Both the position numbers and the translations under genes were made by a program. A stretch of DNA of 64,000 bases from a virus: IMG/VR virus record IMGVR_UViG_3300050821_012250, positions 1-64,000 of that record. One strand, 5' to 3'. Under the pieces are notes generated by a model, which saw nothing but the letters and a program-made list of their open reading frames with translations, had not been told where the DNA came from and ran no database searches. Positions within the stretch are counted from its first letter, which is position 1; every line of letters starts with the position of its first letter. Of this stretch, positions 1 to 64,000 are shown one piece after another.

Positions 1-15
1 TCGAGGCGTGGTCAT
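1..15 (-). CDS. start of a further late gene, cut by window edge
   Basis: An ATG at 15-13 overlaps the stop codon of the gp10-like gene in an ATGA arrangement, the coupling used throughout this operon. Only five codons (MTTPR) lie inside the window, so the product cannot be identified. It is called only from the overlap pattern. Confidence 0.4.
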
Positions 16-1751
16 GTCGTAGCCGGCTCCATAAAGGCCGTAGCGCCGATAATGTCGCGCGGCACGGGATCGGTGAAGGAAGCTTCCCAGACCCGATCAC
101 GGTCCTCGCCCAGCAGGTACCAGATGGCTCGATTACGAGTTTCACCGGCTGCGCCAATGGTCACCCATTGCTCGGTCGACCACGAGAATCCGCCATCCGG
201 GCTCCATCGAAGCATGCATTGCGGATTGGAACCCTGACCGTTCTGCAAGCCGACGCCGGGCGTGAATTCAATCTGAAGTTGCGCGAAGAACACGCGCCCG
301 CGATTCTGTTTCTGCCAGACGTGCGGCGTGCGCCTCAAAGCCCGAAGCGGAGCGCCCGCATCCGTGTAGAACTGCCGGCTCATCTGATAGAAGTTGCCGT
401 TTTCGTAATCACCGACCACACGCACATCGCCGAAATCCATGTAGCAATTGCTTCGATGGCGGTGATAGACCGCGGCATTCGGGTCCCACGAGAGACGCTT
501 GTGCCATTGGCTCGTCAGCGCGTCGTAGCACCAGGTCACATCCGCCACCGGAAAAGTGAGCATGTAGAAGAGATGCCCTTCTTCCTCATAGGCGTATCCG
601 ATCGCATCCGAGGTCACCGGATATTGCGCGATCGCATGCTCAACACCATGGTTGGAAATGCGCTGCCAGCTGTACTGCGCGCTCATGACCACGATATTCT
701 CGCCCTGTTCGTTCTTCCCGAGCCATGCGAGCTGCGCGCCCATGCGGGTGATGGAATTGACTGCCGCACATCCGATCTGTGGGCCGACACCGGGAATGCG
801 CGAAAATGCGAAGTTGGTCAGACCGGCGTTATACCAGACTTCCGTCGTGCGCTCGCCGATCAACCAGAGTTCACGATTGTTCTCGAACAGTGTGATCAGG
901 TTGTCGGTGCTCGAGTCCTTGAGCGAGAAGAATGCTCCCGGAAACAGGACCGAATACGGTGTCGGACCGGTCGTGTAGAAAGTGCGGGTGCCGGGCTGGT
1001 TGAAAATCAGCCACCCTTCAATGAAGGCAATCCGTTGAGCACCCAGAAAACCCGCATCCGTGATCTGACCGAACGGAGGAATCGTGAGTGTAATCGTTTC
1101 GGGTGCGCTCGTCTGCGTCGCGTTGGCCGACATTGTGATGGTGAGCCCGATCGTGTCAACCGACAGAATCTTGGTACCGGTCGGAATATAGCCATCCGCA
1201 TCCGACAGGATCGGCGTCGAGGCGACAATCAGGCCCACCGGGAGCGATCCGGGTAGTGTGATCGTCGGCGAATTGATTGTCGTCGATCCCTGAAAATCAT
1301 TGACGTAAGTCGCACCCGAGAGCAGGTAATAGTATCCATACATGCCATCGACGATGATCGCGTAGCCGCCTTCGCCATCGACCTGCACGCCGTTGTCGCG
1401 GATGGTGACCGGACCGGCATTGGTCAACAGCGTGCCGACCTGGGTTACAGAGTATTGCGGGATGCTTGTCTGTGTCGCGGCAACCGTGATTTTGACGAGA
1501 TAGACGATGTTTGAGACGACGATCAGGGCTTGTTGGCCTCCGGGCAAAACCCAGTCCCCGCGTGATTCGCCGGGGATGGTGGTCCATAGGGTGTTGAGGC
1601 CGGGGCAGCCGAGAAGGGCTAAGGGTTCCTTAGCCTTCGACTGATTATCAATTTCCAAATACCAGTTGATAGATTCCTGGTCGTCTTGCAATATCATTGC
1701 TGGCGTATACGCTGCGCCAACTAGGCCAAAATCAGATCCTTGATATGGCAT
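12..1751 (-). CDS. P22 gp10-like tail accessory / packaged-DNA stabilisation protein
   Basis: A 579-residue protein resembling the phage stabilisation protein family of P22 gp10, the hub factor that binds below the portal and gp4 after packaging, closes the head and carries the tail needle. The N-terminus has the characteristic run around residues 26-54 (ESINWYLE followed by PLALLGCPGL), and the second half has the family-like LAWLGKNEQGENIV, YAYEEEGHLFYML and CYDALTSQWHKR segments. It is longer than P22 gp10 (472 residues), the excess lying in a Thr/Gly-rich beta segment near residues 150-230. It follows the gp4-like gene, the order seen in P22. Role by family similarity, not tested. Confidence 0.82.
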   Translation of the reverse strand: MPYQGSDFGLVGAAYTPAMILQDDQESINWYLEIDNQSKAKEPLALLGCPGLNTLWTTIPGESRGDWVLPGGQQALIVVSNIVYLVKITVAATQTSIPQYSVTQVGTLLTNAGPVTIRDNGVQVDGEGGYAIIVDGMYGYYYLLSGATYVNDFQGSTTINSPTITLPGSLPVGLIVASTPILSDADGYIPTGTKILSVDTIGLTITMSANATQTSAPETITLTIPPFGQITDAGFLGAQRIAFIEGWLIFNQPGTRTFYTTGPTPYSVLFPGAFFSLKDSSTDNLITLFENNRELWLIGERTTEVWYNAGLTNFAFSRIPGVGPQIGCAAVNSITRMGAQLAWLGKNEQGENIVVMSAQYSWQRISNHGVEHAIAQYPVTSDAIGYAYEEEGHLFYMLTFPVADVTWCYDALTSQWHKRLSWDPNAAVYHRHRSNCYMDFGDVRVVGDYENGNFYQMSRQFYTDAGAPLRALRRTPHVWQKQNRGRVFFAQLQIEFTPGVGLQNGQGSNPQCMLRWSPDGGFSWSTEQWVTIGAAGETRNRAIWYLLGEDRDRVWEASFTDPVPRDIIGATAFMEPATT

Positions 1752-1774
1752 CTTAGTTTGATGTCATGTTAGTG

Positions 1775-2950
1775 TCAGCGAAAGCCCCCGTCGATCACGA
1801 AGGAAGCGTCATTATGATTCGCATACACCAGATCCGCATCATACCGCAAAGTCGTCACCGGACTTGAATTCTGATCCTTCAACAGATTCTTCGCTTCCTT
1901 CGCCTGAAGTATCAACTGCGGCGATGGCGTCTTGCCGAACGTCGGACACAACTCCAGCGCCAACAGTTTCTTCAATGCACGATTGTAACCCTGCGGCAGA
2001 TTGACCTGCTGAGTCGGCGACGTGAACTGCGACAGAATCAGATCCGTGTATAGAAACACCTGCCCCGCGATGCTCGGATTCGGGTATACCCACAAGGTGC
2101 CAAGCGGAAACGTCGGCTGATATGCCGCGAGATACGGCCACGGACCCGGCACCGTCTTGAGTCCGATCTCGTTGTAGCGCTCGAAGGCCACGAGCTCAAA
2201 CCAATAGTCGAGCCCTGCCGCTGCCGAGGTCGTGACGCGCGTGAAGCTGCGCCGGATGCGAGCCGGACGCTGGAACGCGAAGTCACCCGGCGTCGTGTAG
2301 GTAATCAGATCGCCTGTCGTCAGGGTCTGATTGGCCGGATTCGACATGGTGACCGTGTTCGTGTTCACGGAGGCTGCGGTCGATGGCGTGCCGATCAGTG
2401 CCGGTGTCCATGAAACGCTGCTGAAACCGTTTGTGAGCGTCGCTGAGCGGAATTCGCCGTCACTGAAGGAGACGAGATAGAGTCCGCTGACGCCTGCCCA
2501 CGGGACCGTAATGACGCCGCTGGTACCGGTCGGTGCGCTGGTGAAGGTAATCGCGGTCGGCGACGTACTCGTATTGATCGCGGTGACCGTCGTACCGCTC
2601 GGGATTGATGCGAGCTGATCGGTCAGTGTCGCACCAACGATGAGATTCGTCGGGATCGATGCGCCGGTAATGACGTTGCTGTTCTGTGTCGTGTAGCCGG
2701 TGAACGGAATCGCCGAGGTCGGGTTACCGATCGTGTACTGATACTGCCCCGGCGTCCATTGGACGATGTTCTCATTCTGCGTGTAGATGAAGGCTTGATC
2801 GATTGAAAGGGAATCGAGTAAGTCATTCGCGATCTGCATGCAGACGGAGGCGATCTGGGCATTGAGCGGCTGACCGGGTGAATAGGCATTGATGTTCAGC
2901 AGTGCGCCCAGGATGATGTCGGAGGCGGTGCTGGTGACGTTGCCGGTCAT
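1775..2950 (-). CDS. P22 gp4-like head completion / tail accessory factor
   Basis: A 391-residue protein. Residues 1-75 (ILGALLNINAYSPGQPL, then LLDSLSIDQAFIYTQNENIV) match the start of gp4-type proteins, which attach to the portal ring after packaging and extend the neck. P22 gp4 is only about 166 residues; here a Thr/Ser-rich stretch at residues 75-210 looks like an inserted beta-sandwich domain, after which the helical family pattern resumes (RIRRSFTRV, PQGYNRALKKLLALELCP, ILQAKEAKNLLK). Its start lies 4 nt inside the preceding methyltransferase gene's stop and it precedes the gp10-like gene. The large insertion could be surface exposed. Confidence 0.75.
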   Translation of the reverse strand: MTGNVTSTASDIILGALLNINAYSPGQPLNAQIASVCMQIANDLLDSLSIDQAFIYTQNENIVQWTPGQYQYTIGNPTSAIPFTGYTTQNSNVITGASIPTNLIVGATLTDQLASIPSGTTVTAINTSTSPTAITFTSAPTGTSGVITVPWAGVSGLYLVSFSDGEFRSATLTNGFSSVSWTPALIGTPSTAASVNTNTVTMSNPANQTLTTGDLITYTTPGDFAFQRPARIRRSFTRVTTSAAAGLDYWFELVAFERYNEIGLKTVPGPWPYLAAYQPTFPLGTLWVYPNPSIAGQVFLYTDLILSQFTSPTQQVNLPQGYNRALKKLLALELCPTFGKTPSPQLILQAKEAKNLLKDQNSSPVTTLRYDADLVYANHNDASFVIDGGFR

Positions 2951-3543
2951 GGGTTTTTGGGGGGTTCCTTGGTCGCCGTCATGGTTGCTACGATGTCCAT
3001 TATCGAGTCGCGGTAGTTAGCCATCGCATATTGCTGGTACTCGGTGTTCCGCACGCCCAGCTCGGGCCGCATCGTGTATCCCCAAGTGCAATTTAGATTG
3101 CATGAATATCCCTTCGGATTGTGAGCGATATCGACGTGAGGGGCATTCTGATTGCGCCACAAACGATCCAAGTAAAAAAATCCGAACTCGCTGAAGGGCT
3201 CTGCATGACTGGGATCACCGTAGTGACGGTTAGATGCCCAATGCGGAAAGATCAATGTGCATTGAGCCATTGGTTTCAACACCCTATATATCTCGTTGAA
3301 AAAATGGACGCGTTCGAAGCGACCATTCATGTTAGTAAGGTGCTCTACAAAGTGGCTGGAATGAATCTCGGATACCGTCGAGTCTTCGAACGGCCATCGT
3401 TCTGTACCAGCGTCGCAAACGATATCCACGCCGTCGAACTTAATGCGATCCAGGCCGGTCCAGTCAGGGCCTTTTTTATGCGGACCACATCCGATATCCA
3501 ACTTAATTTCTGGTGACTCGTCTGATTTTACTACTGCGTTCAT
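2947..3543 (-). CDS. SAM-dependent methyltransferase (class I, type-11-like)
   Basis: A 198-residue protein with the class I methyltransferase motif I LDIGCGPHKKG at residues 16-26, followed by an acidic motif II region and a later DHxEHL-like SSHFVEHL, then RVLKPMAQCTLIFPHW, typical of methyltransf_11-type enzymes. Substrate unknown. It sits between a glycosyltransferase module and the neck genes. A second related methyltransferase lies at 32487-33188; both share the pattern GDPSH after the RxLKP block. Start ATG follows directly on the TAA of the 51-residue gene. Confidence 0.8.
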   Translation of the reverse strand: MNAVVKSDESPEIKLDIGCGPHKKGPDWTGLDRIKFDGVDIVCDAGTERWPFEDSTVSEIHSSHFVEHLTNMNGRFERVHFFNEIYRVLKPMAQCTLIFPHWASNRHYGDPSHAEPFSEFGFFYLDRLWRNQNAPHVDIAHNPKGYSCNLNCTWGYTMRPELGVRNTEYQQYAMANYRDSIMDIVATMTATKEPPKNP

Positions 3544-3699
3544 TTATTTGTTTCCGATAAATGCGATGGCCCTAAGAAGTTTCCATCCGATGCGGCGGTC
3601 GTAATTCAAAGGATGGCAATAACTCCAATACATATGTTCGCGATGTAGCTTCTGCGCGATCACAAATGCAATCCGGCGAAATAGCGGCAGAATTTTCAC
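3544..3699 (-). CDS. small basic protein, 51 aa, unknown
   Basis: The GTG at 3699-3697 overlaps the glycosyltransferase stop in a GTGA arrangement, so this is a separate coupled gene and not a frameshifted tail of the glycosyltransferase. The product is basic and partly hydrophobic (ILPLFRRIAFVIAQKL near the start). Its stop abuts the methyltransferase ATG. No family recognised. Confidence 0.55.
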   Translation of the reverse strand: MKILPLFRRIAFVIAQKLHREHMYWSYCHPLNYDRRIGWKLLRAIAFIGNK

Positions 3700-4451
3700 C
3701 AGCAGATCCCTTCCGGTCCATATGCCCCAGAAAAGTCCAGATGGCCTACGCGCACCGAACAATCGATACCACAACGATATCCATACTTGCGCGCTTCCGA
3801 CCAAAAAGCGAGATCCTGAGTCCCGATTCCTTGGCCATTTCCTCCATTCAACGTTCTGAATAATGGCCGTTTGATTCGTTCATCCTTAAACATTTTTATT
3901 CGCCACAAGTTGAATCCCATACTAGTTCCACAACACTCAACAAGTCCTCCATTGACATCAGGAGGCTGCGGACGGAAATTCAAACCTGTTGGATCTTTTG
4001 GATCACCCCAGACGTGGGGCGCATTGATGCCGCCCGGTCCTTTACAAAAATATAGGCCACCTATACAACTCAACTCTGGATGTTGCTCCATACGCTCCAG
4101 AAGTTTGATCACGCCATCAGGCGGAGGAGTGTTATCGCTCTCGATGGTAAGTATGTATTCCCACTGGCTCAACTCAGGATGAGCCAAAATGCCTTCGATG
4201 GCCTGCGAATAAGCGTCTCCAACCTCCATACCCTGCGCCAGAATTCTAACGACACCATTGTTAGGTGGGAATGCCAAATTCCAATGCGATAAAGCTACCT
4301 TCGCAGGAATCATGTCGGCGGCTGGCAAGATAACCACGATTCGTTGCTTTCTCCATGAACCGCCTTTCATTATTTGAGCGCGAACGTGATTCAGATCCTT
4401 ACTATGCTCCCCTCCAAGATCCTGCACCACCAACGCCGGCTTATTCCCCAT
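3696..4451 (-). CDS. GT-A fold glycosyltransferase-like protein
   Basis: A 251-residue protein with features of phage glycosyltransferase family 2-like proteins: a beta strand RIVVILPAADM, an ILTIESDNTPPP segment that takes the place of the DxD metal site, and a C-terminal VGHLDFSGAYG segment common at the end of such proteins. It probably transfers a sugar to a virion protein or host-derived polymer, but the acceptor is unknown. Start chosen at the ATG that overlaps the upstream TGA (TGATG) rather than four codons earlier. Confidence 0.7.
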   Translation of the reverse strand: MGNKPALVVQDLGGEHSKDLNHVRAQIMKGGSWRKQRIVVILPAADMIPAKVALSHWNLAFPPNNGVVRILAQGMEVGDAYSQAIEGILAHPELSQWEYILTIESDNTPPPDGVIKLLERMEQHPELSCIGGLYFCKGPGGINAPHVWGDPKDPTGLNFRPQPPDVNGGLVECCGTSMGFNLWRIKMFKDERIKRPLFRTLNGGNGQGIGTQDLAFWSEARKYGYRCGIDCSVRVGHLDFSGAYGPEGICW

Positions 4452-5104
4452 CACGACACCCACGCAATCGAAGCAGTATTTGTCGTCGTGTTCGGCGCAA
4501 TCGCCCCGATGACGCCATTGAAATCATCATTACTGGTAAACGTCGTCGTCGCGGTTCCTGTTGTTCCAGCGGAAGCCTGCGCGATATGCGAGCACGCCAG
4601 CGTCGCATTACCCGTGAACGACACGCCTGTCCATCCGCTCTGATAGGAGATAATGGTGTTACCGCCGGTCCCATTGGTCACGAAACACATATTCAACGTG
4701 TTGGCGACGGTGGTCGTGACCGCAGTGTCCGTTATGGCCGTCGCGCCTGTCGCCGCATCGCCGGTGCCCAGCGCGTTGAACGGATTGCCGCTCGTCACCG
4801 CGCCCGTGATCAGGTGAATCCACCCTGACATACCGGTCGCCGTGCCGCCGCCGGTGAATGTGTAGCTTGCCGGCTCGCTTGAGGCGTAGCGATAGAACAG
4901 ATACAGAGAATCGGATGTATTGGACGTGGCCAACGCCTGCGTCCAGCCGGCACAGGTCGGCGCTGCTGCGGTCTGCGGCGTCTGCCAGATCTGGGCAATC
5001 ATCAGATTGCCGTTCACGGTACCGGCCGGTACGTTGACCGTGACGGTCGCGGCGCCATTGAAAACGGGATTGCCGCTGTTGCCAGCGTAGACAGGGCCTG
5101 CCAT
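4451..5104 (-). CDS. beta-rich virion-associated protein, unknown
   Basis: A 217-residue Thr/Gly/Ala/Ser-rich protein without charged clusters, as expected for a beta-sandwich appendage or decoration protein. A good Shine-Dalgarno (GAGGAG) lies 9 nt before the ATG. It sits in the tail-fibre region, overlapping the glycosyltransferase start. No family recognised; a tail or decoration role is inferred from location and composition. Confidence 0.6.
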   Translation of the reverse strand: MAGPVYAGNSGNPVFNGAATVTVNVPAGTVNGNLMIAQIWQTPQTAAAPTCAGWTQALATSNTSDSLYLFYRYASSEPASYTFTGGGTATGMSGWIHLITGAVTSGNPFNALGTGDAATGATAITDTAVTTTVANTLNMCFVTNGTGGNTIISYQSGWTGVSFTGNATLACSHIAQASAGTTGTATTTFTSNDDFNGVIGAIAPNTTTNTASIAWVS

Positions 5105-5129
5105 CAGCCAAACTCCTCAGAATCAAAAA

Positions 5130-6596
5130 TCAAGGCCATATGACATGCCCCTGCAGTGTGGGATTACGGTTCGCATCGGTGGTAAACACATAGCCGTTGG
5201 AGCCTGAAGCCATCATGCCGCGTCGTAAGAGGGCGATATTGATGCTGGTGTTGGACCAGCCCGAAGCCGCCACAATCTGCGGTTCGCGCACGGTTGCGGC
5301 GAGCCACGTCGGGGAATCCTGAATCCAGACGCCGTACCACGAATCATCTACGAAGACATCCGCATAATTGATATAACCGCCAAGGGGTGCGTTGGCTCGC
5401 GCCGAGGTACCATCGACAATGTAATGACAGGGATAAATGCGCAGGATATTGCCGCCGCCATTGACGGCGTTGGTCAGTCCTGAATTCGAGGAATTCAGAA
5501 ATTTCCACGAATTAGTTTGATAGCTGACGTTCGGAAAATTCCAGACCGCATAAGAGCAGACACCGCCCGAAGTGAAGGCACTGAACGCGGAGGTATTGAT
5601 TCCGACCGTCGCGGTCCAGGCGCCCGAGGAGCCGCCGGCTGCGGTCACATGCCCAGTCAGTCCGTTGATCTGTGTCATGCCTCCGACGCCACCGAAAACA
5701 AGTTGTTGCTCGTTATTGCCGAGCTGTTCGAACGGATTGGTCGACTGCGTGGAGCTGGAGGTCACTACACAAGAAGACGCTTGCGTAATGTTGGATATCG
5801 CGAAGGTCAGTCCAGCGCCGAATACATTCCAGTTGTAATTCGCATCCGTGGCCGATGAGGAGGAATTGCATTGCGTCAGGTTTTCGCTGGTGAGCCATGT
5901 ATCTTGCACACCCTCGTAGGCTCCTCGGGCCAGCGGATCGGCGTTGTAATCCGGCGAAGGAGACCAGTCGACAGTGATATCCTCTACCTCGAAACGACCA
6001 TTGCAGGGCGGCGAATAGAAATCGGGCTGAACTTCACCAGAGCCAATACCGCCCGTGCGTGCCCAACACCGGAAATTCTTGGTGTTGTATTGTCCTGGAG
6101 AAGATCCGTCGCCTTCCAGAAATCCCATGGCGTGTCGCAGTACCTTGGTCGACACGCACATCTTCTGACCGTAACTGTTGATCGCGTAGGCGTAACCGGA
6201 CCAACCGGGATCGGAATCCACATCGAATCCCAATACCCATGAAGTCTGCGTGCCCGTGCCTCCCGGTCCCGGATTGGCAGCACCGCTGTAATAGCCAACG
6301 TTGCTGGGACCGCCGCCGACCGTGGCCACAAGTCCTGTGCTCGGCGCGCTCCATGTCGTGACGCGTCCCAATGAGCTTGGATTGGTCGCGTTTCCGGGTG
6401 CCCAGATCAGAGGTTGGGAAGCATTGGGTTTGGTGCCGAAACCGGTTCCATTCAAGGTCACAGAACCCTGGTCGACGATGGTGCCGGTCATGGTCTGACT
6501 ACCGACCGGGATGAAACTGCCGCCACTGCCTGCGGTTGAAAATACATTACCGGCCGCGCCCACAATGTGGGAGCCAATCATGTAGATGTTTGACAT
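5130..6596 (-). CDS. putative tail fibre/appendage protein, 488 aa
   Basis: A 488-residue protein rich in Ser, Gly, Asn and aromatic residues, with a C-terminus (segments ADVFVDDSWYGVWI and ALLRRGMMASGSNGYVF) of the sort seen in large phage appendage proteins. No catalytic motif is evident. It lies directly downstream of the repeat-rich fibre gene, three bases apart, and is probably part of the same receptor-binding apparatus. Function inferred from position. Confidence 0.6.
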   Translation of the reverse strand: MSNIYMIGSHIVGAAGNVFSTAGSGGSFIPVGSQTMTGTIVDQGSVTLNGTGFGTKPNASQPLIWAPGNATNPSSLGRVTTWSAPSTGLVATVGGGPSNVGYYSGAANPGPGGTGTQTSWVLGFDVDSDPGWSGYAYAINSYGQKMCVSTKVLRHAMGFLEGDGSSPGQYNTKNFRCWARTGGIGSGEVQPDFYSPPCNGRFEVEDITVDWSPSPDYNADPLARGAYEGVQDTWLTSENLTQCNSSSSATDANYNWNVFGAGLTFAISNITQASSCVVTSSSTQSTNPFEQLGNNEQQLVFGGVGGMTQINGLTGHVTAAGGSSGAWTATVGINTSAFSAFTSGGVCSYAVWNFPNVSYQTNSWKFLNSSNSGLTNAVNGGGNILRIYPCHYIVDGTSARANAPLGGYINYADVFVDDSWYGVWIQDSPTWLAATVREPQIVAASGWSNTSINIALLRRGMMASGSNGYVFTTDANRNPTLQGHVIWP

Positions 6597-6599
6597 GGA

Positions 6600-9443
6600 T
6601 CAGGCGGTCATATTGACGAATTGCACAGGGGCATAGTAATCCACCGCATTGCCTCCCGATCCCGCGCCTAGAATCTGCGATAGACCCATCGATGAAGGCA
6701 GGGCCGCGGAACTGGCCGAATAGAATCCCTGACCGGGCACAAATTGCATGCTGTTGACCTGTGTCTGACCGATCAAACCTTGCAACTGCGGACCGGGACC
6801 CAATGGCACCACCACATTGCTTAGGCTGATTGCATTCGAGTTCGCGAATGTTGTATTCGACATCATACCCACGAACAGATCAAAACCGCCCGTATAGTTC
6901 ACATTGATGGGCGCCGAGAATCGACGGATACCCGATAGTGAGGCCGATGATCCGTTGCTGTTGTTGGTCCAGGCATAAGATTGCGATCCGCTGGAGGCCA
7001 ACGACAATGTTGATCCATTGAGCGAATAGAGCCCCACATACAGAGATAATGTCTGCGCTTGCGTCGAAAGAACCAACGCCGAAAGCGAGACCGATGCCAT
7101 CATATCGACGCGACTGGCCGTGAACGGAAATGCCGCGATTGCCGGATACACCTGAACGCTACCCAGTCCATTTTGCGTGACCGTCGTGTTCTGCGCAGGT
7201 CCCAGAGGCTGAAAAAATGACAACTGCGGAATGGCGGCCCCGATACTGATCGTGCTGCCGTTGACTGAGATGGAAGCCATTCCCGTTGCGCTCAGGCTGG
7301 AAGTCGCAGGCGCCGACAGTTGGATGCTACCGTTGGAGAAGCCCACCGATAGCGCGCCCAATCCATCAAATGACACGGTGTTCTGTGCCAGACTCGTTGA
7401 GCTATTCTGCGTGGTATTGCCCACCGCGTAGAGACCCAGCGTCGAGAGCTGTGACGCTGAAATTTGAATCGAGCCATTCGAGTAGCCGACCGTCGCGATT
7501 CCAAGTCCGTTGAAGCTGAGCGCCGACTGATTGAGCGTGGTGGAGCTGTTCTGCGTGGTATTGCCCAACGCGTACAGGCCGACCGTGCTGATACCATTCG
7601 CGCTCGCCGTAATCGTCGAGCCGTTGAGCCCGAAGGAGACGCCGTTGGAATTGGAGAAGACGACGGAGCCAAGGTTGCTGCTTGTCGTGCCGGCTGAGAA
7701 ATTGACCGAGCCTGCTCCGCCAGCTGCACCGCTGACTACCACGCTACCGTTGCTCACACCCACGGAGACGCCACCAGCGCCCGCGAAGGAAAGCGCGGTA
7801 CCATTCACGGTCCCGCTGCTCGATTGCGTCGTATTGCTCACGGCGTAAGCCGTCAGGGCATTCGCACCGATGGAGATCGTCGAGCCGTTGACCGAGATGG
7901 AGACGAGTCCGGTACCTGAGATCGACGATGTGGCCGGTGCCGAAACCTGGATGGAGCCATTGGAATAGCCCCAGGTCATGGCACCCAGCGCGTTGAAACT
8001 CAGTGCTGACTGGTTCAGCGTCGTGCTGGAATTCTGCGTCGTGTTGCCGAGCGCGTAGAGGCCTGCGGTGGAAGCGCCACCAGCCGCGCCGGCACTGATG
8101 ACCACACTGCCATTGCTGATGCCGACCGACGCGCCGCCCGCACCGGCGAACGACAGAGCCGTGCCTGCTACCGTGCCGCTCGAGGACTGCGTCGTGTTGC
8201 TGACCGCGTAGGCCGACAGATTGAATGCTGTCGTAGCGGGCGCGGAAATGATGAGCGAATTGCTGGACCAGCCCGCGCTGATGATGCCGGCGCCCGAAAC
8301 GTTGAGCGAGCCGACAGTGTAGGTGCTCTGACTTGATTGACCGGTGGTGTTGCCCGCGAAATAGATCGCCTCCGTCTGACTGCTGCCGGCCGCGCCGGAC
8401 AATGCCAGATTCAGACCGGCGCTATTGAGGGTCATCGACCCGGAGACATTGGTTCCCGCAAAGGTCGTTCCGGTGCCGGCAAACTGGGTGCTGTTGTAAC
8501 TTCCGGTGATGGTGCCGTTGTTCAGACCGAAGCTGAATCCATTGGAATTCGAGAACGTGAGTCCGCCAAAAGCACCTGTGGTCGTGCCGGCTGATACCGA
8601 GAGATTCGCGGCCGCTGCGGTATTGGCTGAGATCGTGACGCTGTTGCCGTTCTGGCTGAGCGTGACATTGTTGCCGCCGGCCAAGAACAGCGTGCCGGTG
8701 CTGATGAGCGCGAGCACGCCGGAAGTATTGCCGCCGAGAGAGGCATTGACGCCGCCGCCCGCTGCGGAGGCCGTCACAGTCGAGCCGTTCATACCGAACG
8801 ACACGCCATTGGCGTTGCTGAAAAGGATGTTGCCGGCAGACTGTGAGCTGCCATTGGCGCTGATGCCGACGCCGCTTTCAGTCGGCGATGAGATCGATAG
8901 CGCCAATCCATTGCTATTGAGCGCCATGGATCCAGAAACGTTCGTGCCGGCGAAAGTCGTGCCCAGACCCGCGAATTGCGTGCTGTTATAACTTGCCGTT
9001 ACTCCGCCGCCCGTCGTCGATCCGAAGCTGATGCCGTTCGAATTGATGAAATTGGCGGTACCGCTGGTATACGTTGTATTGGGAAGCTGGATCGCGCCGA
9101 TGCCTGCAGCCGCGCCCGGCGTCACGGTTGCGGTGATGACTCCGGCGGTGTTCATGCCAAACGTCACGCCATTGGAATTGGCGAACGACACCGTACCGGA
9201 GCTCACCGAGTTGGTGCCAGCCTCGATCAGCAGCGAGCCATGGCCGATCGCGACCCACGTGTTGACGCCGGCTACACTCTCGACGACGCACAAACCCAGG
9301 TCGGAGGTCAGTGCGACAAAGCCGAGGCCGAAATTCGCAGCGGGCGGCAAGGTCGCGAACGTATAGACGACATTGCTGCCGATCGCGATGCTTTCCGGCA
9401 TGCTGTTCGGCAAGCCCTGTACATTAGGTCCCGGATTCGGCAT
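6600..9443 (-). CDS. repeat-rich tail fibre protein, 947 aa
   Basis: A 947-residue fibre-like protein. After a non-repeated N-terminal part (about residues 1-85, probable virion attachment) it is built of degenerate repeats of about 30-55 residues with cores such as VSFANSNGVTFGMN, LTFSNSNGFSFGLN and LSFAGAGGVSVGVSNG, interleaved with YAVSNTTQSSSGTV or YALGNTTQNSSTTL and with FAGTGTTFAGTNVSGS units. The last 230 residues are non-repeated (from about QLSFFQPLGP) and may form the receptor-binding tip. Repeats of this type are familiar from phage fibres. The near-identical DNA could support recombination that changes repeat number. Confidence 0.75.
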   Translation of the reverse strand: MPNPGPNVQGLPNSMPESIAIGSNVVYTFATLPPAANFGLGFVALTSDLGLCVVESVAGVNTWVAIGHGSLLIEAGTNSVSSGTVSFANSNGVTFGMNTAGVITATVTPGAAAGIGAIQLPNTTYTSGTANFINSNGISFGSTTGGGVTASYNSTQFAGLGTTFAGTNVSGSMALNSNGLALSISSPTESGVGISANGSSQSAGNILFSNANGVSFGMNGSTVTASAAGGGVNASLGGNTSGVLALISTGTLFLAGGNNVTLSQNGNSVTISANTAAAANLSVSAGTTTGAFGGLTFSNSNGFSFGLNNGTITGSYNSTQFAGTGTTFAGTNVSGSMTLNSAGLNLALSGAAGSSQTEAIYFAGNTTGQSSQSTYTVGSLNVSGAGIISAGWSSNSLIISAPATTAFNLSAYAVSNTTQSSSGTVAGTALSFAGAGGASVGISNGSVVISAGAAGGASTAGLYALGNTTQNSSTTLNQSALSFNALGAMTWGYSNGSIQVSAPATSSISGTGLVSISVNGSTISIGANALTAYAVSNTTQSSSGTVNGTALSFAGAGGVSVGVSNGSVVVSGAAGGAGSVNFSAGTTSSNLGSVVFSNSNGVSFGLNGSTITASANGISTVGLYALGNTTQNSSTTLNQSALSFNGLGIATVGYSNGSIQISASQLSTLGLYAVGNTTQNSSTSLAQNTVSFDGLGALSVGFSNGSIQLSAPATSSLSATGMASISVNGSTISIGAAIPQLSFFQPLGPAQNTTVTQNGLGSVQVYPAIAAFPFTASRVDMMASVSLSALVLSTQAQTLSLYVGLYSLNGSTLSLASSGSQSYAWTNNSNGSSASLSGIRRFSAPINVNYTGGFDLFVGMMSNTTFANSNAISLSNVVVPLGPGPQLQGLIGQTQVNSMQFVPGQGFYSASSAALPSSMGLSQILGAGSGGNAVDYYAPVQFVNMTA
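7240..9250 (-). repeat. coding tandem repeats of the fibre gene
   Basis: DNA encoding the degenerate fibre repeats. Several nearly identical blocks recur, for example the segment encoding LGNTTQNSSTTLNQSALSFN appears twice (around 7990-8060 and 7510-7580), and the TFAGTNVSGSM block appears twice (around 8420-8480 and 8910-8970). They vary by substitution rather than by frame-breaking indels. Confidence 0.65.
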
Positions 9444-9457
9444 TACATCGTCCTCAG

Positions 9458-9736
9458 TTAATCGGTGCCGTCAAAAGAATTCCGCTTGAGCGGCTTGATG
9501 AGACGCGGGGCCTCGCGGCCCGGTTCGATCTTTCCGGGCAGCGCTGAAGCCGCACGCGGCTTCAGTCCGGAACCTGAGGATTGGATACAGTCGCTCGCGA
9601 AAGCCTCGGGCATGCGCTCGTAATGCGTATGCTGAGATGCTGGACCACCAGCGGGAATATCCGGAGCGTGCTCGACCGGCGCATGCGGAGTACCGACTTC
9701 GGTACTCGTGGTGATCCGGCTCGGCTCGTTGGGCAT
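9458..9736 (-). CDS. small Pro/Ser-rich protein, 92 aa, unknown
   Basis: A 92-residue low-complexity, probably disordered protein. Its ATG overlaps the stop of the preceding gene (TGATG at 9738-9734). It lies between a beta-rich gene and the fibre gene and could be a virion linker. No family recognised. Confidence 0.5.
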   Translation of the reverse strand: MPNEPSRITTSTEVGTPHAPVEHAPDIPAGGPASQHTHYERMPEAFASDCIQSSGSGLKPRAASALPGKIEPGREAPRLIKPLKRNSFDGTD

Positions 9737-10110
9737 CAGACGCCAGCGCCTCGCGTGAAGATTACCGCGGTATTCGTACCAGGCGCGGTACCCAGAATCA
9801 CACTCACCGCCGCCACTTCACTGTTGACCGTGACGGTACGGCACACACCGGGTGCCACCGGAAAGCTCGCCGCGACCGTTGCCGCGACTTCCTCGGTGGT
9901 ATTGCGCGAGAAATTGACGTACGCCCATGCGGTGGTCGTATTGGCGATCTGGATCTGATTGAGATCGCTGTTGCCCGTGGTGTTACCGGGAAGCGTGGCG
10001 GAGGCCGCAGCCGAGTTACTTCCTGTCACCGTGACGCTCGCGATCAGTGAGCCGGCGCCAGATCCCGAATTCGGCCCGTAGAGCGGTGCAAAAGGACGTT
10101 GATCGTACAT
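9736..10110 (-). CDS. beta-rich small structural protein, 124 aa
   Basis: A 124-residue protein dominated by short beta-prone, Thr/Ser/Ala-rich segments, with few charges. Similar in style to the adjacent 115-residue product. Position just downstream of the coat/decoration genes suggests a head or neck component, but no family is recognised. Confidence 0.55.
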   Translation of the reverse strand: MYDQRPFAPLYGPNSGSGAGSLIASVTVTGSNSAAASATLPGNTTGNSDLNQIQIANTTTAWAYVNFSRNTTEEVAATVAASFPVAPGVCRTVTVNSEVAAVSVILGTAPGTNTAVIFTRGAGV

Positions 10111-10112
10111 GA

Positions 10113-10460
10113 CTACGCGCTGATGCCGGACGGCGCCGAGGCGCTTTCGCCGTAGTTCTCGTAGCGCGCCACGAAAACGGTATAGACGGAACTGGCTGTC
10201 GGCGTGATGGTCGCGGCCGTGAGATTGCCGAACGTGATGCCGATCGTGCCATTCGCGGTCGCGCGCGTGTTGGTAATGGTCAAGCCGGCCTGTGGCGCAC
10301 CGGAATTGTTGGCATTGACGTAATCGCCGAGATGCAAACCGGGAACCGTGAATGTCTGTTCCGCCGAGGTATTCGGCGCGACAGAGGTCGGACTCAATGT
10401 CAAATTCAGCACCATCACCAGACTGACGTTGCCGATCGTGTTCGTTGCGGGACCACCCAT
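10113..10460 (-). CDS. beta-rich small structural protein, 115 aa
   Basis: A 115-residue product with alternating hydrophobic and Thr residues, consistent with an Ig-like or jelly-roll fold. A strong Shine-Dalgarno (AGGAG) precedes the ATG at suitable spacing. It may be a decoration or tail protein; no specific family recognised. Confidence 0.55.
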   Translation of the reverse strand: MGGPATNTIGNVSLVMVLNLTLSPTSVAPNTSAEQTFTVPGLHLGDYVNANNSGAPQAGLTITNTRATANGTIGITFGNLTAATITPTASSVYTVFVARYENYGESASAPSGISA

Positions 10461-10472
10461 GTTGAAACTCTC

Positions 10473-11180
10473 CTAGGAAGCGATTGAAAGAGGGACGGAT
10501 TCGGGCTCAGGAACCTGGGTTGCCTGCAGCATCCCGTTTTTGACGCCATATTCCAGGAAGTTGCCTTCCCAGAATTTCTGACCGCGATGCGTGAAACGCA
10601 CATCGGCATCGATCCAGACGGATTCGCCGAGCGCGGTCCACTGGCGGCAGAAGAAAATATCCTCGCCCGTGAAATGCTTGTTCATATAACCGGTTTGGAA
10701 GTACGGCTTGCCGCTATCCATCGTGTGATAGTCGGCATATTCGGGATAGGCTTTGTCGAGTTTCTCAAACGCTGACCGTTTGATCCGCATGAACGCAGTC
10801 GGCGCCTCCAGCGTTTCGATCAAGCCGTTTTCGACTTTGCCGGTCAGTGCGCGATCGTGATAGGGCTTACCTTCCCAACGTTTCGGCACCAGACCCGCGA
10901 CGACTTCCTGCGGATACTCCAGGAATTTCTTAGTGGCATGGAAGTCCCAGCCCACATCGGAATCGATGAAGAACAGATCCGTGCAGTCGGTCTCATGCAG
11001 GAAGTGATGCACGAGCTGATTGCGTGCGAGATCGATGAAGCACATGCCGGCGACGAAGCGGGCCTGGACATGGATCTTATGCTGCGAGAGATAGATCGCC
11101 GTCGACATCATGGAGGTCTGATACTCGGCGCAGAAACTGAAATCGAAGGTCGGGGTGGCGAACAACACACGGGGTTTCAT
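10473..11180 (-). CDS. GT-A fold glycosyltransferase-like protein with DxD motif
   Basis: A 235-residue protein that begins KPRVLFATPTFD and contains the metal-binding type motif FFIDSDVGW at residues 70-78 (Asp73, Asp75), typical of GT-A glycosyltransferases. Later EDIFFCRQW (about residue 170) fits the acidic ED motif that often follows in this family. It lies in the structural gene block and pairs with the second glycosyltransferase at 3696-4451. Acceptor unknown; virion glycosylation or host surface-sugar modification are options. Confidence 0.75.
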   Translation of the reverse strand: MKPRVLFATPTFDFSFCAEYQTSMMSTAIYLSQHKIHVQARFVAGMCFIDLARNQLVHHFLHETDCTDLFFIDSDVGWDFHATKKFLEYPQEVVAGLVPKRWEGKPYHDRALTGKVENGLIETLEAPTAFMRIKRSAFEKLDKAYPEYADYHTMDSGKPYFQTGYMNKHFTGEDIFFCRQWTALGESVWIDADVRFTHRGQKFWEGNFLEYGVKNGMLQATQVPEPESVPLSIAS

Positions 11181-11545
11181 TGTCGTGATTCTGATTTTTT
11201 GAGGGAGAGGATGGGACGTGACGGAGACTCCGTAGATGGGATCACCTCCTCGACATTCGATAGCGGCGCGACGGTTGCGATCTGGGCGACTGCAGGCAGA
11301 TCGTCAGGATGGTATTCGCAGAACGCGCCAGAGGGACGCATCATGCCAGGTTGCCACAGATAAACGACCGGCCGCGCTTCCAGTTCGCCGCGACGGTTCA
11401 GGTATGAAATGTTCACCGTGCCGTCAAAATTGACATGCGTGATGGTCGCGGCCAACGGCTGATTGTTGAGATCGTACGGCGCGTAGGCCGATGCTGCGAG
11501 CGTAGGCCAGAACCAGAGTCGTTTTCCAACGGTGGGTTGGATCAT
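11177..11545 (-). CDS. conserved-looking small phage protein, 122 aa
   Basis: A 122-residue protein; residues 1-75 are well structured (VGKRLWFWP, ATITHVNFDGTVNISYL, MMRPSGAFCEYH) and the last 45 residues are probably disordered. The first part resembles small SH3-like barrel proteins found beside phage structural genes. Start overlaps the upstream stop by 4 nt. Function unknown. Confidence 0.55.
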   Translation of the reverse strand: MIQPTVGKRLWFWPTLAASAYAPYDLNNQPLAATITHVNFDGTVNISYLNRRGELEARPVVYLWQPGMMRPSGAFCEYHPDDLPAVAQIATVAPLSNVEEVIPSTESPSRPILSLKKSESRQ

Positions 11546-11769
11546 TCTGGGATGCCTTCAACCATATAGCGAACCAACGCTTCCGCTTGCGTGGCATCCA
11601 AGAGGTTAGTACCGCTGGGCTCGTGGCGCGCAGGAGGCTTGCCTCGGGCTGCGTTGTACTCAACGTTGTAATCAGGGTTGAAGCTGATTCCCGCGTCAGG
11701 CTGGAAGTTCTCAGGCAACCGCCATCCAAGGAAGCGATTCACCATGTGCTTGATTTGCTCGTCGGTCAT
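11542..11769 (-). CDS. small phage protein, 75 aa, unknown
   Basis: Starts at the ATG at 11769 (MTDEQIKHMVNRFLGWRLP), which has GGAGGTG 6 nt upstream. An upstream in-frame ATG at 11808 would run through a transcription terminator and is rejected. The segment MVNRFLGWRLPENFQPDAGI is of a kind seen in many small phage proteins of unknown function. Confidence 0.65.
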   Translation of the reverse strand: MTDEQIKHMVNRFLGWRLPENFQPDAGISFNPDYNVEYNAARGKPPARHEPSGTNLLDATQAEALVRYMVEGIPE

Positions 11770-11781
11770 TAATTCACCTCC

Positions 11782-11806
11782 AAAAAAGGCCCCGGAGTAC
11801 GGGGCC
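11782..11806 (-). terminator. rho-independent terminator
   Basis: Read on the minus strand, a perfect 7-bp GC stem (arms 11806-11800 and 11794-11788, 5-nt loop) is followed directly by six T residues. It lies only 12 nt upstream of the start of the 75-residue gene, so it should end or attenuate transcripts coming from the coat region before the neck genes. Confidence 0.8.
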
Positions 11807-11926
11807 AACGTGTGTCACCACTACGAGGAAAATGTGTGTCATCTCCAAGTTTGTCGTTACGATCTTCTCGGTCCACGCTTGGCGCCTGACACGGGCGGCA
11901 GTTTACAATCATGATTTGTTGTATTT

Positions 11927-12391
11927 CTACGATAAATCATATCCATAGACGTAAACATCGAACGTCGCGGCCACGCCAGCCAACGTTGTACCCACACGCG
12001 CATACAGCGTGCTGCCGGTCTGACTGGTGGTCGTTGCTGCGACAGTGCTGTATGCCACAGCCGTCGCATTGGTCACTGACAGTGCGGCAGCCGTGACGAT
12101 GGTTGTACCGCCGTTGTTGGTCGCCGCATTCAAGCTGAAGTAAGCGGTCGATACTGCAGTAGTGCTGGCATTCGCAGTCAGCACCGCTGAAACGACCCAT
12201 TTACTTGCATTGATCACGGGAATCGGCGTATCGGCCACCGCGTTTGCGTTCACGGCACGGGCTTCACCGAGAAGTCGAAGCGCATTCGAACCTTGGTAGT
12301 TGCCACCGTAAGTCTGTGTATTAACCGGCGTCAGCACTGCCAAAGAATTGGCATTTGCCGTAATCGCCGGGCCTGGATTGGTATCTGCCAT
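11927..12391 (-). CDS. putative head decoration / virion protein, 154 aa
   Basis: A 154-residue, Ala/Thr/Asn/Val-rich protein with almost no charge, consistent with a beta-rich decoration protein. It is the first virion-type gene after the coat gene and HNH gene, and is flanked on both sides by minus-strand hairpins with T-runs, so it may be transcribed at high level as a short unit. A good AGGAG site precedes the ATG. No specific family recognised. Confidence 0.6.
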   Translation of the reverse strand: MADTNPGPAITANANSLAVLTPVNTQTYGGNYQGSNALRLLGEARAVNANAVADTPIPVINASKWVVSAVLTANASTTAVSTAYFSLNAATNNGGTTIVTAAALSVTNATAVAYSTVAATTTSQTGSTLYARVGTTLAGVAATFDVYVYGYDLS

Positions 12392-12411
12392 GGAAAACTA
12401 GCTCCTAAATG

Positions 12412-12433
12412 AAAAGGGCGCCGTGTGGCGCCC
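12412..12433 (-). terminator. hairpin with short T-run, probable terminator
   Basis: On the minus strand a 7-bp perfect stem (12433-12427 with 12422-12416, loop of 4) is followed by TTTTC. It sits 20 nt upstream of the decoration-like gene and downstream of the HNH gene. The T-run is short, so termination may be partial. Confidence 0.6.
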
Positions 12434-12478
12434 TCAAGGTGGTTGGTTGATCGGCCCTGTCAGGCCCGGACGAGAACA

Positions 12479-13330
12479 TCAGTCGGTAACGTGCTTCCAG
12501 ACTTTGCGTCTGCGGATGTTGGAAACGAGAACGTTGGAGATTCCATATTTCTGAGCCAAGATCTTCCCTTGCTCGATACTTTTACGGATTTCTCTCACAA
12601 TTTCCTCCGTGATTTTGCTTCCGATTCCACGTCTATGCGCGCCACCGCGAGGATTTTTAGCGATGTGGCTCACTTCTACGTGAGCCCAAGAAACTCTATT
12701 CTTGATGCTCGTGATCGTAGTAGCAGCCACTCCATAATCAGCCGCGATTTCAGCATACGTTCGTGAATCTGAGAGAATTTTCCTAACTTTCTCTTCATTG
12801 AGTTGGGCCAGATGAGAATTCTCTCCCGACTGATCATGTCGGCGCCCTTTCCTATTCATATCTGCATGGTTGTCGGCTACAGTTCCAAGCCACAAATGCG
12901 CTGGATTGACACATGTGGGATTGTCACAGGTATGACAGACAAGTTTGTCAGGAGGCACTGGCTTGCCACTATGTAGAGCAAAAGAAAATCGATGGGCTTT
13001 CGTATACCTCACTCCGTGAATTATTCCGTCAAAACGCCCATACCCTTGACGGTCCACGCAGTAGGTCCATAACCAACAGCCCTCTGTCTTTTTATGCTGT
13101 GCTTCGAATCGTTCGATGGCACTCCTGCCTCTGAACATCGCAGCATTCATTTTAGGTTCAAACGGCGAGCCAGATTTCCTAGCTCGCCGCAAATGCTCAC
13201 TGCATAAGCCAGAAGCCTTCACAGGGAGGTCGCACCCTTTGCATTGACACACGCTTACGGTTTCCACATTTCGTTCTCGGTTATTAAGACCGAGACATTT
13301 TGCCGAAAACCTTGGACGAATGCAATGCAT
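12479..13330 (-). CDS. HNH homing endonuclease (HNH_3-like), free-standing
   Basis: A 283-residue protein. Residues 28-50 hold a small Cys-rich knuckle (CQCKGCDLP then CSEHLRRARKSG); residues 75-160 carry the HNH core with CWLWTYCVDRQGYGRF, KAHRFSFALHSG, LVCHTCDNPTCVNPAHLWLGT and DNHADMNRKGR; the C-terminal third contains two helix-turn-helix-like repeats (VRKILSDSRTYAEIAADYGV and VREIRKSIEQGKILAQKYGI) likely to read DNA. It lies 32 nt after the coat gene, whose intron has no ORF, so it could promote movement of that locus (inference). No clear ribosome site at the first ATG; a GTG 21 codons in is an alternative start. Confidence 0.85.
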   Translation of the reverse strand: MHCIRPRFSAKCLGLNNRERNVETVSVCQCKGCDLPVKASGLCSEHLRRARKSGSPFEPKMNAAMFRGRSAIERFEAQHKKTEGCWLWTYCVDRQGYGRFDGIIHGVRYTKAHRFSFALHSGKPVPPDKLVCHTCDNPTCVNPAHLWLGTVADNHADMNRKGRRHDQSGENSHLAQLNEEKVRKILSDSRTYAEIAADYGVAATTITSIKNRVSWAHVEVSHIAKNPRGGAHRRGIGSKITEEIVREIRKSIEQGKILAQKYGISNVLVSNIRRRKVWKHVTD

Positions 13331-13362
13331 TGAGCTATTCTAAATCCCCGTGAAAACAAGCC

Positions 13363-14981
13363 TCATCCAAACACCCGGATCGCTAAGGACCTGTATAAAG
13401 AAGCAGGGCCGTAGAGAACATCACAGCGTGTAGGCTCTGAGTCGTTATTGATAGTGAATTGCGTCACCATCCGAATCGACATCCCCACATCCTCGTCGTC
13501 ATAAGCCCGCGCCGCGAACTCCACGCCCCGGGGCAGTGGCAGATCCGCGAAGGCCAACGCAAACGCGTACTTGTGGAACACCAACCCCTGCGGAGTCGCC
13601 GTGCTGGCGTACGCCGTTCCACCGTTGACCGTGATGGTCGTACCGGTGCCAGTCGGCGCCGCCGTGCAGTTCTGGAACTGGCCGGCGCTGATGATCGCGT
13701 CGCCAATCGTGAGCTGCAGATTGCCCGAGCTGTCACTGGTGTACACCCCAGTCAGCGGGTTGAACGTACCGTTCGTCAAACTCGCCGGCCCGTAGTAGAT
13801 GCCCGTCGTCGCGGCACCGTTAGGCGGCGTGATAAAGCCACCGGGCGGTAGTACCACGAATTGTTTCAGCGTGCGTCCATACTGCTGACGGCTCTGCGGG
13901 TTTACCGGATAGATACCTGAGAACTGGATCACATCACCGACCTTGATCACACCGGTCGAAGCCGTCCAACCTGTCGTCAGGATCGTGCCGTTCGCCGACC
14001 ATCCGCTCGTGAGCAGCGCCGTACCGGTCGGTGTCGCCGAGACCGTGGGCGTACCGCCCTGAGCACCGGTCGTGAACGACATGATGTTCTGATCCTCCCA
14101 CCAGTCCAATCCGGCGAACTCCTTCGCCACCATGCCGCGCTCGTTGAACTCGCTGATGCGCGCCTGAGGATTGAACAGACCCTTGATGGCATCCGTTGCC
14201 GCTGACATGCTGATGGGATCCAGCACGCAGTTCTTCTCGCCTTCGGCCGGGCAGGCCTCGGACGCCAGCACCGCGCGCGCATCGGAGAAAATCTTGTAGC
14301 TCGCAGGCTGGATGCCCGCGGTGCCCAAGGAATTCGCCGTGTTGAGCGTGCAGAACTGTGCAGTGTCGGAGTCAACCCGGTTCGCGACGGTTGCGACCTG
14401 AGGTTTCAGAATGCGCTGTTTGAACATATCCATGGACAGCGCCAGGTCCTGCGTCGTGAACTGCACATCGACGTGGAACTGGTAGTTGAGCACCACCGGG
14501 ACGTACTGCTCGAACGTGTCTTCCACGTTCAGAGGGGGGCCGTATGTACCGATGTAGCGGGGCGGACGCCGGACGTTAACTGTGTTGCCTATCTTGGCGC
14601 CGGTCTGTGCGAACTCGTTTGAATCAAATGTTAGACCAACTCAAGTTGGTCCGATCTTTCGATCGCTCTGATTCTCATCAGAGATCAGATCATATCTTGC
14701 TTCTTTCGAAGCCCCACCGTTTCGAGCCCGTTGGCTCTACTTCCTTTCGGAATGATCGTTGAGCGTTCCGTCTTATGACGGCTTCGTTGCTGATTGTCTA
14801 ATCCTGAAGATTGTTACCTTTCGGTACTTCAGGCTATAAAGAGTTTCCAGCAGTTAGATGGGTTTTGCGTCAGCATTCAATTTTACTGACGGTCAACGCG
14901 GTTAGCGATGACGAGTTCATTTTCCAACACTACCAACGCCTCGTTAGTAATGTAAGAAATCGTCAAAAGTTGCTGGACAAT
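13363..14981 (-). CDS. major coat protein, P22 gp5-like, split by a group I intron (join 14885-14981 and 13363-14624)
   Basis: Exon 1 (14981-14885) and exon 2 (14624-13363) join to give 452 residues, close to P22 coat (430). Exon 1 encodes the family-typical start with QQLLTISYITNEALVVLE; splicing rebuilds RVDRQ-Y-SNEFAQTGAKIG, where the Tyr codon is split T/AT by the intron. The rest has the P22 coat-family pattern (TVNVRRPPRYIG, DLALSMDMFKQRIL, LVFHKYAFALAFADL). Without splicing, translation stops at the TAA that spans the exon 1 end. The frame from a GTG at 14526, open to the gene end, lacks the first 65 residues. The start codon appears to be ATT, 8 nt after AGGAG. Scaffold and portal genes lie upstream as in P22. 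Confidence 0.9.
14625..14884 (-). ncRNA. group I self-splicing intron in the coat gene, 260 nt, no ORF
   Basis: Minus-strand RNA. P1: exon end CGTCAGT pairs with internal guide GCTGACG, with the required U-G pair at the 5' splice site after 14885. P10: guide TTGAAT pairs with ATTCAA at the exon 2 start, placing the terminal G at 14625. P4 pairs TGCTG with CAGCA; a P5 extension CCTGAAG/CTTCAGG carries a TACC-GAAA-GGTA tip; a CCGTC/GACGG hairpin fits P6; P7 pairs CGATCAT in the R-like element (CTCAACGATCATTCC) with ATGATCTG in the S-like element (AAGATATGATCTG). Three tidy 3' hairpins (CTCTGAT, CGATC-GAAA, GACCAAC) form P9 extensions. The Q, R and S segments line up well with the T4 td intron, so subgroup IA is likely. 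Confidence 0.92.
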
Positions 14982-14994
14982 AGTCGCTGCTCCT
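14979..14994 (-). promoter_or_regulatory. ribosome binding site with ATT start of the coat gene
   Basis: AGGAG at 14994-14990 is followed after 8 nt by ATT (14981-14979) in the coat frame. No ATG, GTG or TTG occurs in frame at a usable distance; the next in-frame TTG is 15 nt further down and would remove the conserved first residues. AUU is a known rare initiator (infC, pcnB). A sequencing error in an ATG is the alternative. Confidence 0.6.
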
Positions 14995-15024
14995 AAATGT
15001 TTGTTTCATCAGGAACACCAACAC

Positions 15025-16239
15025 CTAACGCCGCTTACTCCGCGCTCTCTCCTTTTCATAAGCCCGCAGTTGCTTGAAATCCATCTTCGACGGATCAGTC
15101 ACCACGGTCCCGGAGCCTTGCGCGGAAATCGGCGTGATCGGTGGAGGCGCTCCACCACGCTCGGGTGCTTTCGGTGCAACTGGCGGCGGCACGACTGCGA
15201 CAGGCGCAGGCGCGACAACCGGAGCTGCGGGAGCCGGCGGCGGGGTCGGCGTTGGAGCCGGGGTGACCGCTGCAGGCTTCTCGAAAGCCAACTCGAGCTT
15301 GCCCACTTCGGCGACAGCCTTGGCGGGCGAGAGTTTTCGAATACGATCTGTGAAATCTGGGTGATTCGCCATGTAATAGGTGATATCAGCCCCGTAATCG
15401 CTCTCGGTGACGAACTGGAGCACCGCGTCTTGAACTAGAACATCTGTTGCGCCCACGACTTCCAGGAAATCGGGGTATTTGATCTGAGCTTTTTCAAGTC
15501 GGGACCGAAATTCGGCCTCGACTTTGGCACGCTCCTCTGCCTGTTTCTCTTGCGCGATTTTGGCGCGCTCTTGCTCGGCCGCATGAGCGGCTCGAGCGTC
15601 TGCAAACTGATCTTTCGCGTCAATGAACTTACTCCAGTCGACGACACCTTCTGGAGAAGTGAATTCTTTGATATCCGGTGCCTTCGGCGGCTCAGGCGCG
15701 GCTGGCGCAGCCGGCGCGGATTTCTGAGTCTTCGCGGACTGCAATTCGCGCTCGAGCTCTGCGGCACGGGCTTCCGCCAGTCGAGCACGCTCGAACTGGT
15801 TTTTGGCAAACGCCTCGGCGTCCTTGGCCTCTTCTTCCGCCGTCTTGCGCAGCGCCTCTTCCTGCTTCGCGATCTTGTGCCGTTTGCCCACCAATCGCCG
15901 CACACGCTCGCTTTCATCGGGCGCGGCGAGAATGTAGCCCTTGTCGTCCTCTGAAAGCCCGAGATACGGGTCCGGCAGGTCATCAGGGTCAACCGACGCG
16001 GCAGGCGGCACAATGGCTGCGGGAGCCTCTGGCGCTGGCGCGGGGGGCACTTCGGGCGCTGTCCCGGCCGTCGCATCGGGCTGCTTCGGAGGTGCCGGCG
16101 GCGGCGTAACGGCCACCGTAGTCTCGACCGGCGTCTCTCCGGGCAACGACTTGTCGCCCTTCACGTGGTTTTTGACCTCCGTGACGGCGCCGGTTTCGAT
16201 GAAATCTTGCAATCCAGAACTCGTTACAACTTTTCCCAA
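15025..16239 (-). CDS. scaffolding protein
   Basis: A 404-residue protein encoded between portal and coat genes, the place of P22 gp8 (303 residues). It is Pro/Ala-rich at both ends with a long charged, helical middle (residues about 100-290, Glu/Lys/Ala-rich, coiled-coil-like) and a basic C-terminal helix, DFKQLRAYEKERARSKRR. In P22-like phages the basic C-terminal helix-loop-helix of the scaffold binds the coat subunit. A similar peptide occurs in two other proteins of this window (16294-16593 and 27480-27758). Confidence 0.8.
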   Translation of the reverse strand: MGKVVTSSGLQDFIETGAVTEVKNHVKGDKSLPGETPVETTVAVTPPPAPPKQPDATAGTAPEVPPAPAPEAPAAIVPPAASVDPDDLPDPYLGLSEDDKGYILAAPDESERVRRLVGKRHKIAKQEEALRKTAEEEAKDAEAFAKNQFERARLAEARAAELERELQSAKTQKSAPAAPAAPEPPKAPDIKEFTSPEGVVDWSKFIDAKDQFADARAAHAAEQERAKIAQEKQAEERAKVEAEFRSRLEKAQIKYPDFLEVVGATDVLVQDAVLQFVTESDYGADITYYMANHPDFTDRIRKLSPAKAVAEVGKLELAFEKPAAVTPAPTPTPPPAPAAPVVAPAPVAVVPPPVAPKAPERGGAPPPITPISAQGSGTVVTDPSKMDFKQLRAYEKERARSKRR

Positions 16240-16293
16240 GGAAATCTCCGCTCTCAGCCGCTAGGCTGCAAATTGACCGTATCCAAATCACAT

Positions 16294-16593
16294 CTACGCA
16301 TTCAACTGCCGTTCTTGGCGTTGCAACTCATCGTAGAAAAATTCCGTCAGACGAAAGCCGAGTGAGCCGCAATAACAAAGGATTTTCTGAGCCTTGCGCA
16401 TATCGCCAGTTTTCAGATCCCTATAAATTCCCCACCATGGCAACCGCAAATCCCACCAAATTCGACCGTCGTATTTTGAGCGGTGATATCGCAGAATCCA
16501 CCGATATTCTTTATGCAGATGTCGTTGAAGGTCTCTGTTGTGCTCGTAGGCCCGTAGCTCACGAAATGACATTTCAGATGGATTCTTTGTCAT
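16294..16593 (-). CDS. 99-aa protein sharing the scaffold C-terminal peptide
   Basis: Starts at the ATG at 16593; the longer in-frame start overlaps the upstream TM gene. Residues 4-17 (NPSEMSFRELRAYE) closely resemble the scaffold C-terminus (DPSKMDFKQLRAYE). The remainder is basic and very rich in Trp, Tyr and Arg (WILRYHRSKYDGRIWWDLRL). It is the gene immediately upstream of the scaffold gene. The shared peptide suggests binding to the same partner, perhaps the coat protein; otherwise unknown. Confidence 0.6.
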   Translation of the reverse strand: MTKNPSEMSFRELRAYEHNRDLQRHLHKEYRWILRYHRSKYDGRIWWDLRLPWWGIYRDLKTGDMRKAQKILCYCGSLGFRLTEFFYDELQRQERQLNA

Positions 16594-16629
16594 CACAACT
16601 CTAACTCGCTCTCGGCACAATGGCCGCAA

Positions 16630-16758
16630 TTAACCAAAAATACGGACTATCACTAAATTCCAAAAGGCCGTGCAAATCACGCACAATTCCAAAACTATCA
16701 AGTATGCGACCCAACCAGGGATCACGCGAATATTCGTGTAGGCCAGCAGCGGCTTCAT
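16630..16758 (-). CDS. small membrane protein, 42 aa
   Basis: Begins MKPLLAYTNIRVIPG and then is one strongly hydrophobic stretch (WVAYLIVLELCVICTAFWNL) able to span the membrane. Its ATG overlaps the TGA of the upstream zinc-ribbon gene (ATGA at 16758-16755). Could be a membrane-active late product such as a holin-like peptide, but nothing specific supports that. Confidence 0.5.
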   Translation of the reverse strand: MKPLLAYTNIRVIPGWVAYLIVLELCVICTAFWNLVIVRIFG

Positions 16759-16955
16759 GGCGTGCTGTCGGATTTCTTCTCGGCCTTCTCAACAAATCGC
16801 ATGGCGCTCAAAGCAGCCAACACACCTTTACGAAAATATTCAGCGGCTTGGCCTCCGGGAAATGGATCACTGGGCAATCCGCAACGGCAGCAGCGACAAT
16901 CTCCGCCCGTCTTGAATTCCTCGCAATCGCAAACCGGACATTTGCCCCAAATCAT
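16755..16955 (-). CDS. small zinc-ribbon protein, 66 aa
   Basis: The N-terminus has CPVCDCEE and CRCCRCGLP, six to seven cysteines in 20 residues, consistent with a zinc knuckle. The start overlaps the portal stop by 4 nt. Function unknown. Confidence 0.55.
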   Translation of the reverse strand: MIWGKCPVCDCEEFKTGGDCRCCRCGLPSDPFPGGQAAEYFRKGVLAALSAMRFVEKAEKKSDSTP

Positions 16956-19900
16956 TTTTCGGCCTTCTCAGCCTTCTCGGCCGCATGTTCTGCGGCGACT
17001 TCAGCCGCCTCTTTCGCATGGCCGCCCTGCACGTGCGAATCAATGATCTTGCCCGTCGCGCCGATCTCAGCCACTGCGATGGAGGCTTGCGCTTTGGTGT
17101 GCGTGTCCATCGCGCTCGTATGCGCCTTCAATGCCGCATCATTCGCCTTGACCTGTGTCTGCTGATCGACCTTATACTTCTCCAAGGCGATCCAGTTATT
17201 CTCAATATTGGTCTTCAGCTTCAATTCTTGCTGCAGACCTTGGATTTCCTGTTGCGCCTGTTGCAACTGCTGCTGCATGGCCGTGACGATACCCTGCGCC
17301 TGTTTCGGCAGCGATTTGATGGCCTTGTCGAGACCCTGCGGGGTGAGTGGCGCGAGGCGATCGGCCAGGTCTGATGCACCGGGCCAGTCCATGTTGCGCA
17401 CCACGAGATCGGCGCCGACTTTAACGACCGGCTCGCCCAATGGTGTCCGCATGAGATCCAACATGGAATCGACCGCCTCCATGCGCTTGGTCTCAAAACC
17501 GGGGCCGGTATCCATCACGACATCGTAACGGCCCACTGTGAGGTCGTTCTTGATCTTCGCGACCGCAGGATCTATCGGAGGCTGTCCGAGCAGCGGCAAT
17601 TCTGCGCCTGCGCCGCCTTCATTCGGATCTTGCGGCTGATTAATGCCGACCACTTCCGGCACGCCATCCTCGCCGATGATGCGCTGCATGCGTGCTTCGC
17701 TGTAGTAGTACGGAATCAGGTCGAGAATGATGCGGCCGGTATGGCAGATCGACTTGGTTTGATTGTCGTAGTACTGGAAGTGGCCGATGTCACTCAACGC
17801 TTGGCGAGCACGTAAGGCTTTACCGGAAACGACCTGACCAGGCGCGTCCTGACCGGGCTCGTGCGGCATGCCGGCGAGGATCATCAGATCCTTAAGGGCG
17901 GACTCTGCAGCCTGCACAAAGCCCGCTGGAACGGCCACCGGCTCAACACGCTGCGGCGGTGGCAATGGCGTTTTACTGCCATCAGGTTGCTCGATAAAAT
18001 CGGGTGTATAAGTCAGCTTCGAATAGGGAACTTGATTGGCATCATTCCATTCCGGGTGACCATCGAAATGATTTGTGGTTCCCACCCATGGAGCACGCGG
18101 AGCAAGGGCGATTACCTCTGTTTCGCAGGTATTGTGAGTAGGAATCATCGCCTCGCCACATAGGAATAGATGCGATGGTGAATCGATAGCTAAACATTGC
18201 ACTGGCACCGATGCGATACGTTCGACTTTGTCGATGCGATGTCGATGCGTGCGCCGAATCTGTTCTGGCCGTTTACCAAGTCCTGCAAGCTTTCTGGCCA
18301 TACGAAATATCGGTTTTCGTGTGGTGAAGGAAAATTGATATGACTCGGAACATTTCGATTGATAGCCACCAGGCATTTCGCAAAGTCGCGCTGCGCGCTT
18401 AATGACTATAGCTTTTATGCCAATGGAACGAAGTAATTCAGCGAGTCCTTGTACAATTTGTAGATTTATATTTGTGAAACTGCATTGACCTGCAGCCGAC
18501 ACTGATCCATCAGTATCCATTAAACCCTGAATCAAAGCTAATCGTTGCTCATGCGATGCTCTCAAATATTTCTGAGGAATGTGCTTGCGACCTAGCAAGC
18601 CTTCTTCGATCAGTATTTGACGAATTCCATAGACGGAGAAAGTCGGGGCTTTTGTCTCATCTTTTTGCTTATGGCATGGGCCAACAGAATATCCACAGTC
18701 TGATAAATGTTTTCGCATCTCTTCAACATCATCTTTTCCGTGGCAGATGCTTGTGGAAACTGCTGTTCCATTTCCCAACCAGACGCCTAATAGATATGGA
18801 TCTAACGGCAAATCGATCTTTGGCAAATCAAGCGGTGCTGTGACATAAATGTAATCCTTTCGCGGTTGTAGATCCTTTGTTAGAACGGACTTCCTTAGCC
18901 ATTCAAAACTATGAGCATTGCGGGGTCCACGCTGCTCTACTGGCCATTCATGTTCACCACTAGCTATTACTTGGCTACCGTCGTCGAATGTGATGCGATA
19001 GCAATCCTTGTGGACGTAGATCGGACTTTTACCGAGTACTTTGCACGGTTTGCCATGCTCATTGAACAACATGTCGCCGGACTTGACTTCGCCCATCGTG
19101 GTCCAGCCGGTTGGCGTCGGCAATGGTGTATCCAATGACAGATGACGCCAGTAATTCACCATGCGAGCAACATCAATCAAATCCCGCACCATCCCCTTGC
19201 GCCGGATCTGCCCATTCAGATCCATCACGTTGCCTTCGCAACGCACGACTGGAATCCACTTCCCCGGCAGATCAACTGATTCAACAACCGTCGACCCGTT
19301 CAATCGATGCCATTCCAATTGGCGCCGATACGCGGGGCGGCGAATCTCATCGCCACGAAGATTCTTCGCGATCTGCTGCCCTTCCTTCATCTGACTCAGA
19401 TAAACGGACTCGCCAGAAGTGAGTTTGACTAGCGTGTCTTTCTTCTTGACGATGCGGAAATATTCCGCGAGCCGGATTTCCTCTTTCGTGCGCCATTCAA
19501 GGCTCATATCGCCTTGGCCACCATCACGCCATTCGGTTTCAGCTTCCTCGGGATACTTCCGCTCAAATTCCGACCGCTTCATGGTCTCGGTGATCAAACA
19601 CCACTCAGCATCCTCACCCGCCGGCAAAATAGAGCCGGGGTCCATGTAGACCGTGAACGGATTGCGGATCGGCGCAATCTTCAATTCCTGCTCAAAGCTA
19701 TCCTCCGCGATGTACTCCGACAGAATGCGCCAGTAACCCCAGCCCATCTTGACGGCGGACTCACCACCGATGTCGTAAGCCGTCGCCCCTTCCGAGCGTT
19801 GCTCGATGTGCCGGATCAGTCCGCCGATTTTCTGCGCAAGATCGACATCCGCGCCATCACCGACCGGATGGACTTTGATGCGCGGACGCTGCATGCGCAT

Positions 19901-20149
19901 GTTGTTCACGACGCGCTTGACCATCGCACGCGTGTGATTGATGGTCAGCGTCGGGCGTCGGGAGACCTTGCGCTGATTGTAGATGTCCGTGGGCCATTGC
20001 TGGCCGTCTTCGAACTCGAGATCGATGACCGCGGCCTGGCGGTTCGCGCCTTCGGACTGTTCTGCGATGCGCAGGCGTTCGGAGGCTTCCTGGAAAATTT
20101 CGTCGTTGCTGGTTGCAGGCTGGTGAGAGCCTGACGGAATTACGGGCAA
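16952..20149 (-). CDS. portal protein, P22 gp1-like, interrupted by an intein
   Basis: A 1065-residue precursor. Removing residues 336-673 (intein) leaves 727 residues, matching P22 gp1 (725). N-extein: VIDLEFEDGQQWP, RPTLTINHTRAMVKRVVNNM and RNPFTVYMDPGS are typical portal segments; the extein junction rebuilds RMVNYWR-TCETEVIALAPRAPWVG, the conserved stretch of this family. C-extein: a long helical barrel-like tail with a Gln-rich coiled coil (about residues 900-980) and a Lys/Ala/Glu C-terminus. The portal dodecamer forms the DNA channel at the head vertex and nucleates assembly with the scaffold. Function requires protein splicing. Confidence 0.92.
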   Translation of the reverse strand: MPVIPSGSHQPATSNDEIFQEASERLRIAEQSEGANRQAAVIDLEFEDGQQWPTDIYNQRKVSRRPTLTINHTRAMVKRVVNNMRMQRPRIKVHPVGDGADVDLAQKIGGLIRHIEQRSEGATAYDIGGESAVKMGWGYWRILSEYIAEDSFEQELKIAPIRNPFTVYMDPGSILPAGEDAEWCLITETMKRSEFERKYPEEAETEWRDGGQGDMSLEWRTKEEIRLAEYFRIVKKKDTLVKLTSGESVYLSQMKEGQQIAKNLRGDEIRRPAYRRQLEWHRLNGSTVVESVDLPGKWIPVVRCEGNVMDLNGQIRRKGMVRDLIDVARMVNYWRHLSLDTPLPTPTGWTTMGEVKSGDMLFNEHGKPCKVLGKSPIYVHKDCYRITFDDGSQVIASGEHEWPVEQRGPRNAHSFEWLRKSVLTKDLQPRKDYIYVTAPLDLPKIDLPLDPYLLGVWLGNGTAVSTSICHGKDDVEEMRKHLSDCGYSVGPCHKQKDETKAPTFSVYGIRQILIEEGLLGRKHIPQKYLRASHEQRLALIQGLMDTDGSVSAAGQCSFTNINLQIVQGLAELLRSIGIKAIVIKRAARLCEMPGGYQSKCSESYQFSFTTRKPIFRMARKLAGLGKRPEQIRRTHRHRIDKVERIASVPVQCLAIDSPSHLFLCGEAMIPTHNTCETEVIALAPRAPWVGTTNHFDGHPEWNDANQVPYSKLTYTPDFIEQPDGSKTPLPPPQRVEPVAVPAGFVQAAESALKDLMILAGMPHEPGQDAPGQVVSGKALRARQALSDIGHFQYYDNQTKSICHTGRIILDLIPYYYSEARMQRIIGEDGVPEVVGINQPQDPNEGGAGAELPLLGQPPIDPAVAKIKNDLTVGRYDVVMDTGPGFETKRMEAVDSMLDLMRTPLGEPVVKVGADLVVRNMDWPGASDLADRLAPLTPQGLDKAIKSLPKQAQGIVTAMQQQLQQAQQEIQGLQQELKLKTNIENNWIALEKYKVDQQTQVKANDAALKAHTSAMDTHTKAQASIAVAEIGATGKIIDSHVQGGHAKEAAEVAAEHAAEKAEKAEK
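18131..19144 (-). mobile_element. class 3-type intein with LAGLIDADG endonuclease, 338 aa
   Basis: Residues 336-673 of the portal precursor. Block A HLSLDTPLPTPTGW begins with His where class 1 inteins have Cys or Ser. Block B ASGEHEW has its His at 400 and Trp at 402; block F VQCLAID has Cys 652; block G ends IPTHN (Asn 673) with Thr at +1. His1 plus this Trp/Cys/Thr set is the WCT signature of class 3 inteins, where the block F Cys starts the reaction. Two LAGLIDADG-like helices, LLGVWLGNG (453-461) and LIQGLMDTDG (539-548), mark a homing endonuclease. Both extein edges agree with the expected portal sequence. Confidence 0.9.
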
Positions 20150-20156
20150 TCAATTC

Positions 20157-20408
20157 TCACTTGTTGAACCAATCATTCGGCCTCGGCGACCGGCCCGTAG
20201 CCGTGCCGCCGTAGAACTGCGGGAAATACCAGGGGGGTACCTGTTGCGTCGTATGCAGCGCCAATTTATGGCGCGGTCCACGCGGCGTATTCTGCGGTAA
20301 CCCGATACCGCCTCCGTTGATCAGACACGCGTCATCGGCGGTCCAGTCGGTGGAATCCGCCGTAATCAGCGTGTTGTCGGCGGTCGGAATCGCGAGCGGA
20401 GTCGTCAC
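20157..20408 (-). CDS. 83-aa protein between tailspike and portal, unknown
   Basis: The GTG at 20408 overlaps the tailspike stop (GTGA). The product is Pro/Thr-rich with PPWYFPQFYGGTATGR near the C-terminus and may be an extended virion peptide. No family recognised. Confidence 0.5.
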   Translation of the reverse strand: MTTPLAIPTADNTLITADSTDWTADDACLINGGGIGLPQNTPRGPRHKLALHTTQQVPPWYFPQFYGGTATGRSPRPNDWFNK

Positions 20409-22333
20409 CCGATGTAATCGATCAGGCAATAAAAGTTGGTGAAAATGCTCGTGCGCGTGATCGTATCAAGCACTTTGATCGTGCGCGCCAGATCGGTTGT
20501 CATGACGAAATTCGGCGTCACGGTGTACATGGAACTCGCCGGCACCGGCGTTGCGGAATTGGAGCCCGAGACGGTGCCCAATACGGTTGGCGTCGCTTCC
20601 TCGGTCTGAATCGAGTAATTGTAGGCACCTGAGCCGCCGCTCGCCACCGGCAACCACCAGCGGATGCGCGTGATCATGGCATTCAGCGGCAACCGGATCG
20701 CAAAACTGCCGCCATTGGACGGCCAGTCGCTGTTGGCGCTGACGAAGGATACGACCTTGGTATCCGTCGAGCCGCCGACGCCGATATTCCAATTCACATC
20801 CGAGTCGACAACCTCATGCCAACCCACCGCGCTTGCATTGTTGCTGTTGCGACAGTTTTTGAATCGCGCGATGGGATAACCGCCCTTGTTGCCGGAATTC
20901 GTAACCGTGATGAAGTTGGCGGCGGAGTTATTCTGCAGCAGTGTGCAGGATTCATAGCGTACCGAAGACTGATAATTGTAGTTGTTGCTGTTGTTGTCGT
21001 AGTTATGAACGCCAGATAGCTGACTATCGCGGAACGTAATGATTGGTCCCGGTTGATTCACGAAATTGAAATTGCACAGCACATCGCTCGGCGAGCGACT
21101 GCCGACCTGCGAGGACTGATCCAGATTCATGAACGTGATGTTGCCGTTGTTCCAATTGGAATTCATCAGCAACGCGAAGTCCGTCGCATGTTCAACGCGC
21201 AGTCCGTTCACGCGAAACTGTTGGACACCCTGCGCGTTCGGCGTGCCCAGCAGATTGAACAGATAAGTCGTCGAGGTTGGTCCGAAGGCTGAGACATCGC
21301 AATCGTCAATATTGAACTGGCCGCCATAATAGGAATAGATCCAGGGCGCCTTGGTCGACCAGAACTTGCATTTGGTGAACCAGAAGTTCAGGAATTGATC
21401 GGTACCATTGGCGCCCACGGCCGTACCGTTCGCATTCGGGACCAGCGGCGATCCCATGAAGCTTGTCGCGATCTGAATATAACTGCCCGTCGCGGCGACA
21501 ATGAAATACGTCGTATTGGCCACAATATTGCCGACCGTCGTCCCGAAAGTCAGCGTCTGACCGACCGCGAAACCGCCATTGACGTTCGTAAAAGCGAGCT
21601 GTGAATTCGATGCCGTGACCGTGAAAGTCTGCGACTGCGGCAAATACATCCAATTGGCCAGTCCATTCGGACAGGTGACGAAACACCGATCGAAACGCCA
21701 TTCACTGTTATTGTTTCCGCCCGAGAGCAGGCAGATATTCTGCCAGGTTCCTCCCCATCCGCAATCGGAGAAGTTGAAATACTGGATGTTGGACAGTCCG
21801 CCCTGCTCAGAGGACTGATAGAAGTCACTCGTCGCGGAATTGCCGTAGAAGAAAATGCCTTCCCACTGCACATTCTGGATCAGGCGGTTGTAGCAGAGCG
21901 GTCCCGGCGTCGCGGGCGAGTAATTGATGATCGTCAGGCTCTGCCCCGCACCGACGAACTTCAAACCATCCAGTTTCAACGTGGGGCCATTGGTGAGCCC
22001 CGGCATCATCGCGTAGGCCTGATTGATATAGTACACACCAGGACCGAAGGCGACCACCGCATAGGTGCCATACGCCGAGCCGCCGGGCTGCAACGTCGGA
22101 TTCGAGACGGCCCTTGAATAGGCGATGCTCAGATTGAGCGTATCCAGAAAGCCGGTCTGATCGCCGGTGGGCGATAGAATCGAGCCCTGCAGCCCCACGA
22201 AAGCCTGCGCGCTGCCAATCGCAGTGTTGAGCGCGTTGAAGTTGAAGTTGCATTTCGAGAATGCAGCTTGAATCGGATCGCCCGTGGTGTCATTCGCGAA
22301 AGTCCCGATGTTGATGACTTCGAGGGCGGTCAT
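20405..22333 (-). CDS. tailspike / pectate-lyase-fold-like protein, 642 aa
   Basis: A 642-residue protein. The N-terminus (NIGTFANDTTGDPIQAAFSKCN) is the typical phage tail-protein attachment segment. Residues 80-480 show repeating short hydrophobic-Asn strands (LKFVGAGQSLTIINYS, VQWEGIFFYGNS, NFWFTKCKFWS) as in right-handed parallel beta-helix tailspikes that bind or cleave polysaccharide. No catalytic residues can be assigned. It is encoded away from the fibre genes, upstream of the portal. Confidence 0.7.
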   Translation of the reverse strand: MTALEVINIGTFANDTTGDPIQAAFSKCNFNFNALNTAIGSAQAFVGLQGSILSPTGDQTGFLDTLNLSIAYSRAVSNPTLQPGGSAYGTYAVVAFGPGVYYINQAYAMMPGLTNGPTLKLDGLKFVGAGQSLTIINYSPATPGPLCYNRLIQNVQWEGIFFYGNSATSDFYQSSEQGGLSNIQYFNFSDCGWGGTWQNICLLSGGNNNSEWRFDRCFVTCPNGLANWMYLPQSQTFTVTASNSQLAFTNVNGGFAVGQTLTFGTTVGNIVANTTYFIVAATGSYIQIATSFMGSPLVPNANGTAVGANGTDQFLNFWFTKCKFWSTKAPWIYSYYGGQFNIDDCDVSAFGPTSTTYLFNLLGTPNAQGVQQFRVNGLRVEHATDFALLMNSNWNNGNITFMNLDQSSQVGSRSPSDVLCNFNFVNQPGPIITFRDSQLSGVHNYDNNSNNYNYQSSVRYESCTLLQNNSAANFITVTNSGNKGGYPIARFKNCRNSNNASAVGWHEVVDSDVNWNIGVGGSTDTKVVSFVSANSDWPSNGGSFAIRLPLNAMITRIRWWLPVASGGSGAYNYSIQTEEATPTVLGTVSGSNSATPVPASSMYTVTPNFVMTTDLARTIKVLDTITRTSIFTNFYCLIDYIG

Positions 22334-22506
22334 TTTGGCTCACAGCCTGCGCGGTAAGTCCATTCGATGGATTCGCGAACATGTTTGCAGCTTCGGCACT
22401 CAACCGTGCCGTCGTGATGCAGGAAGAACAACTGACTGCTGCACGGGCATTCAAAGACCCATTCCGGGCGCTTGATCTGGAAGTCGTGCTCGACTACATC
22501 GCCCAA
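22330..22506 (-). CDS. small zinc-ribbon protein, 58 aa
   Basis: CPCSSQLFFLHHDGTVECRSC forms a CxC-x(15)-CxxC zinc-ribbon pattern, common in small phage proteins that accompany structural genes. The TTG at 22506 has AGGAG six nt upstream; a longer start would lie inside the preceding hairpin. Confidence 0.55.
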   Translation of the reverse strand: MGDVVEHDFQIKRPEWVFECPCSSQLFFLHHDGTVECRSCKHVRESIEWTYRAGCEPK

Positions 22507-22523
22507 GAAGGTCTCCTGAAATG

Positions 22524-22547
22524 AAAACGCCCCAGTCAAGGGGCGTT
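22524..22547 (-). terminator. hairpin with T-run, probable terminator
   Basis: On the minus strand an 8-bp perfect stem (22547-22540 with 22533-22526, loop of 6) runs into TTTTC. It stands just upstream of the TTG-start zinc-ribbon/tailspike unit. It resembles the hairpins at 11782-11806 and 12412-12433 in position and form. The 198 nt between it and the next gene upstream (22548-22745) hold no convincing ORF. Confidence 0.6.
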
Positions 22548-22745
22548 ACGTTGAATGAACGGGATATCTCGGGCCAGCGCGGTCGCCTGCCTCCCGTGGG
22601 GCGCGCGTGATTCAAAAATAATCGCCCGATACTCGCCTCGGTGCTGGGAAATAGCTCATTTGACAAGGGTGACGGACTGGCAGGCGTTGCCTATCCTTGG
22701 TACCTCAGATCCAGTCCGCTCCGGATTTACCTCAATCAAACCAAT

Positions 22746-22925
22746 TCATTCATTTGGACGCCCGATCGGCTTCGCATTTGGGAAATGCTCCTTGAGTAGC
22801 TTCCTTCCCTGCGGATCATCCAGCTTTTCAGGATAGTCCTGCTTCAGCCCCGAGCACATCTCGCAATCCTCAGCGCCCACTTCAGGATCATCGATCTGGA
22901 AATTACACCAGATATGATGCTTCAT
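22746..22925 (-). CDS. small acidic protein, 59 aa, unknown
   Basis: Starts MKHHIWCNFQIDDPEVG at 22925 and ends at a TGA at 22746-22748. It has a CEMC pair and an acidic middle. The ATG overlaps the stop of the coiled-coil gene. Unknown function; called from coupling and codon pattern. Confidence 0.5.
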   Translation of the reverse strand: MKHHIWCNFQIDDPEVGAEDCEMCSGLKQDYPEKLDDPQGRKLLKEHFPNAKPIGRPNE

Positions 22926-23134
22926 CGCTGAGATCCGGGCCAGCGGTCGAAAGCAGCCCGATATTGGTGCGCTTGTTCCGTTGGCTTATTTACGAGTGAA
23001 GTGGGGTTTGCAAAAGCCATCTTCTCCCTCAATATCTTCAAATCCTCCAACAGCTGAGCGTATTTCGCTTCCAGATCGACAATGCGTTTCTGGTGAGATT
23101 GAAGCTTTTGCTCGAGCTGCTGGAGGGGGTTCAA
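22922..23134 (-). CDS. coiled-coil protein, 70 aa
   Basis: Residues 3-40 (LQQLEQKLQSHQKRIVDLEA and onward) show a heptad pattern of Leu/Ile, predicting a two-stranded coiled coil; the tail is Pro/Gln-rich. It may multimerise with a structural partner. No family recognised. Confidence 0.55.
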   Translation of the reverse strand: MNPLQQLEQKLQSHQKRIVDLEAKYAQLLEDLKILREKMAFANPTSLVNKPTEQAHQYRAAFDRWPGSQR

Positions 23135-23137
23135 GGG

Positions 23138-23701
23138 CTATTCCGGCGATGGACCATTGATGCCGCCTGCGAGGCCCGCAGACGCATCAACAGCAGACGG
23201 CACTTCAAGGCCAGCTACTCCGTTGGCCTGATGCAAAGCCTGATTCAGATCGCCGTTTGGGGGCCATGCATTCTGAAATGCCGATCCTGCCAACAGTTCC
23301 GCGCTAGTTGCCTGAAACTGATACCCCGTGGTATTCGGGACATTTTCGGGCTGCGCGGCGCTCAGCGTGACTTCCGGCACAACCACCGGTTGAGGCAATT
23401 TCTCGCCCGTGATGCCGATCCATTGCCGGAAGGCCGCGACCGTTTCGGGGCCGACAAACAACAGCAGATTTCCATCGTCAGTGACGATAAAGTCGTTCGC
23501 CTCAACCGTTTCGCCATCGGTGTAGCCATCATGCATGACGGTTTTCACCGTGTACCGATAGAGTGATTGAACAGGCTCGGGCGCAGATTCAACGACGGGA
23601 GCCGCATTCTTCCGCGGCCTTCCCGGCTTGCGCTTCGCAGGCTCGGAAAATTCAAAGGATTCGGCGACCTTGCGCGGTCGGCCAGGTTTACGTTTCGCCA
23701 T
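23138..23701 (-). CDS. protein with two AT-hook motifs, 187 aa
   Basis: The first 31 residues carry KRKPGRPRK twice (positions 3-11 and 23-31), a close match to the AT-hook, which binds the minor groove of AT-rich DNA. The middle (SLYRYTVKTVMHDGYTDGET) seems folded and the C-terminal half is Ala/Gln/Pro-rich and probably disordered. It could compact or guide phage DNA, or bind the AT-rich tract at 36.0 kb. The latter is speculation. Confidence 0.6.
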   Translation of the reverse strand: MAKRKPGRPRKVAESFEFSEPAKRKPGRPRKNAAPVVESAPEPVQSLYRYTVKTVMHDGYTDGETVEANDFIVTDDGNLLLFVGPETVAAFRQWIGITGEKLPQPVVVPEVTLSAAQPENVPNTTGYQFQATSAELLAGSAFQNAWPPNGDLNQALHQANGVAGLEVPSAVDASAGLAGGINGPSPE

Positions 23702-23750
23702 TTTATTTACTCGACAGTGGTGACAGGAAAGGGAATTTTAGCAGCAATTA

Positions 23751-23909
23751 TTAGGCCGCTTCGCGCTTTTTCTTTTTGGCTTCTCTATAAGAATTGTAAG
23801 CCACAGCCGCGCGCTGCTTTTGATCGGGAAAATCCTTGTTGGCTTTCTTCGATCCCATGTATTTCGAAATAAACGCCGACAGTTTTTCTCCTTTTTGAAC
23901 TTCGGGCAC
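23751..23909 (-). CDS. small basic protein, 52 aa
   Basis: GTG start at 23909 with a GGGGAG site upstream. The segment KLSAFISKYMGSKKANKDFP followed by a Lys/Arg-rich tail resembles short phage proteins of unknown function found near tail genes. Upstream in-frame codons fall in the neighbouring gene and are rejected. Confidence 0.55.
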   Translation of the reverse strand: MPEVQKGEKLSAFISKYMGSKKANKDFPDQKQRAAVAYNSYREAKKKKREAA

Positions 23910-23911
23910 GC

Positions 23912-24193
23912 CTATTCTCCCCTCCGCTGCCCGCGCCATCCGCGCACATTGGTCGCATCGCCGCCATCGGGAATCGACGCGCGAGCTCCATTCGGGCCAC
24001 CGACCTTGACGGCCGGCTCGGCGCGTTGCGGCTGAGTGCCGGGAACGACATCGATCTGATTGACCGGCGGTGGCCGATTGCCGAGGACCTGAGCGCAGGT
24101 TTCGGCGCCGGTCGACTTGGTCGGCATCGGCCGCTGAAAGCCGGAGGAGGTGTTTTCGCGGTCGTAGGGGGTGCCGGCGACGCCGATCAGCAT
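23912..24193 (-). CDS. 93-aa protein, unknown
   Basis: A Pro/Gly-rich, probably extended product (LIGVAGTPYDRENTSSGFQR at the start). Its ATG overlaps the preceding stop. Similar short proteins occur among phage structural genes, but no function is known. Confidence 0.5.
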   Translation of the reverse strand: MLIGVAGTPYDRENTSSGFQRPMPTKSTGAETCAQVLGNRPPPVNQIDVVPGTQPQRAEPAVKVGGPNGARASIPDGGDATNVRGWRGQRRGE

Positions 24194-24402
24194 GGGAGTC
24201 TCCAGGATTGCACGGCACGACTCAGGACGGCGCGGCGTGCGAGTTTGCGCTGGGCAGCGCGTGAAATAATGTCGGTTCGGGGACGAGGGCGCGGCTGAAA
24301 AGGTCGCGGAATCATCGGAATGCTGGACGGCCCATCAAGCCTAAGTGCATGACGCGCTTGAACTTCGTCTGCCAACTCTTCGATTTCGTGTTCCACGGGC
24401 AC
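24187..24402 (-). CDS. 71-aa basic protein, unknown
   Basis: GTG start; an acidic helix (VEHEIEELADEVQARHALRL) is followed by a Pro/Arg-rich tail. It overlaps the next gene by 7 nt. Function unknown. Confidence 0.45.
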   Translation of the reverse strand: MPVEHEIEELADEVQARHALRLDGPSSIPMIPRPFQPRPRPRTDIISRAAQRKLARRAVLSRAVQSWRLPC

Positions 24403-24420
24403 GTTTCACAAACCGCCGAA

Positions 24421-24630
24421 TTACTCCTTCAGCGTCCCGCGAATCACCGACTTGTCCGGATGCTCTTCCGTCATCGTAAAACGTACGCCACCGGACTCCG
24501 CTCGCCCGGGCGAACCCACCTGAAGGGCACCTTCCTGCTCAATATCGGCCACGGTCTCGGAGCCGCGTCCGCCCTTGGTATTGTTGGACAGCGCGGCCGA
24601 CTCGGCATTCTCGTTCGGGGTCATTCGCAT
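24421..24630 (-). CDS. 69-aa protein, unknown
   Basis: A hydrophilic, probably disordered product. It lies between the Q-like antiterminator and the 71-residue gene. No family recognised. Confidence 0.45.
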   Translation of the reverse strand: MRMTPNENAESAALSNNTKGGRGSETVADIEQEGALQVGSPGRAESGGVRFTMTEEHPDKSVIRGTLKE

Positions 24631-24658
24631 GGGAAAATCCTTTGAATTGAGCGCCCGC

Positions 24659-25126
24659 TCAGGACGCAGAGACAGTTTTGCACTCTATCCGACGTGTACT
24701 CTGAATCTTCTTTCGGCGCAAGGGCTTCGGTCGCGTTCCAAAGGCCGAAAGTCCCGGATACCGCCGTAGCAGTTCTGCGCGAGCTCGTGTCACACGCATG
24801 CGTAAGGCACTGACAGATAAGCCTAAAATGCTCGCTTTCTCATCTGGCGACCAATAGCCGCCGCTGTCTTTCATTTGTACGGCATACCACACAAAAAGGG
24901 CGGACTGATGCGTCAGCGGAAGCGTTAATTGACAGCAGTGGATGAAATAGACCGATTTCGACATGTCGGCGCAGAGAATTCGCGAACCTGGCGGCTGATC
25001 GGAGAAAATCATGCTGAAGGCTGCTTGCTGCGGTAATACAGCGTCCTCGCAATGACGTTCCTGCCACGCGCCCCAGTCGCGCAGAAGGCTGTCCAGGTGG
25101 TCGTATTCCGCTGAGGTATGGGCCAT
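24659..25126 (-). CDS. antitermination protein Q-like / RinA-like regulator
   Basis: A 155-residue protein whose N-terminal part (LLRDWGAWQERHCE) carries the WGxW signature of the phage antitermination Q family (Phage_antitermQ type), and whose C-terminal part (SILGLSVSALRMRVTRARAELLRRYPG) is a sigma region-4-like helix-turn-helix. Such proteins let RNA polymerase read through terminators into late genes. Three minus-strand terminator-like hairpins lie downstream at 22.5, 12.4 and 11.8 kb and are plausible targets of this control. Family call is moderate, role inferred. Confidence 0.6.
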   Translation of the reverse strand: MAHTSAEYDHLDSLLRDWGAWQERHCEDAVLPQQAAFSMIFSDQPPGSRILCADMSKSVYFIHCCQLTLPLTHQSALFVWYAVQMKDSGGYWSPDEKASILGLSVSALRMRVTRARAELLRRYPGLSAFGTRPKPLRRKKIQSTRRIECKTVSAS

Positions 25127-25132
25127 AGCGCC

Positions 25133-25546
25133 TCAGCTCGTTGCCAGCGTCAGCGCCTCAATCGTCACCCCTGTCGGCGGATCCGGGATTGCCGCCGTAG
25201 CGGGGATGACCTTGGTTCCGACCGGTGACAGCGCCGAGCAACCGGATGAATCACAGGTCGTGACATACACATACACCGTCTGCCCCGGCAGCGCCGGAAA
25301 ATTCCCCGCCGCGCTGGTTTGTCCGGGTGCGGCGGTAAACGTCGGCGTCGTCGGTGCGACCGTCAACGGCGATGTACTGGCATAGACATTGGACACCGTG
25401 ACCGCGTTCACGCCCGTAAGCGGCTGCGCGCCGGAGGCGGAGGTTGTGGTCGTCGGCGCAGTCCAGGAGACGCTGAGATAATAGGCGGTCTGGGCGTGAG
25501 CGGGGCTCAAGGCGGCGAGGGAAAGCAGGGCGACTAGTTTTTTCAC
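25133..25546 (-). CDS. secreted fibronectin-III-like protein, 137 aa
   Basis: A clear Sec signal peptide (MKKLVALLSLAALSPAHAQ, cleavage likely after AHA) precedes an Ig/FnIII-like beta domain (YYLSVSWTAPT near the start, VYVYVTTCDSSGCSAL later, where the two Cys may form a disulfide). A periplasmic or surface product made by the phage is unusual in a late operon. Function unknown. Confidence 0.6.
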   Translation of the reverse strand: MKKLVALLSLAALSPAHAQTAYYLSVSWTAPTTTTSASGAQPLTGVNAVTVSNVYASTSPLTVAPTTPTFTAAPGQTSAAGNFPALPGQTVYVYVTTCDSSGCSALSPVGTKVIPATAAIPDPPTGVTIEALTLATS

Positions 25547-25764
25547 GACAACTCCTCAAATATTTGAAACCGCGCAGTATAGCGCTCACGACGGCGATCC
25601 AATCGGGCGATCAGCCGTTCGATGGCGCAAATCCGACACGAACTCGACGGATGGCTTTCATACGGCCGATGTTTTCTCATCGTCCCCATGCCCGCGCCAC
25701 AATGGCAATTGCCGAAATCACGGCCGTGGGATTCCCATTCCCGACGCCATCGCTTTACCATCAT
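25543..25764 (-). CDS. small Cys-containing basic protein, 73 aa
   Basis: Starts at MMVKRWRREWESHG. CHCGAG and CRICAIE pairs suggest a zinc site; the C-terminus is a basic helix. It overlaps the upstream zinc-ribbon gene by 47 nt and the downstream secreted-protein gene by 4 nt. Unknown. Confidence 0.5.
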   Translation of the reverse strand: MMVKRWRREWESHGRDFGNCHCGAGMGTMRKHRPYESHPSSSCRICAIERLIARLDRRRERYTARFQIFEELS

Positions 25765-25981
25765 CGGCCGATCCAGTTGAAACCGCTGCACATTCGCTCC
25801 CTTTGCTGCGGGCAGGATCGCCCGGAGTCATGGAGCGCGGATGCTCGCCACAGATGGAGCATTTAAAAACGTCATGGGCAATGACATAGACCTCGAAGCC
25901 GAACTCACAGAACGGGCAGGCGGCCGAGCCGGCGTTGATGGCTTTCTCGCGGCGGTCGCGGAGGAGTTCTTCGATCGTCAT
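25718..25981 (-). CDS. zinc-ribbon protein, 87 aa
   Basis: CPFCEFGFEVYVIAHDVFKC then CGEHP forms a CxxC...CxxC ribbon of the type found in many small phage proteins, joined to a Ser/Ala-rich tail. Function unknown. Confidence 0.55.
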   Translation of the reverse strand: MTIEELLRDRREKAINAGSAACPFCEFGFEVYVIAHDVFKCSICGEHPRSMTPGDPARSKGSECAAVSTGSADDGKAMASGMGIPRP

Positions 25982-26295
25982 GACCTGATGAATTCCTTAA
26001 GATTGCGGCGTAAATTATCAACGTCGTCGACTTGCTTACCGAGCTTTTCCGCCTCCTCGTACCAATGGGTCCAGTTTTTCTTGGCAGATGCCAGTTGTGA
26101 AACGAGAACGGACTTGTCTGCTTCTAATTGCTTTATGATTGCCATCAATTCATCGGCACGCGCAGAAGGATGGCTGCTCAATTTGTTCGTCAACGCCGCG
26201 ATCGTCTCGCGAGCCGCAGCCAATTCCACTTCCAATCCGGCAATCTCTCGTTTGTAACACGGAGGAGCAACTTTACGCGCGGCCTTCTTTTTCAT
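25978..26295 (-). CDS. coiled-coil protein, 105 aa
   Basis: Begins MKKKAARKVAPPCYKREIAG, then residues 16-90 form a long Leu/Ala/Glu/Lys heptad coiled coil. The start at 26295 overlaps the preceding stop by 4 nt. Function unknown. Confidence 0.55.
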   Translation of the reverse strand: MKKKAARKVAPPCYKREIAGLEVELAAARETIAALTNKLSSHPSARADELMAIIKQLEADKSVLVSQLASAKKNWTHWYEEAEKLGKQVDDVDNLRRNLKEFIRS

Positions 26296-26495
26296 TTTTC
26301 CTCCACTTCGGTCGGTACATCGCGCCACTCGAAGGTTTCCCGAGTGAACAACTTTGATATCGGATCATAATGTCTGATTCGACATCGCTGTTGGAGCGCT
26401 CTCGTGCGAACCGCCAGACCACTCATCGGACCCGCGCTTTCTCGATCTAGAAAGCGAAGTTGTGCCATTGGTTCTACTTCGAAAATAGCTTTCAT
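26292..26495 (-). CDS. 67-aa protein, unknown
   Basis: A mixed alpha/beta-looking product with acidic ends and an Arg-rich middle (RTRALQQRCRIRHYDPISK). Coupled by 4-nt overlaps on both sides. No family recognised. Confidence 0.45.
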   Translation of the reverse strand: MKAIFEVEPMAQLRFLDRESAGPMSGLAVRTRALQQRCRIRHYDPISKLFTRETFEWRDVPTEVEEK

Positions 26496-27298
26496 TTCGC
26501 GCGTATCACCATGCCGATCAGATCATTTGATAGCATTTCATGCCGTTCAACCCTTCTATCGGTCCAAGTCTCTTCGCTGTTTTCAGCTGTGAGCCACAGT
26601 GGGGACTCTTCCAATACCGCAACAATATCTTCCTCACGCATCACCAACAATTCCTCGCCGTCTATCTGAATCTGAGTACCGAGACTGAACCAGATGCGAT
26701 CTCCGGCTTTCACATCGAGCGGAACGACTGCGCCGCTTTCGAGAAGCTTGCCGGGACCGATTGCAATGATCTCGCCACGCAAATAAGGCTCGCGCTCCGT
26801 ATCTACAATCTGGATGCCACCGCGCGAAACGGTCTCGCGTTCCAAGCGCCTCACAATCACGCGATCGTGTAGGGGGCGACTCTCGCCAGTTTCGGCATCG
26901 AATACAATCGCCACATCGGCTTCACGTGTCGAAATGATTACGTCTTTGCCGCCCCAGAGCACACGAGTGAACAAATATCCGTTTAATTCGAGGCCGCCAA
27001 GATCGACGACATCACCGGGCTGAATATCACACGGGGTGAAGTGTTTTGAGTCCCACGACTTCGTGCGCTTGCCTTTCGGCCCGTCATATCGCTTCTGGAA
27101 ATGACCGGGCCCGACAGCCAATACTTTCCCGCGAACTGGCTGACCCCGATAAACCAGCTCCATCATCGTCCCATGATCGATATCCAGCGGCTCAACGACG
27201 ATATGATCGCGCAGACAGCGGATGGTTTCGTCTTCGCGGACAAAGGTTAACAGGGCGTTGGACACGCGGACGCCGCGATCGATGAGGGGTTGGTTCAC
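26492..27298 (-). CDS. tandem GroES-like co-chaperonin (two Cpn10 domains)
   Basis: A 268-residue protein containing two Cpn10 folds. Domain 2 (about residues 142-230) begins PLHDRVIVRRLE, contains the GGI tripeptide (160-162) where GroES has its GroEL-binding mobile loop, and shows RGEIIAIGPGK, VKAGDRIWF and ELLVMREEDIVAVLE, all canonical. Domain 1 (about 29-126) starts LRDHIVVEPLDI and has RGKVLAVGPG and QPGDVVDL, but its loop (DHGTMMELVYRGQ) lacks GGI. GroES is about 97 residues, so this is a fusion in which probably only one domain docks on host GroEL. A likely use is enlarging or adapting the cage for coat folding, as T4 gp31 does. Confidence 0.85.
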   Translation of the reverse strand: MNQPLIDRGVRVSNALLTFVREDETIRCLRDHIVVEPLDIDHGTMMELVYRGQPVRGKVLAVGPGHFQKRYDGPKGKRTKSWDSKHFTPCDIQPGDVVDLGGLELNGYLFTRVLWGGKDVIISTREADVAIVFDAETGESRPLHDRVIVRRLERETVSRGGIQIVDTEREPYLRGEIIAIGPGKLLESGAVVPLDVKAGDRIWFSLGTQIQIDGEELLVMREEDIVAVLEESPLWLTAENSEETWTDRRVERHEMLSNDLIGMVIRAK

Positions 27299-27483
27299 TT
27301 TTCAGTCTTCTTCAGCAACAATAAATTGTGATGAATCTTGTCTAAAGCCATCCGTAGTGTATCGCCATCGCCAGCATCAGGCGCCGATCCAGAATTCACT
27401 ATTTCCGCCTTCACGCCAAGAAGCTCAACAAAATCGTCGTTGATCTGATGAATTTTGTCGCGCGTCGCGTCCTGTAAAATCAC
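27295..27483 (-). CDS. 62-aa protein, unknown
   Basis: An acidic, helical product with segments RDKIHQINDDFVELLGVKAE and LRMALDKIHHNLLLLKK. Coupled by overlap to the GroES-like gene. Function unknown. Confidence 0.5.
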   Translation of the reverse strand: MILQDATRDKIHQINDDFVELLGVKAEIVNSGSAPDAGDGDTLRMALDKIHHNLLLLKKTEK

Positions 27484-27758
27484 TTCTGAATCCTCCGCGC
27501 CGCCGCCTCCAGCTCAAAGCTCTTCAGCTCCTTAAAGCTCATGCCGCTGAGTGACGGCATGACCTGCAACTGCTCCGGTAGAAACTTCTCGCGCACGTAG
27601 GCGCGCTCCTCGGTCTCAAACCATTGGCAGATCACATACGCCTTGCGCTCGATCTCATAGCCGAAGAGTTTGAAGCTGTGAGCTTCCTGGGAGCGCTCGA
27701 TGACCATTAGAGGGCCACCGGATTTCAACTGGACCACATCACCAAGTTTCATGGACAC
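27480..27758 (-). CDS. YodC/DUF2158-like protein with scaffold-like C-terminal peptide
   Basis: Residues 3-65 match the DUF2158 (YodC) pattern: KLGDVVQLKSGGPLMVIE at the start, then CQWFETEERAYVREKFLPEQL. Added after this is an unusual tail, MSFKELKSFELEAAARRIQK, which resembles the scaffold C-terminus (MDFKQLRAYEKERARSKRR). YodC-type domains are common and functionally uncharacterised; the tail may connect it to capsid assembly (inference). Confidence 0.65.
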   Translation of the reverse strand: MSMKLGDVVQLKSGGPLMVIERSQEAHSFKLFGYEIERKAYVICQWFETEERAYVREKFLPEQLQVMPSLSGMSFKELKSFELEAAARRIQK

Positions 27759-27786
27759 ACTCCTTCAATTTCATTTTTTAATTGAA

Positions 27787-28005
27787 TCAGCCGCTCGCAT
27801 CTAAGATCATTCCAGCAGATGCCGGACATTCGCGTTTATCGAGTGGCGTATGGCTTTCATGCCAATAGCCCGAAGTCACGCACCAGGTAAATTCGCAATA
27901 GATACATTTTCTGCATGCCATTGCATCATATTCTGAATCGCATATTGCCCACGCATCGCTCCAGCGATGATTCGTCAATCCAGATTGCGGATAAATAGAT
28001 GTCAT
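27787..28005 (-). CDS. small Cys-rich protein, 72 aa
   Basis: Starts at MTSIYPQSGLTNHRW. CRKCIYCEFTWC and a later REC suggest a zinc ribbon. The ATG overlaps the stop of the 42-residue gene upstream. Function unknown. Confidence 0.5.
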   Translation of the reverse strand: MTSIYPQSGLTNHRWSDAWAICDSEYDAMACRKCIYCEFTWCVTSGYWHESHTPLDKRECPASAGMILDASG

Positions 28006-28130
28006 TTCGTCCCCGCCAACCATCGATCCCGCGCTCGACTCAACTCGCGCCAGACTTCCAATGGATAGCCGCATTCGTGCATGCGGTGCTCATGCCAAAG
28101 AATGAAGGCGTCGCGTTCTTGGCGGGTCAT
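28002..28130 (-). CDS. small protein, 42 aa
   Basis: ATG at 28130-28128 to TGA at 28004-28002; the product begins MTRQERDAFILWHEHRMHE and has an amphipathic helix character. It is coupled by 4-nt overlaps to both neighbours, which supports it as a real gene. Confidence 0.5.
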   Translation of the reverse strand: MTRQERDAFILWHEHRMHECGYPLEVWRELSRARDRWLAGTK

Positions 28131-28360
28131 TCTGTTTCCTCATTTGCCGAAGGCGGAATGATTGTAACCAGCGGCCATACTTCTCCCACCGCAATGAGCC
28201 TTTTCTCAGGATCATCATGAATATCAGTAATCGCTATCCAAACTGCTTCAATTGATTCAGCGACATAATACAAGCGGCATTGCTTGATTTCTGTTTCGGA
28301 AATACCGGGCACCTTGATGGTGCGGCCGTCTTGTTCGTATCTGACTTCGAAAAGTTTCAT
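28127..28360 (-). CDS. 77-aa protein, unknown
   Basis: A small alpha/beta-looking protein (MKLFEVRYEQDGRTIKVPG at the start, then RLYYVAESIEAVWIAI). The motif YYVxAxSIEAV is reminiscent of small phage proteins with a ferredoxin-like fold, but no family is claimed. Confidence 0.5.
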   Translation of the reverse strand: MKLFEVRYEQDGRTIKVPGISETEIKQCRLYYVAESIEAVWIAITDIHDDPEKRLIAVGEVWPLVTIIPPSANEETE

Positions 28361-28650
28361 GCTTTGACTAACGCGAGTTTCACCGCGCCCTTCACGTTCG
28401 TTGTTGGATCAACCAGTGCGTCTAAATCGGCTACGCGGAGCATCCCGAGCTTAAAATGGTCTCTCGTCCCTCCACACTTCTCATGTCGTTTGAAGAACTT
28501 CTCCGCGACACGCTTCTCGGCGCAGTTTTCGTACTGGCCATCGGTGCGGGAAGCGTAAAGCAATGCATCCGACGCATTGGCGCCACAGACCGTGCATAGA
28601 ATGTAGAGGCTGTTGCCGAGGATCTGGGGAGTGCGGGAGTTTTCGGTCAC
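28357..28650 (-). CDS. 97-aa Cys-containing protein, unknown
   Basis: GTG start. CTVCGAN, CAEKRVAEKFFKRHEKCGG give a CxxC...C...C zinc-site pattern. Coupled by overlap at both ends. Function unknown. Confidence 0.5.
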   Translation of the reverse strand: MTENSRTPQILGNSLYILCTVCGANASDALLYASRTDGQYENCAEKRVAEKFFKRHEKCGGTRDHFKLGMLRVADLDALVDPTTNVKGAVKLALVKA

Positions 28651-28898
28651 GGATGCCTCTCAGGAATGCCATGCAAGGCACGCAAATATCGTGTCGCGCG
28701 TTTGCGCTTCTCCATCATTAGTCTTTCAATTTCAGGCTGCGCCTGACGCAATGATTCTTCGGGTGTGACCTCATAGATAATCGTGAAGGGCCAGAAGAAT
28801 GGCAGGCATTTGCGATGATACAGCAGATGATAGATGTAACCGCGCCATTTCCATGTCAGGAATGCGGCCGACGGCGGAGGTCCAAACCATTGCATCAC
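28647..28898 (-). CDS. 83-aa basic protein, unknown
   Basis: An aromatic-rich N-terminal half (WKWRGYIYHLLYHRKCLPFF) is followed by a charged helix with MEKRKRATRYLRALHG. The hydrophobic part could lie on a membrane. Unknown. Confidence 0.45.
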   Translation of the reverse strand: MMQWFGPPPSAAFLTWKWRGYIYHLLYHRKCLPFFWPFTIIYEVTPEESLRQAQPEIERLMMEKRKRATRYLRALHGIPERHP

Positions 28899-29290
28899 GG
28901 CTCAATCCTCAACAGCGCATATCCTTTCGGCAGCAAATGCCATGGCACTTTGCCGCGCGCCAGAATTATAGACCTGCAGGTATCGCAGATTTCGAAACGA
29001 TAAATATTCTTCATGCCGAAGGTTTGTTGGAAGCGTACTGCACCAGGTTTGTTGTGTTTGCATTTCAATTGCTTCGCATTGGGAATTGACACCAGCGGCA
29101 CAGGCGGCTCCGGATCTTCCTCCACAATCGTCTCATCAGACTTTACCAGTCCCTTGGCGCCATCTTTCGAGATGGAAGAGCCTGCAATTTCCCACGGGCA
29201 TGATGAATCCGCGCGGCGATATAAGCTCCACGCATAACCGCCCCAGACGTTGGGATCGAACCGGATCGCGACTTCAGTCCCGGTGCTCAT
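28895..29290 (-). CDS. 131-aa protein downstream of tnpB, unknown
   Basis: Start taken at the ATG at 29290, which overlaps the tnpB stop (ATGA). Residues 80-110 hold CKHNKPGAVRF and CDTCRS, a possible zinc site. Function unknown. Confidence 0.5.
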   Translation of the reverse strand: MSTGTEVAIRFDPNVWGGYAWSLYRRADSSCPWEIAGSSISKDGAKGLVKSDETIVEEDPEPPVPLVSIPNAKQLKCKHNKPGAVRFQQTFGMKNIYRFEICDTCRSIILARGKVPWHLLPKGYALLRIEP

Positions 29291-30465
29291 GTCGCCGACC
29301 TCACCGATTCTGCTCCTATCTCGCGACGGCGCTTGCGTAGCCTGCTCGATGGAATCGATAAGTCCGAAGACTCGTTCCCGCATACGGAGGCTCGACACCT
29401 GAGCCCGGTTCTGAGAATGTTCCTCGCGGCATTCACGTCGCGATCGTGCTCGGTACCACACTCCGAGCATTCCCAGTGCCTTACAACGAGTTGTCCTATT
29501 CCCGCCGGGCCGGAAAGGCCTCCGCAGTTTCCACAGACTCGCGTTGTGAATCTCTCGCTGACGATTTCCACAAACCTGCCGGCGTGCTCGCCTTTATACT
29601 GCAGTTGTGTTTTGAGCATCCCCCAACCGGAATCCAAAACGGATTTCGCCATCTTGGTTTTGGCTAGCTTGGAACTACTCACATCGCCAATAATAATTTT
29701 CTGATAACTATCAATAATCGCTCTTGAGAACTTATGCAGGGCATCGGCACGACAGCGCGCTGCTTTGCGGTGAAACCGCTTCGCCTGGCGCCGATGACCG
29801 CGACGCTGAGCGTTGGCAAGTCGCTCAGCATAGCGATGAGTCCACTTGCCGGCTTCCAATCGCTCGCCGTCACTAGTAACGGCGATATCTTTTAGGCCCA
29901 GGTCAATGCCGACAGACTCATTTGGCGCGATTGTTATCTCGGCCGTTTCGATGATCGGCAGGCATAGCCACCAATCCCCCATGGCGTCCTGCGCAAAGCA
30001 GCCTTGCTGCCACTTTGCCCCTTCGAGTCGATCGGACTCGAACACTCGAAAAGTCTTGCCGGCGAAACGCAGCGCATTTCCTTTGCGCTTGAGACTCTTT
30101 GTCTTAAACGGTATCCAACCTAACGACCGTCTCGATCCACGGCTTACGCGCCAATGCAGTTGAGTGCGCTTTGCCTGTTTGCGCTTCTGCGCATATTCAC
30201 CGTTGATGCGCTGAATAGTGTCTGCGCCAATACGCACAAAGTGTTCTGTGGCGCCAGCACTCAGGTTGTTGAGATCAAATCCACTCAACCATTCCCGGGG
30301 TCCTACAAAAGGCTGCGCTGCCTTGGCGCTCACCTCATTTGCCCAATTCCAAACTTGGTTGACTTCAATCGCAGCAGCATTGAGCCACGCATAGGACTCA
30401 GAACGGACCTTCAACTTCAGGGTACGCGTAAACGAGAGCGGCATGAGCGTATTATCTACTCTCAT
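29287..30465 (-). CDS. tnpB: TnpB (IS200/IS605 OrfB-like) RNA-guided nuclease
   Basis: A 392-residue TnpB. RuvC-I Asp188 lies in GIDLGLKDIAV; the zinc ribbon has CGNCGG (311, 314) and CSEC (333, 336); RuvC-III Asp343 lies in DRDVNAARNIL. The usual RuvC-II Glu (ExL after a hydrophobic strand) is replaced by Gly260 in IIIGDVSSSKLAKTK, as in TnpB subgroups with a rearranged catalytic site, where a later Glu (perhaps Glu304 in IVSERFTT) serves instead. No tnpA or element ends are visible, and its start and stop each overlap a neighbouring phage gene by 4 nt. A guide RNA would normally overlap the 3' end; none can be confirmed by eye. Confidence 0.88.
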   Translation of the reverse strand: MRVDNTLMPLSFTRTLKLKVRSESYAWLNAAAIEVNQVWNWANEVSAKAAQPFVGPREWLSGFDLNNLSAGATEHFVRIGADTIQRINGEYAQKRKQAKRTQLHWRVSRGSRRSLGWIPFKTKSLKRKGNALRFAGKTFRVFESDRLEGAKWQQGCFAQDAMGDWWLCLPIIETAEITIAPNESVGIDLGLKDIAVTSDGERLEAGKWTHRYAERLANAQRRGHRRQAKRFHRKAARCRADALHKFSRAIIDSYQKIIIGDVSSSKLAKTKMAKSVLDSGWGMLKTQLQYKGEHAGRFVEIVSERFTTRVCGNCGGLSGPAGIGQLVVRHWECSECGTEHDRDVNAARNILRTGLRCRASVCGNESSDLSIPSSRLRKRRREIGAESVRSAT

Positions 30466-30518
30466 GGGCGCTCGCGCTCCACTTTTTTGCGCAACTCGCT
30501 GATGGCTCGATACGTCAT
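30462..30518 (-). CDS. micro-gene, 18 aa
   Basis: Encodes MTYRAISELRKKVERERP. Its ATG overlaps the TGA of the 28-residue gene and its TGA overlaps the tnpB ATG. It may mainly serve translational coupling, or encode a tiny basic peptide. Called only from the overlap pattern. Confidence 0.35.
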   Translation of the reverse strand: MTYRAISELRKKVERERP

Positions 30519-30601
30519 GTTTCTCGATAACCTCTCATCCCATCATCATCTGCCCGCATCTGCGCGAGCCAGTCACTGCGTTCTTCGCTGAGAAACCACA
30601 T
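30515..30601 (-). CDS. micro-gene, 28 aa
   Basis: Encodes a 28-residue acidic peptide starting MWFLSEERSDWLAQMRADDD. It begins within the TAATG at the end of the upstream gene and overlaps the 18-residue gene. Called from the chain of overlaps. Confidence 0.4.
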   Translation of the reverse strand: MWFLSEERSDWLAQMRADDDGMRGYRET

Positions 30602-30798
30602 TAATCCGTAGACTGCGAAGACCCAAGGCATTTCGCTTCCTCCTCGGTCAAATAGCGCATGCCAGGCCAAGTAAATGGCGTGCCGTCAGCGACAGCCAAT
30701 GCTACGAGAAACTCATAAACATCTGGCAATTCGGCGCCGAGCTTCATCCAATGCTCAGTCAGAAGACTTTTCGCGGTCACTTCTTTAGTTAGAATCAT
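30601..30798 (-). CDS. 65-aa protein, unknown
   Basis: A compact helical product (LLTEHWMKLGAELPDVYEFL near the start). Coupled at both ends. No family recognised. Confidence 0.5.
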   Translation of the reverse strand: MILTKEVTAKSLLTEHWMKLGAELPDVYEFLVALAVADGTPFTWPGMRYLTEEEAKCLGSSQSTD

Positions 30799-30977
30799 GG
30801 TTCATTAATCCTACTGCACAATCCTAGTCTGATTAGACCAGGTCCGAATATAAAGCTCCAATACGCGTCATATGCAGTCTTTCCATCTCCAACCCAAGTC
30901 CAATCATTAGGAATCTGACAAAGCCAGTAATTCGAGATGATCCGACGAATGTGAGGTTTACCCTTGGGTCTCTGCAC
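30795..30977 (-). CDS. 60-aa protein, unknown
   Basis: GTG start that lies inside the end of the upstream gene. The product is Trp/Tyr-rich (ISNYWLCQIPNDWTWVGDGK). The pattern WxGDGKTAxDAY is seen in small phage-encoded proteins of unknown role. Confidence 0.5.
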   Translation of the reverse strand: MQRPKGKPHIRRIISNYWLCQIPNDWTWVGDGKTAYDAYWSFIFGPGLIRLGLCSRINEP

Positions 30978-31110
30978 GTTTCAATTCCTCTTTCTCATGC
31001 TCCAGCCGATACACCTCCGCCACAGCCCATTCCCACTCTGCCCGATCGACGTGCGCGCCGATCAGGCCTTGGCGGATGGATTCGCGCAGGGCGGCGGAGG
31101 TCTTGGTCAC
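30958..31110 (-). CDS. 50-aa helical protein, unknown
   Basis: The GTG at 31110 overlaps the upstream TGA (GTGA). The product is one charged helix, MTKTSAALRESIRQGLIGAH then EWAVAEVYRLEHEKEELK. A longer in-frame start would run through the upstream gene and is rejected. Confidence 0.5.
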   Translation of the reverse strand: MTKTSAALRESIRQGLIGAHVDRAEWEWAVAEVYRLEHEKEELKRAETQG

Positions 31111-31412
31111 TTCGACTTCCGCGTGGATGCGATCGACAGCAGCCGCTGAGCGGTGACCGCGGTATCTTTCGCGCGGCCGATGCGGACGGCTTCCAGTACC
31201 TCTTTGGCCTCTATCGCATTTTTGGCGTAGACCGGCAACGGACTGCGCATTCCGGGTCTGCTTCTGCGCATCGCGCTTTTGATCCTCGCATTTTTGCGCA
31301 TCTCGAAGGGCGTTGAATTCACATGGCCGCATTCACGGCACTTCGATACGAAGTGCATCGTATCTTTCTGGCAGTCGGGACAGAATTGCGTGGTGAAGTG
31401 TCGGACGCTCAT
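31107..31412 (-). CDS. zinc-ribbon protein, 101 aa
   Basis: CPDCQKDTMHFVSKCREC is a CxxC-x11-CxxC zinc ribbon near the N-terminus, followed by a basic stretch. Related small ribbons recur in this operon. Function unknown. Confidence 0.55.
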   Translation of the reverse strand: MSVRHFTTQFCPDCQKDTMHFVSKCRECGHVNSTPFEMRKNARIKSAMRRSRPGMRSPLPVYAKNAIEAKEVLEAVRIGRAKDTAVTAQRLLSIASTRKSK

Positions 31413-31699
31413 TTCGGCGGTCCATTCCCAGCATTCTTATGCCAGCTGCGCGACATTGGATTACTCGGAACGTGGCGTTCATCATGCACGGCGTTGCATT
31501 GGCAGGTGGCGCAGTGCTGATCAGTCAGACGTTTGGGAGAGGCGTTTATCGCCCCAACAGTTCGCGCAACCGCAATACCATGCATGTCAATCTCGCCGTC
31601 TTTTCCGAACGCATGATCGTAACCCGCAGCGCGCATCTGATCGGCGATCTCGCGATAGGCCGCTTCGCTGAGCTCCATGATGACATACGTATGAGTCAT
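31409..31699 (-). CDS. 96-aa protein, unknown
   Basis: Start at MTHTYVIMELSEAAYREIAD, whose ATG overlaps the upstream stop. The N-terminal half is folded (LxAAGYDHAFGKDGEIDMHGIAV-like), the C-terminal half carries CATCQCN and HxxxH. The first part resembles small phage proteins of unknown function. Confidence 0.55.
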   Translation of the reverse strand: MTHTYVIMELSEAAYREIADQMRAAGYDHAFGKDGEIDMHGIAVARTVGAINASPKRLTDQHCATCQCNAVHDERHVPSNPMSRSWHKNAGNGPPK

Positions 31700-31818
31700 A
31701 AATTCACACACTCCCGGCACCAAAACACCCCACCCCGAATCCTACCACCGCCGGTCGGCTTCAGCAGCCCGCATTTGCGGCAGGTGCGGCGGATGAGGGT
31801 GATGGGGCAGTAGGTCAT
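31696..31818 (-). CDS. small zinc-ribbon protein, 40 aa
   Basis: MTYCPITLIRRTCRKCGLLK then VFWCRECVNL: a compact CxxC...CxxC ribbon. The ATG at 31818 overlaps the stop of the 22-residue gene. A longer reading frame upstream is the antisense of the Tat-signal gene and is rejected. Confidence 0.5.
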   Translation of the reverse strand: MTYCPITLIRRTCRKCGLLKPTGGGRIRGGVFWCRECVNL

Positions 31819-31883
31819 GCGCCCGCTCGGATCATCGCCTTGAAGAACAGGCCGAGGCCTGAGAGGAGGGTTGCAACGGTCAT
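31815..31883 (-). CDS. micro-gene, 22 aa, hydrophobic
   Basis: Encodes MTVATLLSGLGLFFKAMIRA plus two residues, a hydrophobic helix long enough to enter a membrane. Its ATG and stop each overlap a neighbour by 4 nt. Called from coupling. Confidence 0.4.
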   Translation of the reverse strand: MTVATLLSGLGLFFKAMIRAGA

Positions 31884-32335
31884 ACGTACTCCGCGTGTAT
31901 TGCGCCTTCCGGCAACGGCAAAAGAACTCTCGGCGCATCGAAACCAGCATGGAATGCATCCTGCGCGAATTTATTGCGAGCGTTCTTGCGCAGTTCGCGC
32001 AGAACACGGTCGTCAAACATCTCCACGTCAGGAACCGTGACGCAGGAATGATTAAGAACTGGAACTCGGCCCCGAGCACGGACTGCAGACTCCGGGAGAT
32101 AGACCAGCGTGAACGATTGCACTGGGCCTTGCGGACCTTGAAACAGTGCATCATGGCGTACCGCATGAGCATCTGCATTGATCATGTATTGAATCACCTC
32201 CCGCATCACAAAGTCAGACGGATACCAGCCTTCGCGCGGCGGCAGAAAGATCGACCGCTCAGGCATCAGTGATAACGGCAAGCCCGCACCAACCAGCGCG
32301 GCAGCCGTCATGCCGAAGAATTTGCGGCGGTTCAT
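31880..32335 (-). CDS. exported protein with twin-arginine-type signal, 151 aa
   Basis: Begins MNRRKFFGMTAAALVGAGLP, a twin-arginine (RRKFF) signal followed by a hydrophobic stretch; the mature part is soluble with an Arg-rich C-terminal half. The downstream domain is not recognised. A Tat-exported protein in a phage operon is uncommon; an inner-membrane anchor by an uncleaved signal is an alternative. Confidence 0.6.
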   Translation of the reverse strand: MNRRKFFGMTAAALVGAGLPLSLMPERSIFLPPREGWYPSDFVMREVIQYMINADAHAVRHDALFQGPQGPVQSFTLVYLPESAVRARGRVPVLNHSCVTVPDVEMFDDRVLRELRKNARNKFAQDAFHAGFDAPRVLLPLPEGAIHAEYV

Positions 32336-32490
32336 GATTTCCTCTCTTGCGCCATGCGCCTTAACACATGTTCAGGCGCCCGAACGAAACATCGATCGCA
32401 CACCGTCAGCGTATATTCTTTCCACTGATGGCCAAGGAAAAGACAAGCCACCCGCAGGGATTTCCATTTGATCCAATCGCAGATTGTCAT
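32332..32490 (-). CDS. 52-aa protein, unknown
   Basis: ATG at 32490-32488, TGA at 32334-32332; product begins MTICDWIKWKSLRVACLFLG and includes CDRC. The start and stop overlap the flanking genes by 4 nt. Possible zinc-binding small protein. Confidence 0.45.
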   Translation of the reverse strand: MTICDWIKWKSLRVACLFLGHQWKEYTLTVCDRCFVRAPEHVLRRMAQERKS

Positions 32491-33188
32491 TTGGCCAATT
32501 CCCCCAACGCATTCCGATACCGCCCCATAATCTCCCCAGCTTTCAGCGCCGTTCCGATCCGCGAAGGCTTGATTGCCTGCAGCACAAACGCGAATGTCTT
32601 GTTGTCATCCTCTTGACAACACAACCTGAAATCCGCCTTGTAGATATTCCGGAAGTCCGACATCGGCGAGAGCTTGCCATCGCACTGGCGGATGTATTCG
32701 GACTGATCCAGGAAGGTCAGCGACTCGAGCGTGATCAGTCGCGTGTGCGACGGATCGCCCCATGCCCACGGCGAATGACGGGAGGGGACGGTCGCGCAGA
32801 GGTAGCCGTTGGGTTTGAGGAGGCGGTAGATTTCGGAGAAATCCCGAAAGAATGAAATGGCGTCGCCCTGCTGGCCCAGATGCTCAAGCACCTCATACGC
32901 GTGAATCTCATCGAATGAGGATTCTTCAAGCATCCCGCCTTCGGATTCGTCATAGGCAACCGCCGTATATCGACCCGGCACGTTGATATCGCGCGGAAAG
33001 CGACAATGGCCCCAAGGGATATTTCTCAAACTGCACAATACATCGGGATTGACATCCGGGTTGTGATCCAACGTCGTCAAACACGCCCAATCATCCAACG
33101 GCCGCGACGGCACCTTCAGCCGCTTGTCGCGCGCGTGGCCGCTTCCGATGAGGAGCTCGCGGTAATTGCTCGCGTGTACCAATGTCAT
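32487..33188 (-). CDS. SAM-dependent methyltransferase-like protein
   Basis: A 233-residue protein from the ATG at 33188. FDEIHAYEVLEHLGQQG matches the post-II DxExxEHL block of type-11 methyltransferases, followed by IYRLLKPNGYLCATVPS and WGDPSHTRLIT. The glycine-rich motif I is weak (LDHNPDVNPDVLCSL region), so SAM binding may be atypical. It is related in pattern to the enzyme at 2947-3543. Substrate unknown. Confidence 0.7.
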   Translation of the reverse strand: MTLVHASNYRELLIGSGHARDKRLKVPSRPLDDWACLTTLDHNPDVNPDVLCSLRNIPWGHCRFPRDINVPGRYTAVAYDESEGGMLEESSFDEIHAYEVLEHLGQQGDAISFFRDFSEIYRLLKPNGYLCATVPSRHSPWAWGDPSHTRLITLESLTFLDQSEYIRQCDGKLSPMSDFRNIYKADFRLCCQEDDNKTFAFVLQAIKPSRIGTALKAGEIMGRYRNALGELAK

Positions 33189-33379
33189 TCCTCTTTTTCT
33201 CGGTACCAAATCGTCACAACTATTGTCTCGTGTGAAACACCGGTAGAGCAAAGTGATGTATGCGTTTTGAAGATTTCTTCATATTGCTCATCAAAAAGCC
33301 ATCGGTTTACATCGCGTTCTAAGACATCCAAGTCATCAGTTCCGACAGCGCATGTCTTCTTGAAAAGTATGATTTTCAT
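33185..33379 (-). CDS. 64-aa protein, unknown
   Basis: An alpha/beta-looking small protein (VLERDVNRWLFDEQYEEIFK, then ETIVVTIWYREKEE). The C-terminal strand followed by acidic residues is reminiscent of small ferredoxin-like proteins. It overlaps the RHH-like gene by 44 nt. Confidence 0.45.
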   Translation of the reverse strand: MKIILFKKTCAVGTDDLDVLERDVNRWLFDEQYEEIFKTHTSLCSTGVSHETIVVTIWYREKEE

Positions 33380-33551
33380 CGGTGATCTCGTTTTGTTTCA
33401 TTCGAACATCATGATCGTACACGAGCGCTTCGATGTATTGGCTCTTGCCTCTATAATCGAATTTGGCAACATTCTCCCTGATCAGGCGCGCAACCTCCGA
33501 ACTTACGAAGACGGAGACCTTTACCTTCTTGGGCTTCGGCTTTTTCGTCAC
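33336..33551 (-). CDS. ribbon-helix-helix-like DNA-binding protein, 71 aa
   Basis: The GTG at 33551 overlaps the terminase stop (GTGA). After a Lys-rich start (KKPKPKKVKVSVFVSSEVAR) the strand-helix-helix pattern VKVSVFVSSEVARLIRENVA then RGKSQYIEALVYDH fits a ribbon-helix-helix fold. It may regulate late genes or act with terminase. Confidence 0.55.
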   Translation of the reverse strand: MTKKPKPKKVKVSVFVSSEVARLIRENVAKFDYRGKSQYIEALVYDHDVRMKQNEITDENHTFQEDMRCRN

Positions 33552-35029
33552 GCCATCCACCCCTGTTCTTGCCCCTGATGAAACACCGACTGCTCCCGCT
33601 TCTCCACGCGCTTCTTCGGCTCGCACTCGGCGCGGGTTTTGGCGATGCGGCGCATCATCATGGCGTAGCGGGTGGCGGCAAGTAAATCGTCGTGTTCTTT
33701 CACGATAATACCGTCTTTGCGGTGATAAAGCTCGAATTCTTCCTGCCATTCACGCAATTCGCGGAAAACCAGCAGTCGGCCGGTCTGGAACCGCTCCAGC
33801 ATTTCACTGATGCCCGCTTCGACGCCGTTGTCGCCGTTCTCAAAGGTCGAGTGCGTCATATGCATCTTGAGTCCGTGAGCTCGGTACATCTGGGCGAGCT
33901 GCGGCTGATCCTTCAAATCGAACTTGCCACCCGACTGCTTGCCGTCGTGCGGCCACGCCCATGGAATCCACTCACCCCAGTGTTTGACGGCGCTTGCAAA
34001 CATCATTGGAGTTTGTTCTCGCTCGCGATGAATGGCGGTTACGTACAATTCATCGGTGTCGCGATTGAAAGCAAGACGCACACCGGCACTTGGATGGTCC
34101 CAGCCGAAATCAATGCCGCAGACTTGCGCCCAATGCTCAGGAATAGGAAAGCTATCGCATAGGATATCATCCAGCTTGATCGGAAATACCGCCCCCGATC
34201 CGCGCGACGGAATTCCTTTCGTACGCGCTTCCATTTCATGCGGTTTGTATGTCGCAATGATCGCTGCCCGATCTTCTGGAGAGAAGTGAGCAGCATCATC
34301 GATCGTCATGTTGATGACAAAACTACCGGGTACCTTGTCGATGATGAATCGACGCACAACCTCGGTAACTCCCATGAGCGGAGTGAATGTCATGAGGACG
34401 GGACCCATACCAACGTTGGTGCGCGTCAATATCTCAGTATAAATTCCGGGATCATCCATTTCTTCATCGCACCAGGCTCCTTGCAAAGTTTCGCCTTGGA
34501 ATTTGGCCCTTCCTTGATTGTAGGCTTTGAATTGGCAGGTTGACTCAGTCCCACTGACGTGTTTGATTTTCACCATATCAACACCATCAGCCACGGATCG
34601 ATTGCGTGATGGCTCGCCAATGATGCAGTCTTTGGGGATCATGCCGGTTCCCCACTGGCCGACACGTCCCAATAGAATACGCTGCGGGTTATCGCGTGTT
34701 GACTCTGCGGTGATTCCCGCAACCCACCATGGACCACCTTTTTCGAAGCGCTTGCCTTCCCACCACTCGGGATAGCGGCCCGTTAAGTGCATCGCGACTT
34801 CGGCGCCTGCAGATAATGTTTTCCCGACCTGGTTCGCCGAGGCCATCAAACGTTCACGATATTTCGCACCAGCGGCATGGAACTCAGCTTGCTTAGGATA
34901 GGGCTGATAGTTCGCGAGTTTATTTGCTGATTCGCGCCGATCCAATTCCCTCGGAATCTCTCTCAGAGCCGTCTCCAACACCTCCGGCGCAATCTGGTCG
35001 AAGATTTCGTCGAGCGCGTCGAAGTTCAA
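33548..35029 (-). CDS. terminase large subunit (TerL)
   Basis: A 493-residue packaging motor subunit. Walker A-like ASANQVGKT lies at residues 63-71, Walker B GAWCDEEM places Asp188 and Glu189 at the catalytic step, and the nuclease domain opens with GIDFGWDH (Asp307) and contains EHDDLLAATRYAMM toward the C-terminus. Length and pattern match P22 gp2-type and related headful terminases (P22 gp2 is 499 residues). It pulls DNA into the prohead through the portal and cuts it. Coupled to the gene upstream by ATGA. Confidence 0.92.
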   Translation of the reverse strand: MNFDALDEIFDQIAPEVLETALREIPRELDRRESANKLANYQPYPKQAEFHAAGAKYRERLMASANQVGKTLSAGAEVAMHLTGRYPEWWEGKRFEKGGPWWVAGITAESTRDNPQRILLGRVGQWGTGMIPKDCIIGEPSRNRSVADGVDMVKIKHVSGTESTCQFKAYNQGRAKFQGETLQGAWCDEEMDDPGIYTEILTRTNVGMGPVLMTFTPLMGVTEVVRRFIIDKVPGSFVINMTIDDAAHFSPEDRAAIIATYKPHEMEARTKGIPSRGSGAVFPIKLDDILCDSFPIPEHWAQVCGIDFGWDHPSAGVRLAFNRDTDELYVTAIHREREQTPMMFASAVKHWGEWIPWAWPHDGKQSGGKFDLKDQPQLAQMYRAHGLKMHMTHSTFENGDNGVEAGISEMLERFQTGRLLVFRELREWQEEFELYHRKDGIIVKEHDDLLAATRYAMMMRRIAKTRAECEPKKRVEKREQSVFHQGQEQGWMA

Positions 35030-35214
35030 GCGAGTCGCTCCGACTCAGACCCTCCGAGATGAATGGTCTTGAGGACATGAGTAACGCCAGCATGTCCAGT
35101 AATGCGCGGACCTCCGGCACAATATAAATATAATGCCGTGGGTATGTTTGATGAATACGAGACGACAAACCAGAAGTTCTTCTGATCGTATCGATAGTGA
35201 GGTTTGATTTTCAC
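35026..35214 (-). CDS. 62-aa protein between terminase genes
   Basis: The GTG at 35214 overlaps the TGA of the upstream gene and the stop overlaps the TerL ATG. The product starts KIKPHYRYDQKNFWFVVSYS and contains LYCAGGPRITGHAGV. No family recognised. Confidence 0.5.
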   Translation of the reverse strand: MKIKPHYRYDQKNFWFVVSYSSNIPTALYLYCAGGPRITGHAGVTHVLKTIHLGGSESERLA

Positions 35215-35432
35215 CGCAACCGCCGCTTCCAATCGCCCGAATAATCGCGCTTCGGTTTGCCGATGCCCTGCGGCCAATAGGTTTGCGACAGCAAATAATC
35301 GCGCGTCTCGATCAATAGCTCGCGTACCGCATCGTGATTCGCCAGTTCAGGATTGAACAAACCACCGCTGGCCAGGTATCCGGTGATGCGGTCGATCAGG
35401 CGATCGCGTTGGTCGGAGGGTTTGGCGGTCAC
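35211..35432 (-). CDS. 73-aa conserved-looking phage protein near terminase
   Basis: RITGYLASGGLFNPELANHD then AVRELLIETRDYLL is a pattern often seen in small phage proteins adjacent to terminase genes (GGLFNPE..D...V..LL...R). The exact role is unknown. Confidence 0.6.
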   Translation of the reverse strand: MTAKPSDQRDRLIDRITGYLASGGLFNPELANHDAVRELLIETRDYLLSQTYWPQGIGKPKRDYSGDWKRRLR

Positions 35433-35905
35433 GGCGCCGATTCCGGCTTCACCGCCTCAACCGGCACCAGGTCGATCGCCTGCGCCCGTTTTCGCGTAAC
35501 GTAGCTTTGTGCGACGGCCATCAGCAATCGCAATGCATCGCTATCCAGCTCGTCCAAGGCATTCGCCACCTCGAGCTCGCGCGGACAGAGTTTCACGATT
35601 GCGCCGACATAAGCGCGAGGATCTTCCTTGCAGAGCCGATCGATCGCGTCAACGCCGTGTTTTTCGAAGTGGGTCGACAGAGCGCTCAGGAAGTCGCCGG
35701 TAAGGCGACGACGCGCACCCTTGGCTTGACCTCCAGGATTACCTGATTTGCCCGGCTGAAACAGCCAAGGACGATTTGGTCGGGGATTTTCGACAGATTC
35801 GGAAATGCTCACTGAAAAAATCTGCTGCTGTGAAGTAGCCGAAGGCGCGTATAGCACATCCGAAGCGGGAACGGAAGCAAAAAGAGGATTTCGAAGCCGC
35901 GTCAC
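35429..35905 (-). CDS. putative terminase small subunit (DUF5681-like)
   Basis: A 158-residue product taken from the GTG at 35905, which has GGGAGG six nt upstream; the frame is open further but that part crosses the promoter-like tract. Residues 50-70 (FQPGKSGNPGGQAKGARRRL) carry the SGNPGGxxKG signature of DUF5681 proteins, found beside large terminases. The remainder is helical. It probably recognises the packaging site on phage DNA; assignment relies on position and the signature. Confidence 0.65.
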   Translation of the reverse strand: MTRLRNPLFASVPASDVLYAPSATSQQQIFSVSISESVENPRPNRPWLFQPGKSGNPGGQAKGARRRLTGDFLSALSTHFEKHGVDAIDRLCKEDPRAYVGAIVKLCPRELEVANALDELDSDALRLLMAVAQSYVTRKRAQAIDLVPVEAVKPESAP

Positions 35906-35914
35906 TCCCAACCT

Positions 35915-36081
35915 CCCAACCTCCCAACCAAAAATCGATTTTCTAAAAGTTCCCCGTTTTTCTACCCCTCTATATAATACTAATAGGTTGGTAAGGTTGG
36001 TATATATATAAAGAAGGGGGGATACAATCAATGACTTACGCGTTCCCAACGCGATGGTAATCCGTTGGGAATGATGGTAAT
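35915..36081. promoter_or_regulatory. repeat-rich AT-rich control region upstream of the terminase genes
   Basis: Contains (1) CCAACC-type direct repeats at about 35915-35935 and complementary GGTTGG repeats at about 35986-36000; (2) an AT tract TATATAATACTAATAGG then TATATATATAAAG that offers promoter -10 boxes on both strands, with a minus-strand TTGTAT -35-like box near 36025; (3) an inverted repeat TTCCCAAC (36043-36050) with GTTGGGAA (36064-36071); (4) ATGGTAATC twice, at 36054-36062 and 36073-36081, the second overlapping the VapE gene stop. Could be the leftward late promoter with operator, a pac site, or an origin beside the primase gene. Confidence 0.5.
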
Positions 36082-38339
36082 CACAGCTCAACCTCTCTGA
36101 TCTTGATGTATTTCCAGCCATCACTGCGCCGCTTGCGCTCCCATTTAAGTGCCTGCAGGGCACTCGCAACACGCATCTGATCACCGCGACTCCAGCGTCC
36201 TTCTTCGATGCGCAGCGCCTCAGTCAAAATCCTCGAAACGGTCAATTCTTCGAGCGGTTGTTTTCTCAAATACCATTCGTTTTTTTGCAGTGGATCGCTT
36301 GACCGCTCGTGCGTAATGAATTTCTCAATCAGTTCCTCCCAGGCATCCCGATCGCGGCGAGATTCCTGCTGAGCACGCGCCTCAACGCGTGGTACATCCC
36401 ACCAGATTTCGCCGCGCTTGAATCGCTCTACCGCTTCCGCAAAGAGCATTGATTTCGATTTTTCCAGCCATTCCAGATCAATCGTCGTGCAGCGGATCGG
36501 CCAGAAACGCCGTGCTCCAGTATCGCTGGCATTCCAATTATCGCGATTGGTGGTGCCCGCAAAAACGCATGTACGTGGATGATCCTCCGCTCGGCGCCCA
36601 TAGGATTCCCGATAACGATCGACCTGGCATGAAATAACACCTTTCAGACGATCGACATCCGCTTTACGGAAGGCATGAAGTTCAGATATTTCGACCAGGG
36701 CCTTTCCCTGGATGGATTGATAAAAATCCTTTGTTGTGATGGATTCGTGGCATTCCGCAAACCAGGGTGATCCGATGAGCGCGAGTGCTGATGATTTGCC
36801 CAATTCTTCCTTGCCTTCGAACACGGGCAATGCATCAACTTTTGCTCCGGGTTTGAAAATTCGCGCAACGAGGCCGACAAGCCAGCAGCGCCCTACCGCG
36901 CCGGTGTATTCGTCATACTCGGCACCGAATCCATCTGACATTAGATGGGCCAGCCGTTCCGTCCCATCCCATTCCAGAGAATCAAGCCATTCGCGCGGCT
37001 CATTGCGGATATTTGATTCCGCGACCGCTTGGACGGCATGGCGGACTGGCTCAATAGTAAGTTTCGGAATATCGAGTTTCTGCTGAATCCAGATGAGCGC
37101 GCGAATATCGTCGCCATCGGTCCATTCACGTCTGGAATCGGCAGTTGCGCGAAAAAAGGTGCGCCGGTGAAACTCATCAAACCATATTTTACCGGCAAAT
37201 TCTGGATGCCCTTTCAGGATGGCCGTGACATTTACAACATTGGTATACGGGGTTTGATTACCGGTCTTCTGCAATCCAAGTTTGTCCCACCACGCATAAG
37301 CGGAGCCATCATCCTCTATCATTCCGGTTTCGGACACGGTAGCGCCCGCTGCCCTCAAGGGCTGCGCTCGTGTAGAGGCTTTTACCGCCGGTTGCCGGGC
37401 TCCCTCTTGAATTACTCCATCCTCGTCGACGACAAATGGAGTATTATCTTGAACAGGAGGAGAAACTTTTCTGCGGGATTCTCCATACTTACGGACAGCT
37501 GTTTCTGCATATCCCCCTACACGCTCGCTGAAGTTGACTCCGTCCGCGTTGAGGGAATTCGGTCCAAGCAATTCTCCAAGAAGGGCGGCGATATCCCCAG
37601 CCGTCATTCCTTTGGCTGCGAGTCGTGAGCTTAAAGAAAGGCAACTCTGATGCCGATCGTGCCCCTCCTGGATATTTCGCCGGAGCTGCTCATCCGTGGT
37701 CTCATCCCGCGCATGCGTGCCGTTAGCCTTGAATCCAGCGTAATACTGTGGCTCGAGGTCAACGGCCTGATCGACGCACCGACCCTCGATCTGATACACC
37801 TGATAGTTAGCGCCGCGGACCCGGCCGATATAGAAGGATTGACTGAGCGTGAAGGATTCCCGACTTGCGATGCCCCCCAAGGCCCGATTGGCGCGCGCCA
37901 GATACTCACCCCGCTTCTCCGGTGGGGCGGCCTCCGAAAACGGCAGAATGGCGCGCCAGCGAGGCTTGGCGGGAATATGAGACGGTGATGTGTAGATCAC
38001 GGCGCGCAAGCGAGCCGCCTCCAGCATAGCTGCCCCGCGTTCAGGCGAAATCAGCTCACCGTCATAATCCAGCTCCGCTCCGTAAGCGCGCACCACGTTG
38101 GCGGCGTGCCGCAGGATGGGTTGCTTGGCGCTGTTACTGAGCAGTTCCCCATATTCGCAGAGACTGACCAGCGGACAATGCGCCTTGTCTGGGTAAGCTT
38201 CGCTGGCGCGGATCCTCGTTACCAATTCCTGCCATTCTACATCGGACCGATCAATCTTCGTCTTGGGCCATACGTCGGGGAAAAGTGTATAACTGATCAA
38301 CAACTGACCAGTATCAGCGCTGTTCTGTGAAATCTCCAT
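36081..38339 (-). CDS. primase-helicase: prim-pol-like N-terminus and VapE-type helicase
   Basis: A 752-residue replication protein. Residues about 90-135 (DYDGELIS, then YTSPSHIPAKPRWRAILPF) match archaeo-eukaryotic primase-like domains; residues about 330-460 are a linker with a Zn-free lid; residues 440-700 are the virulence-associated E family helicase, with EWLDSLEWDGTERL, a P-loop EGKEELGKSS (508-517), a Walker B-like EISELHAF and CVFAGTTN. Acts at the replication fork as primase and SF3-like helicase. It lies next to the repeat-rich region at 36.0 kb, consistent with an origin there. Confidence 0.85.
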   Translation of the reverse strand: MEISQNSADTGQLLISYTLFPDVWPKTKIDRSDVEWQELVTRIRASEAYPDKAHCPLVSLCEYGELLSNSAKQPILRHAANVVRAYGAELDYDGELISPERGAAMLEAARLRAVIYTSPSHIPAKPRWRAILPFSEAAPPEKRGEYLARANRALGGIASRESFTLSQSFYIGRVRGANYQVYQIEGRCVDQAVDLEPQYYAGFKANGTHARDETTDEQLRRNIQEGHDRHQSCLSLSSRLAAKGMTAGDIAALLGELLGPNSLNADGVNFSERVGGYAETAVRKYGESRRKVSPPVQDNTPFVVDEDGVIQEGARQPAVKASTRAQPLRAAGATVSETGMIEDDGSAYAWWDKLGLQKTGNQTPYTNVVNVTAILKGHPEFAGKIWFDEFHRRTFFRATADSRREWTDGDDIRALIWIQQKLDIPKLTIEPVRHAVQAVAESNIRNEPREWLDSLEWDGTERLAHLMSDGFGAEYDEYTGAVGRCWLVGLVARIFKPGAKVDALPVFEGKEELGKSSALALIGSPWFAECHESITTKDFYQSIQGKALVEISELHAFRKADVDRLKGVISCQVDRYRESYGRRAEDHPRTCVFAGTTNRDNWNASDTGARRFWPIRCTTIDLEWLEKSKSMLFAEAVERFKRGEIWWDVPRVEARAQQESRRDRDAWEELIEKFITHERSSDPLQKNEWYLRKQPLEELTVSRILTEALRIEEGRWSRGDQMRVASALQALKWERKRRSDGWKYIKIREVEL

Positions 38340-38341
38340 CG

Positions 38342-38572
38342 CTATCCTTCAGCGACAGAGTTTTCCATTTGAACGCGTTCAAATCGCTCACCGACTCGGA
38401 GCTCCAACTCCAGGAGACGTAGCATGGCCTCCGGAATCGTATTGATGCCGGCATGCCAGGATTTGACGTAGACAGGGTTTCGGTAGAGAATGCGGCCGAC
38501 TTCGGGCGGAGTGAGCTTATGAGAGTGCATAAGCTGCCGTAGCCGCTGAGTGCGGCCATCGAATCTGGACAT
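38342..38572 (-). CDS. small helix-turn-helix protein, 76 aa
   Basis: Residues 5-50 (RTQRLRQLMHSHKLTPPEVG then YRNPVYVKSWHAGINTIPEA) have the spacing of a Xre-like helix-turn-helix. It directly precedes the primase-helicase gene and could control it. No C-terminal domain. Confidence 0.55.
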   Translation of the reverse strand: MSRFDGRTQRLRQLMHSHKLTPPEVGRILYRNPVYVKSWHAGINTIPEAMLRLLELELRVGERFERVQMENSVAEG

Positions 38573-38660
38573 GAGACCCCCGGAACGGGTTAGACTTTCT
38601 GCTTAGCTAGCGAATCTAGCGCTAACGGGGGCGTCGCACAAGGGGATGTGACAGATTTCT

Positions 38661-38801
38661 TTAGCCCTCCGGATTGGAATCCTCCGGTGCCCCTGTATCG
38701 CCGCTGTAAACCCACGGACAGGGCTCCTGCAAGCACTTCTCCGCAATACCGAGGGCCTCGCAGCGCATGGAGCACAACGCGCAGGGCGCGAGGTCATTCA
38801 T
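38661..38801 (-). CDS. small Cys-rich protein, 46 aa
   Basis: MNDLAPCALCSMRCEALGIA then CLQEPCPWVY: five to six Cys in the first 30 residues suggest a metal site. The ATG overlaps the preceding stop. Two other frames here are open but less protein-like. Confidence 0.5.
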   Translation of the reverse strand: MNDLAPCALCSMRCEALGIAEKCLQEPCPWVYSGDTGAPEDSNPEG

Positions 38802-38988
38802 GGTTTGCGGAGAATCCGCAATCATCACTCTCCTCCACCCTCCACTTCTTCACCGCCAACTCCACCCACACGTTCTGACCTTGGCTCGGCGCCACCAGGT
38901 TATGTTTGCGCGTGAATTTCTTGCGGTATTCGCGAAAGCAGGCTTTGTCGTGGCGCACGGGGAGGTTGTGGGCGGCGCAGAGGATCAC
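38794..38988 (-). CDS. 64-aa protein, unknown
   Basis: The GTG at 38988 overlaps the upstream TGA. Product is basic with KACFREYRKKFTRKHNLV and Trp-rich C-terminal part. No family recognised. Confidence 0.5.
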   Translation of the reverse strand: MILCAAHNLPVRHDKACFREYRKKFTRKHNLVAPSQGQNVWVELAVKKWRVEESDDCGFSANHE

Positions 38989-39242
38989 GACTTCTCCTCC
39001 AACTGCCGCCATAAATGCTTCTCCACCACATCGGCCAGATGCAGATTATCAGCCCACTGATTATCCCCGTGCCGCGCGCAAACCTGGCGCAGAATGGCCA
39101 CCGTCCGCTCGCGCTCGCTGATCCAACTCATTCGCGAGACCTCTTCCGAATCGTAGCCGAGCTCCTTGACGCACTGCTCGAGCAGCTTCACCCAGACACG
39201 CCGCTCGCCGCAGAGATAGGCTTCTTCTTCTGACTCGGTCAT
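38985..39242 (-). CDS. 85-aa acidic helical protein
   Basis: Start at MTESEEEAYLCGERRVWVKL, ATG overlapping the upstream stop. Fully helical, ends WRQLEEKS. Function unknown. Confidence 0.5.
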   Translation of the reverse strand: MTESEEEAYLCGERRVWVKLLEQCVKELGYDSEEVSRMSWISERERTVAILRQVCARHGDNQWADNLHLADVVEKHLWRQLEEKS

Positions 39243-39418
39243 TTTTTCTCCACGATATTTCGCAACTCCAACACATTCTCCAGTGCCGGACTCCGCCACT
39301 CCTCCCGACATCCCCGGAATTCGCCCACTGCCGCCATATCCACGGCCGCGAGCTGCATTTTCAGCGTCTCGACCTCGAGGCGCAGACGTTTGAGCTCGGT
39401 CCAAGGCCAGATGCTCAT
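39239..39418 (-). CDS. 59-aa protein with coiled-coil start
   Basis: MSIWPWTELKRLRLEVETLK gives an amphipathic helix near a Trp-rich start, possibly membrane-peripheral. Coupled by ATGA on both sides. Confidence 0.45.
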   Translation of the reverse strand: MSIWPWTELKRLRLEVETLKMQLAAVDMAAVGEFRGCREEWRSPALENVLELRNIVEKK

Positions 39419-39618
39419 ACTTTCTTCTCCCTGCGCATACCGACCGGCCACAAATCCAACGTAATGTACCGCGTCACGCACCGCGCTGCCTCAGTCGCAT
39501 CGGCGAAAGTGGCCACCCAGGACTGTCCGTCATCGCCGCCGACAATCTGATGTTCACCTTCGGCGACTTGGATCACGCGCAGCGATTGCGGATCGACGTG
39601 AGTAAAGGGAGCGCTCAT
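39415..39618 (-). CDS. 67-aa protein, unknown
   Basis: A small alpha/beta-looking protein (LRVIQVAEGEHQIVGGDDGQ, then VATFADATEAARCVTRYI). Coupled at both ends. Function unknown. Confidence 0.5.
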   Translation of the reverse strand: MSAPFTHVDPQSLRVIQVAEGEHQIVGGDDGQSWVATFADATEAARCVTRYITLDLWPVGMRREKKV

Positions 39619-39785
39619 GATGATTTCTTCTCTGCTTTCTGCTTCTCCCTGATCCGCTGTTCGCTCATTCTGTCGGCGAACAGCCCGATCGTGTTGGCCA
39701 TTTCCAACAATCGCTCTCCCTGGCGCTGCAGATCCCGCGCGACCGCGTAATAGGATTCAATCAAGGCGCTGACTTCATCGTCCAT
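39615..39785 (-). CDS. 56-aa helical protein
   Basis: MDDEVSALIESYYAVARDLQ then a basic helix ending KKSS. ATG at 39785-39783, TGA at 39617-39615, both overlapping neighbours. Likely a small coiled-coil protein. Confidence 0.5.
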   Translation of the reverse strand: MDDEVSALIESYYAVARDLQRQGERLLEMANTIGLFADRMSEQRIREKQKAEKKSS

Positions 39786-39963
39786 AGCGTGCCTCGTACC
39801 GTACTTTTTCCAAACGACTGAATGCCCAGTCGATCGACAGCGTCAACGTACCTCCTATCAAACACCATACAACACGCTCAAGCGGTACCGGATGACCGAT
39901 TGGAATGTAGTGAGCCAATACCAGTCCGACCATGAATCCGATCCAAACAACAGTGCGTCTCAT
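39775..39963 (-). CDS. small membrane protein, 62 aa
   Basis: From the ATG at 39963 (MRRTVVWIGFMVGLVLAHYI); two hydrophobic stretches (residues 4-20 and about 31-48) flanked by charged residues suggest a two-pass inner-membrane protein. Holin-like size and topology, but no lysis genes adjoin it. Confidence 0.5.
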   Translation of the reverse strand: MRRTVVWIGFMVGLVLAHYIPIGHPVPLERVVWCLIGGTLTLSIDWAFSRLEKVRYEARYGR

Positions 39964-40238
39964 ACGGTTTCCTCCACCGGTATATCGTCGAGTCGACAGA
40001 ATCTGACCCAGTCCTGCGGCGGCCGCTTCTTGCGCAGACAAACGGCTCCCACATCAAACCGGCGCCCATCGAAAGTGCGAATCCAATATCCAACGCCACC
40101 GACATAGTCGAGAGAGTGCGTAGGCAGGCTATCCACAGTCACATCTGTGCCGAAATATCTATCCGATTTCGAATCATGCCAGTCAGCCTTATCATAAGGC
40201 TCCAATCGCGCGATTTCTCCGATATGAAACTGCGGCAT
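39960..40238 (-). CDS. 92-aa protein, unknown
   Basis: From the ATG at 40238 (MPQFHIGEIARLEPYDKADW) that overlaps the upstream TGA. Beta-rich with WIRTFDGRRFDVGAVCLRKK; may be an SH3-like barrel. Function unknown. Confidence 0.5.
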   Translation of the reverse strand: MPQFHIGEIARLEPYDKADWHDSKSDRYFGTDVTVDSLPTHSLDYVGGVGYWIRTFDGRRFDVGAVCLRKKRPPQDWVRFCRLDDIPVEETV

Positions 40239-40462
40239 CACGACTTTCGATTCCAATAGGTTTCAACGAGCACGGCAAAAACAGCGGCAAACCCGACTAT
40301 CAGACAAATGAAAAGTCCCACTGCAACCAGACTCCAGAACGGCGCGAATATCCACCACCAGGACCAATCAATAACGCCACAGAGTTTTGATAATGCGGCA
40401 ATCATGCTCAGGAGAATGAGCAGACCGAGCCCGCGAGCAGGAAGGGGATTTCGCGGCTTCAT
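40238..40462 (-). CDS. two-pass membrane protein, 74 aa
   Basis: From MKPRNPLPARGLGLLILLSM at 40462; hydrophobic segments at about residues 11-30 and 34-65 with a WSWWWIF stretch between. Topology would fit a holin, but this is not supported by neighbours. Confidence 0.5.
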   Translation of the reverse strand: MKPRNPLPARGLGLLILLSMIAALSKLCGVIDWSWWWIFAPFWSLVAVGLFICLIVGFAAVFAVLVETYWNRKS

Positions 40463-40484
40463 CGTTCGAATTCCGCCGAATCGA

Positions 40485-40754
40485 TCATCCATTGCAAACG
40501 CTCCTTGGTAGCCGCGTAAAATCGCGTACCAACGTCCCGACCGATTCGGCCTCATATGCCACGCCAGAATTATAGAGCGGTCCATACGCCGTCTCCAGCG
40601 CTTCAAAATCCGGATAGGCGAGCTTCTTGAGGAGTGAATAGATTACCGTCCATTCCGCGAAACTGAGAACGCCATCACACGGCACCTCGAATGCGGGAAT
40701 GGCGAACCGCTGATTGATGCGCTCGAGGTCGATCGACAGAGGCTTGGATTTCAT
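40485..40754 (-). CDS. 89-aa protein, unknown
   Basis: Mostly helical (LERINQRFAIPAFEVPCDG, LSFAEWTVIYSLLKKLAYP). No family recognised; spacing to neighbours is small and same-strand. Confidence 0.5.
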   Translation of the reverse strand: MKSKPLSIDLERINQRFAIPAFEVPCDGVLSFAEWTVIYSLLKKLAYPDFEALETAYGPLYNSGVAYEAESVGTLVRDFTRLPRSVCNG

Positions 40755-40795
40755 GGCGCGTCTCCGTGATAGAGTGCGCGGACGTTAACATGAAA

Positions 40796-41200
40796 TTATT
40801 TGAATTGCACCTTGGACTGCGGATTGTCATCACGATAATGCAGGATGACCAGACCGGTACTCTCAACGCGCAATCCCCGCGCGATATCCCGCAATTGTCG
40901 CTGCCGCTGCGTGATGGGCAGCAGATTCTGCGGCGTGCAGACGGTGCAATAATACTGCTGGTACCAGCGCTCTCCGATGCGCGGGTCCATAATCACCACC
41001 GTACGCTCGGACAGGACCTCACATTCGATCGGCCATGTAAGCCCGACCTTCTCCAGTGCCTCCAGATTCTCATGATTGAAATTCAGGACGCGACGCCAGA
41101 GTCCGTCATCGCATTTCACATCGAAGCAGTTGCCGTGCTCGTGCGGAGGTTCGCCATAGACACCAACAAGGGTAACGCTGCCGATTTCAAGGGCTTTCAT
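40796..41200 (-). CDS. 134-aa protein, unknown
   Basis: From MKALEIGSVTLVGVYGEPPH at 41200. GNCFDVKCDDGLWRRVLNFN and CTVCTPQNLLPI include scattered Cys and His; overall beta-rich. No family recognised. Confidence 0.5.
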   Translation of the reverse strand: MKALEIGSVTLVGVYGEPPHEHGNCFDVKCDDGLWRRVLNFNHENLEALEKVGLTWPIECEVLSERTVVIMDPRIGERWYQQYYCTVCTPQNLLPITQRQRQLRDIARGLRVESTGLVILHYRDDNPQSKVQFK

Positions 41201-41249
41201 AGTTTGATCCCGTTCGCAAATGGCCGCGTCCCTGCGGCCCAGGGCTTTC

Positions 41250-41648
41250 CTAGAGTTCCGCGATCTTTTTCTGAAGTTCCTCAATTGGCAACGCCTCCAG
41301 ATGCGCGTCCTGCTTCTTCGCCAGAATCTCCAGCAGCCGTTGTTTCGTCTCGGCACTCTCGCGCCGTTTGGCTTCCTTCTGATTCTCCTCCTTGCGCGTG
41401 TCGATGATATGTTTCACGATATCAAATCGCAGCTGGACGGTCGGATCAGTCTTCGATTTCTCATCGACGAATGATGCTACCTCAGCGGTGCTGCGCAATT
41501 CCCGATGTAGACTCAAGGCGATGTCATCTAGATTGGGTTTGCCGACCATCGAGGTCAATGGCAAATCCCACAGCTCTTCCACTGATAGCTCACCACGCGA
41601 GGAGGTGAATCGAAGTTTCTGTCTCGTAGCTTGATCAAACATTCTCAT
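41250..41648 (-). CDS. 132-aa conserved-type phage protein
   Basis: MFDQATRQKLRFTSSRGEL then VEELWDLPL and a C-terminal helical half (KRRESAETKQRLLEILAKK). The start and the LWDLPL segment are typical of a family of T4-like and other large-phage proteins of unknown function that sit near replication genes. Confidence 0.6.
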   Translation of the reverse strand: MRMFDQATRQKLRFTSSRGELSVEELWDLPLTSMVGKPNLDDIALSLHRELRSTAEVASFVDEKSKTDPTVQLRFDIVKHIIDTRKEENQKEAKRRESAETKQRLLEILAKKQDAHLEALPIEELQKKIAEL

Positions 41649-41657
41649 GATCTCCTG

Positions 41658-43676
41658 TTAAAAAACAATCTTGACTGTTCGGGTAAACGAGCCACTGATT
41701 TTGGCCAGCACCTCATTTCGCTGCGTGCTGGAAAATCCCAGCCCACTCAATTGCTCCGTCGATTCCTCAGTGCGCATCTTGGCCCCGACCATCTCAATAA
41801 CCTTGCGATGCGCATTCAATTCCTCTTTCAAAAACTCGTTATAGAACCCGCGCGCCTGTCCATCGTTCGCGCAGCCATCCAACATGAAGAAATAATGCTT
41901 GTTGCCAATTGGATGCTCACTCCAATAGTTTGGTGATAGCATTACAACATTGACTCGCTGGAACTGCTGGGTTTTCAATCCCCATGCCGTTTGTGAGATC
42001 TGTGTCGATGGCAACGATTCCATTATCTCGATGCCGTTCTTGCGCGAATAATTTAATTTGGCTACGAGCACATCAGTATCCTGGCGTACTGCCTTCTCAT
42101 AAGCGAACTGGTGAATGGCTCCGAGATAATCTAACTCCACCTCGAAACCAATATCGATCGTTTCGCGCTGCCGGTACTGGCGCACAAAAAGTTGATAAAG
42201 GCCCTCCTTCATGCGCGAACGATCAGTGTAGAAAATGTTCTCCACTGGAGCGCGAGTATGACCTGACCCCGCGTTCATATCGACATCCAGCATGCCGCCA
42301 CACGCTGATAGCGTGCGTTTGTTACCGAAGTAAATCTCGTAGTCGGTCGGCTCGCGCATATGGAAATCAAGATCATCGAAATTAGACCAAGCCAACCGAC
42401 AACACAAATCACCGGTCACCGTGCCGCCAGCTTGCTTCACACGCTCCTTGATCGAATCCGCCACATCCCCCGTATAGGACCAGGAGAAGCCATTGTCCCA
42501 TTTGAACAGCCGATTAGCGGTGGGATCGGCTGGCGCCACCAGACTTACCAAATTCTGGATATGCCGATTCTCCACCATGATCTCAACCGATTCAGCGCGC
42601 GGCAGGATCTCGCTGATGAAAGTCTCAATGGGTACCTCCTCGACGCGCTCAAAGCTCCTACTGCTGAGCGCTCTCGTGGCGAGAGTATCGAATACATCAC
42701 CCGTTAGGGATTTCCGCGCCGACCGGTCGGCGAAAAGGATGTTATTGACATTGATATCGGTAAGACGCGCATAACGGCGCTCCAATGCCGATACCAGGCC
42801 TAATTCCTCCAATGTCTGCTTTGCAGCAGCGATCATTTTTGGCGTCACCAGCGCAGTCGGACGTTTGTAATTAGTCGGTGCCACGACCATTTCGAACTTG
42901 CGTACCGCAGCCTCCAGATCGAGCCCCTCAGATAGATCGACCAGCAGCGTCCCGATAGAAGTATTGCGGATCTTGGTCACGGAGCCCGGAAGATCCTTCA
43001 GGCGCGACCAGACAAAAACATCTCGTGCGCCATCATCAGTCAATTGGCCGAATTCCTGCTGCAACCGCTGAAATAACGTGAGTGTCGTATGATGCTCTGA
43101 CCCGCGATATAGCGAGCCCTGTCGGATCAGATCCAGGACGGTCTCAACTGAATCGAGCGTCAATTCTTTCAGACTCCGCAGCAGTACGTCATGCTGGGCA
43201 TGACGTTCCGATAATTTGGGACCGATATCGATGCCCTGAACAATGCATTTCGCCGGTAGATTGGCGAAAAAATGATTATAGGTGACCACCCGATCGGTCA
43301 ACTGCTCGAAGTTCCGATCCGTACCCGCGACCGGCTCAGTATGCAGAAATACATTCGCGATCGGCCGCGTTTTCACGATTCTCGCCAAGGCATCCGTGAC
43401 GGTCTGATAGGCTGATTCTTCCATCACCACATCCCATAGGCTCACGATCCGTCCGTCGATGATCGCGACCACATCACCGATTGCGCGAATGTATTGGCGA
43501 CAGCACGAGCAATCGTATTCCCGTCGCTCTCGGAAAATCGGATTCGTCCCAGCGGGAAATGATTCAATATAGGTTGACCATAACAGGTCTTTCTCGACAT
43601 CGACGCGGAATAATTCATGGCGCGATAACAACTCGAATTGCTTCGCAACTGCTTGCTTGAAGACTTTGAAATCCAT
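41658..43676 (-). CDS. 672-aa phage protein with DUF2135-like C-terminal domain
   Basis: A large protein of unknown function. Residues about 52-70 have a Cys cluster (YDCSCCRQYIRAIGDVVAII) suggesting a metal site. Around residues 435-500 the segment LCCRLAWSNFDDLDFHMREP followed by GGMLDVDMNAG resembles DUF2135-type beta domains (RLxW...DLDhH...P...GG.LDVD). Similar large proteins are found in phages with unclear role. It is the second gene of the leftward block, next to the divergent promoter region, so it is probably made early. Confidence 0.6.
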   Translation of the reverse strand: MDFKVFKQAVAKQFELLSRHELFRVDVEKDLLWSTYIESFPAGTNPIFRERREYDCSCCRQYIRAIGDVVAIIDGRIVSLWDVVMEESAYQTVTDALARIVKTRPIANVFLHTEPVAGTDRNFEQLTDRVVTYNHFFANLPAKCIVQGIDIGPKLSERHAQHDVLLRSLKELTLDSVETVLDLIRQGSLYRGSEHHTTLTLFQRLQQEFGQLTDDGARDVFVWSRLKDLPGSVTKIRNTSIGTLLVDLSEGLDLEAAVRKFEMVVAPTNYKRPTALVTPKMIAAAKQTLEELGLVSALERRYARLTDINVNNILFADRSARKSLTGDVFDTLATRALSSRSFERVEEVPIETFISEILPRAESVEIMVENRHIQNLVSLVAPADPTANRLFKWDNGFSWSYTGDVADSIKERVKQAGGTVTGDLCCRLAWSNFDDLDFHMREPTDYEIYFGNKRTLSACGGMLDVDMNAGSGHTRAPVENIFYTDRSRMKEGLYQLFVRQYRQRETIDIGFEVELDYLGAIHQFAYEKAVRQDTDVLVAKLNYSRKNGIEIMESLPSTQISQTAWGLKTQQFQRVNVVMLSPNYWSEHPIGNKHYFFMLDGCANDGQARGFYNEFLKEELNAHRKVIEMVGAKMRTEESTEQLSGLGFSSTQRNEVLAKISGSFTRTVKIVF

Positions 43677-43725
43677 CGTAGTTCGCCTTTTTTATAAGAT
43701 GTCAGTAAATCGTGACACGGTCGGA

Positions 43726-43878
43726 TCAGATCTTTGGCACGCTCCCAAACCACCGCAGATTGAGCGCTTCCAACGTCGGCATATCAAGCTGTCGCGGCAC
43801 AACCGCATCAATCTGGCAATGCGGACACAATGCGGTGTTGCCCCGGTCGGTCCAGTCTGCGACCTCTGCGCGCGTCAT
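43726..43878 (-). CDS. small Cys-containing protein, 50 aa
   Basis: MTRAEVADWTDRGNTALCPH then CQIDAVVPRQLD. The pattern WTDRGNTALCPHCxIDAV is found in small proteins of unknown function. It is the first gene of the leftward block, start ATG 43878-43876. Confidence 0.6.
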   Translation of the reverse strand: MTRAEVADWTDRGNTALCPHCQIDAVVPRQLDMPTLEALNLRWFGSVPKI

Positions 43879-43891
43879 TGAAATTCCTCAG

Positions 43892-43920
43892 TTGTAAATC
43901 ATGTTCGCGCACGCTATCAT
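43892..43920 (+). promoter_or_regulatory. candidate rightward promoter
   Basis: TTGTAA (43892-43897) and TATCAT (43915-43920) with an optimal 17-nt spacer, lying in the short divergent gap (43879-43952) upstream of the first rightward gene. A sigma-70-type promoter of the host is implied. Confidence 0.5.
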
Positions 43921-43952
43921 ATTTTCCATTGACAGGCAACGAGGCTGAGCGG

Positions 43953-44144
43953 ATGAAAAAGACTAAGGCCGGATTTATCCTGAAGCCGGATTTGTTTGAT
44001 AGTAACGGTCTCGTTGCTGAATTCGAGACAGATCGAATAAATCATCCAGAACATTTCGGCGAAATCTATATTCTCAATGGATGGCTCGATATTTATAAAG
44101 CCCGTCAACTGCGTGATTTTCTGAATGAGGTACTGCCACCATGA
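43953..44144 (+). CDS. 63-aa protein, unknown
   Basis: Starts MKKTKAGFILKPDLFDSNGL with a GAGG site upstream. Its end (GWLDIYKARQLRDFLNEVLP) resembles the end of the 64-residue product at 59420-59614 (YVLRLRDWLNEKLP), so the two are probably paralogous small early proteins. Confidence 0.55.
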   Translation: MKKTKAGFILKPDLFDSNGLVAEFETDRINHPEHFGEIYILNGWLDIYKARQLRDFLNEVLPP

Positions 44145-44299
44145 CGCGCGCTTTCCCCATCCGCTGGTCGTTCCAAGTTCTCTCAAACGACACTGGGTTC
44201 CGTTTTTTTCGTTCTGACACCGCACAAGTCTGGCTGCGTGTCGGCTATACCGTTGATGATGTCCGCTCATTGATCGACTATCTCAACACAAGGACCTGA
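44141..44299 (+). CDS. 52-aa protein, unknown
   Basis: ATG at 44141 overlaps the TGA of the preceding gene. Product includes IRWSFQVLSNDTGFRFFRSD. The small beta-like fold could pair with its neighbour. Unknown. Confidence 0.45.
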   Translation: MTRAFPIRWSFQVLSNDTGFRFFRSDTAQVWLRVGYTVDDVRSLIDYLNTRT

Positions 44300-44300
44300 T

Positions 44301-44555
44301 ATGCGCGAACATAATAAGGAAATGACTATCCTCCAACGCCGCGTCTACGATTTCATCCGCACGCGGATGGAAACCGAATTCTGTCCACCAACGCGCGTGG
44401 AGATCGCTCGGAACTTCGGCTGGCGTTCGCCGAATGCGGCCGAGGATCATCTTCGGGCACTGGAGAAAAAGGGCGTGATTCGATTGCTGCCCAATACCTC
44501 GCGCGGCATTCAGTTGATTGAGCTGCCCGTGCTGCAGCCGCCGACCGCACAATGA
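44301..44555 (+). CDS. LexA-like winged-helix DNA-binding protein, 84 aa
   Basis: Residues 6-70 match the N-terminal LexA DNA-binding domain: LQRRVYDFIRTRMETEFCPP followed by TRVEIARNFGWRSPNAAEDH and LRALEKKGVIRL. The Ser/Lys protease half is absent (LexA is about 200 residues), so it cannot self-cleave. It may bind SOS-type operators and repress phage or host genes. Confidence 0.8.
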   Translation: MREHNKEMTILQRRVYDFIRTRMETEFCPPTRVEIARNFGWRSPNAAEDHLRALEKKGVIRLLPNTSRGIQLIELPVLQPPTAQ

Positions 44556-44830
44556 CCGCTTATGAGATCCAATGCTACCATTGGCTGCGCCGCGCGCTTC
44601 GCGACGAGATCGGCGTGCCCTTCGAAGGTCCCGGCCGCAAGCGCAAACTGAAAGACGCCGAGGCGCGAGCAATCGCGGTCATCGTACTGGCACAGCCTCA
44701 TGGATACCGTGATCGCATGATTGAGAACATCGGCGAGCGCTTGTTGATCAGCCGTTCCACCTTGCGACGGGCGATCTTGAACTACAGAACGAAAGTCAAA
44801 GTGACACTCACGCTTCCGGCGCCGAAGTAG
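44552..44830 (+). CDS. small DNA-binding-like protein, 92 aa
   Basis: Helical and basic with a terminal helix-turn-helix-like segment (IGERLLISRSTLRRAILNYR). It is coupled to the LexA-like gene and overlaps the end of the leftward 68-residue gene by 23 nt. Unknown role. Confidence 0.5.
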   Translation: MTAYEIQCYHWLRRALRDEIGVPFEGPGRKRKLKDAEARAIAVIVLAQPHGYRDRMIENIGERLLISRSTLRRAILNYRTKVKVTLTLPAPK

Positions 44831-45014
44831 GTTTCCTGGATTTCCGCGGTTTCGGCGCTTTCGCATCGACCAGATCAAATTCCGTCTCGCAGTGACGGCA
44901 TTTGCGGCTCGTGGCGTCTTTAGATAGCGGCGCGCTCACGGCGATGCAGTTGGGACAGCTCGCCCAACGGCGACCGGACTTAGTCACATGGATGATGGCA
45001 GTGCGGCGGCTCAT
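44808..45014 (-). CDS. zinc-ribbon protein, 68 aa
   Basis: CPNCIAVSAPLSKDATSRKC then CETEFDLVD gives a CxxC-x14-CxxC ribbon with a Lys/Pro-rich tail. Encoded leftward in a rightward block and coupled to the VRR-NUC gene. Confidence 0.55.
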   Translation of the reverse strand: MSRRTAIIHVTKSGRRWASCPNCIAVSAPLSKDATSRKCRHCETEFDLVDAKAPKPRKSRKPTSAPEA

Positions 45015-45319
45015 GCGGATACTCGACCGCCCAACATGGAGATTACATCAGAATCTGTCCTCCAAACGTGGTATTGCGCGCCATGTTGCTCGCACCATGT
45101 AAAAAATCTTTTTTGCAAAGGCGTGAATTCCGACTTCTGCCCTTCGCGTTCAGGTTTCTTGATTTCGATCACAAACCAACGTCCTCGTGCCCAGCACCAA
45201 AAATCCAAGGGACCGGCCATGAAAATATGAGCGCCAAGTTTTTCGGCAAGCTGGATGAGAGGATCTTCATTTGCGTCCCGATGAACGTCCGCGAGCCGAT
45301 GGCGGCGAGAAGCTTTCAC
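45011..45319 (-). CDS. VRR-NUC domain nuclease, 102 aa
   Basis: A compact PD-(D/E)xK-type nuclease of the VRR-NUC family: AGPLDFWCWARGRWFVIEIK supplies the Asp and the E-x-K catalytic set, followed by KKPEREGQKSEFTPLQKRFF and a C-terminal VWRTDSDVISML. Stand-alone VRR-NUC proteins in phages resolve branched DNA. The GTG at 45319 overlaps the upstream stop (GTGA). Confidence 0.8.
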   Translation of the reverse strand: MKASRRHRLADVHRDANEDPLIQLAEKLGAHIFMAGPLDFWCWARGRWFVIEIKKPEREGQKSEFTPLQKRFFTWCEQHGAQYHVWRTDSDVISMLGGRVSA

Positions 45320-45498
45320 GACAATGCCGTCCTCAACTGCACATGATTGCATCGAACACATCGCCGTTCTTGGATGATCTTGATACGTTCCGTCGGTGCG
45401 AATGAAGTGCCTTTCGCCCCTTCCACGTCATCCGATCGGACAAAGATGGCCTGTTTGATATCGCGCCACGGCGAGTATTTGTGCAAAATGTGAAGCAT
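45316..45498 (-). CDS. 60-aa protein, unknown
   Basis: MLHILHKYSPWRDIKQAIFV at the start, CVRCNHVQ near the end. It follows the tRNA on the same strand, with an AGGA site before its ATG. Unknown. Confidence 0.45.
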   Translation of the reverse strand: MLHILHKYSPWRDIKQAIFVRSDDVEGAKGTSFAPTERIKIIQERRCVRCNHVQLRTALS

Positions 45499-45514
45499 CT
45501 GAATTCCTGAAACT

Positions 45515-45586
45515 TTCGGAGGGCAGGATTCGAACCTGCGTATGCGGGAATCAAAATCCCGTGCTTGGCCGCTTAGCTACCTCCGA
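45515..45586 (-). tRNA. tRNA-Gln (anticodon TTG)
   Basis: Cloverleaf on the minus strand, 72 nt: acceptor TCGGAGG/CCTCCGA, D-arm GCT/AGC, anticodon stem CGGGA/TCCCG with loop TTTTGAT (anticodon TTG), variable CATAC, T-arm GCAGG-TTCGAAT-CCTGC, discriminator A at 45515. CCA is not encoded. The 5' half overlaps the 3' end of the neighbouring Cys-repeat gene. Confidence 0.95.
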
Positions 45587-46093
45587 ATATTCCTGTTGAG
45601 CTTTCGCAGCCTTAATCCTGATTCTCCGCCGCACCCAATACATGCGATTCGCCTCGTGACATTCCTCGCATCGGCAACCGATCTGATAGCTATAGCGCGT
45701 TCCACATTTCCGTGTCCGCTTCGGTCCACGTGGGATCTTCACACCCGCATACGCCCGACAATAGACGCGATTAGCCTCCTTGCAAGGCTCGCAGCGGCAG
45801 CCATGGACGTAGGTTGATCGCGTGCCGTGGAGCTTCGCATTGCTTCTCTGCGCAGCCTTAATGGTGTCCTGAGCAGCCTGCCACATCGTCTGATGCACCT
45901 TCTTGGCCAACCGGCATTCGGGACATCGGCATCCGAGTGCATAACTGGAGACTTTTCCATGTTCCGCGACCTCCGGAGCATTGCGGCGGCGTTCCAGATA
46001 ATCCCGCAGATATCGCGAATTGGCCTGCACACACGGTTCGCACCGACAACCTTTCGCGTACATCGATCGCGTACCGCATTGAGCCACTTTCAC
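45551..46093 (-). CDS. four-repeat Cys-rich (CRCxxC) protein, 180 aa
   Basis: Four copies of a repeat of about 30-45 residues: (C/H)Gxxx-Y-xx-GCRCxxCxxA, for example CGTRSMYAKGCRCEPCVQAN, and HGTRSTYVHGCRCEPCKEAN. Each repeat should bind one zinc through Cys/His. Such repeats occur in phage proteins of unknown function. Start chosen at the GTG at 46093, overlapping the upstream stop; the stop codon lies in the anticodon loop of the tRNA-Gln gene, so the last 12 codons are shared with the tRNA. Confidence 0.7.
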   Translation of the reverse strand: MKVAQCGTRSMYAKGCRCEPCVQANSRYLRDYLERRRNAPEVAEHGKVSSYALGCRCPECRLAKKVHQTMWQAAQDTIKAAQRSNAKLHGTRSTYVHGCRCEPCKEANRVYCRAYAGVKIPRGPKRTRKCGTRYSYQIGCRCEECHEANRMYWVRRRIRIKAAKAQQEYSEVAKRPSTGF

Positions 46094-46470
46094 GGCGCGG
46101 CCTTCGGCATCTTTTTCGCGGCCTTCTGATATTTTCTCAACTTGCGCGTCCATTGAGCAACAGCCCGCTTAGCCGTTCGAGGCGGCAACTGCTTCGCCTC
46201 TTTCAACTGTTGTTGCGCATTTTTGAGCAGCCACGCCATCTGCGTCCGCGTGAGCTCCTGTCGGTTCGCGCGGTCCTCGACCATCCAGCGATGGAGTTTC
46301 TGTAGATCCTCGATATGCGTAAGGCCGCTGCGTTTGATGGTGTAGGCGTAGAGACTCTCGCGTCGGATGCCCACCAGGTCAGCGATGATTTCCTGTCGCC
46401 GATAAGAGTGAGCACCCAGATAATCCATGATTTCGTCACGCAGGCTGAGGAGATCGATCGTCTTCGTCAT
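46090..46470 (-). CDS. 126-aa DNA-binding-like basic protein
   Basis: MTKTIDLLSLRDEIMDYLGA, then a helix-turn-helix-like stretch (RRQEIIADLVGIRRESLYAY) and a Lys/Arg-rich helical tail. It heads the leftward tRNA/VRR-NUC island. Start could also be two codons earlier. Likely a regulator. Confidence 0.5.
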   Translation of the reverse strand: MTKTIDLLSLRDEIMDYLGAHSYRRQEIIADLVGIRRESLYAYTIKRSGLTHIEDLQKLHRWMVEDRANRQELTRTQMAWLLKNAQQQLKEAKQLPPRTAKRAVAQWTRKLRKYQKAAKKMPKAAP

Positions 46471-46581
46471 TCGCATACCGTAGCATACGTGCGGGAGTGC
46501 GCACAAATGGAACGACGGCTTGCATCAAGACTTTTTGTGTGCGAGCATGGGCACATCGAATGGATCGAAGGGAGAGTTTCC

Positions 46582-46704
46582 ATGCTCGTATTGAATCGCA
46601 CGGTAAAGCAAGCGGTCATCATCGGCGACGGTGAGATCGAAATTCAGATTCTCAGCATCGAAAAAGGCCGCGTGCGTCTCGGCATCCGGGCACCCAAACG
46701 CTAA
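46582..46704 (+). CDS. csrA: CsrA-like RNA-binding protein, C-terminally short (40 aa)
   Basis: Starts MLVLNRTVKQAVIIGDGEIE and continues with IQILSIEKGRVRLGIRAPKR, a full match to the CsrA beta strands 1-4 (LxLxR, GD.I.I, VRLGI.AP). Cellular CsrA is about 61 residues and carries the second RNA-contact patch VHREEI just after the APK; that patch is missing here. A GGGAGAG site lies before the ATG. The phage protein could still dimerise with or compete against host CsrA, which regulates carbon storage and motility mRNAs. Confidence 0.85.
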   Translation: MLVLNRTVKQAVIIGDGEIEIQILSIEKGRVRLGIRAPKR

Positions 46705-46765
46705 CAGTTGATCGTGCAGAAATTTTCCTGCGCAAGCAAGCTGAGAAAGCCGCCAAGGGTGTCGC

Positions 46766-47023
46766 ATGAGTCCGGCGTTGAACCTACGCGAGATCCGCAC
46801 GCGCGTCATTCGCGAAAGGCGGCAGATGGAATCCTCAAGCCGCAAGATCGCCGTCTATCGTCGGGCGTTATTGGAGGCGCTTCCTGAATCTGATGAGTAT
46901 GAAGACTTCCTTATGCGCCTGATTGATCCTGCTGTGAGTGACGCGGATGTTGGCGCGGCCGCGCGCGCGATGGTGAAGAAATACATTGAGGAAGTCGCGA
47001 GTTATCGGGGTGAGGAGTTATGA
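46766..47023 (+). CDS. 85-aa helical protein, unknown
   Basis: MSPALNLREIRTRVIRERRQ, then acidic helices ending EEVASYRGEEL. First of a chain of coupled genes. Unknown. Confidence 0.5.
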   Translation: MSPALNLREIRTRVIRERRQMESSSRKIAVYRRALLEALPESDEYEDFLMRLIDPAVSDADVGAAARAMVKKYIEEVASYRGEEL

Positions 47024-47223
47024 CATCGGAGACGCCGGTCGCAGCAGCGCTGGAAATCATCGAGCGTTACGGCGGCATCGATGGTGAACATCACAAAATG
47101 TGGGTTATTGATCAGATCGCCCGCGCCCTACTCGGTGATGCTTATCCGCAGTGGGTCGTCGACATGAAGGCTGGCGAGGATGGTCCGAACACCTACGACT
47201 GGGATGAAGGAATCGCGCCATGA
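47020..47223 (+). CDS. 67-aa protein, unknown
   Basis: HKMWVIDQIARALLGDAYPQ with an acidic C-terminus; this WVIDQxxRxLxG pattern recurs in small phage proteins of unknown function. Coupled by ATGA on both sides. Confidence 0.55.
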   Translation: MTSETPVAAALEIIERYGGIDGEHHKMWVIDQIARALLGDAYPQWVVDMKAGEDGPNTYDWDEGIAP

Positions 47224-47420
47224 CCCAGGAAAATGTTCCCATCCTAGCCAAAGAAGGCGACGAATGGGTGTTGAAAGTTGACGGAGAAGCCCCGGTGCGA
47301 ATTCCTTACGCCCAACGGGCATTGGCCAATTCCATCTGGAAAGCCGCACAGCGGGCTTACATCAACGGCAGGATCGACGTGATGCAAGCCATGCAGCGAG
47401 CGATGGGAATTACAACATGA
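47220..47420 (+). CDS. 66-aa protein, unknown
   Basis: A small alpha/beta-looking protein ending MQAMQRAMGITT. Coupled to the MazG-like gene. Unknown. Confidence 0.5.
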   Translation: MTQENVPILAKEGDEWVLKVDGEAPVRIPYAQRALANSIWKAAQRAYINGRIDVMQAMQRAMGITT

Positions 47421-48391
47421 CCTCAAAACAGCGGTTACCTTTCCAGCGGCGCGTGGTCGATTGGATGATGGAGACCTTCAGCATGGAGGTCTGTCGCGAT
47501 AACGCCGAGCGTAATCACCGTTTTCTGGAAGAGGCGTTAGAGCTGGTCCAGGCTATGGGTTGCACGGCGGCCGAGGCGCATATGCTGGTCGATTACACCT
47601 TCGGGCGCCCCGTAGGCGATCCCGAGCAGGAAGTTGGCGGTACCATGGTCACACTGGCCGCGCTCTGTGCTGCGGCCGATGTCAGCATGGCGGAACTGGG
47701 TGAGCGCGAGTTAGCGCGATGCTGGCAGAATATCGACCGCATTCGAGCCAAGCAGGCCGGGAAGCCTCGCAGCTCGCCGTTGCCAGGACCATCGCCGGAC
47801 GAGAGGGTCACGGAGAACTTGCGCTCCCACTTGGAGCTTGAGCGGATGACAAGTTCCGAGCTTCGCGCCATGGTCAACGGCCGCGACAGAACTATTTCCG
47901 AGTTAAACGCGAAACTCGCCGCATGCACACCGTCCGAGACGAAACCGCCTCTCGGACAAGAGCCATGGCGCCTCTCGCTGCCGGTGATCACCGTTCAGAT
48001 GTTGGCTGATTACGGTCAGGAAGGTTTCTTCGAGAAGACAGACCAACCGGTGCAAGGTGTTACCGGCGTGAGTTGGTCGAGCGCTGCCGTAGATTTTGCC
48101 TGCATGTTGCAGGGCCGGCAGCAAGAACGACTCGCTGTGGAACCGCCGGATGCTCCTCTCGGTTTGATGTACGAATGTCGTGATGAGCTTGCGCGCTTGA
48201 ACTCTCCGCTATATGAGAGGGTGTGGAAGTGGTGCCAGGAACGTCAACAGAAAGGACCCGCTGTGGAACCGGAAGCGCCTAAGCGGGACTGCGTGCATTC
48301 CATTCATGTCGATTACTGCCCGTCGTGTCAGGAGGATCTGAAATACCTGCGCACACCGGAAAAAGCCACTTGTCGCAAGGACGATCTTTAA
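47417..48391 (+). CDS. MazG-like NTP pyrophosphohydrolase fused to a long C-terminal region
   Basis: Residues 1-115 match the all-alpha NTP pyrophosphatase pattern: NHRFLEEALELVQAMGCT supplies the ExxE pair, then GDPEQEVGGTMVTLAALCAA the ExxxD-like second helix, followed by ELARCWQNIDRIRAKQAGKP. The remaining about 210 residues are unlike MazG and include a coiled-coil segment and a C-terminal zinc-like CVHSIHVDYCPSC. Phage MazG-like enzymes are thought to alter nucleotide or alarmone pools in the host. The fusion is unusual in length (324 residues). Confidence 0.75.
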   Translation: MTSKQRLPFQRRVVDWMMETFSMEVCRDNAERNHRFLEEALELVQAMGCTAAEAHMLVDYTFGRPVGDPEQEVGGTMVTLAALCAAADVSMAELGERELARCWQNIDRIRAKQAGKPRSSPLPGPSPDERVTENLRSHLELERMTSSELRAMVNGRDRTISELNAKLAACTPSETKPPLGQEPWRLSLPVITVQMLADYGQEGFFEKTDQPVQGVTGVSWSSAAVDFACMLQGRQQERLAVEPPDAPLGLMYECRDELARLNSPLYERVWKWCQERQQKGPAVEPEAPKRDCVHSIHVDYCPSCQEDLKYLRTPEKATCRKDDL

Positions 48392-48546
48392 TGCGCAGAC
48401 TCACCACCGAAGAACTTTTCCGCATCGGCCCCACCGGCCTCGAGGAAATCAGCGACGAGACGCTGAACCGGAGGTTGGATGAGGTTGAGCGGCGGGAGTT
48501 GGAGAGGATGGTCGATGGATCTCGGGATTCCACCGATGGATCTTGA
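48391..48546 (+). CDS. 51-aa acidic protein
   Basis: MRRLTTEELFRIGPTGLEEI then an acidic/Arg helix. The ATG overlaps the preceding TAA (TAATG). Unknown. Confidence 0.45.
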   Translation: MRRLTTEELFRIGPTGLEEISDETLNRRLDEVERRELERMVDGSRDSTDGS

Positions 48547-48691
48547 TCAAATCAAATTCGAAGCCCGTCGTCAGCTCGCCAAAGAGCATTTTGACGAAGC
48601 CGTGCGCGCCGAGGTGACACGGCTGAAAACTCACAAACCGTGGTGGTATATATTTTTTCCGTTCGAAATCACTATCAGGAAACGAAAATGA
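48515..48691 (+). CDS. 58-aa protein with hydrophobic end
   Basis: MDLGIPPMDLDQIKFEARRQ, a helix, then HKPWWYIFFPFEITIRKRK, a hydrophobic stretch flanked by basic residues, suggesting membrane association. It overlaps the upstream gene by 32 nt. Confidence 0.45.
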   Translation: MDLGIPPMDLDQIKFEARRQLAKEHFDEAVRAEVTRLKTHKPWWYIFFPFEITIRKRK

Positions 48692-48891
48692 ATGAAGTCG
48701 CTGATTTAAAGCCAAACTATAGAGAAGTGGTTGCGCGAGCCAAACGCGAAGTATTCGAGGAGAATATCAAGGGAGCGGTCGAAAAACTGAAAGGCAAACT
48801 TCGGGAGCGCGATCGGGCGCAAACGGTGCTCGCCAACATTGATCGCGAGATTGCCGAACTGGAACTCAAGATCGAACAGGGCAATCTGTAA
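48688..48891 (+). CDS. 67-aa coiled-coil protein
   Basis: From MNEVADLKPNYREVVARAKR; the rest is a continuous heptad helix (ERDRAQTVLANIDREIAELE). Coupled upstream. Possibly an oligomerising accessory factor. Confidence 0.5.
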   Translation: MNEVADLKPNYREVVARAKREVFEENIKGAVEKLKGKLRERDRAQTVLANIDREIAELELKIEQGNL

Positions 48892-49488
48892 TTGCGTTTT
48901 GATGGCCCACGGTTTCTCTCCCGCCCGCTCGGCGTTCACTGGGCGGGATGGGAGACTGACACCTATCGTTTGCAGCGAAGTGGTTGGGATCTGGCGGTGG
49001 AACACCAGGTTGGTCGAGATGAATATTGCCTGCTGATGCGACATGAACAGATGTCCCTCTATGCCTACACGGATGTGATTACGATCGAACGCGTCATGCA
49101 GGATCCGAGTTTTCATGCAGAACGCTATCCTATTTTTCAGGTGCGGCGGATGGCAAAAATGCTGTATTCGAACTGGACGGATATGTCGCTGAACTTTGCC
49201 GCGTTTCAGCAGATCGATGCAACGCCTCAATTTTCTGAGAGAAGAATGCAATCCGTCGAGGATTTCAATATTTTCGCCCTGGCGCGAAGTAAGGCCGAAG
49301 AAGTATTGGTGAATCGCGCCGACATGACAGTGATCGAGCATCTGGAGGCCATCAAAGCATTGCAGGAACCCCGACAACATGAGATCCGGCAGCGGATGTT
49401 GCGTGAGAGAAGTAATCAGATTCCGGTGCGCAGCACCCCGAAATTTCAACTCGTTGCACAGTTGATTCACGTGGAGAACGCAGCATGA
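48892..49488 (+). CDS. 198-aa protein, unknown
   Basis: Starts with TTG directly after the preceding TAA. Residues 1-70 form a beta-rich module (PLGVHWAGWETDTYRLQRSG, EYCLLMRHEQMSLYAYT) and the rest is helical. No family recognised. Confidence 0.5.
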   Translation: MRFDGPRFLSRPLGVHWAGWETDTYRLQRSGWDLAVEHQVGRDEYCLLMRHEQMSLYAYTDVITIERVMQDPSFHAERYPIFQVRRMAKMLYSNWTDMSLNFAAFQQIDATPQFSERRMQSVEDFNIFALARSKAEEVLVNRADMTVIEHLEAIKALQEPRQHEIRQRMLRERSNQIPVRSTPKFQLVAQLIHVENAA

Positions 49489-49592
49489 CCATCCTCCAAT
49501 CCGCCTTCACCCTCCTGCTCGCCGGCATCCTCATCGCCGCTTTCGATGACCGGCGCTGGTGGCGTTGGTTGAGGCGGAAATTGCGCGATTGA
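49485..49592 (+). CDS. single-pass membrane micro-protein, 35 aa
   Basis: MTILQSAFTLLLAGILIAAF followed by DDRRWWRWLRRKLRD, a membrane helix with a basic, Trp-rich cytoplasmic tail. The ATG overlaps the upstream TGA. Confidence 0.5.
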   Translation: MTILQSAFTLLLAGILIAAFDDRRWWRWLRRKLRD

Positions 49593-49595
49593 GCC

Positions 49596-49979
49596 ATGGT
49601 CATTCGAGTCCTCGTCTGCGGCGGACGCAATTACAACGGTGATGCGGAATGGAATCATGTAATGAGCGTGTTAAGTGAGATCAATCGAGCGACTCCCATA
49701 TCAGCCGTGATTCAAGGCGACGCATCAGGAGCGGATTTGCTCGGCCGTTGTTGGGCCGAAATGTACGGCGTCAAATGTATTTCCGTTCCGGCGGACTGGA
49801 ATGCGCACGGCCGCGCCGCAGGTCCGATTCGAAACAAGCGGATGTTGACCGACTTCAAGCCTGATCTGGTGATTGCTTTTCCCGGTGGACGCGGCACGGC
49901 GGATATGATCCGGCAGGCCGAAGCGGCGAATGTTCCGGTGAGAAAATGTCCACGGCCTGAAACTGAATCGCGCAGTTGA
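49596..49979 (+). CDS. DUF2493 / SLOG-fold protein (YspA-like), 127 aa
   Basis: RVLVCGGRNYNG at the start, QGDASGADLLGRCWAEMYGV in the middle and DLVIAFPGGRGTADMIRQAE near the end are the hallmark motifs of the SLOG family (GGR, GxASGAD, GGxGT). SLOG domains bind nucleotide-derived ligands and occur in sensors of bacterial immune systems; a phage copy may sequester or process such a ligand (inference). Confidence 0.8.
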   Translation: MVIRVLVCGGRNYNGDAEWNHVMSVLSEINRATPISAVIQGDASGADLLGRCWAEMYGVKCISVPADWNAHGRAAGPIRNKRMLTDFKPDLVIAFPGGRGTADMIRQAEAANVPVRKCPRPETESRS

Positions 49980-50004
49980 AGCGTGAGTTTGTTTGTGTTA
50001 TGGT
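49976..50004 (+). promoter_or_regulatory. candidate internal rightward promoter
   Basis: TTGAAG (49976-49981) and TATGGT (49999-50004) with a 17-nt spacer, in the 55-nt gap after the SLOG gene. It would drive the block from the 73-residue gene through the DHH, SPFH and NAD genes. Confidence 0.45.
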
Positions 50005-50034
50005 GCGCGCACATTAAAACCGATTGAGGTCACC

Positions 50035-50256
50035 ATGTCTGAAAAGAAACCCCGCGCTACCCGAGTCTATATCGTCACAGATCGCACCACGGATAAACCC
50101 GTTGCATTGGTCGAGGCCGTCACCGAGCCGGCAGCCCGGAAGCATCACAGCTCTAAGACTGTCGATGTGAAGCTCGCGACGCAGAAGGCCATGTTTGATG
50201 CAGCGAAAGCCGGCATTGAGATCGAAACGGCGAGTGCGGCAGAAGAAGCGGAATGA
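50035..50256 (+). CDS. 73-aa protein, unknown
   Basis: MSEKKPRATRVYIVTDRTTD then a helix with AAKAGIEIETASAAEEAE. The segment VTDRTTDKPVALVEAVTEPA resembles small phage proteins of unknown function. Coupled to the DHH gene. Confidence 0.55.
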   Translation: MSEKKPRATRVYIVTDRTTDKPVALVEAVTEPAARKHHSSKTVDVKLATQKAMFDAAKAGIEIETASAAEEAE

Positions 50257-51065
50257 AGATGAATCCGCTTTGTATTTATCACGGCGGTTGCGACGACGGT
50301 TTCGGCGCTGCCTACATCGTCAACAAGGCGCTGAATGGTGCCGTCGATCTTCACTACGGTATCTATCAGGCCGAGCCGCCTGACTGCACTGACCGCGAAG
50401 TATATGTGGTGGACTTCAGTTACAAGCGCGATGTCATGCAGCGTATTGCAACTCAGGCCAGATCTGTGACGGTTCTTGACCATCACAAGTCTGCAAAAGA
50501 AGACTTGGACGACCTGCTTGGCGCCCCTGGCGGTCTTATCGGACAATTCGACATGGAGCGTAGTGGTTCCGCTATGACGTGGGATTGGTTTTATCCGGGC
50601 CAATCGCGCCCATGGCTGATTGAGTACATCCAAGATAGGGACCTCTGGCGCAAACAATTGCCGGACTCTGACGCCGTGATCATGGCGCTCCGCTCCTATC
50701 CCCAGGATTTTGCAATGTGGGATCGGATCATCGCAAATGGTTCGGATGCGCTGATCACCGAAGGTCGTGCGATTCACCGCTATTACCGCACGATTGTGGA
50801 CTCGCTGAAAGCGAACGCGGTCATAGCAACCATTGCAGGTATGGAAGTTCCAGTAGTCAACGCTCCCTATCATTTTGCCTCGGAACTGGCCGGTGAGCTC
50901 GCGGAGGGTCACCCATTCGCGGCGTGCTATTGGAATCATGCCCACGGCACGACGTATTCCTTGCGCTCGCGCGATGGCGGAATAGATGTGTCACAGGTGG
51001 CGTTGCAATACGGTGGTGGTGGCCATCGAGGCGCTGCAGGATTCAAAGTCCCTACTCCGCTTTAA
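50253..51065 (+). CDS. DHH/DHHA1 phosphoesterase, 270 aa
   Basis: A member of the DHH superfamily: motif I YHGGCDDGFGAA (residues 9-20), motif II VVDFSYK (52-58), motif III LDHHKSA (75-81), and the DHHA1 substrate-binding GGGGHRGAAGF near residue 255. It is shorter than RecJ and close in size to NrnA/GdpP-type and related phage enzymes that hydrolyse short oligonucleotides or linear and cyclic dinucleotides. Substrate cannot be told from sequence. Its location among probable anti-defence genes makes signal-nucleotide degradation a reasonable idea (inference). Confidence 0.85.
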   Translation: MKMNPLCIYHGGCDDGFGAAYIVNKALNGAVDLHYGIYQAEPPDCTDREVYVVDFSYKRDVMQRIATQARSVTVLDHHKSAKEDLDDLLGAPGGLIGQFDMERSGSAMTWDWFYPGQSRPWLIEYIQDRDLWRKQLPDSDAVIMALRSYPQDFAMWDRIIANGSDALITEGRAIHRYYRTIVDSLKANAVIATIAGMEVPVVNAPYHFASELAGELAEGHPFAACYWNHAHGTTYSLRSRDGGIDVSQVALQYGGGGHRGAAGFKVPTPL

Positions 51066-51076
51066 ATGGTGATTCG

Positions 51077-51289
51077 ATGAACCCCGACGCCGACAAATCC
51101 CTCCTCGACGCCCTCCGCGAACGCGCCTGGAAACGCAACGCCGTGCGTATGGAGCAGAAGCAGAATACGCGCAATGGCTTTGTGGTCTGCAATGATCAGC
51201 TCGACAGCTGGAAGGCATATCAGCTCGCGGAGGCGCGTCTGACCGAGGCATTGATTCGGTGGGAAGCGGCTGAGGGTGTGCCGGATTGA
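51077..51289 (+). CDS. 70-aa helical protein
   Basis: MNPDADKSLLDALRERAWKR, then AYQLAEARLTEALIRWEAAE. Amphipathic helices, no family recognised. Confidence 0.45.
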   Translation: MNPDADKSLLDALRERAWKRNAVRMEQKQNTRNGFVVCNDQLDSWKAYQLAEARLTEALIRWEAAEGVPD

Positions 51290-51294
51290 TTAAA

Positions 51295-51429
51295 ATGAAA
51301 AAACAAAAACCTATTCGTGCCAAGAAAAACGCACGTCGAAAAGTAAGTCCCATTCCGCGGCAGCGTCCGTTGTCAGACACCGATTCCTGTCCCTATTTCG
51401 GGCTCTGGAAATTGTGGGGAAGGGTTTAA
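51295..51429 (+). CDS. 44-aa basic protein
   Basis: MKKQKPIRAKKNARRKVSPI then a Trp-rich end. The TAA at 51427-51429 is followed at once by the next ATG. Very basic; may bind nucleic acid. Confidence 0.4.
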   Translation: MKKQKPIRAKKNARRKVSPIPRQRPLSDTDSCPYFGLWKLWGRV

Positions 51430-51633
51430 ATGAAAGCTTGCTACGAATTCACAGTCATACTGCTTCGCATCTGGCTACTCGGTTCAATTATCGTCGGGAT
51501 AGCATCGATTTCGGATGTCGCCTTCCGCCGTCCCCGATCATTCTCACGCTTCTGCCATCAGATCTGGTTCGGCTGCATCTGGCCTCTCGCCATCTTGAGC
51601 GACAAAGGCCGACGCTTGTTTTTCTGGTATTAA
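51430..51633 (+). CDS. membrane protein, 67 aa
   Basis: Two hydrophobic stretches (residues 7-28 and about 43-57) in a 67-residue, Trp-rich product beginning MKACYEFTVILLRIWLLGSI. Lies just before the SPFH lipoprotein and may be a membrane partner. Confidence 0.45.
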   Translation: MKACYEFTVILLRIWLLGSIIVGIASISDVAFRRPRSFSRFCHQIWFGCIWPLAILSDKGRRLFFWY

Positions 51634-51650
51634 TTCAAAGGTTAAATACA

Positions 51651-52424
51651 ATGAAACTGAAAATCACAGCTCTCATGCTGCTTGTCATCACTCTCTCGGG
51701 TTGCGGCGTCCACACGGTTGAGACGGGGCATCGCGGTATCAAGGTCAGCTTTGGGCAGGTAGAGGGTGAGCCGCTCACAGAGGGACTTTATTTCACCGAT
51801 CCGTTCACGACCACCATTGAGCAAATGGATATTCGCACGTTGCGATGGGATGGAAAAGCCGCGACCCATACCAAGGATGTTCAATCGGCTACAATCACCT
51901 TCTCGCTGAACTATGCATTGCGTCCAGAGATGGTTGGAACCACTTACAAGACTGTGGGTGAAAATTGGGCCAATACCTTGGTAGAACCCGTAGTACTTCA
52001 GGATCTCAAAGACGAAATCGCAAAATGGGATGCTGTTGATTTAGTGGCCAGTCGCCAAATCGCATCTGATCATATTCAGGCTGCGGTGATGAGCGATCTT
52101 GGCAAAAAAGGCGTTACCGTTTCTGGATTTTTTCTCACCGATGTGGAGTTTTCTGGCGGATTCACCGCTTCCATTGAACGCAAGGTCATCGCAGCACAGG
52201 ATGCGTTGGCGGCGCAGAATAAGACTGAGCAAGTTAAACAAGAACAGGCGCAAGAATTGTTGCGTGCTCAGACTGCTGCTCAATCTATGAAGATCCGCGC
52301 CGATGCACTTTCGCAAAATCCCAAGCTTGTCGAATGGGAAGCGGTGCAGAAATGGAACGGTGTGTTGCCACAATATTCGATGGGCGGTACGTTGCCGTTT
52401 ATTCAAATGCCGGCGGCGCATTGA
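51651..52424 (+). CDS. SPFH/prohibitin-family lipoprotein, 257 aa
   Basis: Begins MKLKITALMLLVITLSGCGV, a lipoprotein signal with lipobox LSGC. The mature part shows the Band-7/SPFH pattern: VETGHRGIKVSFGQVEGEPL, GLYFTDPFTTTIEQMDIRT, then a DLVASRQIASDHI helix and an Ala/Gln/Glu-rich coiled coil (QNKTEQVKQEQAQELLRAQT). Prohibitin-like proteins form membrane scaffolds. Phage-encoded SPFH proteins are known, with unclear function, perhaps membrane stabilisation or control of proteases. Confidence 0.82.
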   Translation: MKLKITALMLLVITLSGCGVHTVETGHRGIKVSFGQVEGEPLTEGLYFTDPFTTTIEQMDIRTLRWDGKAATHTKDVQSATITFSLNYALRPEMVGTTYKTVGENWANTLVEPVVLQDLKDEIAKWDAVDLVASRQIASDHIQAAVMSDLGKKGVTVSGFFLTDVEFSGGFTASIERKVIAAQDALAAQNKTEQVKQEQAQELLRAQTAAQSMKIRADALSQNPKLVEWEAVQKWNGVLPQYSMGGTLPFIQMPAAH

Positions 52425-52425
52425 T

Positions 52426-53286
52426 ATGTATACCATCATTGATAGCGACAACTACGCCGCCGCCAGCATCGAAACGATGTTCTTTCCCGGTGGCGAGCCG
52501 CACGTAAAAGTGTCGGCTTCCATTTCGGGCGATGTGCTGCTATTTCTCAAATTGCGCACATGGGATGATGTTGGACTCGCCAGTTGCCTGCTCCATGCAT
52601 TCGCGAACATTGATTCGATCAAGAAACTTGAGGTCTTCATTCCTTATTTTCCTGCAGCGCGTCAGGATAAGGTCAAACGCAATGCGGAGAATGATCCCTA
52701 CTCATCATTGACAGTTGCGATCATGGGCGATTTATTGACCGGCGGTTGGAGCGCCACGGTATTCGATGTCCATTCTCCAGAAGCTTTCGAATGGGCTGAA
52801 ATCGGGCGCAATCTGATGCCTGAGGACTTGCCGATCGAAATTCAACCGGATGTCGTCGGCATCATCGCACCCGATGAAGGAGCGGCTGATCGCGCGGAGT
52901 CTTTCCGCAGAGCGTTTTATCCGCATGCGTCGCTTGTCCAATGTTCCAAGCGGCGCGATCCGACGACAGGGCGACTCTCAGGTTATGAGATGCCGAAGCT
53001 GCCAGCCATGGGTCGTTATATCATCGTGGATGACATTTGCGATGGCGGTGGCACATTCAATCTCCTGGTCGATGAGTTCATTGAGGACGAATTCGGACTC
53101 GGGAGTCAGCTGGAGCTCTTCGTGTCACACGGTATTTTCTCGAAGGGACTCGACAATATTTCGCCAGTGATTGAGCGTATTACGACGACCGACAGCTGGT
53201 GCAAATTGAAGCCGACTAGCCGATTGTCGATTATTCCGCTTCGTACGCTATTCGATAAAATCATGGGAGTAAATGCGGGTGCTTGA
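52426..53286 (+). CDS. PRPP-synthetase-like protein, candidate ADP-ribose pyrophosphate synthetase (Adps-like)
   Basis: A 286-residue ribose-phosphate pyrophosphokinase homologue (cellular Prs is about 315). IPYFPAARQDKVKR (72-85) fits the catalytic loop and VDDICDGGGTF (201-211) is the PRPP-binding loop. Normally the enzyme makes PRPP; in the phage NARP1 pathway a close homologue (Adps) transfers pyrophosphate to ADP-ribose. The stop overlaps the start of the NAMPT-like gene by 14 nt, the pair found in NARP1. Which substrate this one prefers cannot be read from the sequence. Confidence 0.85.
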   Translation: MYTIIDSDNYAAASIETMFFPGGEPHVKVSASISGDVLLFLKLRTWDDVGLASCLLHAFANIDSIKKLEVFIPYFPAARQDKVKRNAENDPYSSLTVAIMGDLLTGGWSATVFDVHSPEAFEWAEIGRNLMPEDLPIEIQPDVVGIIAPDEGAADRAESFRRAFYPHASLVQCSKRRDPTTGRLSGYEMPKLPAMGRYIIVDDICDGGGTFNLLVDEFIEDEFGLGSQLELFVSHGIFSKGLDNISPVIERITTTDSWCKLKPTSRLSIIPLRTLFDKIMGVNAGA

Positions 53287-54751
53287 TTTCATCCAATGTA
53301 CCGATTTTTACAAGGTCGACCATCGCCGGCAAATGACTCCGGGCACAACCCGCATTCTGGAGAATTGGACGCCAAGGGCTTCCCGCATTTCCGGTGTTGA
53401 TTCAGCCGTATTCTTCGGACTTCGCGCACATCTGAAATATGATTTGACCGATCTGGCGAATCGAACATTCTTCAGCCGCTCGCGATCCGACGTATTGTAC
53501 GACTATCAAATGATGTTGGATAATTCTTTGGGTACGACAGAAATCGGGACAGAACACATCGGCGCCCTCCATGATCTTCAGTACTTGCCATTGGAATATT
53601 GCGCCATCCCAGAAGGCACATCTGTTCCATTGCGAGTCCCCCAATTCACGGTCGAAAACACCCATGATGATTTCGCGTGGGTCGCGGGTTATCTGGAAAC
53701 TCTGACTTCCTCGCGCGTCTGGCTGGCATGTCAAAGCGCTACGACGGCTAAGAGATATCGGAAGCTGTTGGATCATTATGCCAAAGTAACCGGTGGGCCT
53801 GCGGAATTCGTCGATTGGCAAGGACATGATTTCAGTTTCCGCGGTATGGGAAGTCCCGAAGCGGCTGCATTTTCAGGTGCTGGCCATTTATTGAGTTTCA
53901 CCGGCACTGACACGATTCCGGCAATCAAGCTTTTGCACGATGCTTATGATGGCGACGGATTGATCGGTGGTTCAGTAGCTGCCACAGAGCATATGGTCAT
54001 GTGCCTCGGCGGCAAAGAAGATGAAATACAAACATTCGATCGCCTCCTCAACCTCTATCCGAAAGGAATTGTTTCTGTCGTCTCCGACACGTGGGATCTC
54101 TGGAAAGTTATAACGGAAACACTTCCGGCGCTGAAAGACAAAATAATGGTCCGGGATGGAAAACTCGTGATCCGTCCTGACAGCGGTGATCCGGTATTGA
54201 TTTTGACCGGGGACGCGACCAAGAGTGGACCCGCGCGCAAAGGAGTAATCGAACTTCTATGGGATCTTTTCGGTGGCACCATCAATGCGCTCGGATTTAA
54301 ACAGCTCGATTCGCATATCGGTGCGATTTACGGCGATTCCATCACTGAGGCACGTGCGCTTCAAATATGCGATCGATTGATGGATAAGGGATTTGCTTCG
54401 ACCAACGTTGTCTTGGGAATAGGCTCGTATAACTACCAATATGTCACCCGCGATACCAGCGGTTATGCAATGAAAGCAACCTGGGCTCTCGTAAATGGAG
54501 AAGAGCGCTTTCTATTCAAAGATCCAATCACAGATGATGGGACGAAACGATCCGCGCGCGGTCGATTGGCTGTCGTGGATCATCGAACTCGTGGGGGCGC
54601 CATTGAACTCATCGATGGTCTTTCATTAGAAGAATGGAAAAACTTTTCAATAATGACCGGCTTTGAAAATATGCTTGTGCCAGTCTGGCGCAACGGCCGA
54701 TTTCTACGACGCGAAACGCTGCCTGAAATTCGCGCCAGAGTTAGAGCATGA
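53273..54751 (+). CDS. NAMPT-like transferase, candidate nicotinamide ADP-ribose transferase (Namat-like)
   Basis: A 492-residue nicotinamide phosphoribosyltransferase homologue (human NAMPT is 491). Hallmarks: HDFSFRGMGSPEAA (185-198), LLSFTGTDTIPAI (206-218), SVAATEH with the catalytic-type His240, VSDTWDLW (270-277) and RPDSGDP (301-307). NAMPT makes NMN from nicotinamide and PRPP; in NARP1 the phage Namat joins nicotinamide to ADPR-PP, giving NAD+ directly. The pairing with a PRPP-synthetase homologue supports a role in restoring NAD+ after Thoeris- or DSR-type defences deplete it (inference from the known pathway). Confidence 0.88.
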   Translation: MRVLDFIQCTDFYKVDHRRQMTPGTTRILENWTPRASRISGVDSAVFFGLRAHLKYDLTDLANRTFFSRSRSDVLYDYQMMLDNSLGTTEIGTEHIGALHDLQYLPLEYCAIPEGTSVPLRVPQFTVENTHDDFAWVAGYLETLTSSRVWLACQSATTAKRYRKLLDHYAKVTGGPAEFVDWQGHDFSFRGMGSPEAAAFSGAGHLLSFTGTDTIPAIKLLHDAYDGDGLIGGSVAATEHMVMCLGGKEDEIQTFDRLLNLYPKGIVSVVSDTWDLWKVITETLPALKDKIMVRDGKLVIRPDSGDPVLILTGDATKSGPARKGVIELLWDLFGGTINALGFKQLDSHIGAIYGDSITEARALQICDRLMDKGFASTNVVLGIGSYNYQYVTRDTSGYAMKATWALVNGEERFLFKDPITDDGTKRSARGRLAVVDHRTRGGAIELIDGLSLEEWKNFSIMTGFENMLVPVWRNGRFLRRETLPEIRARVRA

Positions 54752-54906
54752 AACGGATCTCATTTTTTATTCTGACATCGACGATGTTATTGACCTCGAC
54801 ACTCAATACGCCGGTTGATCTGAGGACATTGATGATGGCGGCCAATCCACCGATCACATTCAGCTATCGACCACCGCTTGAGGGTACTCTCACGCCTTGC
54901 AAATGA
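54748..54906 (+). CDS. small secreted-like peptide, 52 aa
   Basis: MKRISFFILTSTMLLTSTLN, a signal-like hydrophobic start, then a short hydrophilic end. The ATG overlaps the NAMPT-like stop. A 63-nt gap follows with a consensus TATAAT at 54916-54921 but no convincing -35 box. Confidence 0.45.
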   Translation: MKRISFFILTSTMLLTSTLNTPVDLRTLMMAANPPITFSYRPPLEGTLTPCK

Positions 54907-54969
54907 ATTGCGTCGTATAATTTTGCTTACTAGTCTTCGCACACGATTTCAATCAACGGATCACTTTTC

Positions 54970-55824
54970 ATGAATGACAAACAAGTCGCCATCCATCAGC
55001 AAGACCCCACAGCGCAACGTGTCGCATCCTACCCGTCGCCAGCGTCCTACAGCTTCGAGCAGATCCAGCGCATGGCCGGTGCGTTCGCGAAGTCGGGACT
55101 CTTCGGCGTCAAGGATGAGAATCAGGCACTGAGCTTGATGCTTTACGCCCAGGCCACGGGCAAACATCCCGCGCTGATCATGCGGGATTACGACGTGATC
55201 CAAGGCCGTCTCGCCAAAAAATCAGAAGTGATGTTGCGCGACTATCAGGCATCCGGCGGCAGTGTGGAATGGACCAAGTACGCCGATGATGGTGTGATCG
55301 GCATTTTCCGCCATCCGCTGGCGCCTCGGCCGCTGGAGGTCAGCTGGGATTTGGACCGCGCAACCAAGGCCGGTCTCGTTGCCAAGGATGGCAGTATGTA
55401 CAAGAAGTATCCGCGCGCCATGTTCCGCTCGCGTGTGATTTCAGAAGGCGTGCGCGCTACGGCTCCCGATGTCACGGAGCAGATGCATACGCCCGAAGAG
55501 GTACGGGCGATTGAGCAGGAACAGGAGCCGATGTCGGTCACGGTGGCCGTCGCGGAGACGGTCAAGGAATCCCGCAACGCCTTACCGCCTGAGGAGGTCG
55601 AGGTGCTGTTGAAGTCCCTGGAGGTGGCGACAGTGGCCGAACTCACTCCAGCGTTCGGCCGGGCCTATACGCGCGCCAAGGAGGCCAAGGACGAGGTTAC
55701 CAAGCAAAAGCTCAAGGCGCGGTACGACGAGCGCAAGGATGAGATCGCGGCGGAGATCGCCCAGAAGGAGGTTGAAGCGGCGGCGGAACGGGCAGCGATT
55801 GAGGGGGAGGGAAAGCCATCATGA
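54970..55824 (+). CDS. RecT-like single-strand annealing protein
   Basis: A 284-residue protein. Residues 25-185 show the RecT/Redbeta-type pattern of phage recombinases: SFEQIQRMAGAFAKSGLFGV, MRDYDVIQGRLAKKSEVMLR, YQASGGSVEW, then YKKYPRAMFRSRVISEGVRA. The last 80 residues are an acidic-basic coiled coil, a likely partner-binding or oligomer tail. It anneals complementary single strands during recombination and replication. No matching exonuclease is recognised nearby. Confidence 0.78.
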   Translation: MNDKQVAIHQQDPTAQRVASYPSPASYSFEQIQRMAGAFAKSGLFGVKDENQALSLMLYAQATGKHPALIMRDYDVIQGRLAKKSEVMLRDYQASGGSVEWTKYADDGVIGIFRHPLAPRPLEVSWDLDRATKAGLVAKDGSMYKKYPRAMFRSRVISEGVRATAPDVTEQMHTPEEVRAIEQEQEPMSVTVAVAETVKESRNALPPEEVEVLLKSLEVATVAELTPAFGRAYTRAKEAKDEVTKQKLKARYDERKDEIAAEIAQKEVEAAAERAAIEGEGKPS

Positions 55825-56093
55825 TTCTGAAACAGCTCAGTATTTTTCGCAAAAGCTCATGGGACGAGAAGTGCGATAGTCCACTCGTGGGTAACATTGA
55901 ATTCAAGAACGATTTGGGTTCAATTAAACTGGATCTCTCCGAAGAGATGGCGCAAAAGATTCTGGCGGTCGTGGCGGAAGGAGTTGTTGAATCGGCGAAG
56001 GAAGTAGCCAAGAAATTGACTTCGAATCTACTGATGCAGAGTGCGCCCGCGTTAGAACATCGGAATGCGATCAGCGCCGAGATCCAGCCATGA
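55821..56093 (+). CDS. 90-aa protein, unknown
   Basis: MILKQLSIFRKSSWDEKCDS then an acidic strand and a helix (AQKILAVVAEGVVESAKEVA). Lies between the RecT-like and Gp157-family genes. Unknown. Confidence 0.5.
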   Translation: MILKQLSIFRKSSWDEKCDSPLVGNIEFKNDLGSIKLDLSEEMAQKILAVVAEGVVESAKEVAKKLTSNLLMQSAPALEHRNAISAEIQP

Positions 56094-56593
56094 CCCGTCT
56101 CTTCGAACTCGCTCAAGAATACCGCGCGTTATCCGAGCTCGAGTCCTCGGACGATCTGCCGCCTGAAGTCATCGCGGACACGCTGGAAGGGCTCCAAGGG
56201 GAATTCCAGGACAAGGCTGCCGCAGTCGCGAAGTTCATCCTCTCGCTCGAGGCCGACGCGGCTGCGATCAAAGCCGTGGCCGAGGCGCAGGCCAATCGCG
56301 CAGCACGACTGCAGAAGCGGGCGGAATCGATCCGGCAGTATCTTCTCCTGCAGTTTCTCTTCGCAGGCTTCGACAAAAAAATCGAAACGCCGGAAATCCG
56401 TATCGCGCGACGCACGAATCCTGAGGCGGTGAACGTGATCGACGAGAACCTGGTGCCGGCGCAATATTGGCGACAGCCGCCTCCACCGCCGAAACAGCTC
56501 GATAAGATCGCGATCAAGGCAGCGATCGACGGGGGCGTGAAAGTGGAGGGATGTTATTTGGCTGCGGGTGAACGGATCGATATCAGGATCTAG
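56090..56593 (+). CDS. siphovirus Gp157-family protein, 167 aa
   Basis: MTRLFELAQEYRALSELESS, then IADTLEGLQGEFQDKAAAVA and a long helix ending RRTNPEAVNV, with VPAQYWRQPPPPP and DKIAIKAAIDGG, matching the Sipho_Gp157 family. Its function is not established; it commonly lies next to annealing proteins, as here. Confidence 0.85.
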   Translation: MTRLFELAQEYRALSELESSDDLPPEVIADTLEGLQGEFQDKAAAVAKFILSLEADAAAIKAVAEAQANRAARLQKRAESIRQYLLLQFLFAGFDKKIETPEIRIARRTNPEAVNVIDENLVPAQYWRQPPPPPKQLDKIAIKAAIDGGVKVEGCYLAAGERIDIRI

Positions 56594-56657
56594 ATGCGTG
56601 TTTTCGGCGGATGCGACCCCCGCGTCTGCAAATGTTCTACTCGACTATTTTCGACTG

Positions 56658-56924
56658 TCAACCGGCATCACCTCCTTTGTTTGCTGAACCACTGATCCAC
56701 ACCCGAATCACTCCATAATTTGCGATTGCATTGATCAGCGTGTCGCAGTCTTCACGCACATCCATTAAGGATGTTCCAGCGCGAACCCCTTTCAGAAATG
56801 GCAGCGCGATTTCCGTCAGAACCGCTTCGCGTCCGTATTCTTCTTCAATGGCGCGCTTCATGCCAACACTCAATGACTTACCATGCGGCGGCTTATAAAT
56901 TTCCCAAAAAAGATTTGTGCTCAT
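56658..56924 (-). CDS. 88-aa protein, unknown
   Basis: From MSTNLFWEIYKPPHGKSLSV at 56924, leftward. Contains KRAIEEEYGREAVLTEIALP; helical. It lies downstream of the DUF3800-like gene on the same strand, forming a two-gene island in a rightward block. Confidence 0.5.
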   Translation of the reverse strand: MSTNLFWEIYKPPHGKSLSVGMKRAIEEEYGREAVLTEIALPFLKGVRAGTSLMDVREDCDTLINAIANYGVIRVWISGSANKGGDAG

Positions 56925-57001
56925 TTCAATGGTCGAATTCCGGTGTTGTTTGCGAAGGTTGTGAACTGGCGGTGAGGGATAAATAATTTGACAGCCCTCG
57001 G

Positions 57002-57823
57002 TCAATCTGTCGGCGCTTTAAAATCATCAGATACATGCCATTCGATCATTTGATGGAATGGAGGTTGTTTTGTTAAACATGACATAATATCTGTCATGAA
57101 TGGGGCACGAGTTTTCGAATCAACCCCCTGACGTACCTTTCTACTCTGAGACATTTCGCTGACTATTAAACCTGCCGCTTGAAGAGGTATTTCTCTGTCC
57201 GCATTTGCAATGACACAATATTCCATTGATGGATGGTTTTTTTGAAGAGTCTGAAAAAGTTTCTGAATATGCGTTTCGGGTAATTCAGAGCGCATAGAGA
57301 ACATAAGCGAAATCTTTTCTGGGAGATCGATCAAACCGCTTATTTTTTCCGATCTTTTCAAAATTGTTTCAATAGCTTCCATGTAGGAAGTGCGGACGAG
57401 TTCTTTGTCTGAGACTACAGGCACCGAAGCACAAAGATAGTGAACTTCATGCACACAGATGATCGTAGCCAAATCCTTCAACAATAAATTGAGTTGGGTC
57501 AAATCCCATCCATAAAATGGATCGCCCTCCTTTGCGGCTCCGGTACAAGCCTGCTTAAATTGCTGATGATCAAACCGAGCAATCGGAGTTGGATTGCGCA
57601 TACTCTGAAGTCTTTCGTCCCAAAGAACCTTGATTTTCTGCCAAGTTTCGCAGGTCGCGACTCCTCCGCCAACTATGTATCTATGAGGTTGAATGGAGGC
57701 AGCGCTACTGTCTAAATATGCCCATAACATATAGATGCGAGTTTCCGGCTCCCATCCCAAAGCATTAATTAGTTGTACAAAATAATCGTTGGACAGCGAG
57801 ATGGAACTAGCTTGGGGAGTCAT
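57002..57823 (-). CDS. DUF3800-like protein, 273 aa
   Basis: The N-terminal segment YMLWAYLDSSAASIQPHRYI, VGGGVATCETWQKIKVLWDE and RFDHQQFK follow the DUF3800 plan (DxSG...fxxgG...W...W...l...fH...F), and the end IPLQAAGLIVSEM fits its QaADl block, though the usual second Asp is Gly here. DUF3800 proteins occur beside mobile and defence genes; a nuclease-like fold has been suggested. The replaced Asp may make this copy inactive. Confidence 0.55.
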   Translation of the reverse strand: MTPQASSISLSNDYFVQLINALGWEPETRIYMLWAYLDSSAASIQPHRYIVGGGVATCETWQKIKVLWDERLQSMRNPTPIARFDHQQFKQACTGAAKEGDPFYGWDLTQLNLLLKDLATIICVHEVHYLCASVPVVSDKELVRTSYMEAIETILKRSEKISGLIDLPEKISLMFSMRSELPETHIQKLFQTLQKNHPSMEYCVIANADREIPLQAAGLIVSEMSQSRKVRQGVDSKTRAPFMTDIMSCLTKQPPFHQMIEWHVSDDFKAPTD

Positions 57824-57880
57824 CTTACGCCTCCGCCATTAATTTGGGTACGGGAAGTATAATATCTGGCTTCAAATCAT

Positions 57881-58150
57881 TTACCATTCAACGATCCTCC
57901 GCAAAAGATTCTGAGGGTCTATTTCAATCGCCGCAGCAATCGCCATGAAGTCCTGGAAACGCACCCGCGCACGGCCGCTTTCGATGTTGGCAACCATATT
58001 GCGCGTCCAGCCGCATTTTTCGGCCACGGCTTGCTGCGAGAGACCGACTTCCTGACGTGAGGCGCGGAGCACAATGGTAGCCCGGCGCCCCCAGTCGGTT
58101 TCGATGCGGCGACTGGAGTGTATTGACTGAATCGGTTGAGGATTATTCAT
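57881..58150 (-). CDS. Xre-family repressor-like protein, 89 aa
   Basis: Residues 25-80 form a Xre helix-turn-helix: VLRASRQEVGLSQQAVAEKC, GWTRNMVANIESGRARVRFQ, then DFMAIAAAIEIDP. No effector domain. It is the second of two leftward HTH genes beside a divergent control region. Confidence 0.78.
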   Translation of the reverse strand: MNNPQPIQSIHSSRRIETDWGRRATIVLRASRQEVGLSQQAVAEKCGWTRNMVANIESGRARVRFQDFMAIAAAIEIDPQNLLRRIVEW

Positions 58151-58178
58151 GTAAATACACTATAACGTTTTATCTTAT

Positions 58179-58367
58179 TCATAAATCCGCCACAAGCTTT
58201 TCCAGGGCAATCCCGGTACGCTCCGCAATCAGCTTCAGGTTCTCCGCTGAAGGGGATCTCCGTCCGTTTATCCAATGATTCAAATGCCCCGGACTGACGC
58301 CGATCCGTTTGGCGAGATTAATCTGGGACAGACCCGTGACTTTCATGTATTCATTGAGTACTTGCAT
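58179..58367 (-). CDS. Cro/CI-like helix-turn-helix protein, 62 aa
   Basis: From the ATG at 58367: MQVLNEYMKVTGLSQINLAK then RIGVSPGHLNHWINGRRSPS and AENLKLIAERTG, a complete HTH_3 domain. The candidate promoter ends only about 8 nt before the ATG and no Shine-Dalgarno is visible, so its mRNA may be leaderless, as for lambda cI. Longer in-frame start rejected. Confidence 0.78.
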   Translation of the reverse strand: MQVLNEYMKVTGLSQINLAKRIGVSPGHLNHWINGRRSPSAENLKLIAERTGIALEKLVADL

Positions 58368-58490
58368 GGAAACGTATATAGCATACAAACAAACAAATAC
58401 ACAATACCACATGGAAATAAATGCTTGACGAAGTCGTGCCGCCTATGCTCTCATAGGCTCACTTCAATAAAGCACCTTGGAAAAATTGGA
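58368..58490. promoter_or_regulatory. divergent control region with inverted-repeat operator
   Basis: Leftward: TTGTGT (58404-58399) and TATATA (58380-58375), spacer 18, includes an ACAAACAAACAAA tract. Rightward: TTGACG (58425-58430) and TCTCAT (58449-58454), spacer 18. A perfect inverted repeat GCCTATG-CTCT-CATAGGC (58441-58458) covers the rightward -10 box and is a natural operator for one of the adjacent HTH proteins. Confidence 0.5.
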
Positions 58491-58640
58491 ATGAGGCTTT
58501 CTCTTCGCGTGAACCCCACCGCCTTCGCCGACCGTCGCACGGCCGAGCAGAGGCGGCATTCGGATTCGATTGTCGAGAAACGCTGGAGGTGGCGCGTAGC
58601 GAGAAATGAGGCGAAACGCCGTGCTGAAAAATCGCGATAA
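58491..58640 (+). CDS. 49-aa basic protein
   Basis: MRLSLRVNPTAFADRRTAEQ followed by an Arg-rich helix. First gene right of the control region, its stop overlaps the next ATG. Unknown. Confidence 0.5.
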   Translation: MRLSLRVNPTAFADRRTAEQRRHSDSIVEKRWRWRVARNEAKRRAEKSR

Positions 58641-58873
58641 TGCGCATGCTCACACCAGAACTCGTCCATCAGATCCGCACGGCAAGGCTCACGGATACGG
58701 AATGGAGCAGGCGCCTAGATGTGTCGGTCAGGACGATACGGGATGCACGGGTGGGGAATACGTGGCCGAGCGTTGCGACGCCGCCGGATATCAGGATTCG
58801 GGTCGGAAATGGACGTGGACAGAAGGCGGCTGCGAATCTGACGCGAGAGCGGTGGAGTTATTTCCGTGAGTGA
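58640..58873 (+). CDS. small helix-turn-helix protein, 77 aa
   Basis: MLTPELVHQIRTARLTDTEW then SRRLDVSVRTIRDARVGNTW: the same helix-turn-helix type that ends many HNH homing proteins, including the one at 12479-13330. It directly precedes an HNH gene and overlaps it by 8 nt, so the two may work as a pair. Confidence 0.6.
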   Translation: MRMLTPELVHQIRTARLTDTEWSRRLDVSVRTIRDARVGNTWPSVATPPDIRIRVGNGRGQKAAANLTRERWSYFRE

Positions 58874-59423
58874 TGACATTCTGGCCGATGAGCGCCTCAA
58901 ACGTGATACGTGGGGACGGCTCACGGAAGCTCAGTACAACGAGCACTGGCTCGCTCGCGTGCGGGAAAAGTCCGTCGTGACCGAATCCGGCTGCCTCGTG
59001 TGGCAAGGATTTCTGCAGACCAAGGGATACGGCGGAACGACTTACCGAGGGCGCAACGTCGCCATTCATCGGCAAGCCTTCAAGATCCTAAAGAAGGCCG
59101 ACTTGCGCACGGAGGATTTCGTCTGCCACACCTGCGATACGCGCGCGTGCTGGAACATCGATCATCTTTGGCTGGGGAAGCCAGCCGATAACTCCCTCGA
59201 CATGGTCAAGAAGGGCCGCTGTCATGAGTGGACGCGAACGCATTGCCCTAAGGGGCATCCCTACGACGAAGAGAACACGATCCACCGAATAGCGAAGTCC
59301 GGCCGCCCAGCTCGTGGCTGCAAAGCCTGCCTCAAACTGACACATCAAACGCCTTCCTATATCGAATGGCGGCGCAATTACCAACGCAGACGACGCGCTG
59401 AAAAACGCGGAGCGAGTCAATGA
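58866..59423 (+). CDS. HNH endonuclease (HNH_3-like), 185 aa
   Basis: Residues 40-125 hold the HNH core: CLVWQGFLQTKGYGGTTYRG, HRQAFKILKKADLRTEDFVC, HTCDTRACWNIDHLWLGKPA and DNSLDMVKKGRC. The C-terminal part carries a further CPKGHPYDEENT/CKAC zinc-like module. A free-standing homing endonuclease is most likely. It is coupled to genes on both sides. Confidence 0.82.
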   Translation: MSDDILADERLKRDTWGRLTEAQYNEHWLARVREKSVVTESGCLVWQGFLQTKGYGGTTYRGRNVAIHRQAFKILKKADLRTEDFVCHTCDTRACWNIDHLWLGKPADNSLDMVKKGRCHEWTRTHCPKGHPYDEENTIHRIAKSGRPARGCKACLKLTHQTPSYIEWRRNYQRRRRAEKRGASQ

Positions 59424-59614
59424 ACGAGAAATACGCAGTTCCCACTGATGAGCGTCTCATTCTAGACGGGGCTGCCGAATGTCAATTCGACAGGGACGGT
59501 GACTTGGAGATCGATATCTCTCCGGGAACCGGGAGTGACAGATGGGAAGGAATTTACCTGAGTCGCGAATACGTCCTGAGGTTGCGAGACTGGCTTAACG
59601 AGAAACTCCCATGA
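59420..59614 (+). CDS. 64-aa protein, unknown
   Basis: Ends YVLRLRDWLNEKLP, similar to the end of the 63-residue protein at 43953-44144; both have a short beta core (ECQFDRDGDLEIDISPGTGS) before it. Paralogue of that gene. Unknown. Confidence 0.5.
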   Translation: MNEKYAVPTDERLILDGAAECQFDRDGDLEIDISPGTGSDRWEGIYLSREYVLRLRDWLNEKLP

Positions 59615-59865
59615 CCGAAGCTCACCAGACCGAAGAACAACAGTTAAAGGCATGCCCGTTCTGTCAATCGGCTTTGGCACCCGAAGCCCTTTCGGAGCAT
59701 GAGATGGAAGATCTTGGCGATTGTGACTGCGACTGCCATGCCAACGCCCACCAGAACTTTGCGGTCTGCTGTTGTGCGAATTCTGGCGGATGCGGCGCGA
59801 TCGGCGGATTCGAAATAAGCAAGCGAGCGGCCATCAAAAAATGGAACGCGAGAGGTGCAACATGA
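59611..59865 (+). CDS. Lar-like zinc-ribbon (restriction alleviation family), 84 aa
   Basis: KACPFCQSALAPEALSEHEM, later CGAIGGFEISKRAAIKKWNA follow the Lar family plan (CPFC...C..CGA....A...WN.R). Lar of Rac phage relieves type I restriction; most family members are untested, so the role here is only suggested. The middle is a dense Cys/Asp run (DCDCDCH). Confidence 0.7.
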   Translation: MTEAHQTEEQQLKACPFCQSALAPEALSEHEMEDLGDCDCDCHANAHQNFAVCCCANSGGCGAIGGFEISKRAAIKKWNARGAT

Positions 59866-60074
59866 CTGCAGATCGGCCAAGCGTTGAAGACATGCTCGCC
59901 CAAGCGCGATTGTGGCCACGTGATGGGTTTGGCGAAGGTCTCTGGTTCCACGCCATGGCCGATGAGATCGAAAGGGCGCATGCCGACTTGGATCTATTAG
60001 CGCGCTCCGGCTGTCGTGTCCGTGAATACAACGGGCGCCGCTTTGTCGAGATCGTATCGGATGTACAGCCATGA
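59862..60074 (+). CDS. 70-aa protein, unknown
   Basis: MTADRPSVEDMLAQARLWPR with a central helix and ends VREYNGRRFVEIVSDVQP. Coupled both sides. Unknown. Confidence 0.5.
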   Translation: MTADRPSVEDMLAQARLWPRDGFGEGLWFHAMADEIERAHADLDLLARSGCRVREYNGRRFVEIVSDVQP

Positions 60075-60634
60075 CAGACACTAACCGTTCATCGGAACAG
60101 CGGGTACTGCCGTTGATCGCACGCCGTGCGGCGGTTATCAGCCCATGCGAGCTATATCGGTACACCCTGGAGCGCCAGTTCGGGGATTACGAGGACGGCG
60201 CTCCGTATGATGGTGTCGGTTCGATCATGTTCGTCATGCTCAATCCAAGTACCGCCGATGCGGACAAGGACGACCCGACGATTCGGCGTTGTCTGGGATT
60301 CGCGCATCGCTTTAATTTCCGAGAGTTGCTGGTTGCCAATATTTACTCACTGCGCGCGACCAATCCCGAGGACCTGTGGGATTCGTTAGAGGCCGGCATC
60401 AAGATCAGAGGCCCTGAGCACGAATACTACTTCGCGGGGCTGGCTTTCCGCGCCCACCGCGTTGTGATGGCTTTCGGCAACCATGCGGCATCTCCAGATC
60501 GGCGTCTGGCCGAGAAGCTTCTACTGGATAACTTCAAGGGAGATCCGTGCTGCCTCAAAAGGAACAAGGATGGCAGTCCCGGACATCCTCTGTATCTCCC
60601 GGCGAACTCCCAATTCGTAAGGTATGGCGCATGA
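60071..60634 (+). CDS. DUF1643 protein, 187 aa
   Basis: MFVMLNPSTADADKDDPTIR, RRCLGFAHRFNFRELLVANI and YSLRATNPEDL are the distinctive DUF1643 signature (MLNPSTAD...DPT.R). The family is widespread in phages and mobile elements and has no confirmed activity. C-terminus LYLPANSQF fits the family end (hPLYl). Confidence 0.88.
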   Translation: MTDTNRSSEQRVLPLIARRAAVISPCELYRYTLERQFGDYEDGAPYDGVGSIMFVMLNPSTADADKDDPTIRRCLGFAHRFNFRELLVANIYSLRATNPEDLWDSLEAGIKIRGPEHEYYFAGLAFRAHRVVMAFGNHAASPDRRLAEKLLLDNFKGDPCCLKRNKDGSPGHPLYLPANSQFVRYGA

Positions 60635-61425
60635 GCAAAGAACTGCCGTCCAAGGAACAGCGAACCACTCCAGGCGAGCACGGGCATCTCACAACGGCTG
60701 ACAGGGATGCTTGCCCCGTGTGCAACCCGACCTCAAATCGGAAGTTACATCGCTGTCCCGATTGTAAAAATCAGTTCGTGCAGCCGTTCGTGTGCACGAC
60801 CTGCGGCGCCGAGAAACTCTACGACGAAACCGTGCGGTCTCAGGCTGCCACTATTGAGCGGCTGCGCAACACCACCGCCGTGCTAAAAACCGTCTACAGA
60901 CTCGCGGGCGGACACTCAATCGAATGCCAGTGCAGGCAATGCGAAATATTCGAGTTGCTGGAGCCCATCGTCGGCAACACCAGTCAGAGAAACGCCGACG
61001 AGACGCCTGCGCTCCCCACGCAAATGCTGTTGGACGCCGTCAATCGGCTCACCGAAGTACTCCACGAATCGGATCACATCCATTTGGCAACACTATGGAC
61101 CGAATTGCAGCGCCTGCGCGTCGGCTCATCGGAGGAACCGACAGGAAGTCGAACCAGTGAGGAGGCCATTCTCAGAGGGTTGTTGGCTGCCGCTTATTCC
61201 GGTAGCAATCTGTACTGCGATGATGGCGAATTGCAGGACGGGGCTGATATCCCTGTCATCGATTATCTACGCGATAGCGTGCTGGAGATTGAGCGAAAGA
61301 TTCGGGAGCGCGGCCGGCGCAAGCTTGCTAGCTCACAGGAGAAAGCCACAGCGAAGCGCTGGTGCCCGAGTTCTTTGCATCAACTCGGCGCCGATGAAAC
61401 GTGCGATTGCGTGGTTCAGCCGTGA
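60631..61425 (+). CDS. 264-aa protein with zinc ribbon
   Basis: From the ATG at 60631 overlapping the DUF1643 stop. CPVCNPTS, CPDCKNQ and CTTCGAEK form two ribbon pairs in residues 28-70; a helical middle and a Lys/Arg-rich end follow. No family recognised. Confidence 0.5.
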   Translation: MSKELPSKEQRTTPGEHGHLTTADRDACPVCNPTSNRKLHRCPDCKNQFVQPFVCTTCGAEKLYDETVRSQAATIERLRNTTAVLKTVYRLAGGHSIECQCRQCEIFELLEPIVGNTSQRNADETPALPTQMLLDAVNRLTEVLHESDHIHLATLWTELQRLRVGSSEEPTGSRTSEEAILRGLLAAAYSGSNLYCDDGELQDGADIPVIDYLRDSVLEIERKIRERGRRKLASSQEKATAKRWCPSSLHQLGADETCDCVVQP

Positions 61426-61526
61426 CCGCCGGCGACATCATCCCCATCCTGCTACGCGCCGCGCCTGCTATCGTGCTGACGTGGTGCCTGATCCGATCCA
61501 TTCCAATCTGGAGGGCCTATGACTGA
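61422..61526 (+). CDS. membrane micro-protein, 34 aa
   Basis: GTG start overlapping the upstream stop: TAGDIIPILLRAAPAIVLTW then CLIRSIPIWRAYD. One membrane helix with a short tail. Confidence 0.45.
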   Translation: MTAGDIIPILLRAAPAIVLTWCLIRSIPIWRAYD

Positions 61527-61704
61527 GAAGAACGCTGAGCCGATCAATACCAAGTCATTCGGGGTTGTGATGGCACTTTCTCAACTCACGAATCAGCCAC
61601 AGCTAGATGGCCTCGGCGAGTTGGGTGAGCTACTCAAGAAGCTGATCGTCACCTCTCAGGAAATCGTAGCTCAGGTATCTTCGGGCCAACAGGCGGCATC
61701 GTGA
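61519..61704 (+). CDS. 61-aa protein, unknown
   Basis: MTEKNAEPINTKSFGVVMAL, then an amphipathic helix. Overlaps the previous gene by 8 nt. Unknown. Confidence 0.45.
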   Translation: MTEKNAEPINTKSFGVVMALSQLTNQPQLDGLGELGELLKKLIVTSQEIVAQVSSGQQAAS

Positions 61705-62186
61705 CAATCAGACGCGCGGTTATAGTCTTGTGCGGTCTGTTTGTTCTGGCTGCGCTGATCATCATGGCTCGCCGCACAGCCGAGACCAGCGCATGGATAG
61801 TCGCTGAAGGCCGGGCCGAGACGGGAGGCGCCGTCCTCCCCGTGGGAAAATTCCCAACCAAAGTCGCGTGCGAGACGGAAATCGAGCGACGGTTCCCGGG
61901 CGCTCCGAAAACGGGTCACTGGTATCTGTCCGAAGGCATCGCGTATGGGTGCTTCTCCTCCAATGTGCCCGAACTGTTGAAAGAGTCTCGGGTGCCCGAG
62001 TGGGACATGATTCATGGAGATCCACCCAAAGACGCGAATGACGTCCCGGCTGAGTGGTGCCCGGCGTCCATAGCTACTGACTATGGACAGACGCCCCCGA
62101 AGGAAATCGTGACGAACCCGGCGGGATGGTGTCGGACGGGCGATACGATCGGTGTGCCTACGGCTGGCGGATATACAGCGCAGTGA
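61701..62186 (+). CDS. membrane-anchored protein, 161 aa
   Basis: GTG start overlapping the upstream TGA. A single N-terminal membrane helix (RAVIVLCGLFVLAALIIMA) precedes a soluble domain with three Cys (KVACETEIERRF, YGCFSS, EWCPAS), likely periplasmic. Function unknown; a superinfection or envelope role is possible. Confidence 0.55.
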   Translation: MTIRRAVIVLCGLFVLAALIIMARRTAETSAWIVAEGRAETGGAVLPVGKFPTKVACETEIERRFPGAPKTGHWYLSEGIAYGCFSSNVPELLKESRVPEWDMIHGDPPKDANDVPAEWCPASIATDYGQTPPKEIVTNPAGWCRTGDTIGVPTAGGYTAQ

Positions 62187-62202
62187 ACGGGGACGATAAG
62201 CA

Positions 62203-62511
62203 ATGAGCATGAAAGTTGAAATAGATGCCGTTGATGCCGAATTGCTCAGCGCTCTTCGGAAGTGCAAGGCATCGAGCGTAATGGCTTGGGATGTAACTCT
62301 CGCGCCGGGCGTGACGATGAAAATTGAAGTAAATTACCCGCTTACGTACATCATTCCGGCTTCGATCATATCGGCTGCCACCGCATGTATTTCGGCCAGC
62401 ATCGAGGCAGCTAAGCCACCGCAAAAGAAATTTCCCTGCACTGGTTGCTATTCGGTACCGTGTGTCTGCGGTCAATTAAAACCGGTGAGCGAGGAGCCGA
62501 AGCATGGCTAA
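62203..62511 (+). CDS. 102-aa protein, unknown
   Basis: Starts MSMKVEIDAVDAELLSALRK; has a hydrophobic middle (YIIPASIISAATACISASIE) and a CTGCYSVPCVCG cluster at the end. Possible membrane protein with a zinc site. Confidence 0.45.
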   Translation: MSMKVEIDAVDAELLSALRKCKASSVMAWDVTLAPGVTMKIEVNYPLTYIIPASIISAATACISASIEAAKPPQKKFPCTGCYSVPCVCGQLKPVSEEPKHG

Positions 62512-62740
62512 GTTCAAAGGTCCAACACTGACAGATGCCGCCTACGTGGCGCGACTGCGAAAGGACTATCCCGAGAGATGCGATGGAAAGGGTGACGAGG
62601 AGGTGCTTGCCTATTACAACCCTGCCGGTCACAAGTATGTCGAGTGCACATTATGGGACCACCTCGGAGATGCTGCGTACGATTACGAGCGGTTGGCTGA
62701 TGCTTATCTAGCGCTTCGAGCACAGTCGGGCAAGACATGA
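62504..62740 (+). CDS. 78-aa protein, unknown
   Basis: MAKFKGPTLTDAAYVARLRK then VECTLWDHLGDAAYDYERLA. The TLWDHLGDAxYDYExLA pattern is seen in small phage-encoded proteins of unknown function. Confidence 0.5.
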   Translation: MAKFKGPTLTDAAYVARLRKDYPERCDGKGDEEVLAYYNPAGHKYVECTLWDHLGDAAYDYERLADAYLALRAQSGKT

Positions 62741-62949
62741 AACCACCAAAAGAAGCTCCTGACGTGCTGCTACGTGCAGCGGACGCCGCTGTTGCGCTAT
62801 GGCGTACGCGTAAACCATTCGGGAAAAGCATGCGCTACTACGCGGAGCATCCAACTCTAAATTGGGAGTCTGGCGCTCATCGATTCGCGAAAGCCGCAGC
62901 TAAGTGGTGGTTGATACAACATCCACAGCACAGGGGTGAGCAGCCATGA
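62737..62949 (+). CDS. 70-aa basic protein, unknown
   Basis: A helical, basic product (AADAAVALWRTRKPFGKSMR). Coupled on both sides. Unknown. Confidence 0.45.
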   Translation: MKPPKEAPDVLLRAADAAVALWRTRKPFGKSMRYYAEHPTLNWESGAHRFAKAAAKWWLIQHPQHRGEQP

Positions 62950-63146
62950 ATTTCCTCAAGGTGGCGGATTGCAAAGCGAATCGCGACCGGCTGGCAGAAC
63001 TCGACAGGCTGCCCCGACCACGTAGGGGAAGCCAAACCCACTGTTGGACGTGCGGTCGGTGGTGCTACGAGGTTGACCGCTGCAACCTGTTCCGGGCGAA
63101 GTTCGACTCGACACAAGATTCCATAACAGCAGGTACAAATGCGTGA
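62946..63146 (+). CDS. small Cys-containing protein, 66 aa
   Basis: MNFLKVADCKANRDRLAELD then CWTCGRWCYEVDRC, a probable zinc knuckle. Its end overlaps the methyltransferase start by 8 nt. Confidence 0.45.
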   Translation: MNFLKVADCKANRDRLAELDRLPRPRRGSQTHCWTCGRWCYEVDRCNLFRAKFDSTQDSITAGTNA

Positions 63147-64000
63147 GTTGGCTCTTTTCGCAGGCGCTGGTGGCGGAATACTCGGGGGGGGGCTGCTCGG
63201 GTGGCGAACCGTGTGCGCAGTTGAGCGTAATGCCTACTGCGCAGCCGTTCTGGCGCAACGACAAACCGATGGTTGCCTCCGTCCTTTCCCGATTTGGTCT
63301 GACGTTACAACTTTTGACGGTCGACCATGGCGCAGCTTTATTGACATGGTTTCGGGAGGATTTCCTTGCCAGGATATCTCCGTCGCTGGCAGTGGAGTCG
63401 GACTCGATGGCGAACGATCAGGACTCTGGCGCGAGATGGCCCGCATCATTCGCGAGGTGGGACCGCGATACGTCTACGTGGAGAACTCCCCAATGCTCAC
63501 TTCTCGGGGACTCGGACGAGTTCTCGGAGACCTGGCCGAACTCGGGTTCGATGCGCAATGGGGAGTGCTCGGAGCGTCCGACGTTGGAGCTCCGCACATC
63601 CGAAAGCGGATCTGGATTCTTGCCGACGCCCGTAGCAATAGATACGGGAAGCCGATTCAATCAGTCGCCGAGCGAGGGAGCCGCATTGAGGCCGACGCTG
63701 GGCGCCATGGCGAGGTTTGGTCTGTGGCCCACTCCAACGGCGACTTTAGGCACGAAAGGGGGGCGGATAACTCCGAGGAAGAGCCGGGAGGGCGGGACGC
63801 TGATCGAAGCGGTATCAGCGCGTCGATGGCGGACGCCGAATGCCTCGGACGCGACGAAATGGTCGAATCAGTCGATGGAGGATCGCCTGACAAAGGGCCA
63901 GCAGTTGCGTTTGAACACTCAGGTATCCCCGGAGGGCGGCAAGGGTGGCCAACTGAACCCCGATTGGGTCGAGTGGCTGATGGGGTGGCCAATCGGGTGG
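63139..64000 (+). CDS. Dcm-type cytosine-5 DNA methyltransferase, C-terminus cut by window end
   Basis: The frame opens MRELALFAGAGGGILGGGLL, motif I of m5C methyltransferases, and stays open for 287 codons to the window edge. Motif IV VSGGFPCQDISVAG holds the catalytic Cys, motif VI is VENSPML (ENS in place of ENV) and motif VIII is APHIRKRIWILAD. The C-terminal part reads WPTEPRLGRVADGVANRV, typical of phage Dcm homologues. It probably protects phage DNA from restriction. From about 63600 a second frame is also open and Dcm-like (ending LNPDWVEWLMGWPIGW), see findings. Confidence 0.9.
   Translation, partial: MRELALFAGAGGGILGGGLLGWRTVCAVERNAYCAAVLAQRQTDGCLRPFPIWSDVTTFDGRPWRSFIDMVSGGFPCQDISVAGSGVGLDGERSGLWREMARIIREVGPRYVYVENSPMLTSRGLGRVLGDLAELGFDAQWGVLGASDVGAPHIRKRIWILADARSNRYGKPIQSVAERGSRIEADAGRHGEVWSVAHSNGDFRHERGADNSEEEPGGRDADRSGISASMADAECLGRDEMVESVDGGSPDKGPAVAFEHSGIPGGRQGWPTEPRLGRVADGVANRV

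Follow-up and report, generated by a model that had tools for sequence, protein, structure and literature searches.

A class 3-type intein with a histidine at position 1, predicted to be self-splicing, interrupts a P22-type phage portal protein

The portal of a phage is the ring by which DNA passes into the head. The portal gene of this phage carries an insert of 338 codons that we read, with a probability of about 0.93, as a class 3-type intein, class 3 being an established though less frequent type. In this reading, the intein excises itself post-translationally from the portal precursor, was acquired horizontally and has an endonuclease that is probably impaired in homing. The boundaries of the insert, its class signature, its fold, its relatives and the signs of its acquisition were all established computationally. 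The analysis covered a window of 64,000 nucleotides that is part of a viral record of 73,381 bases. The portal gene and its parts are laid out in the window as follows.

16952-20149, minus strand: portal precursor open reading frame, 1065 aa with a TTG start; P22-type portal (PF16510, PHROG 156)
19145-20149, minus strand: N-extein, 335 aa, C-terminal end ...NYWR; contiguous with the C-extein in the intein-free loci L014-L092
18131-19144, minus strand: class 3-type intein with a LAGLIDADG endonuclease domain, 338 aa
16952-18130, minus strand: C-extein, 392 aa plus stop, starting TCETEV

Using Pfam, we found PF16510 in the open reading frame at 16952-20149 (-) with an E-value of 6.5e-137, and LAGLIDADG domains inside the same frame. 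In the 73,381-base record the PF16510 match is split by the insert, covering positions 2-312 on one side of it and 314-585 (of 594) on the other; once the insert is skipped the profile spans the whole portal, as in P22-type portals. The original prediction of a portal precursor with 338 extra residues at 18131-19144 was exact in both coordinates and reading, and the 1065-aa frame is open throughout. The insert translates as 338 open residues (HLSLDTP...MIPTHN, that is, HLSLDTPLPTPTGW ... CGEAMIPTHN). It has a GC content of 0.461 and a GC3 of 0.408 compared with 0.57-0.58 and 0.66-0.69 for the exteins, a contrast that fits acquisition of the insert from elsewhere. A profile search of the 73,381-base record found no second portal gene. 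Thus, an unspliced precursor would leave the phage without another portal. When searched alone, the intein (portal residues 334-676) matches the PHROG terminase profiles phrog_36964, 15 and 19299, because those families evidently contain class 3 inteins. Intein-bearing portals are easily misnamed in this way, and automatic annotation may label them terminases.

To place the boundaries, we scanned IMG/VR with the N-extein, took the best 80 loci and looked for the intein in each by tblastn. It was present in one of these 80 loci (L013), on a contig that matches the window at 99.97% identity over 11 kb and carries a near-identical intein. The exteins are joined without a gap at 335/674 in nearly all of the N-extein loci that contain the C-extein. 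The intein-free junctions read ...NYW-x/T or similar, and all 32 listed have Thr at +1. These empty sites indicate that the intein interrupts a conserved stretch of the portal and that Thr(+1) is a portal residue. Thus, the predicted boundaries, with the junction YWR/T, are right, and the insertion lies in the conserved stretch YWR/TCETE as had been proposed. The closest intein-free relative, L014, is 86% and 83% identical to the window on the two sides of the site, and the N-exteins of L014 and L015, the nearest intein-free relatives, are 86% identical to that of the window portal. Over the 30 bases just before the insertion, identity to the window falls to 46% in L014 and 36% in L015, from 80-93% just upstream. 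We considered co-conversion of flanking DNA as the cause and rejected it, since the window sequence agrees with the consensus of the family (RM-NYWR), from which L014 and L015 deviate. Their divergence before the empty site could be an escape from homing or the trace of an intein loss.

The class assignment rests on the following positions, where residue numbers are those of the intein unless stated otherwise.

19142-19144, minus strand: intein position 1, His (portal residue 336), non-nucleophilic
18950-18952, minus strand: block B His65, present in 211 of 211 relatives; the catalytic-triad base in solved class 3 inteins (MchDnaB1 His65)
18944-18946, minus strand: Trp67 of the Trp-Cys-Thr (WCT) triplet, block B:12 (portal Trp402), 211 of 211 relatives; MsmDnaBi1 Trp67
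18194-18196, minus strand: Cys317 of the triplet, block F:4 (portal Cys652), predicted first nucleophile, 211 of 211 relatives; corresponds to MchDnaB1 Cys124
18137-18139, minus strand: Thr336 of the triplet, block G:5 (portal Thr671), 210 of 211 relatives; MchDnaB1 Thr143
18131-18136, minus strand: penultimate His337 (205 of 211 relatives) and terminal Asn338 (211 of 211)
18128-18130, minus strand: Thr(+1), predicted second nucleophile, portal residue 674; Thr in the 32 listed intein-free portals

The best matches in the PDB are class 3 inteins (phmmer; 6rix, 2.9e-29; 6riy, 1.4e-28; 6bs8, 2.4e-28). Residues 2-70 and 303-338 align to 6rix and 6bs8, with blocks A, B, F and G free of gaps at both ends. 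The triplet that defines the class occupies B:12, F:4 and G:5 (PMC5050341), and corresponds to Trp67, Cys124 and Thr143, together with His65, in MchDnaB1 (PMC7664689) and to Trp67, Cys118 and Thr137 in MsmDnaBi1 (PMC6195587). In the window intein, Trp67 aligns with Trp67 of both 6rix and 6bs8, Cys317 aligns with Cys124 of MchDnaB1, and Thr336 lies in the PTHN end at G:5. Position 1, as fixed by the empty-site homologues, is the non-nucleophilic His1, and the +1 residue is Thr, one of the two usual in class 3 (Thr or Ser, rarely Cys). The original prediction of blocks A, B, F and G, two LAGLIDADG motifs and a His rather than Cys or Ser at position 1 was borne out by this alignment and by Pfam, and so was its class 3 assignment, with the block B Trp and block F Cys at the WCT positions. 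It had named Trp402, Cys652 and Thr(+1) as the defining set; the Trp and the Cys stand, and the Thr of the triplet is Thr336 instead. Both positions hold Thr, and the class is unchanged since Thr336 supplies G:5. A chance origin of the intein signature is excluded.

A scan with a five-member alignment of portal inteins yielded relatives, and we assembled 211 distinct ones from phage records, viral contigs and bacterial genomes, a set biased by its search seeds toward inteins that keep LAGLIDADG motifs; a single-protein scan of the genome contigs found none. His65, Trp67, Cys317 and Asn338 are invariant among the 211, and Thr336 is present in 210. The one relative lacking the block G Thr (L214) has Val there and ends in PVHN. 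The +1 residue is Ser in 111, Thr in 98 and Cys in 2. Position 1 is Ala in 152, Pro in 26, Gly in 11, Leu in 5, Cys in 4, Gln, Arg and Met in 3 each, and Ser, Glu and Asp in 1 each; the window alone has His, which agrees with the earlier statement that this residue is rare in the class. Because position 1 is the freest of the active region, this rarity carries little weight, and His1 is probably without effect on the chemistry. At position 62 the window intein has Ser, where 182 of the 211 have Asp (DxxH). The N-exteins of 145 relatives have GK at their C-terminal end, as a P-loop does. Phages commonly carry class 3 inteins. None of the listed matches in named phages is annotated as a portal, and in the open-access literature, to which the search was confined, we found no account of a portal interrupted by a class 3 intein.

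An AlphaFold2 model built from 40 window and locus sequences had a mean pLDDT of 95.1 and a pTM of 0.92. Using Foldseek, we matched it over its full length to PI-SceI (TMq up to 0.78, at 14-15% identity) and to the class 3 mini-inteins MchDnaB1 and MsmDnaB1 (TMt 0.86-0.90). Pfam finds LAGLIDADG_3 (E 2.8e-07) and Hom_end (E 5.1e-05) in the insert. As modeled, the insert is a HINT fold joined to a LAGLIDADG endonuclease, and both LAGLIDADG motifs lie within the fold.

18767-18793, minus strand: first LAGLIDADG motif, LLGVWLGNG, with Asn125 in place of the usual catalytic Asp
18506-18535, minus strand: second LAGLIDADG motif, LIQGLMDTDG, with Asp212 kept

An acidic residue thus ends the second motif and not the first, a point that the original prediction did not raise. 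The first-motif Asp is present in 196 of the 211 relatives, including all ten sister inteins in portals, and ten relatives have Asn. This Asp is a ligand of the catalytic metal in LAGLIDADG enzymes. With Asn125 in its place, reduced DNA cleavage or nicking would be expected, and we infer such a defect as likely from the sequence. Homing activity is doubtful; the endonuclease is probably impaired in homing while its fold is kept.

The window portal is not the only one to be interrupted in this way. Ten further P22-type portals (L106-L110, L186-L189 and L193) carry related class 3 inteins, inserted at the site used in the window portal or at one adjacent to it. These inteins are 45-52% identical to that of the window. 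Their portals are about 28-39% identical to the window portal, below the identity of the inteins, and many intein-free portals are closer to it. This points to horizontal movement of the intein, and we infer that it was acquired horizontally, at a site in P22-type portals that it shares with related class 3 inteins. In a tree of 80 inteins, six P22-portal inteins group with support of 99/95. When all eleven were included and L192 was added, the P22-portal inteins formed one clade in 6% of bootstrap trees, and a wider group of 13 rows in the same tree had support of 88/87. Strict monophyly of the P22-portal inteins was dropped after this eleven-member tree, and we claim relatedness instead. We also rejected L192 and L111 as portals; their exteins have no portal match and weak terminase matches, that of L192 being terminase-like. 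Two HK97-type portals (PF04860), L127 at 2998-3990 and L182 at 2956-3963, contain class 3 inteins of another lineage. As these fall outside the P22-portal group, portals probably acquired class 3 inteins on more than one occasion. There is no second divergent copy of the window intein, and dN/dS therefore comes from the sister pair L109/L110 only, where a dN of 0.010 and a dS of 0.127 indicate purifying selection in the intein. Thus, the window intein is one of at least a dozen class 3 inteins found in portal genes, and its predicted mechanism is a known one.

The window intein shares the HINT fold, His65, Trp67 and Cys48, and the block F Cys, the block G Thr and the terminal His-Asn at matching positions, with the DnaB-1 inteins of Mycobacterium chimaera (6rix, 6riy) and M. 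smegmatis (6bs8). Those are mini-inteins of a helicase that lack an endonuclease and have Ala1 and Ser+1, whereas the window intein has His1, Thr+1, a portal host and a LAGLIDADG domain. Phage class 3 inteins in terminases, DnaB helicases and Cas4/RecB-type exonucleases (for example in Streptomyces phage Frankenweenie, Mycobacterium phage Dexes and Brevibacterium phage Rousseau) are 30-40% identical to it over the whole length and have the same invariant WCT. They differ in their hosts, in mostly lying directly behind a P-loop-like GK and in mostly having Ala at position 1. Its sisters in P22-type portals have Pro, Leu, Cys or Asp there. PI-SceI, the yeast VMA intein, resembles it in how the HINT and LAGLIDADG domains are arranged overall; it is a class 1 intein with Cys1 and both catalytic Asp residues. 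Portal inteins of cluster C1 mycobacteriophages likewise lie in a portal, a likeness drawn from their published description (PMC5050341).

In studied class 3 inteins, the block F Cys attacks the N-terminal junction, the acyl group passes to the +1 residue, Asn cyclizes and the ester rearranges (PMC5222942). The window intein has all the residues needed for this. Cys317, aided by His65 and Thr336, would attack the Arg335-His336 peptide bond (portal numbering), leaving the N-extein held on Cys317 as a branched thioester. The N-extein would then be transferred to Thr(+1), and cyclization of Asn338, helped by His337, would release the intein. Rearrangement of the ester to a normal bond would give a 727-residue portal with the junction ...NYWR-TCETE.... 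His1 would be merely a non-nucleophilic residue that the class permits.

A different outcome would be expected if the intein had decayed, with splicing lost, or poor and giving mainly cleavage, and the portal broken or slow to form. Asn125 suggests that decay of the endonuclease has begun, none of the 211 relatives shares His1, and Ser62 is unusual. Every splicing residue is nonetheless intact in an open frame of 1065 aa, the same intein recurs in a second contig that is 99.97% identical over 11 kb, and the record holds no other portal, which makes decay very unlikely. The absence of a nucleophile at position 1 is also a feature of class 2, so a class 2 or class 1 intein might merely resemble class 3 and use, for example, a direct attack by Thr+1. 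The complete WCT set with His65, the class 3 identity of the nearest solved relatives and the position in the tree among class 3 relatives leave almost no room for this. Hardly any probability attaches either to an insertion that does not splice and is retained as an extra domain of the mature portal. No observation speaks for it. Such a domain would split the conserved portal fold near its midpoint (PF16510 position ~312 of 594), and the insert has a complete intein active site and relatives in many unrelated proteins. We therefore favor a class 3-type intein that splices.

A further cysteine bears on how such splicing might be controlled.

19001-19003, minus strand: Cys48, which an ungapped alignment to 6bs8 places at the redox-partner Cys of MsmDnaBi1

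In MsmDnaBi1, a disulfide between the catalytic Cys and Cys48 halts splicing, and Cys48 was described as non-conserved (PMC6195587). Of the 211 class 3 relatives, 181 have Cys at this position, all eleven inteins of P22-type portals among them. By analogy, a Cys48-Cys317 disulfide might form under oxidation and stop splicing of the portal. We consider this rather unlikely, and conservation of Cys48 may be structural; if it were true, the cell's redox state would gate assembly of the phage head. Another reading, weaker than redox control, is that His1 itself might take part in catalysis.

Several other genes were observed in the window. Genes for a ribose-phosphate pyrophosphokinase and a nicotinamide phosphoribosyltransferase lie side by side at 52303-54751 (+), a phage NAD salvage pair. 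A 268-aa protein encoded at 26492-27298 (-) has a GroES-like co-chaperonin region at residues 141-230, and a transposase gene (phrog_506) lies at 29287-30465 (-) within the phage record. Free-standing HNH endonuclease genes are found at 12479-13330 (-), adjoining the major head protein gene, and at 58866-59423 (+).

These results show P22-type portals, which are structural proteins without an ATPase fold, to be a site of insertion for one group of class 3 inteins. By contrast, most of the class 3 relatives examined here lie behind a P-loop-like GK, and the portal niche differs from this. A natural class 3 active site with His1, and with Ser for the usual block B Asp, could serve to test how free position 1 is. 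The interest of this intein lies in its portal niche and its His1, not in a new mechanism.
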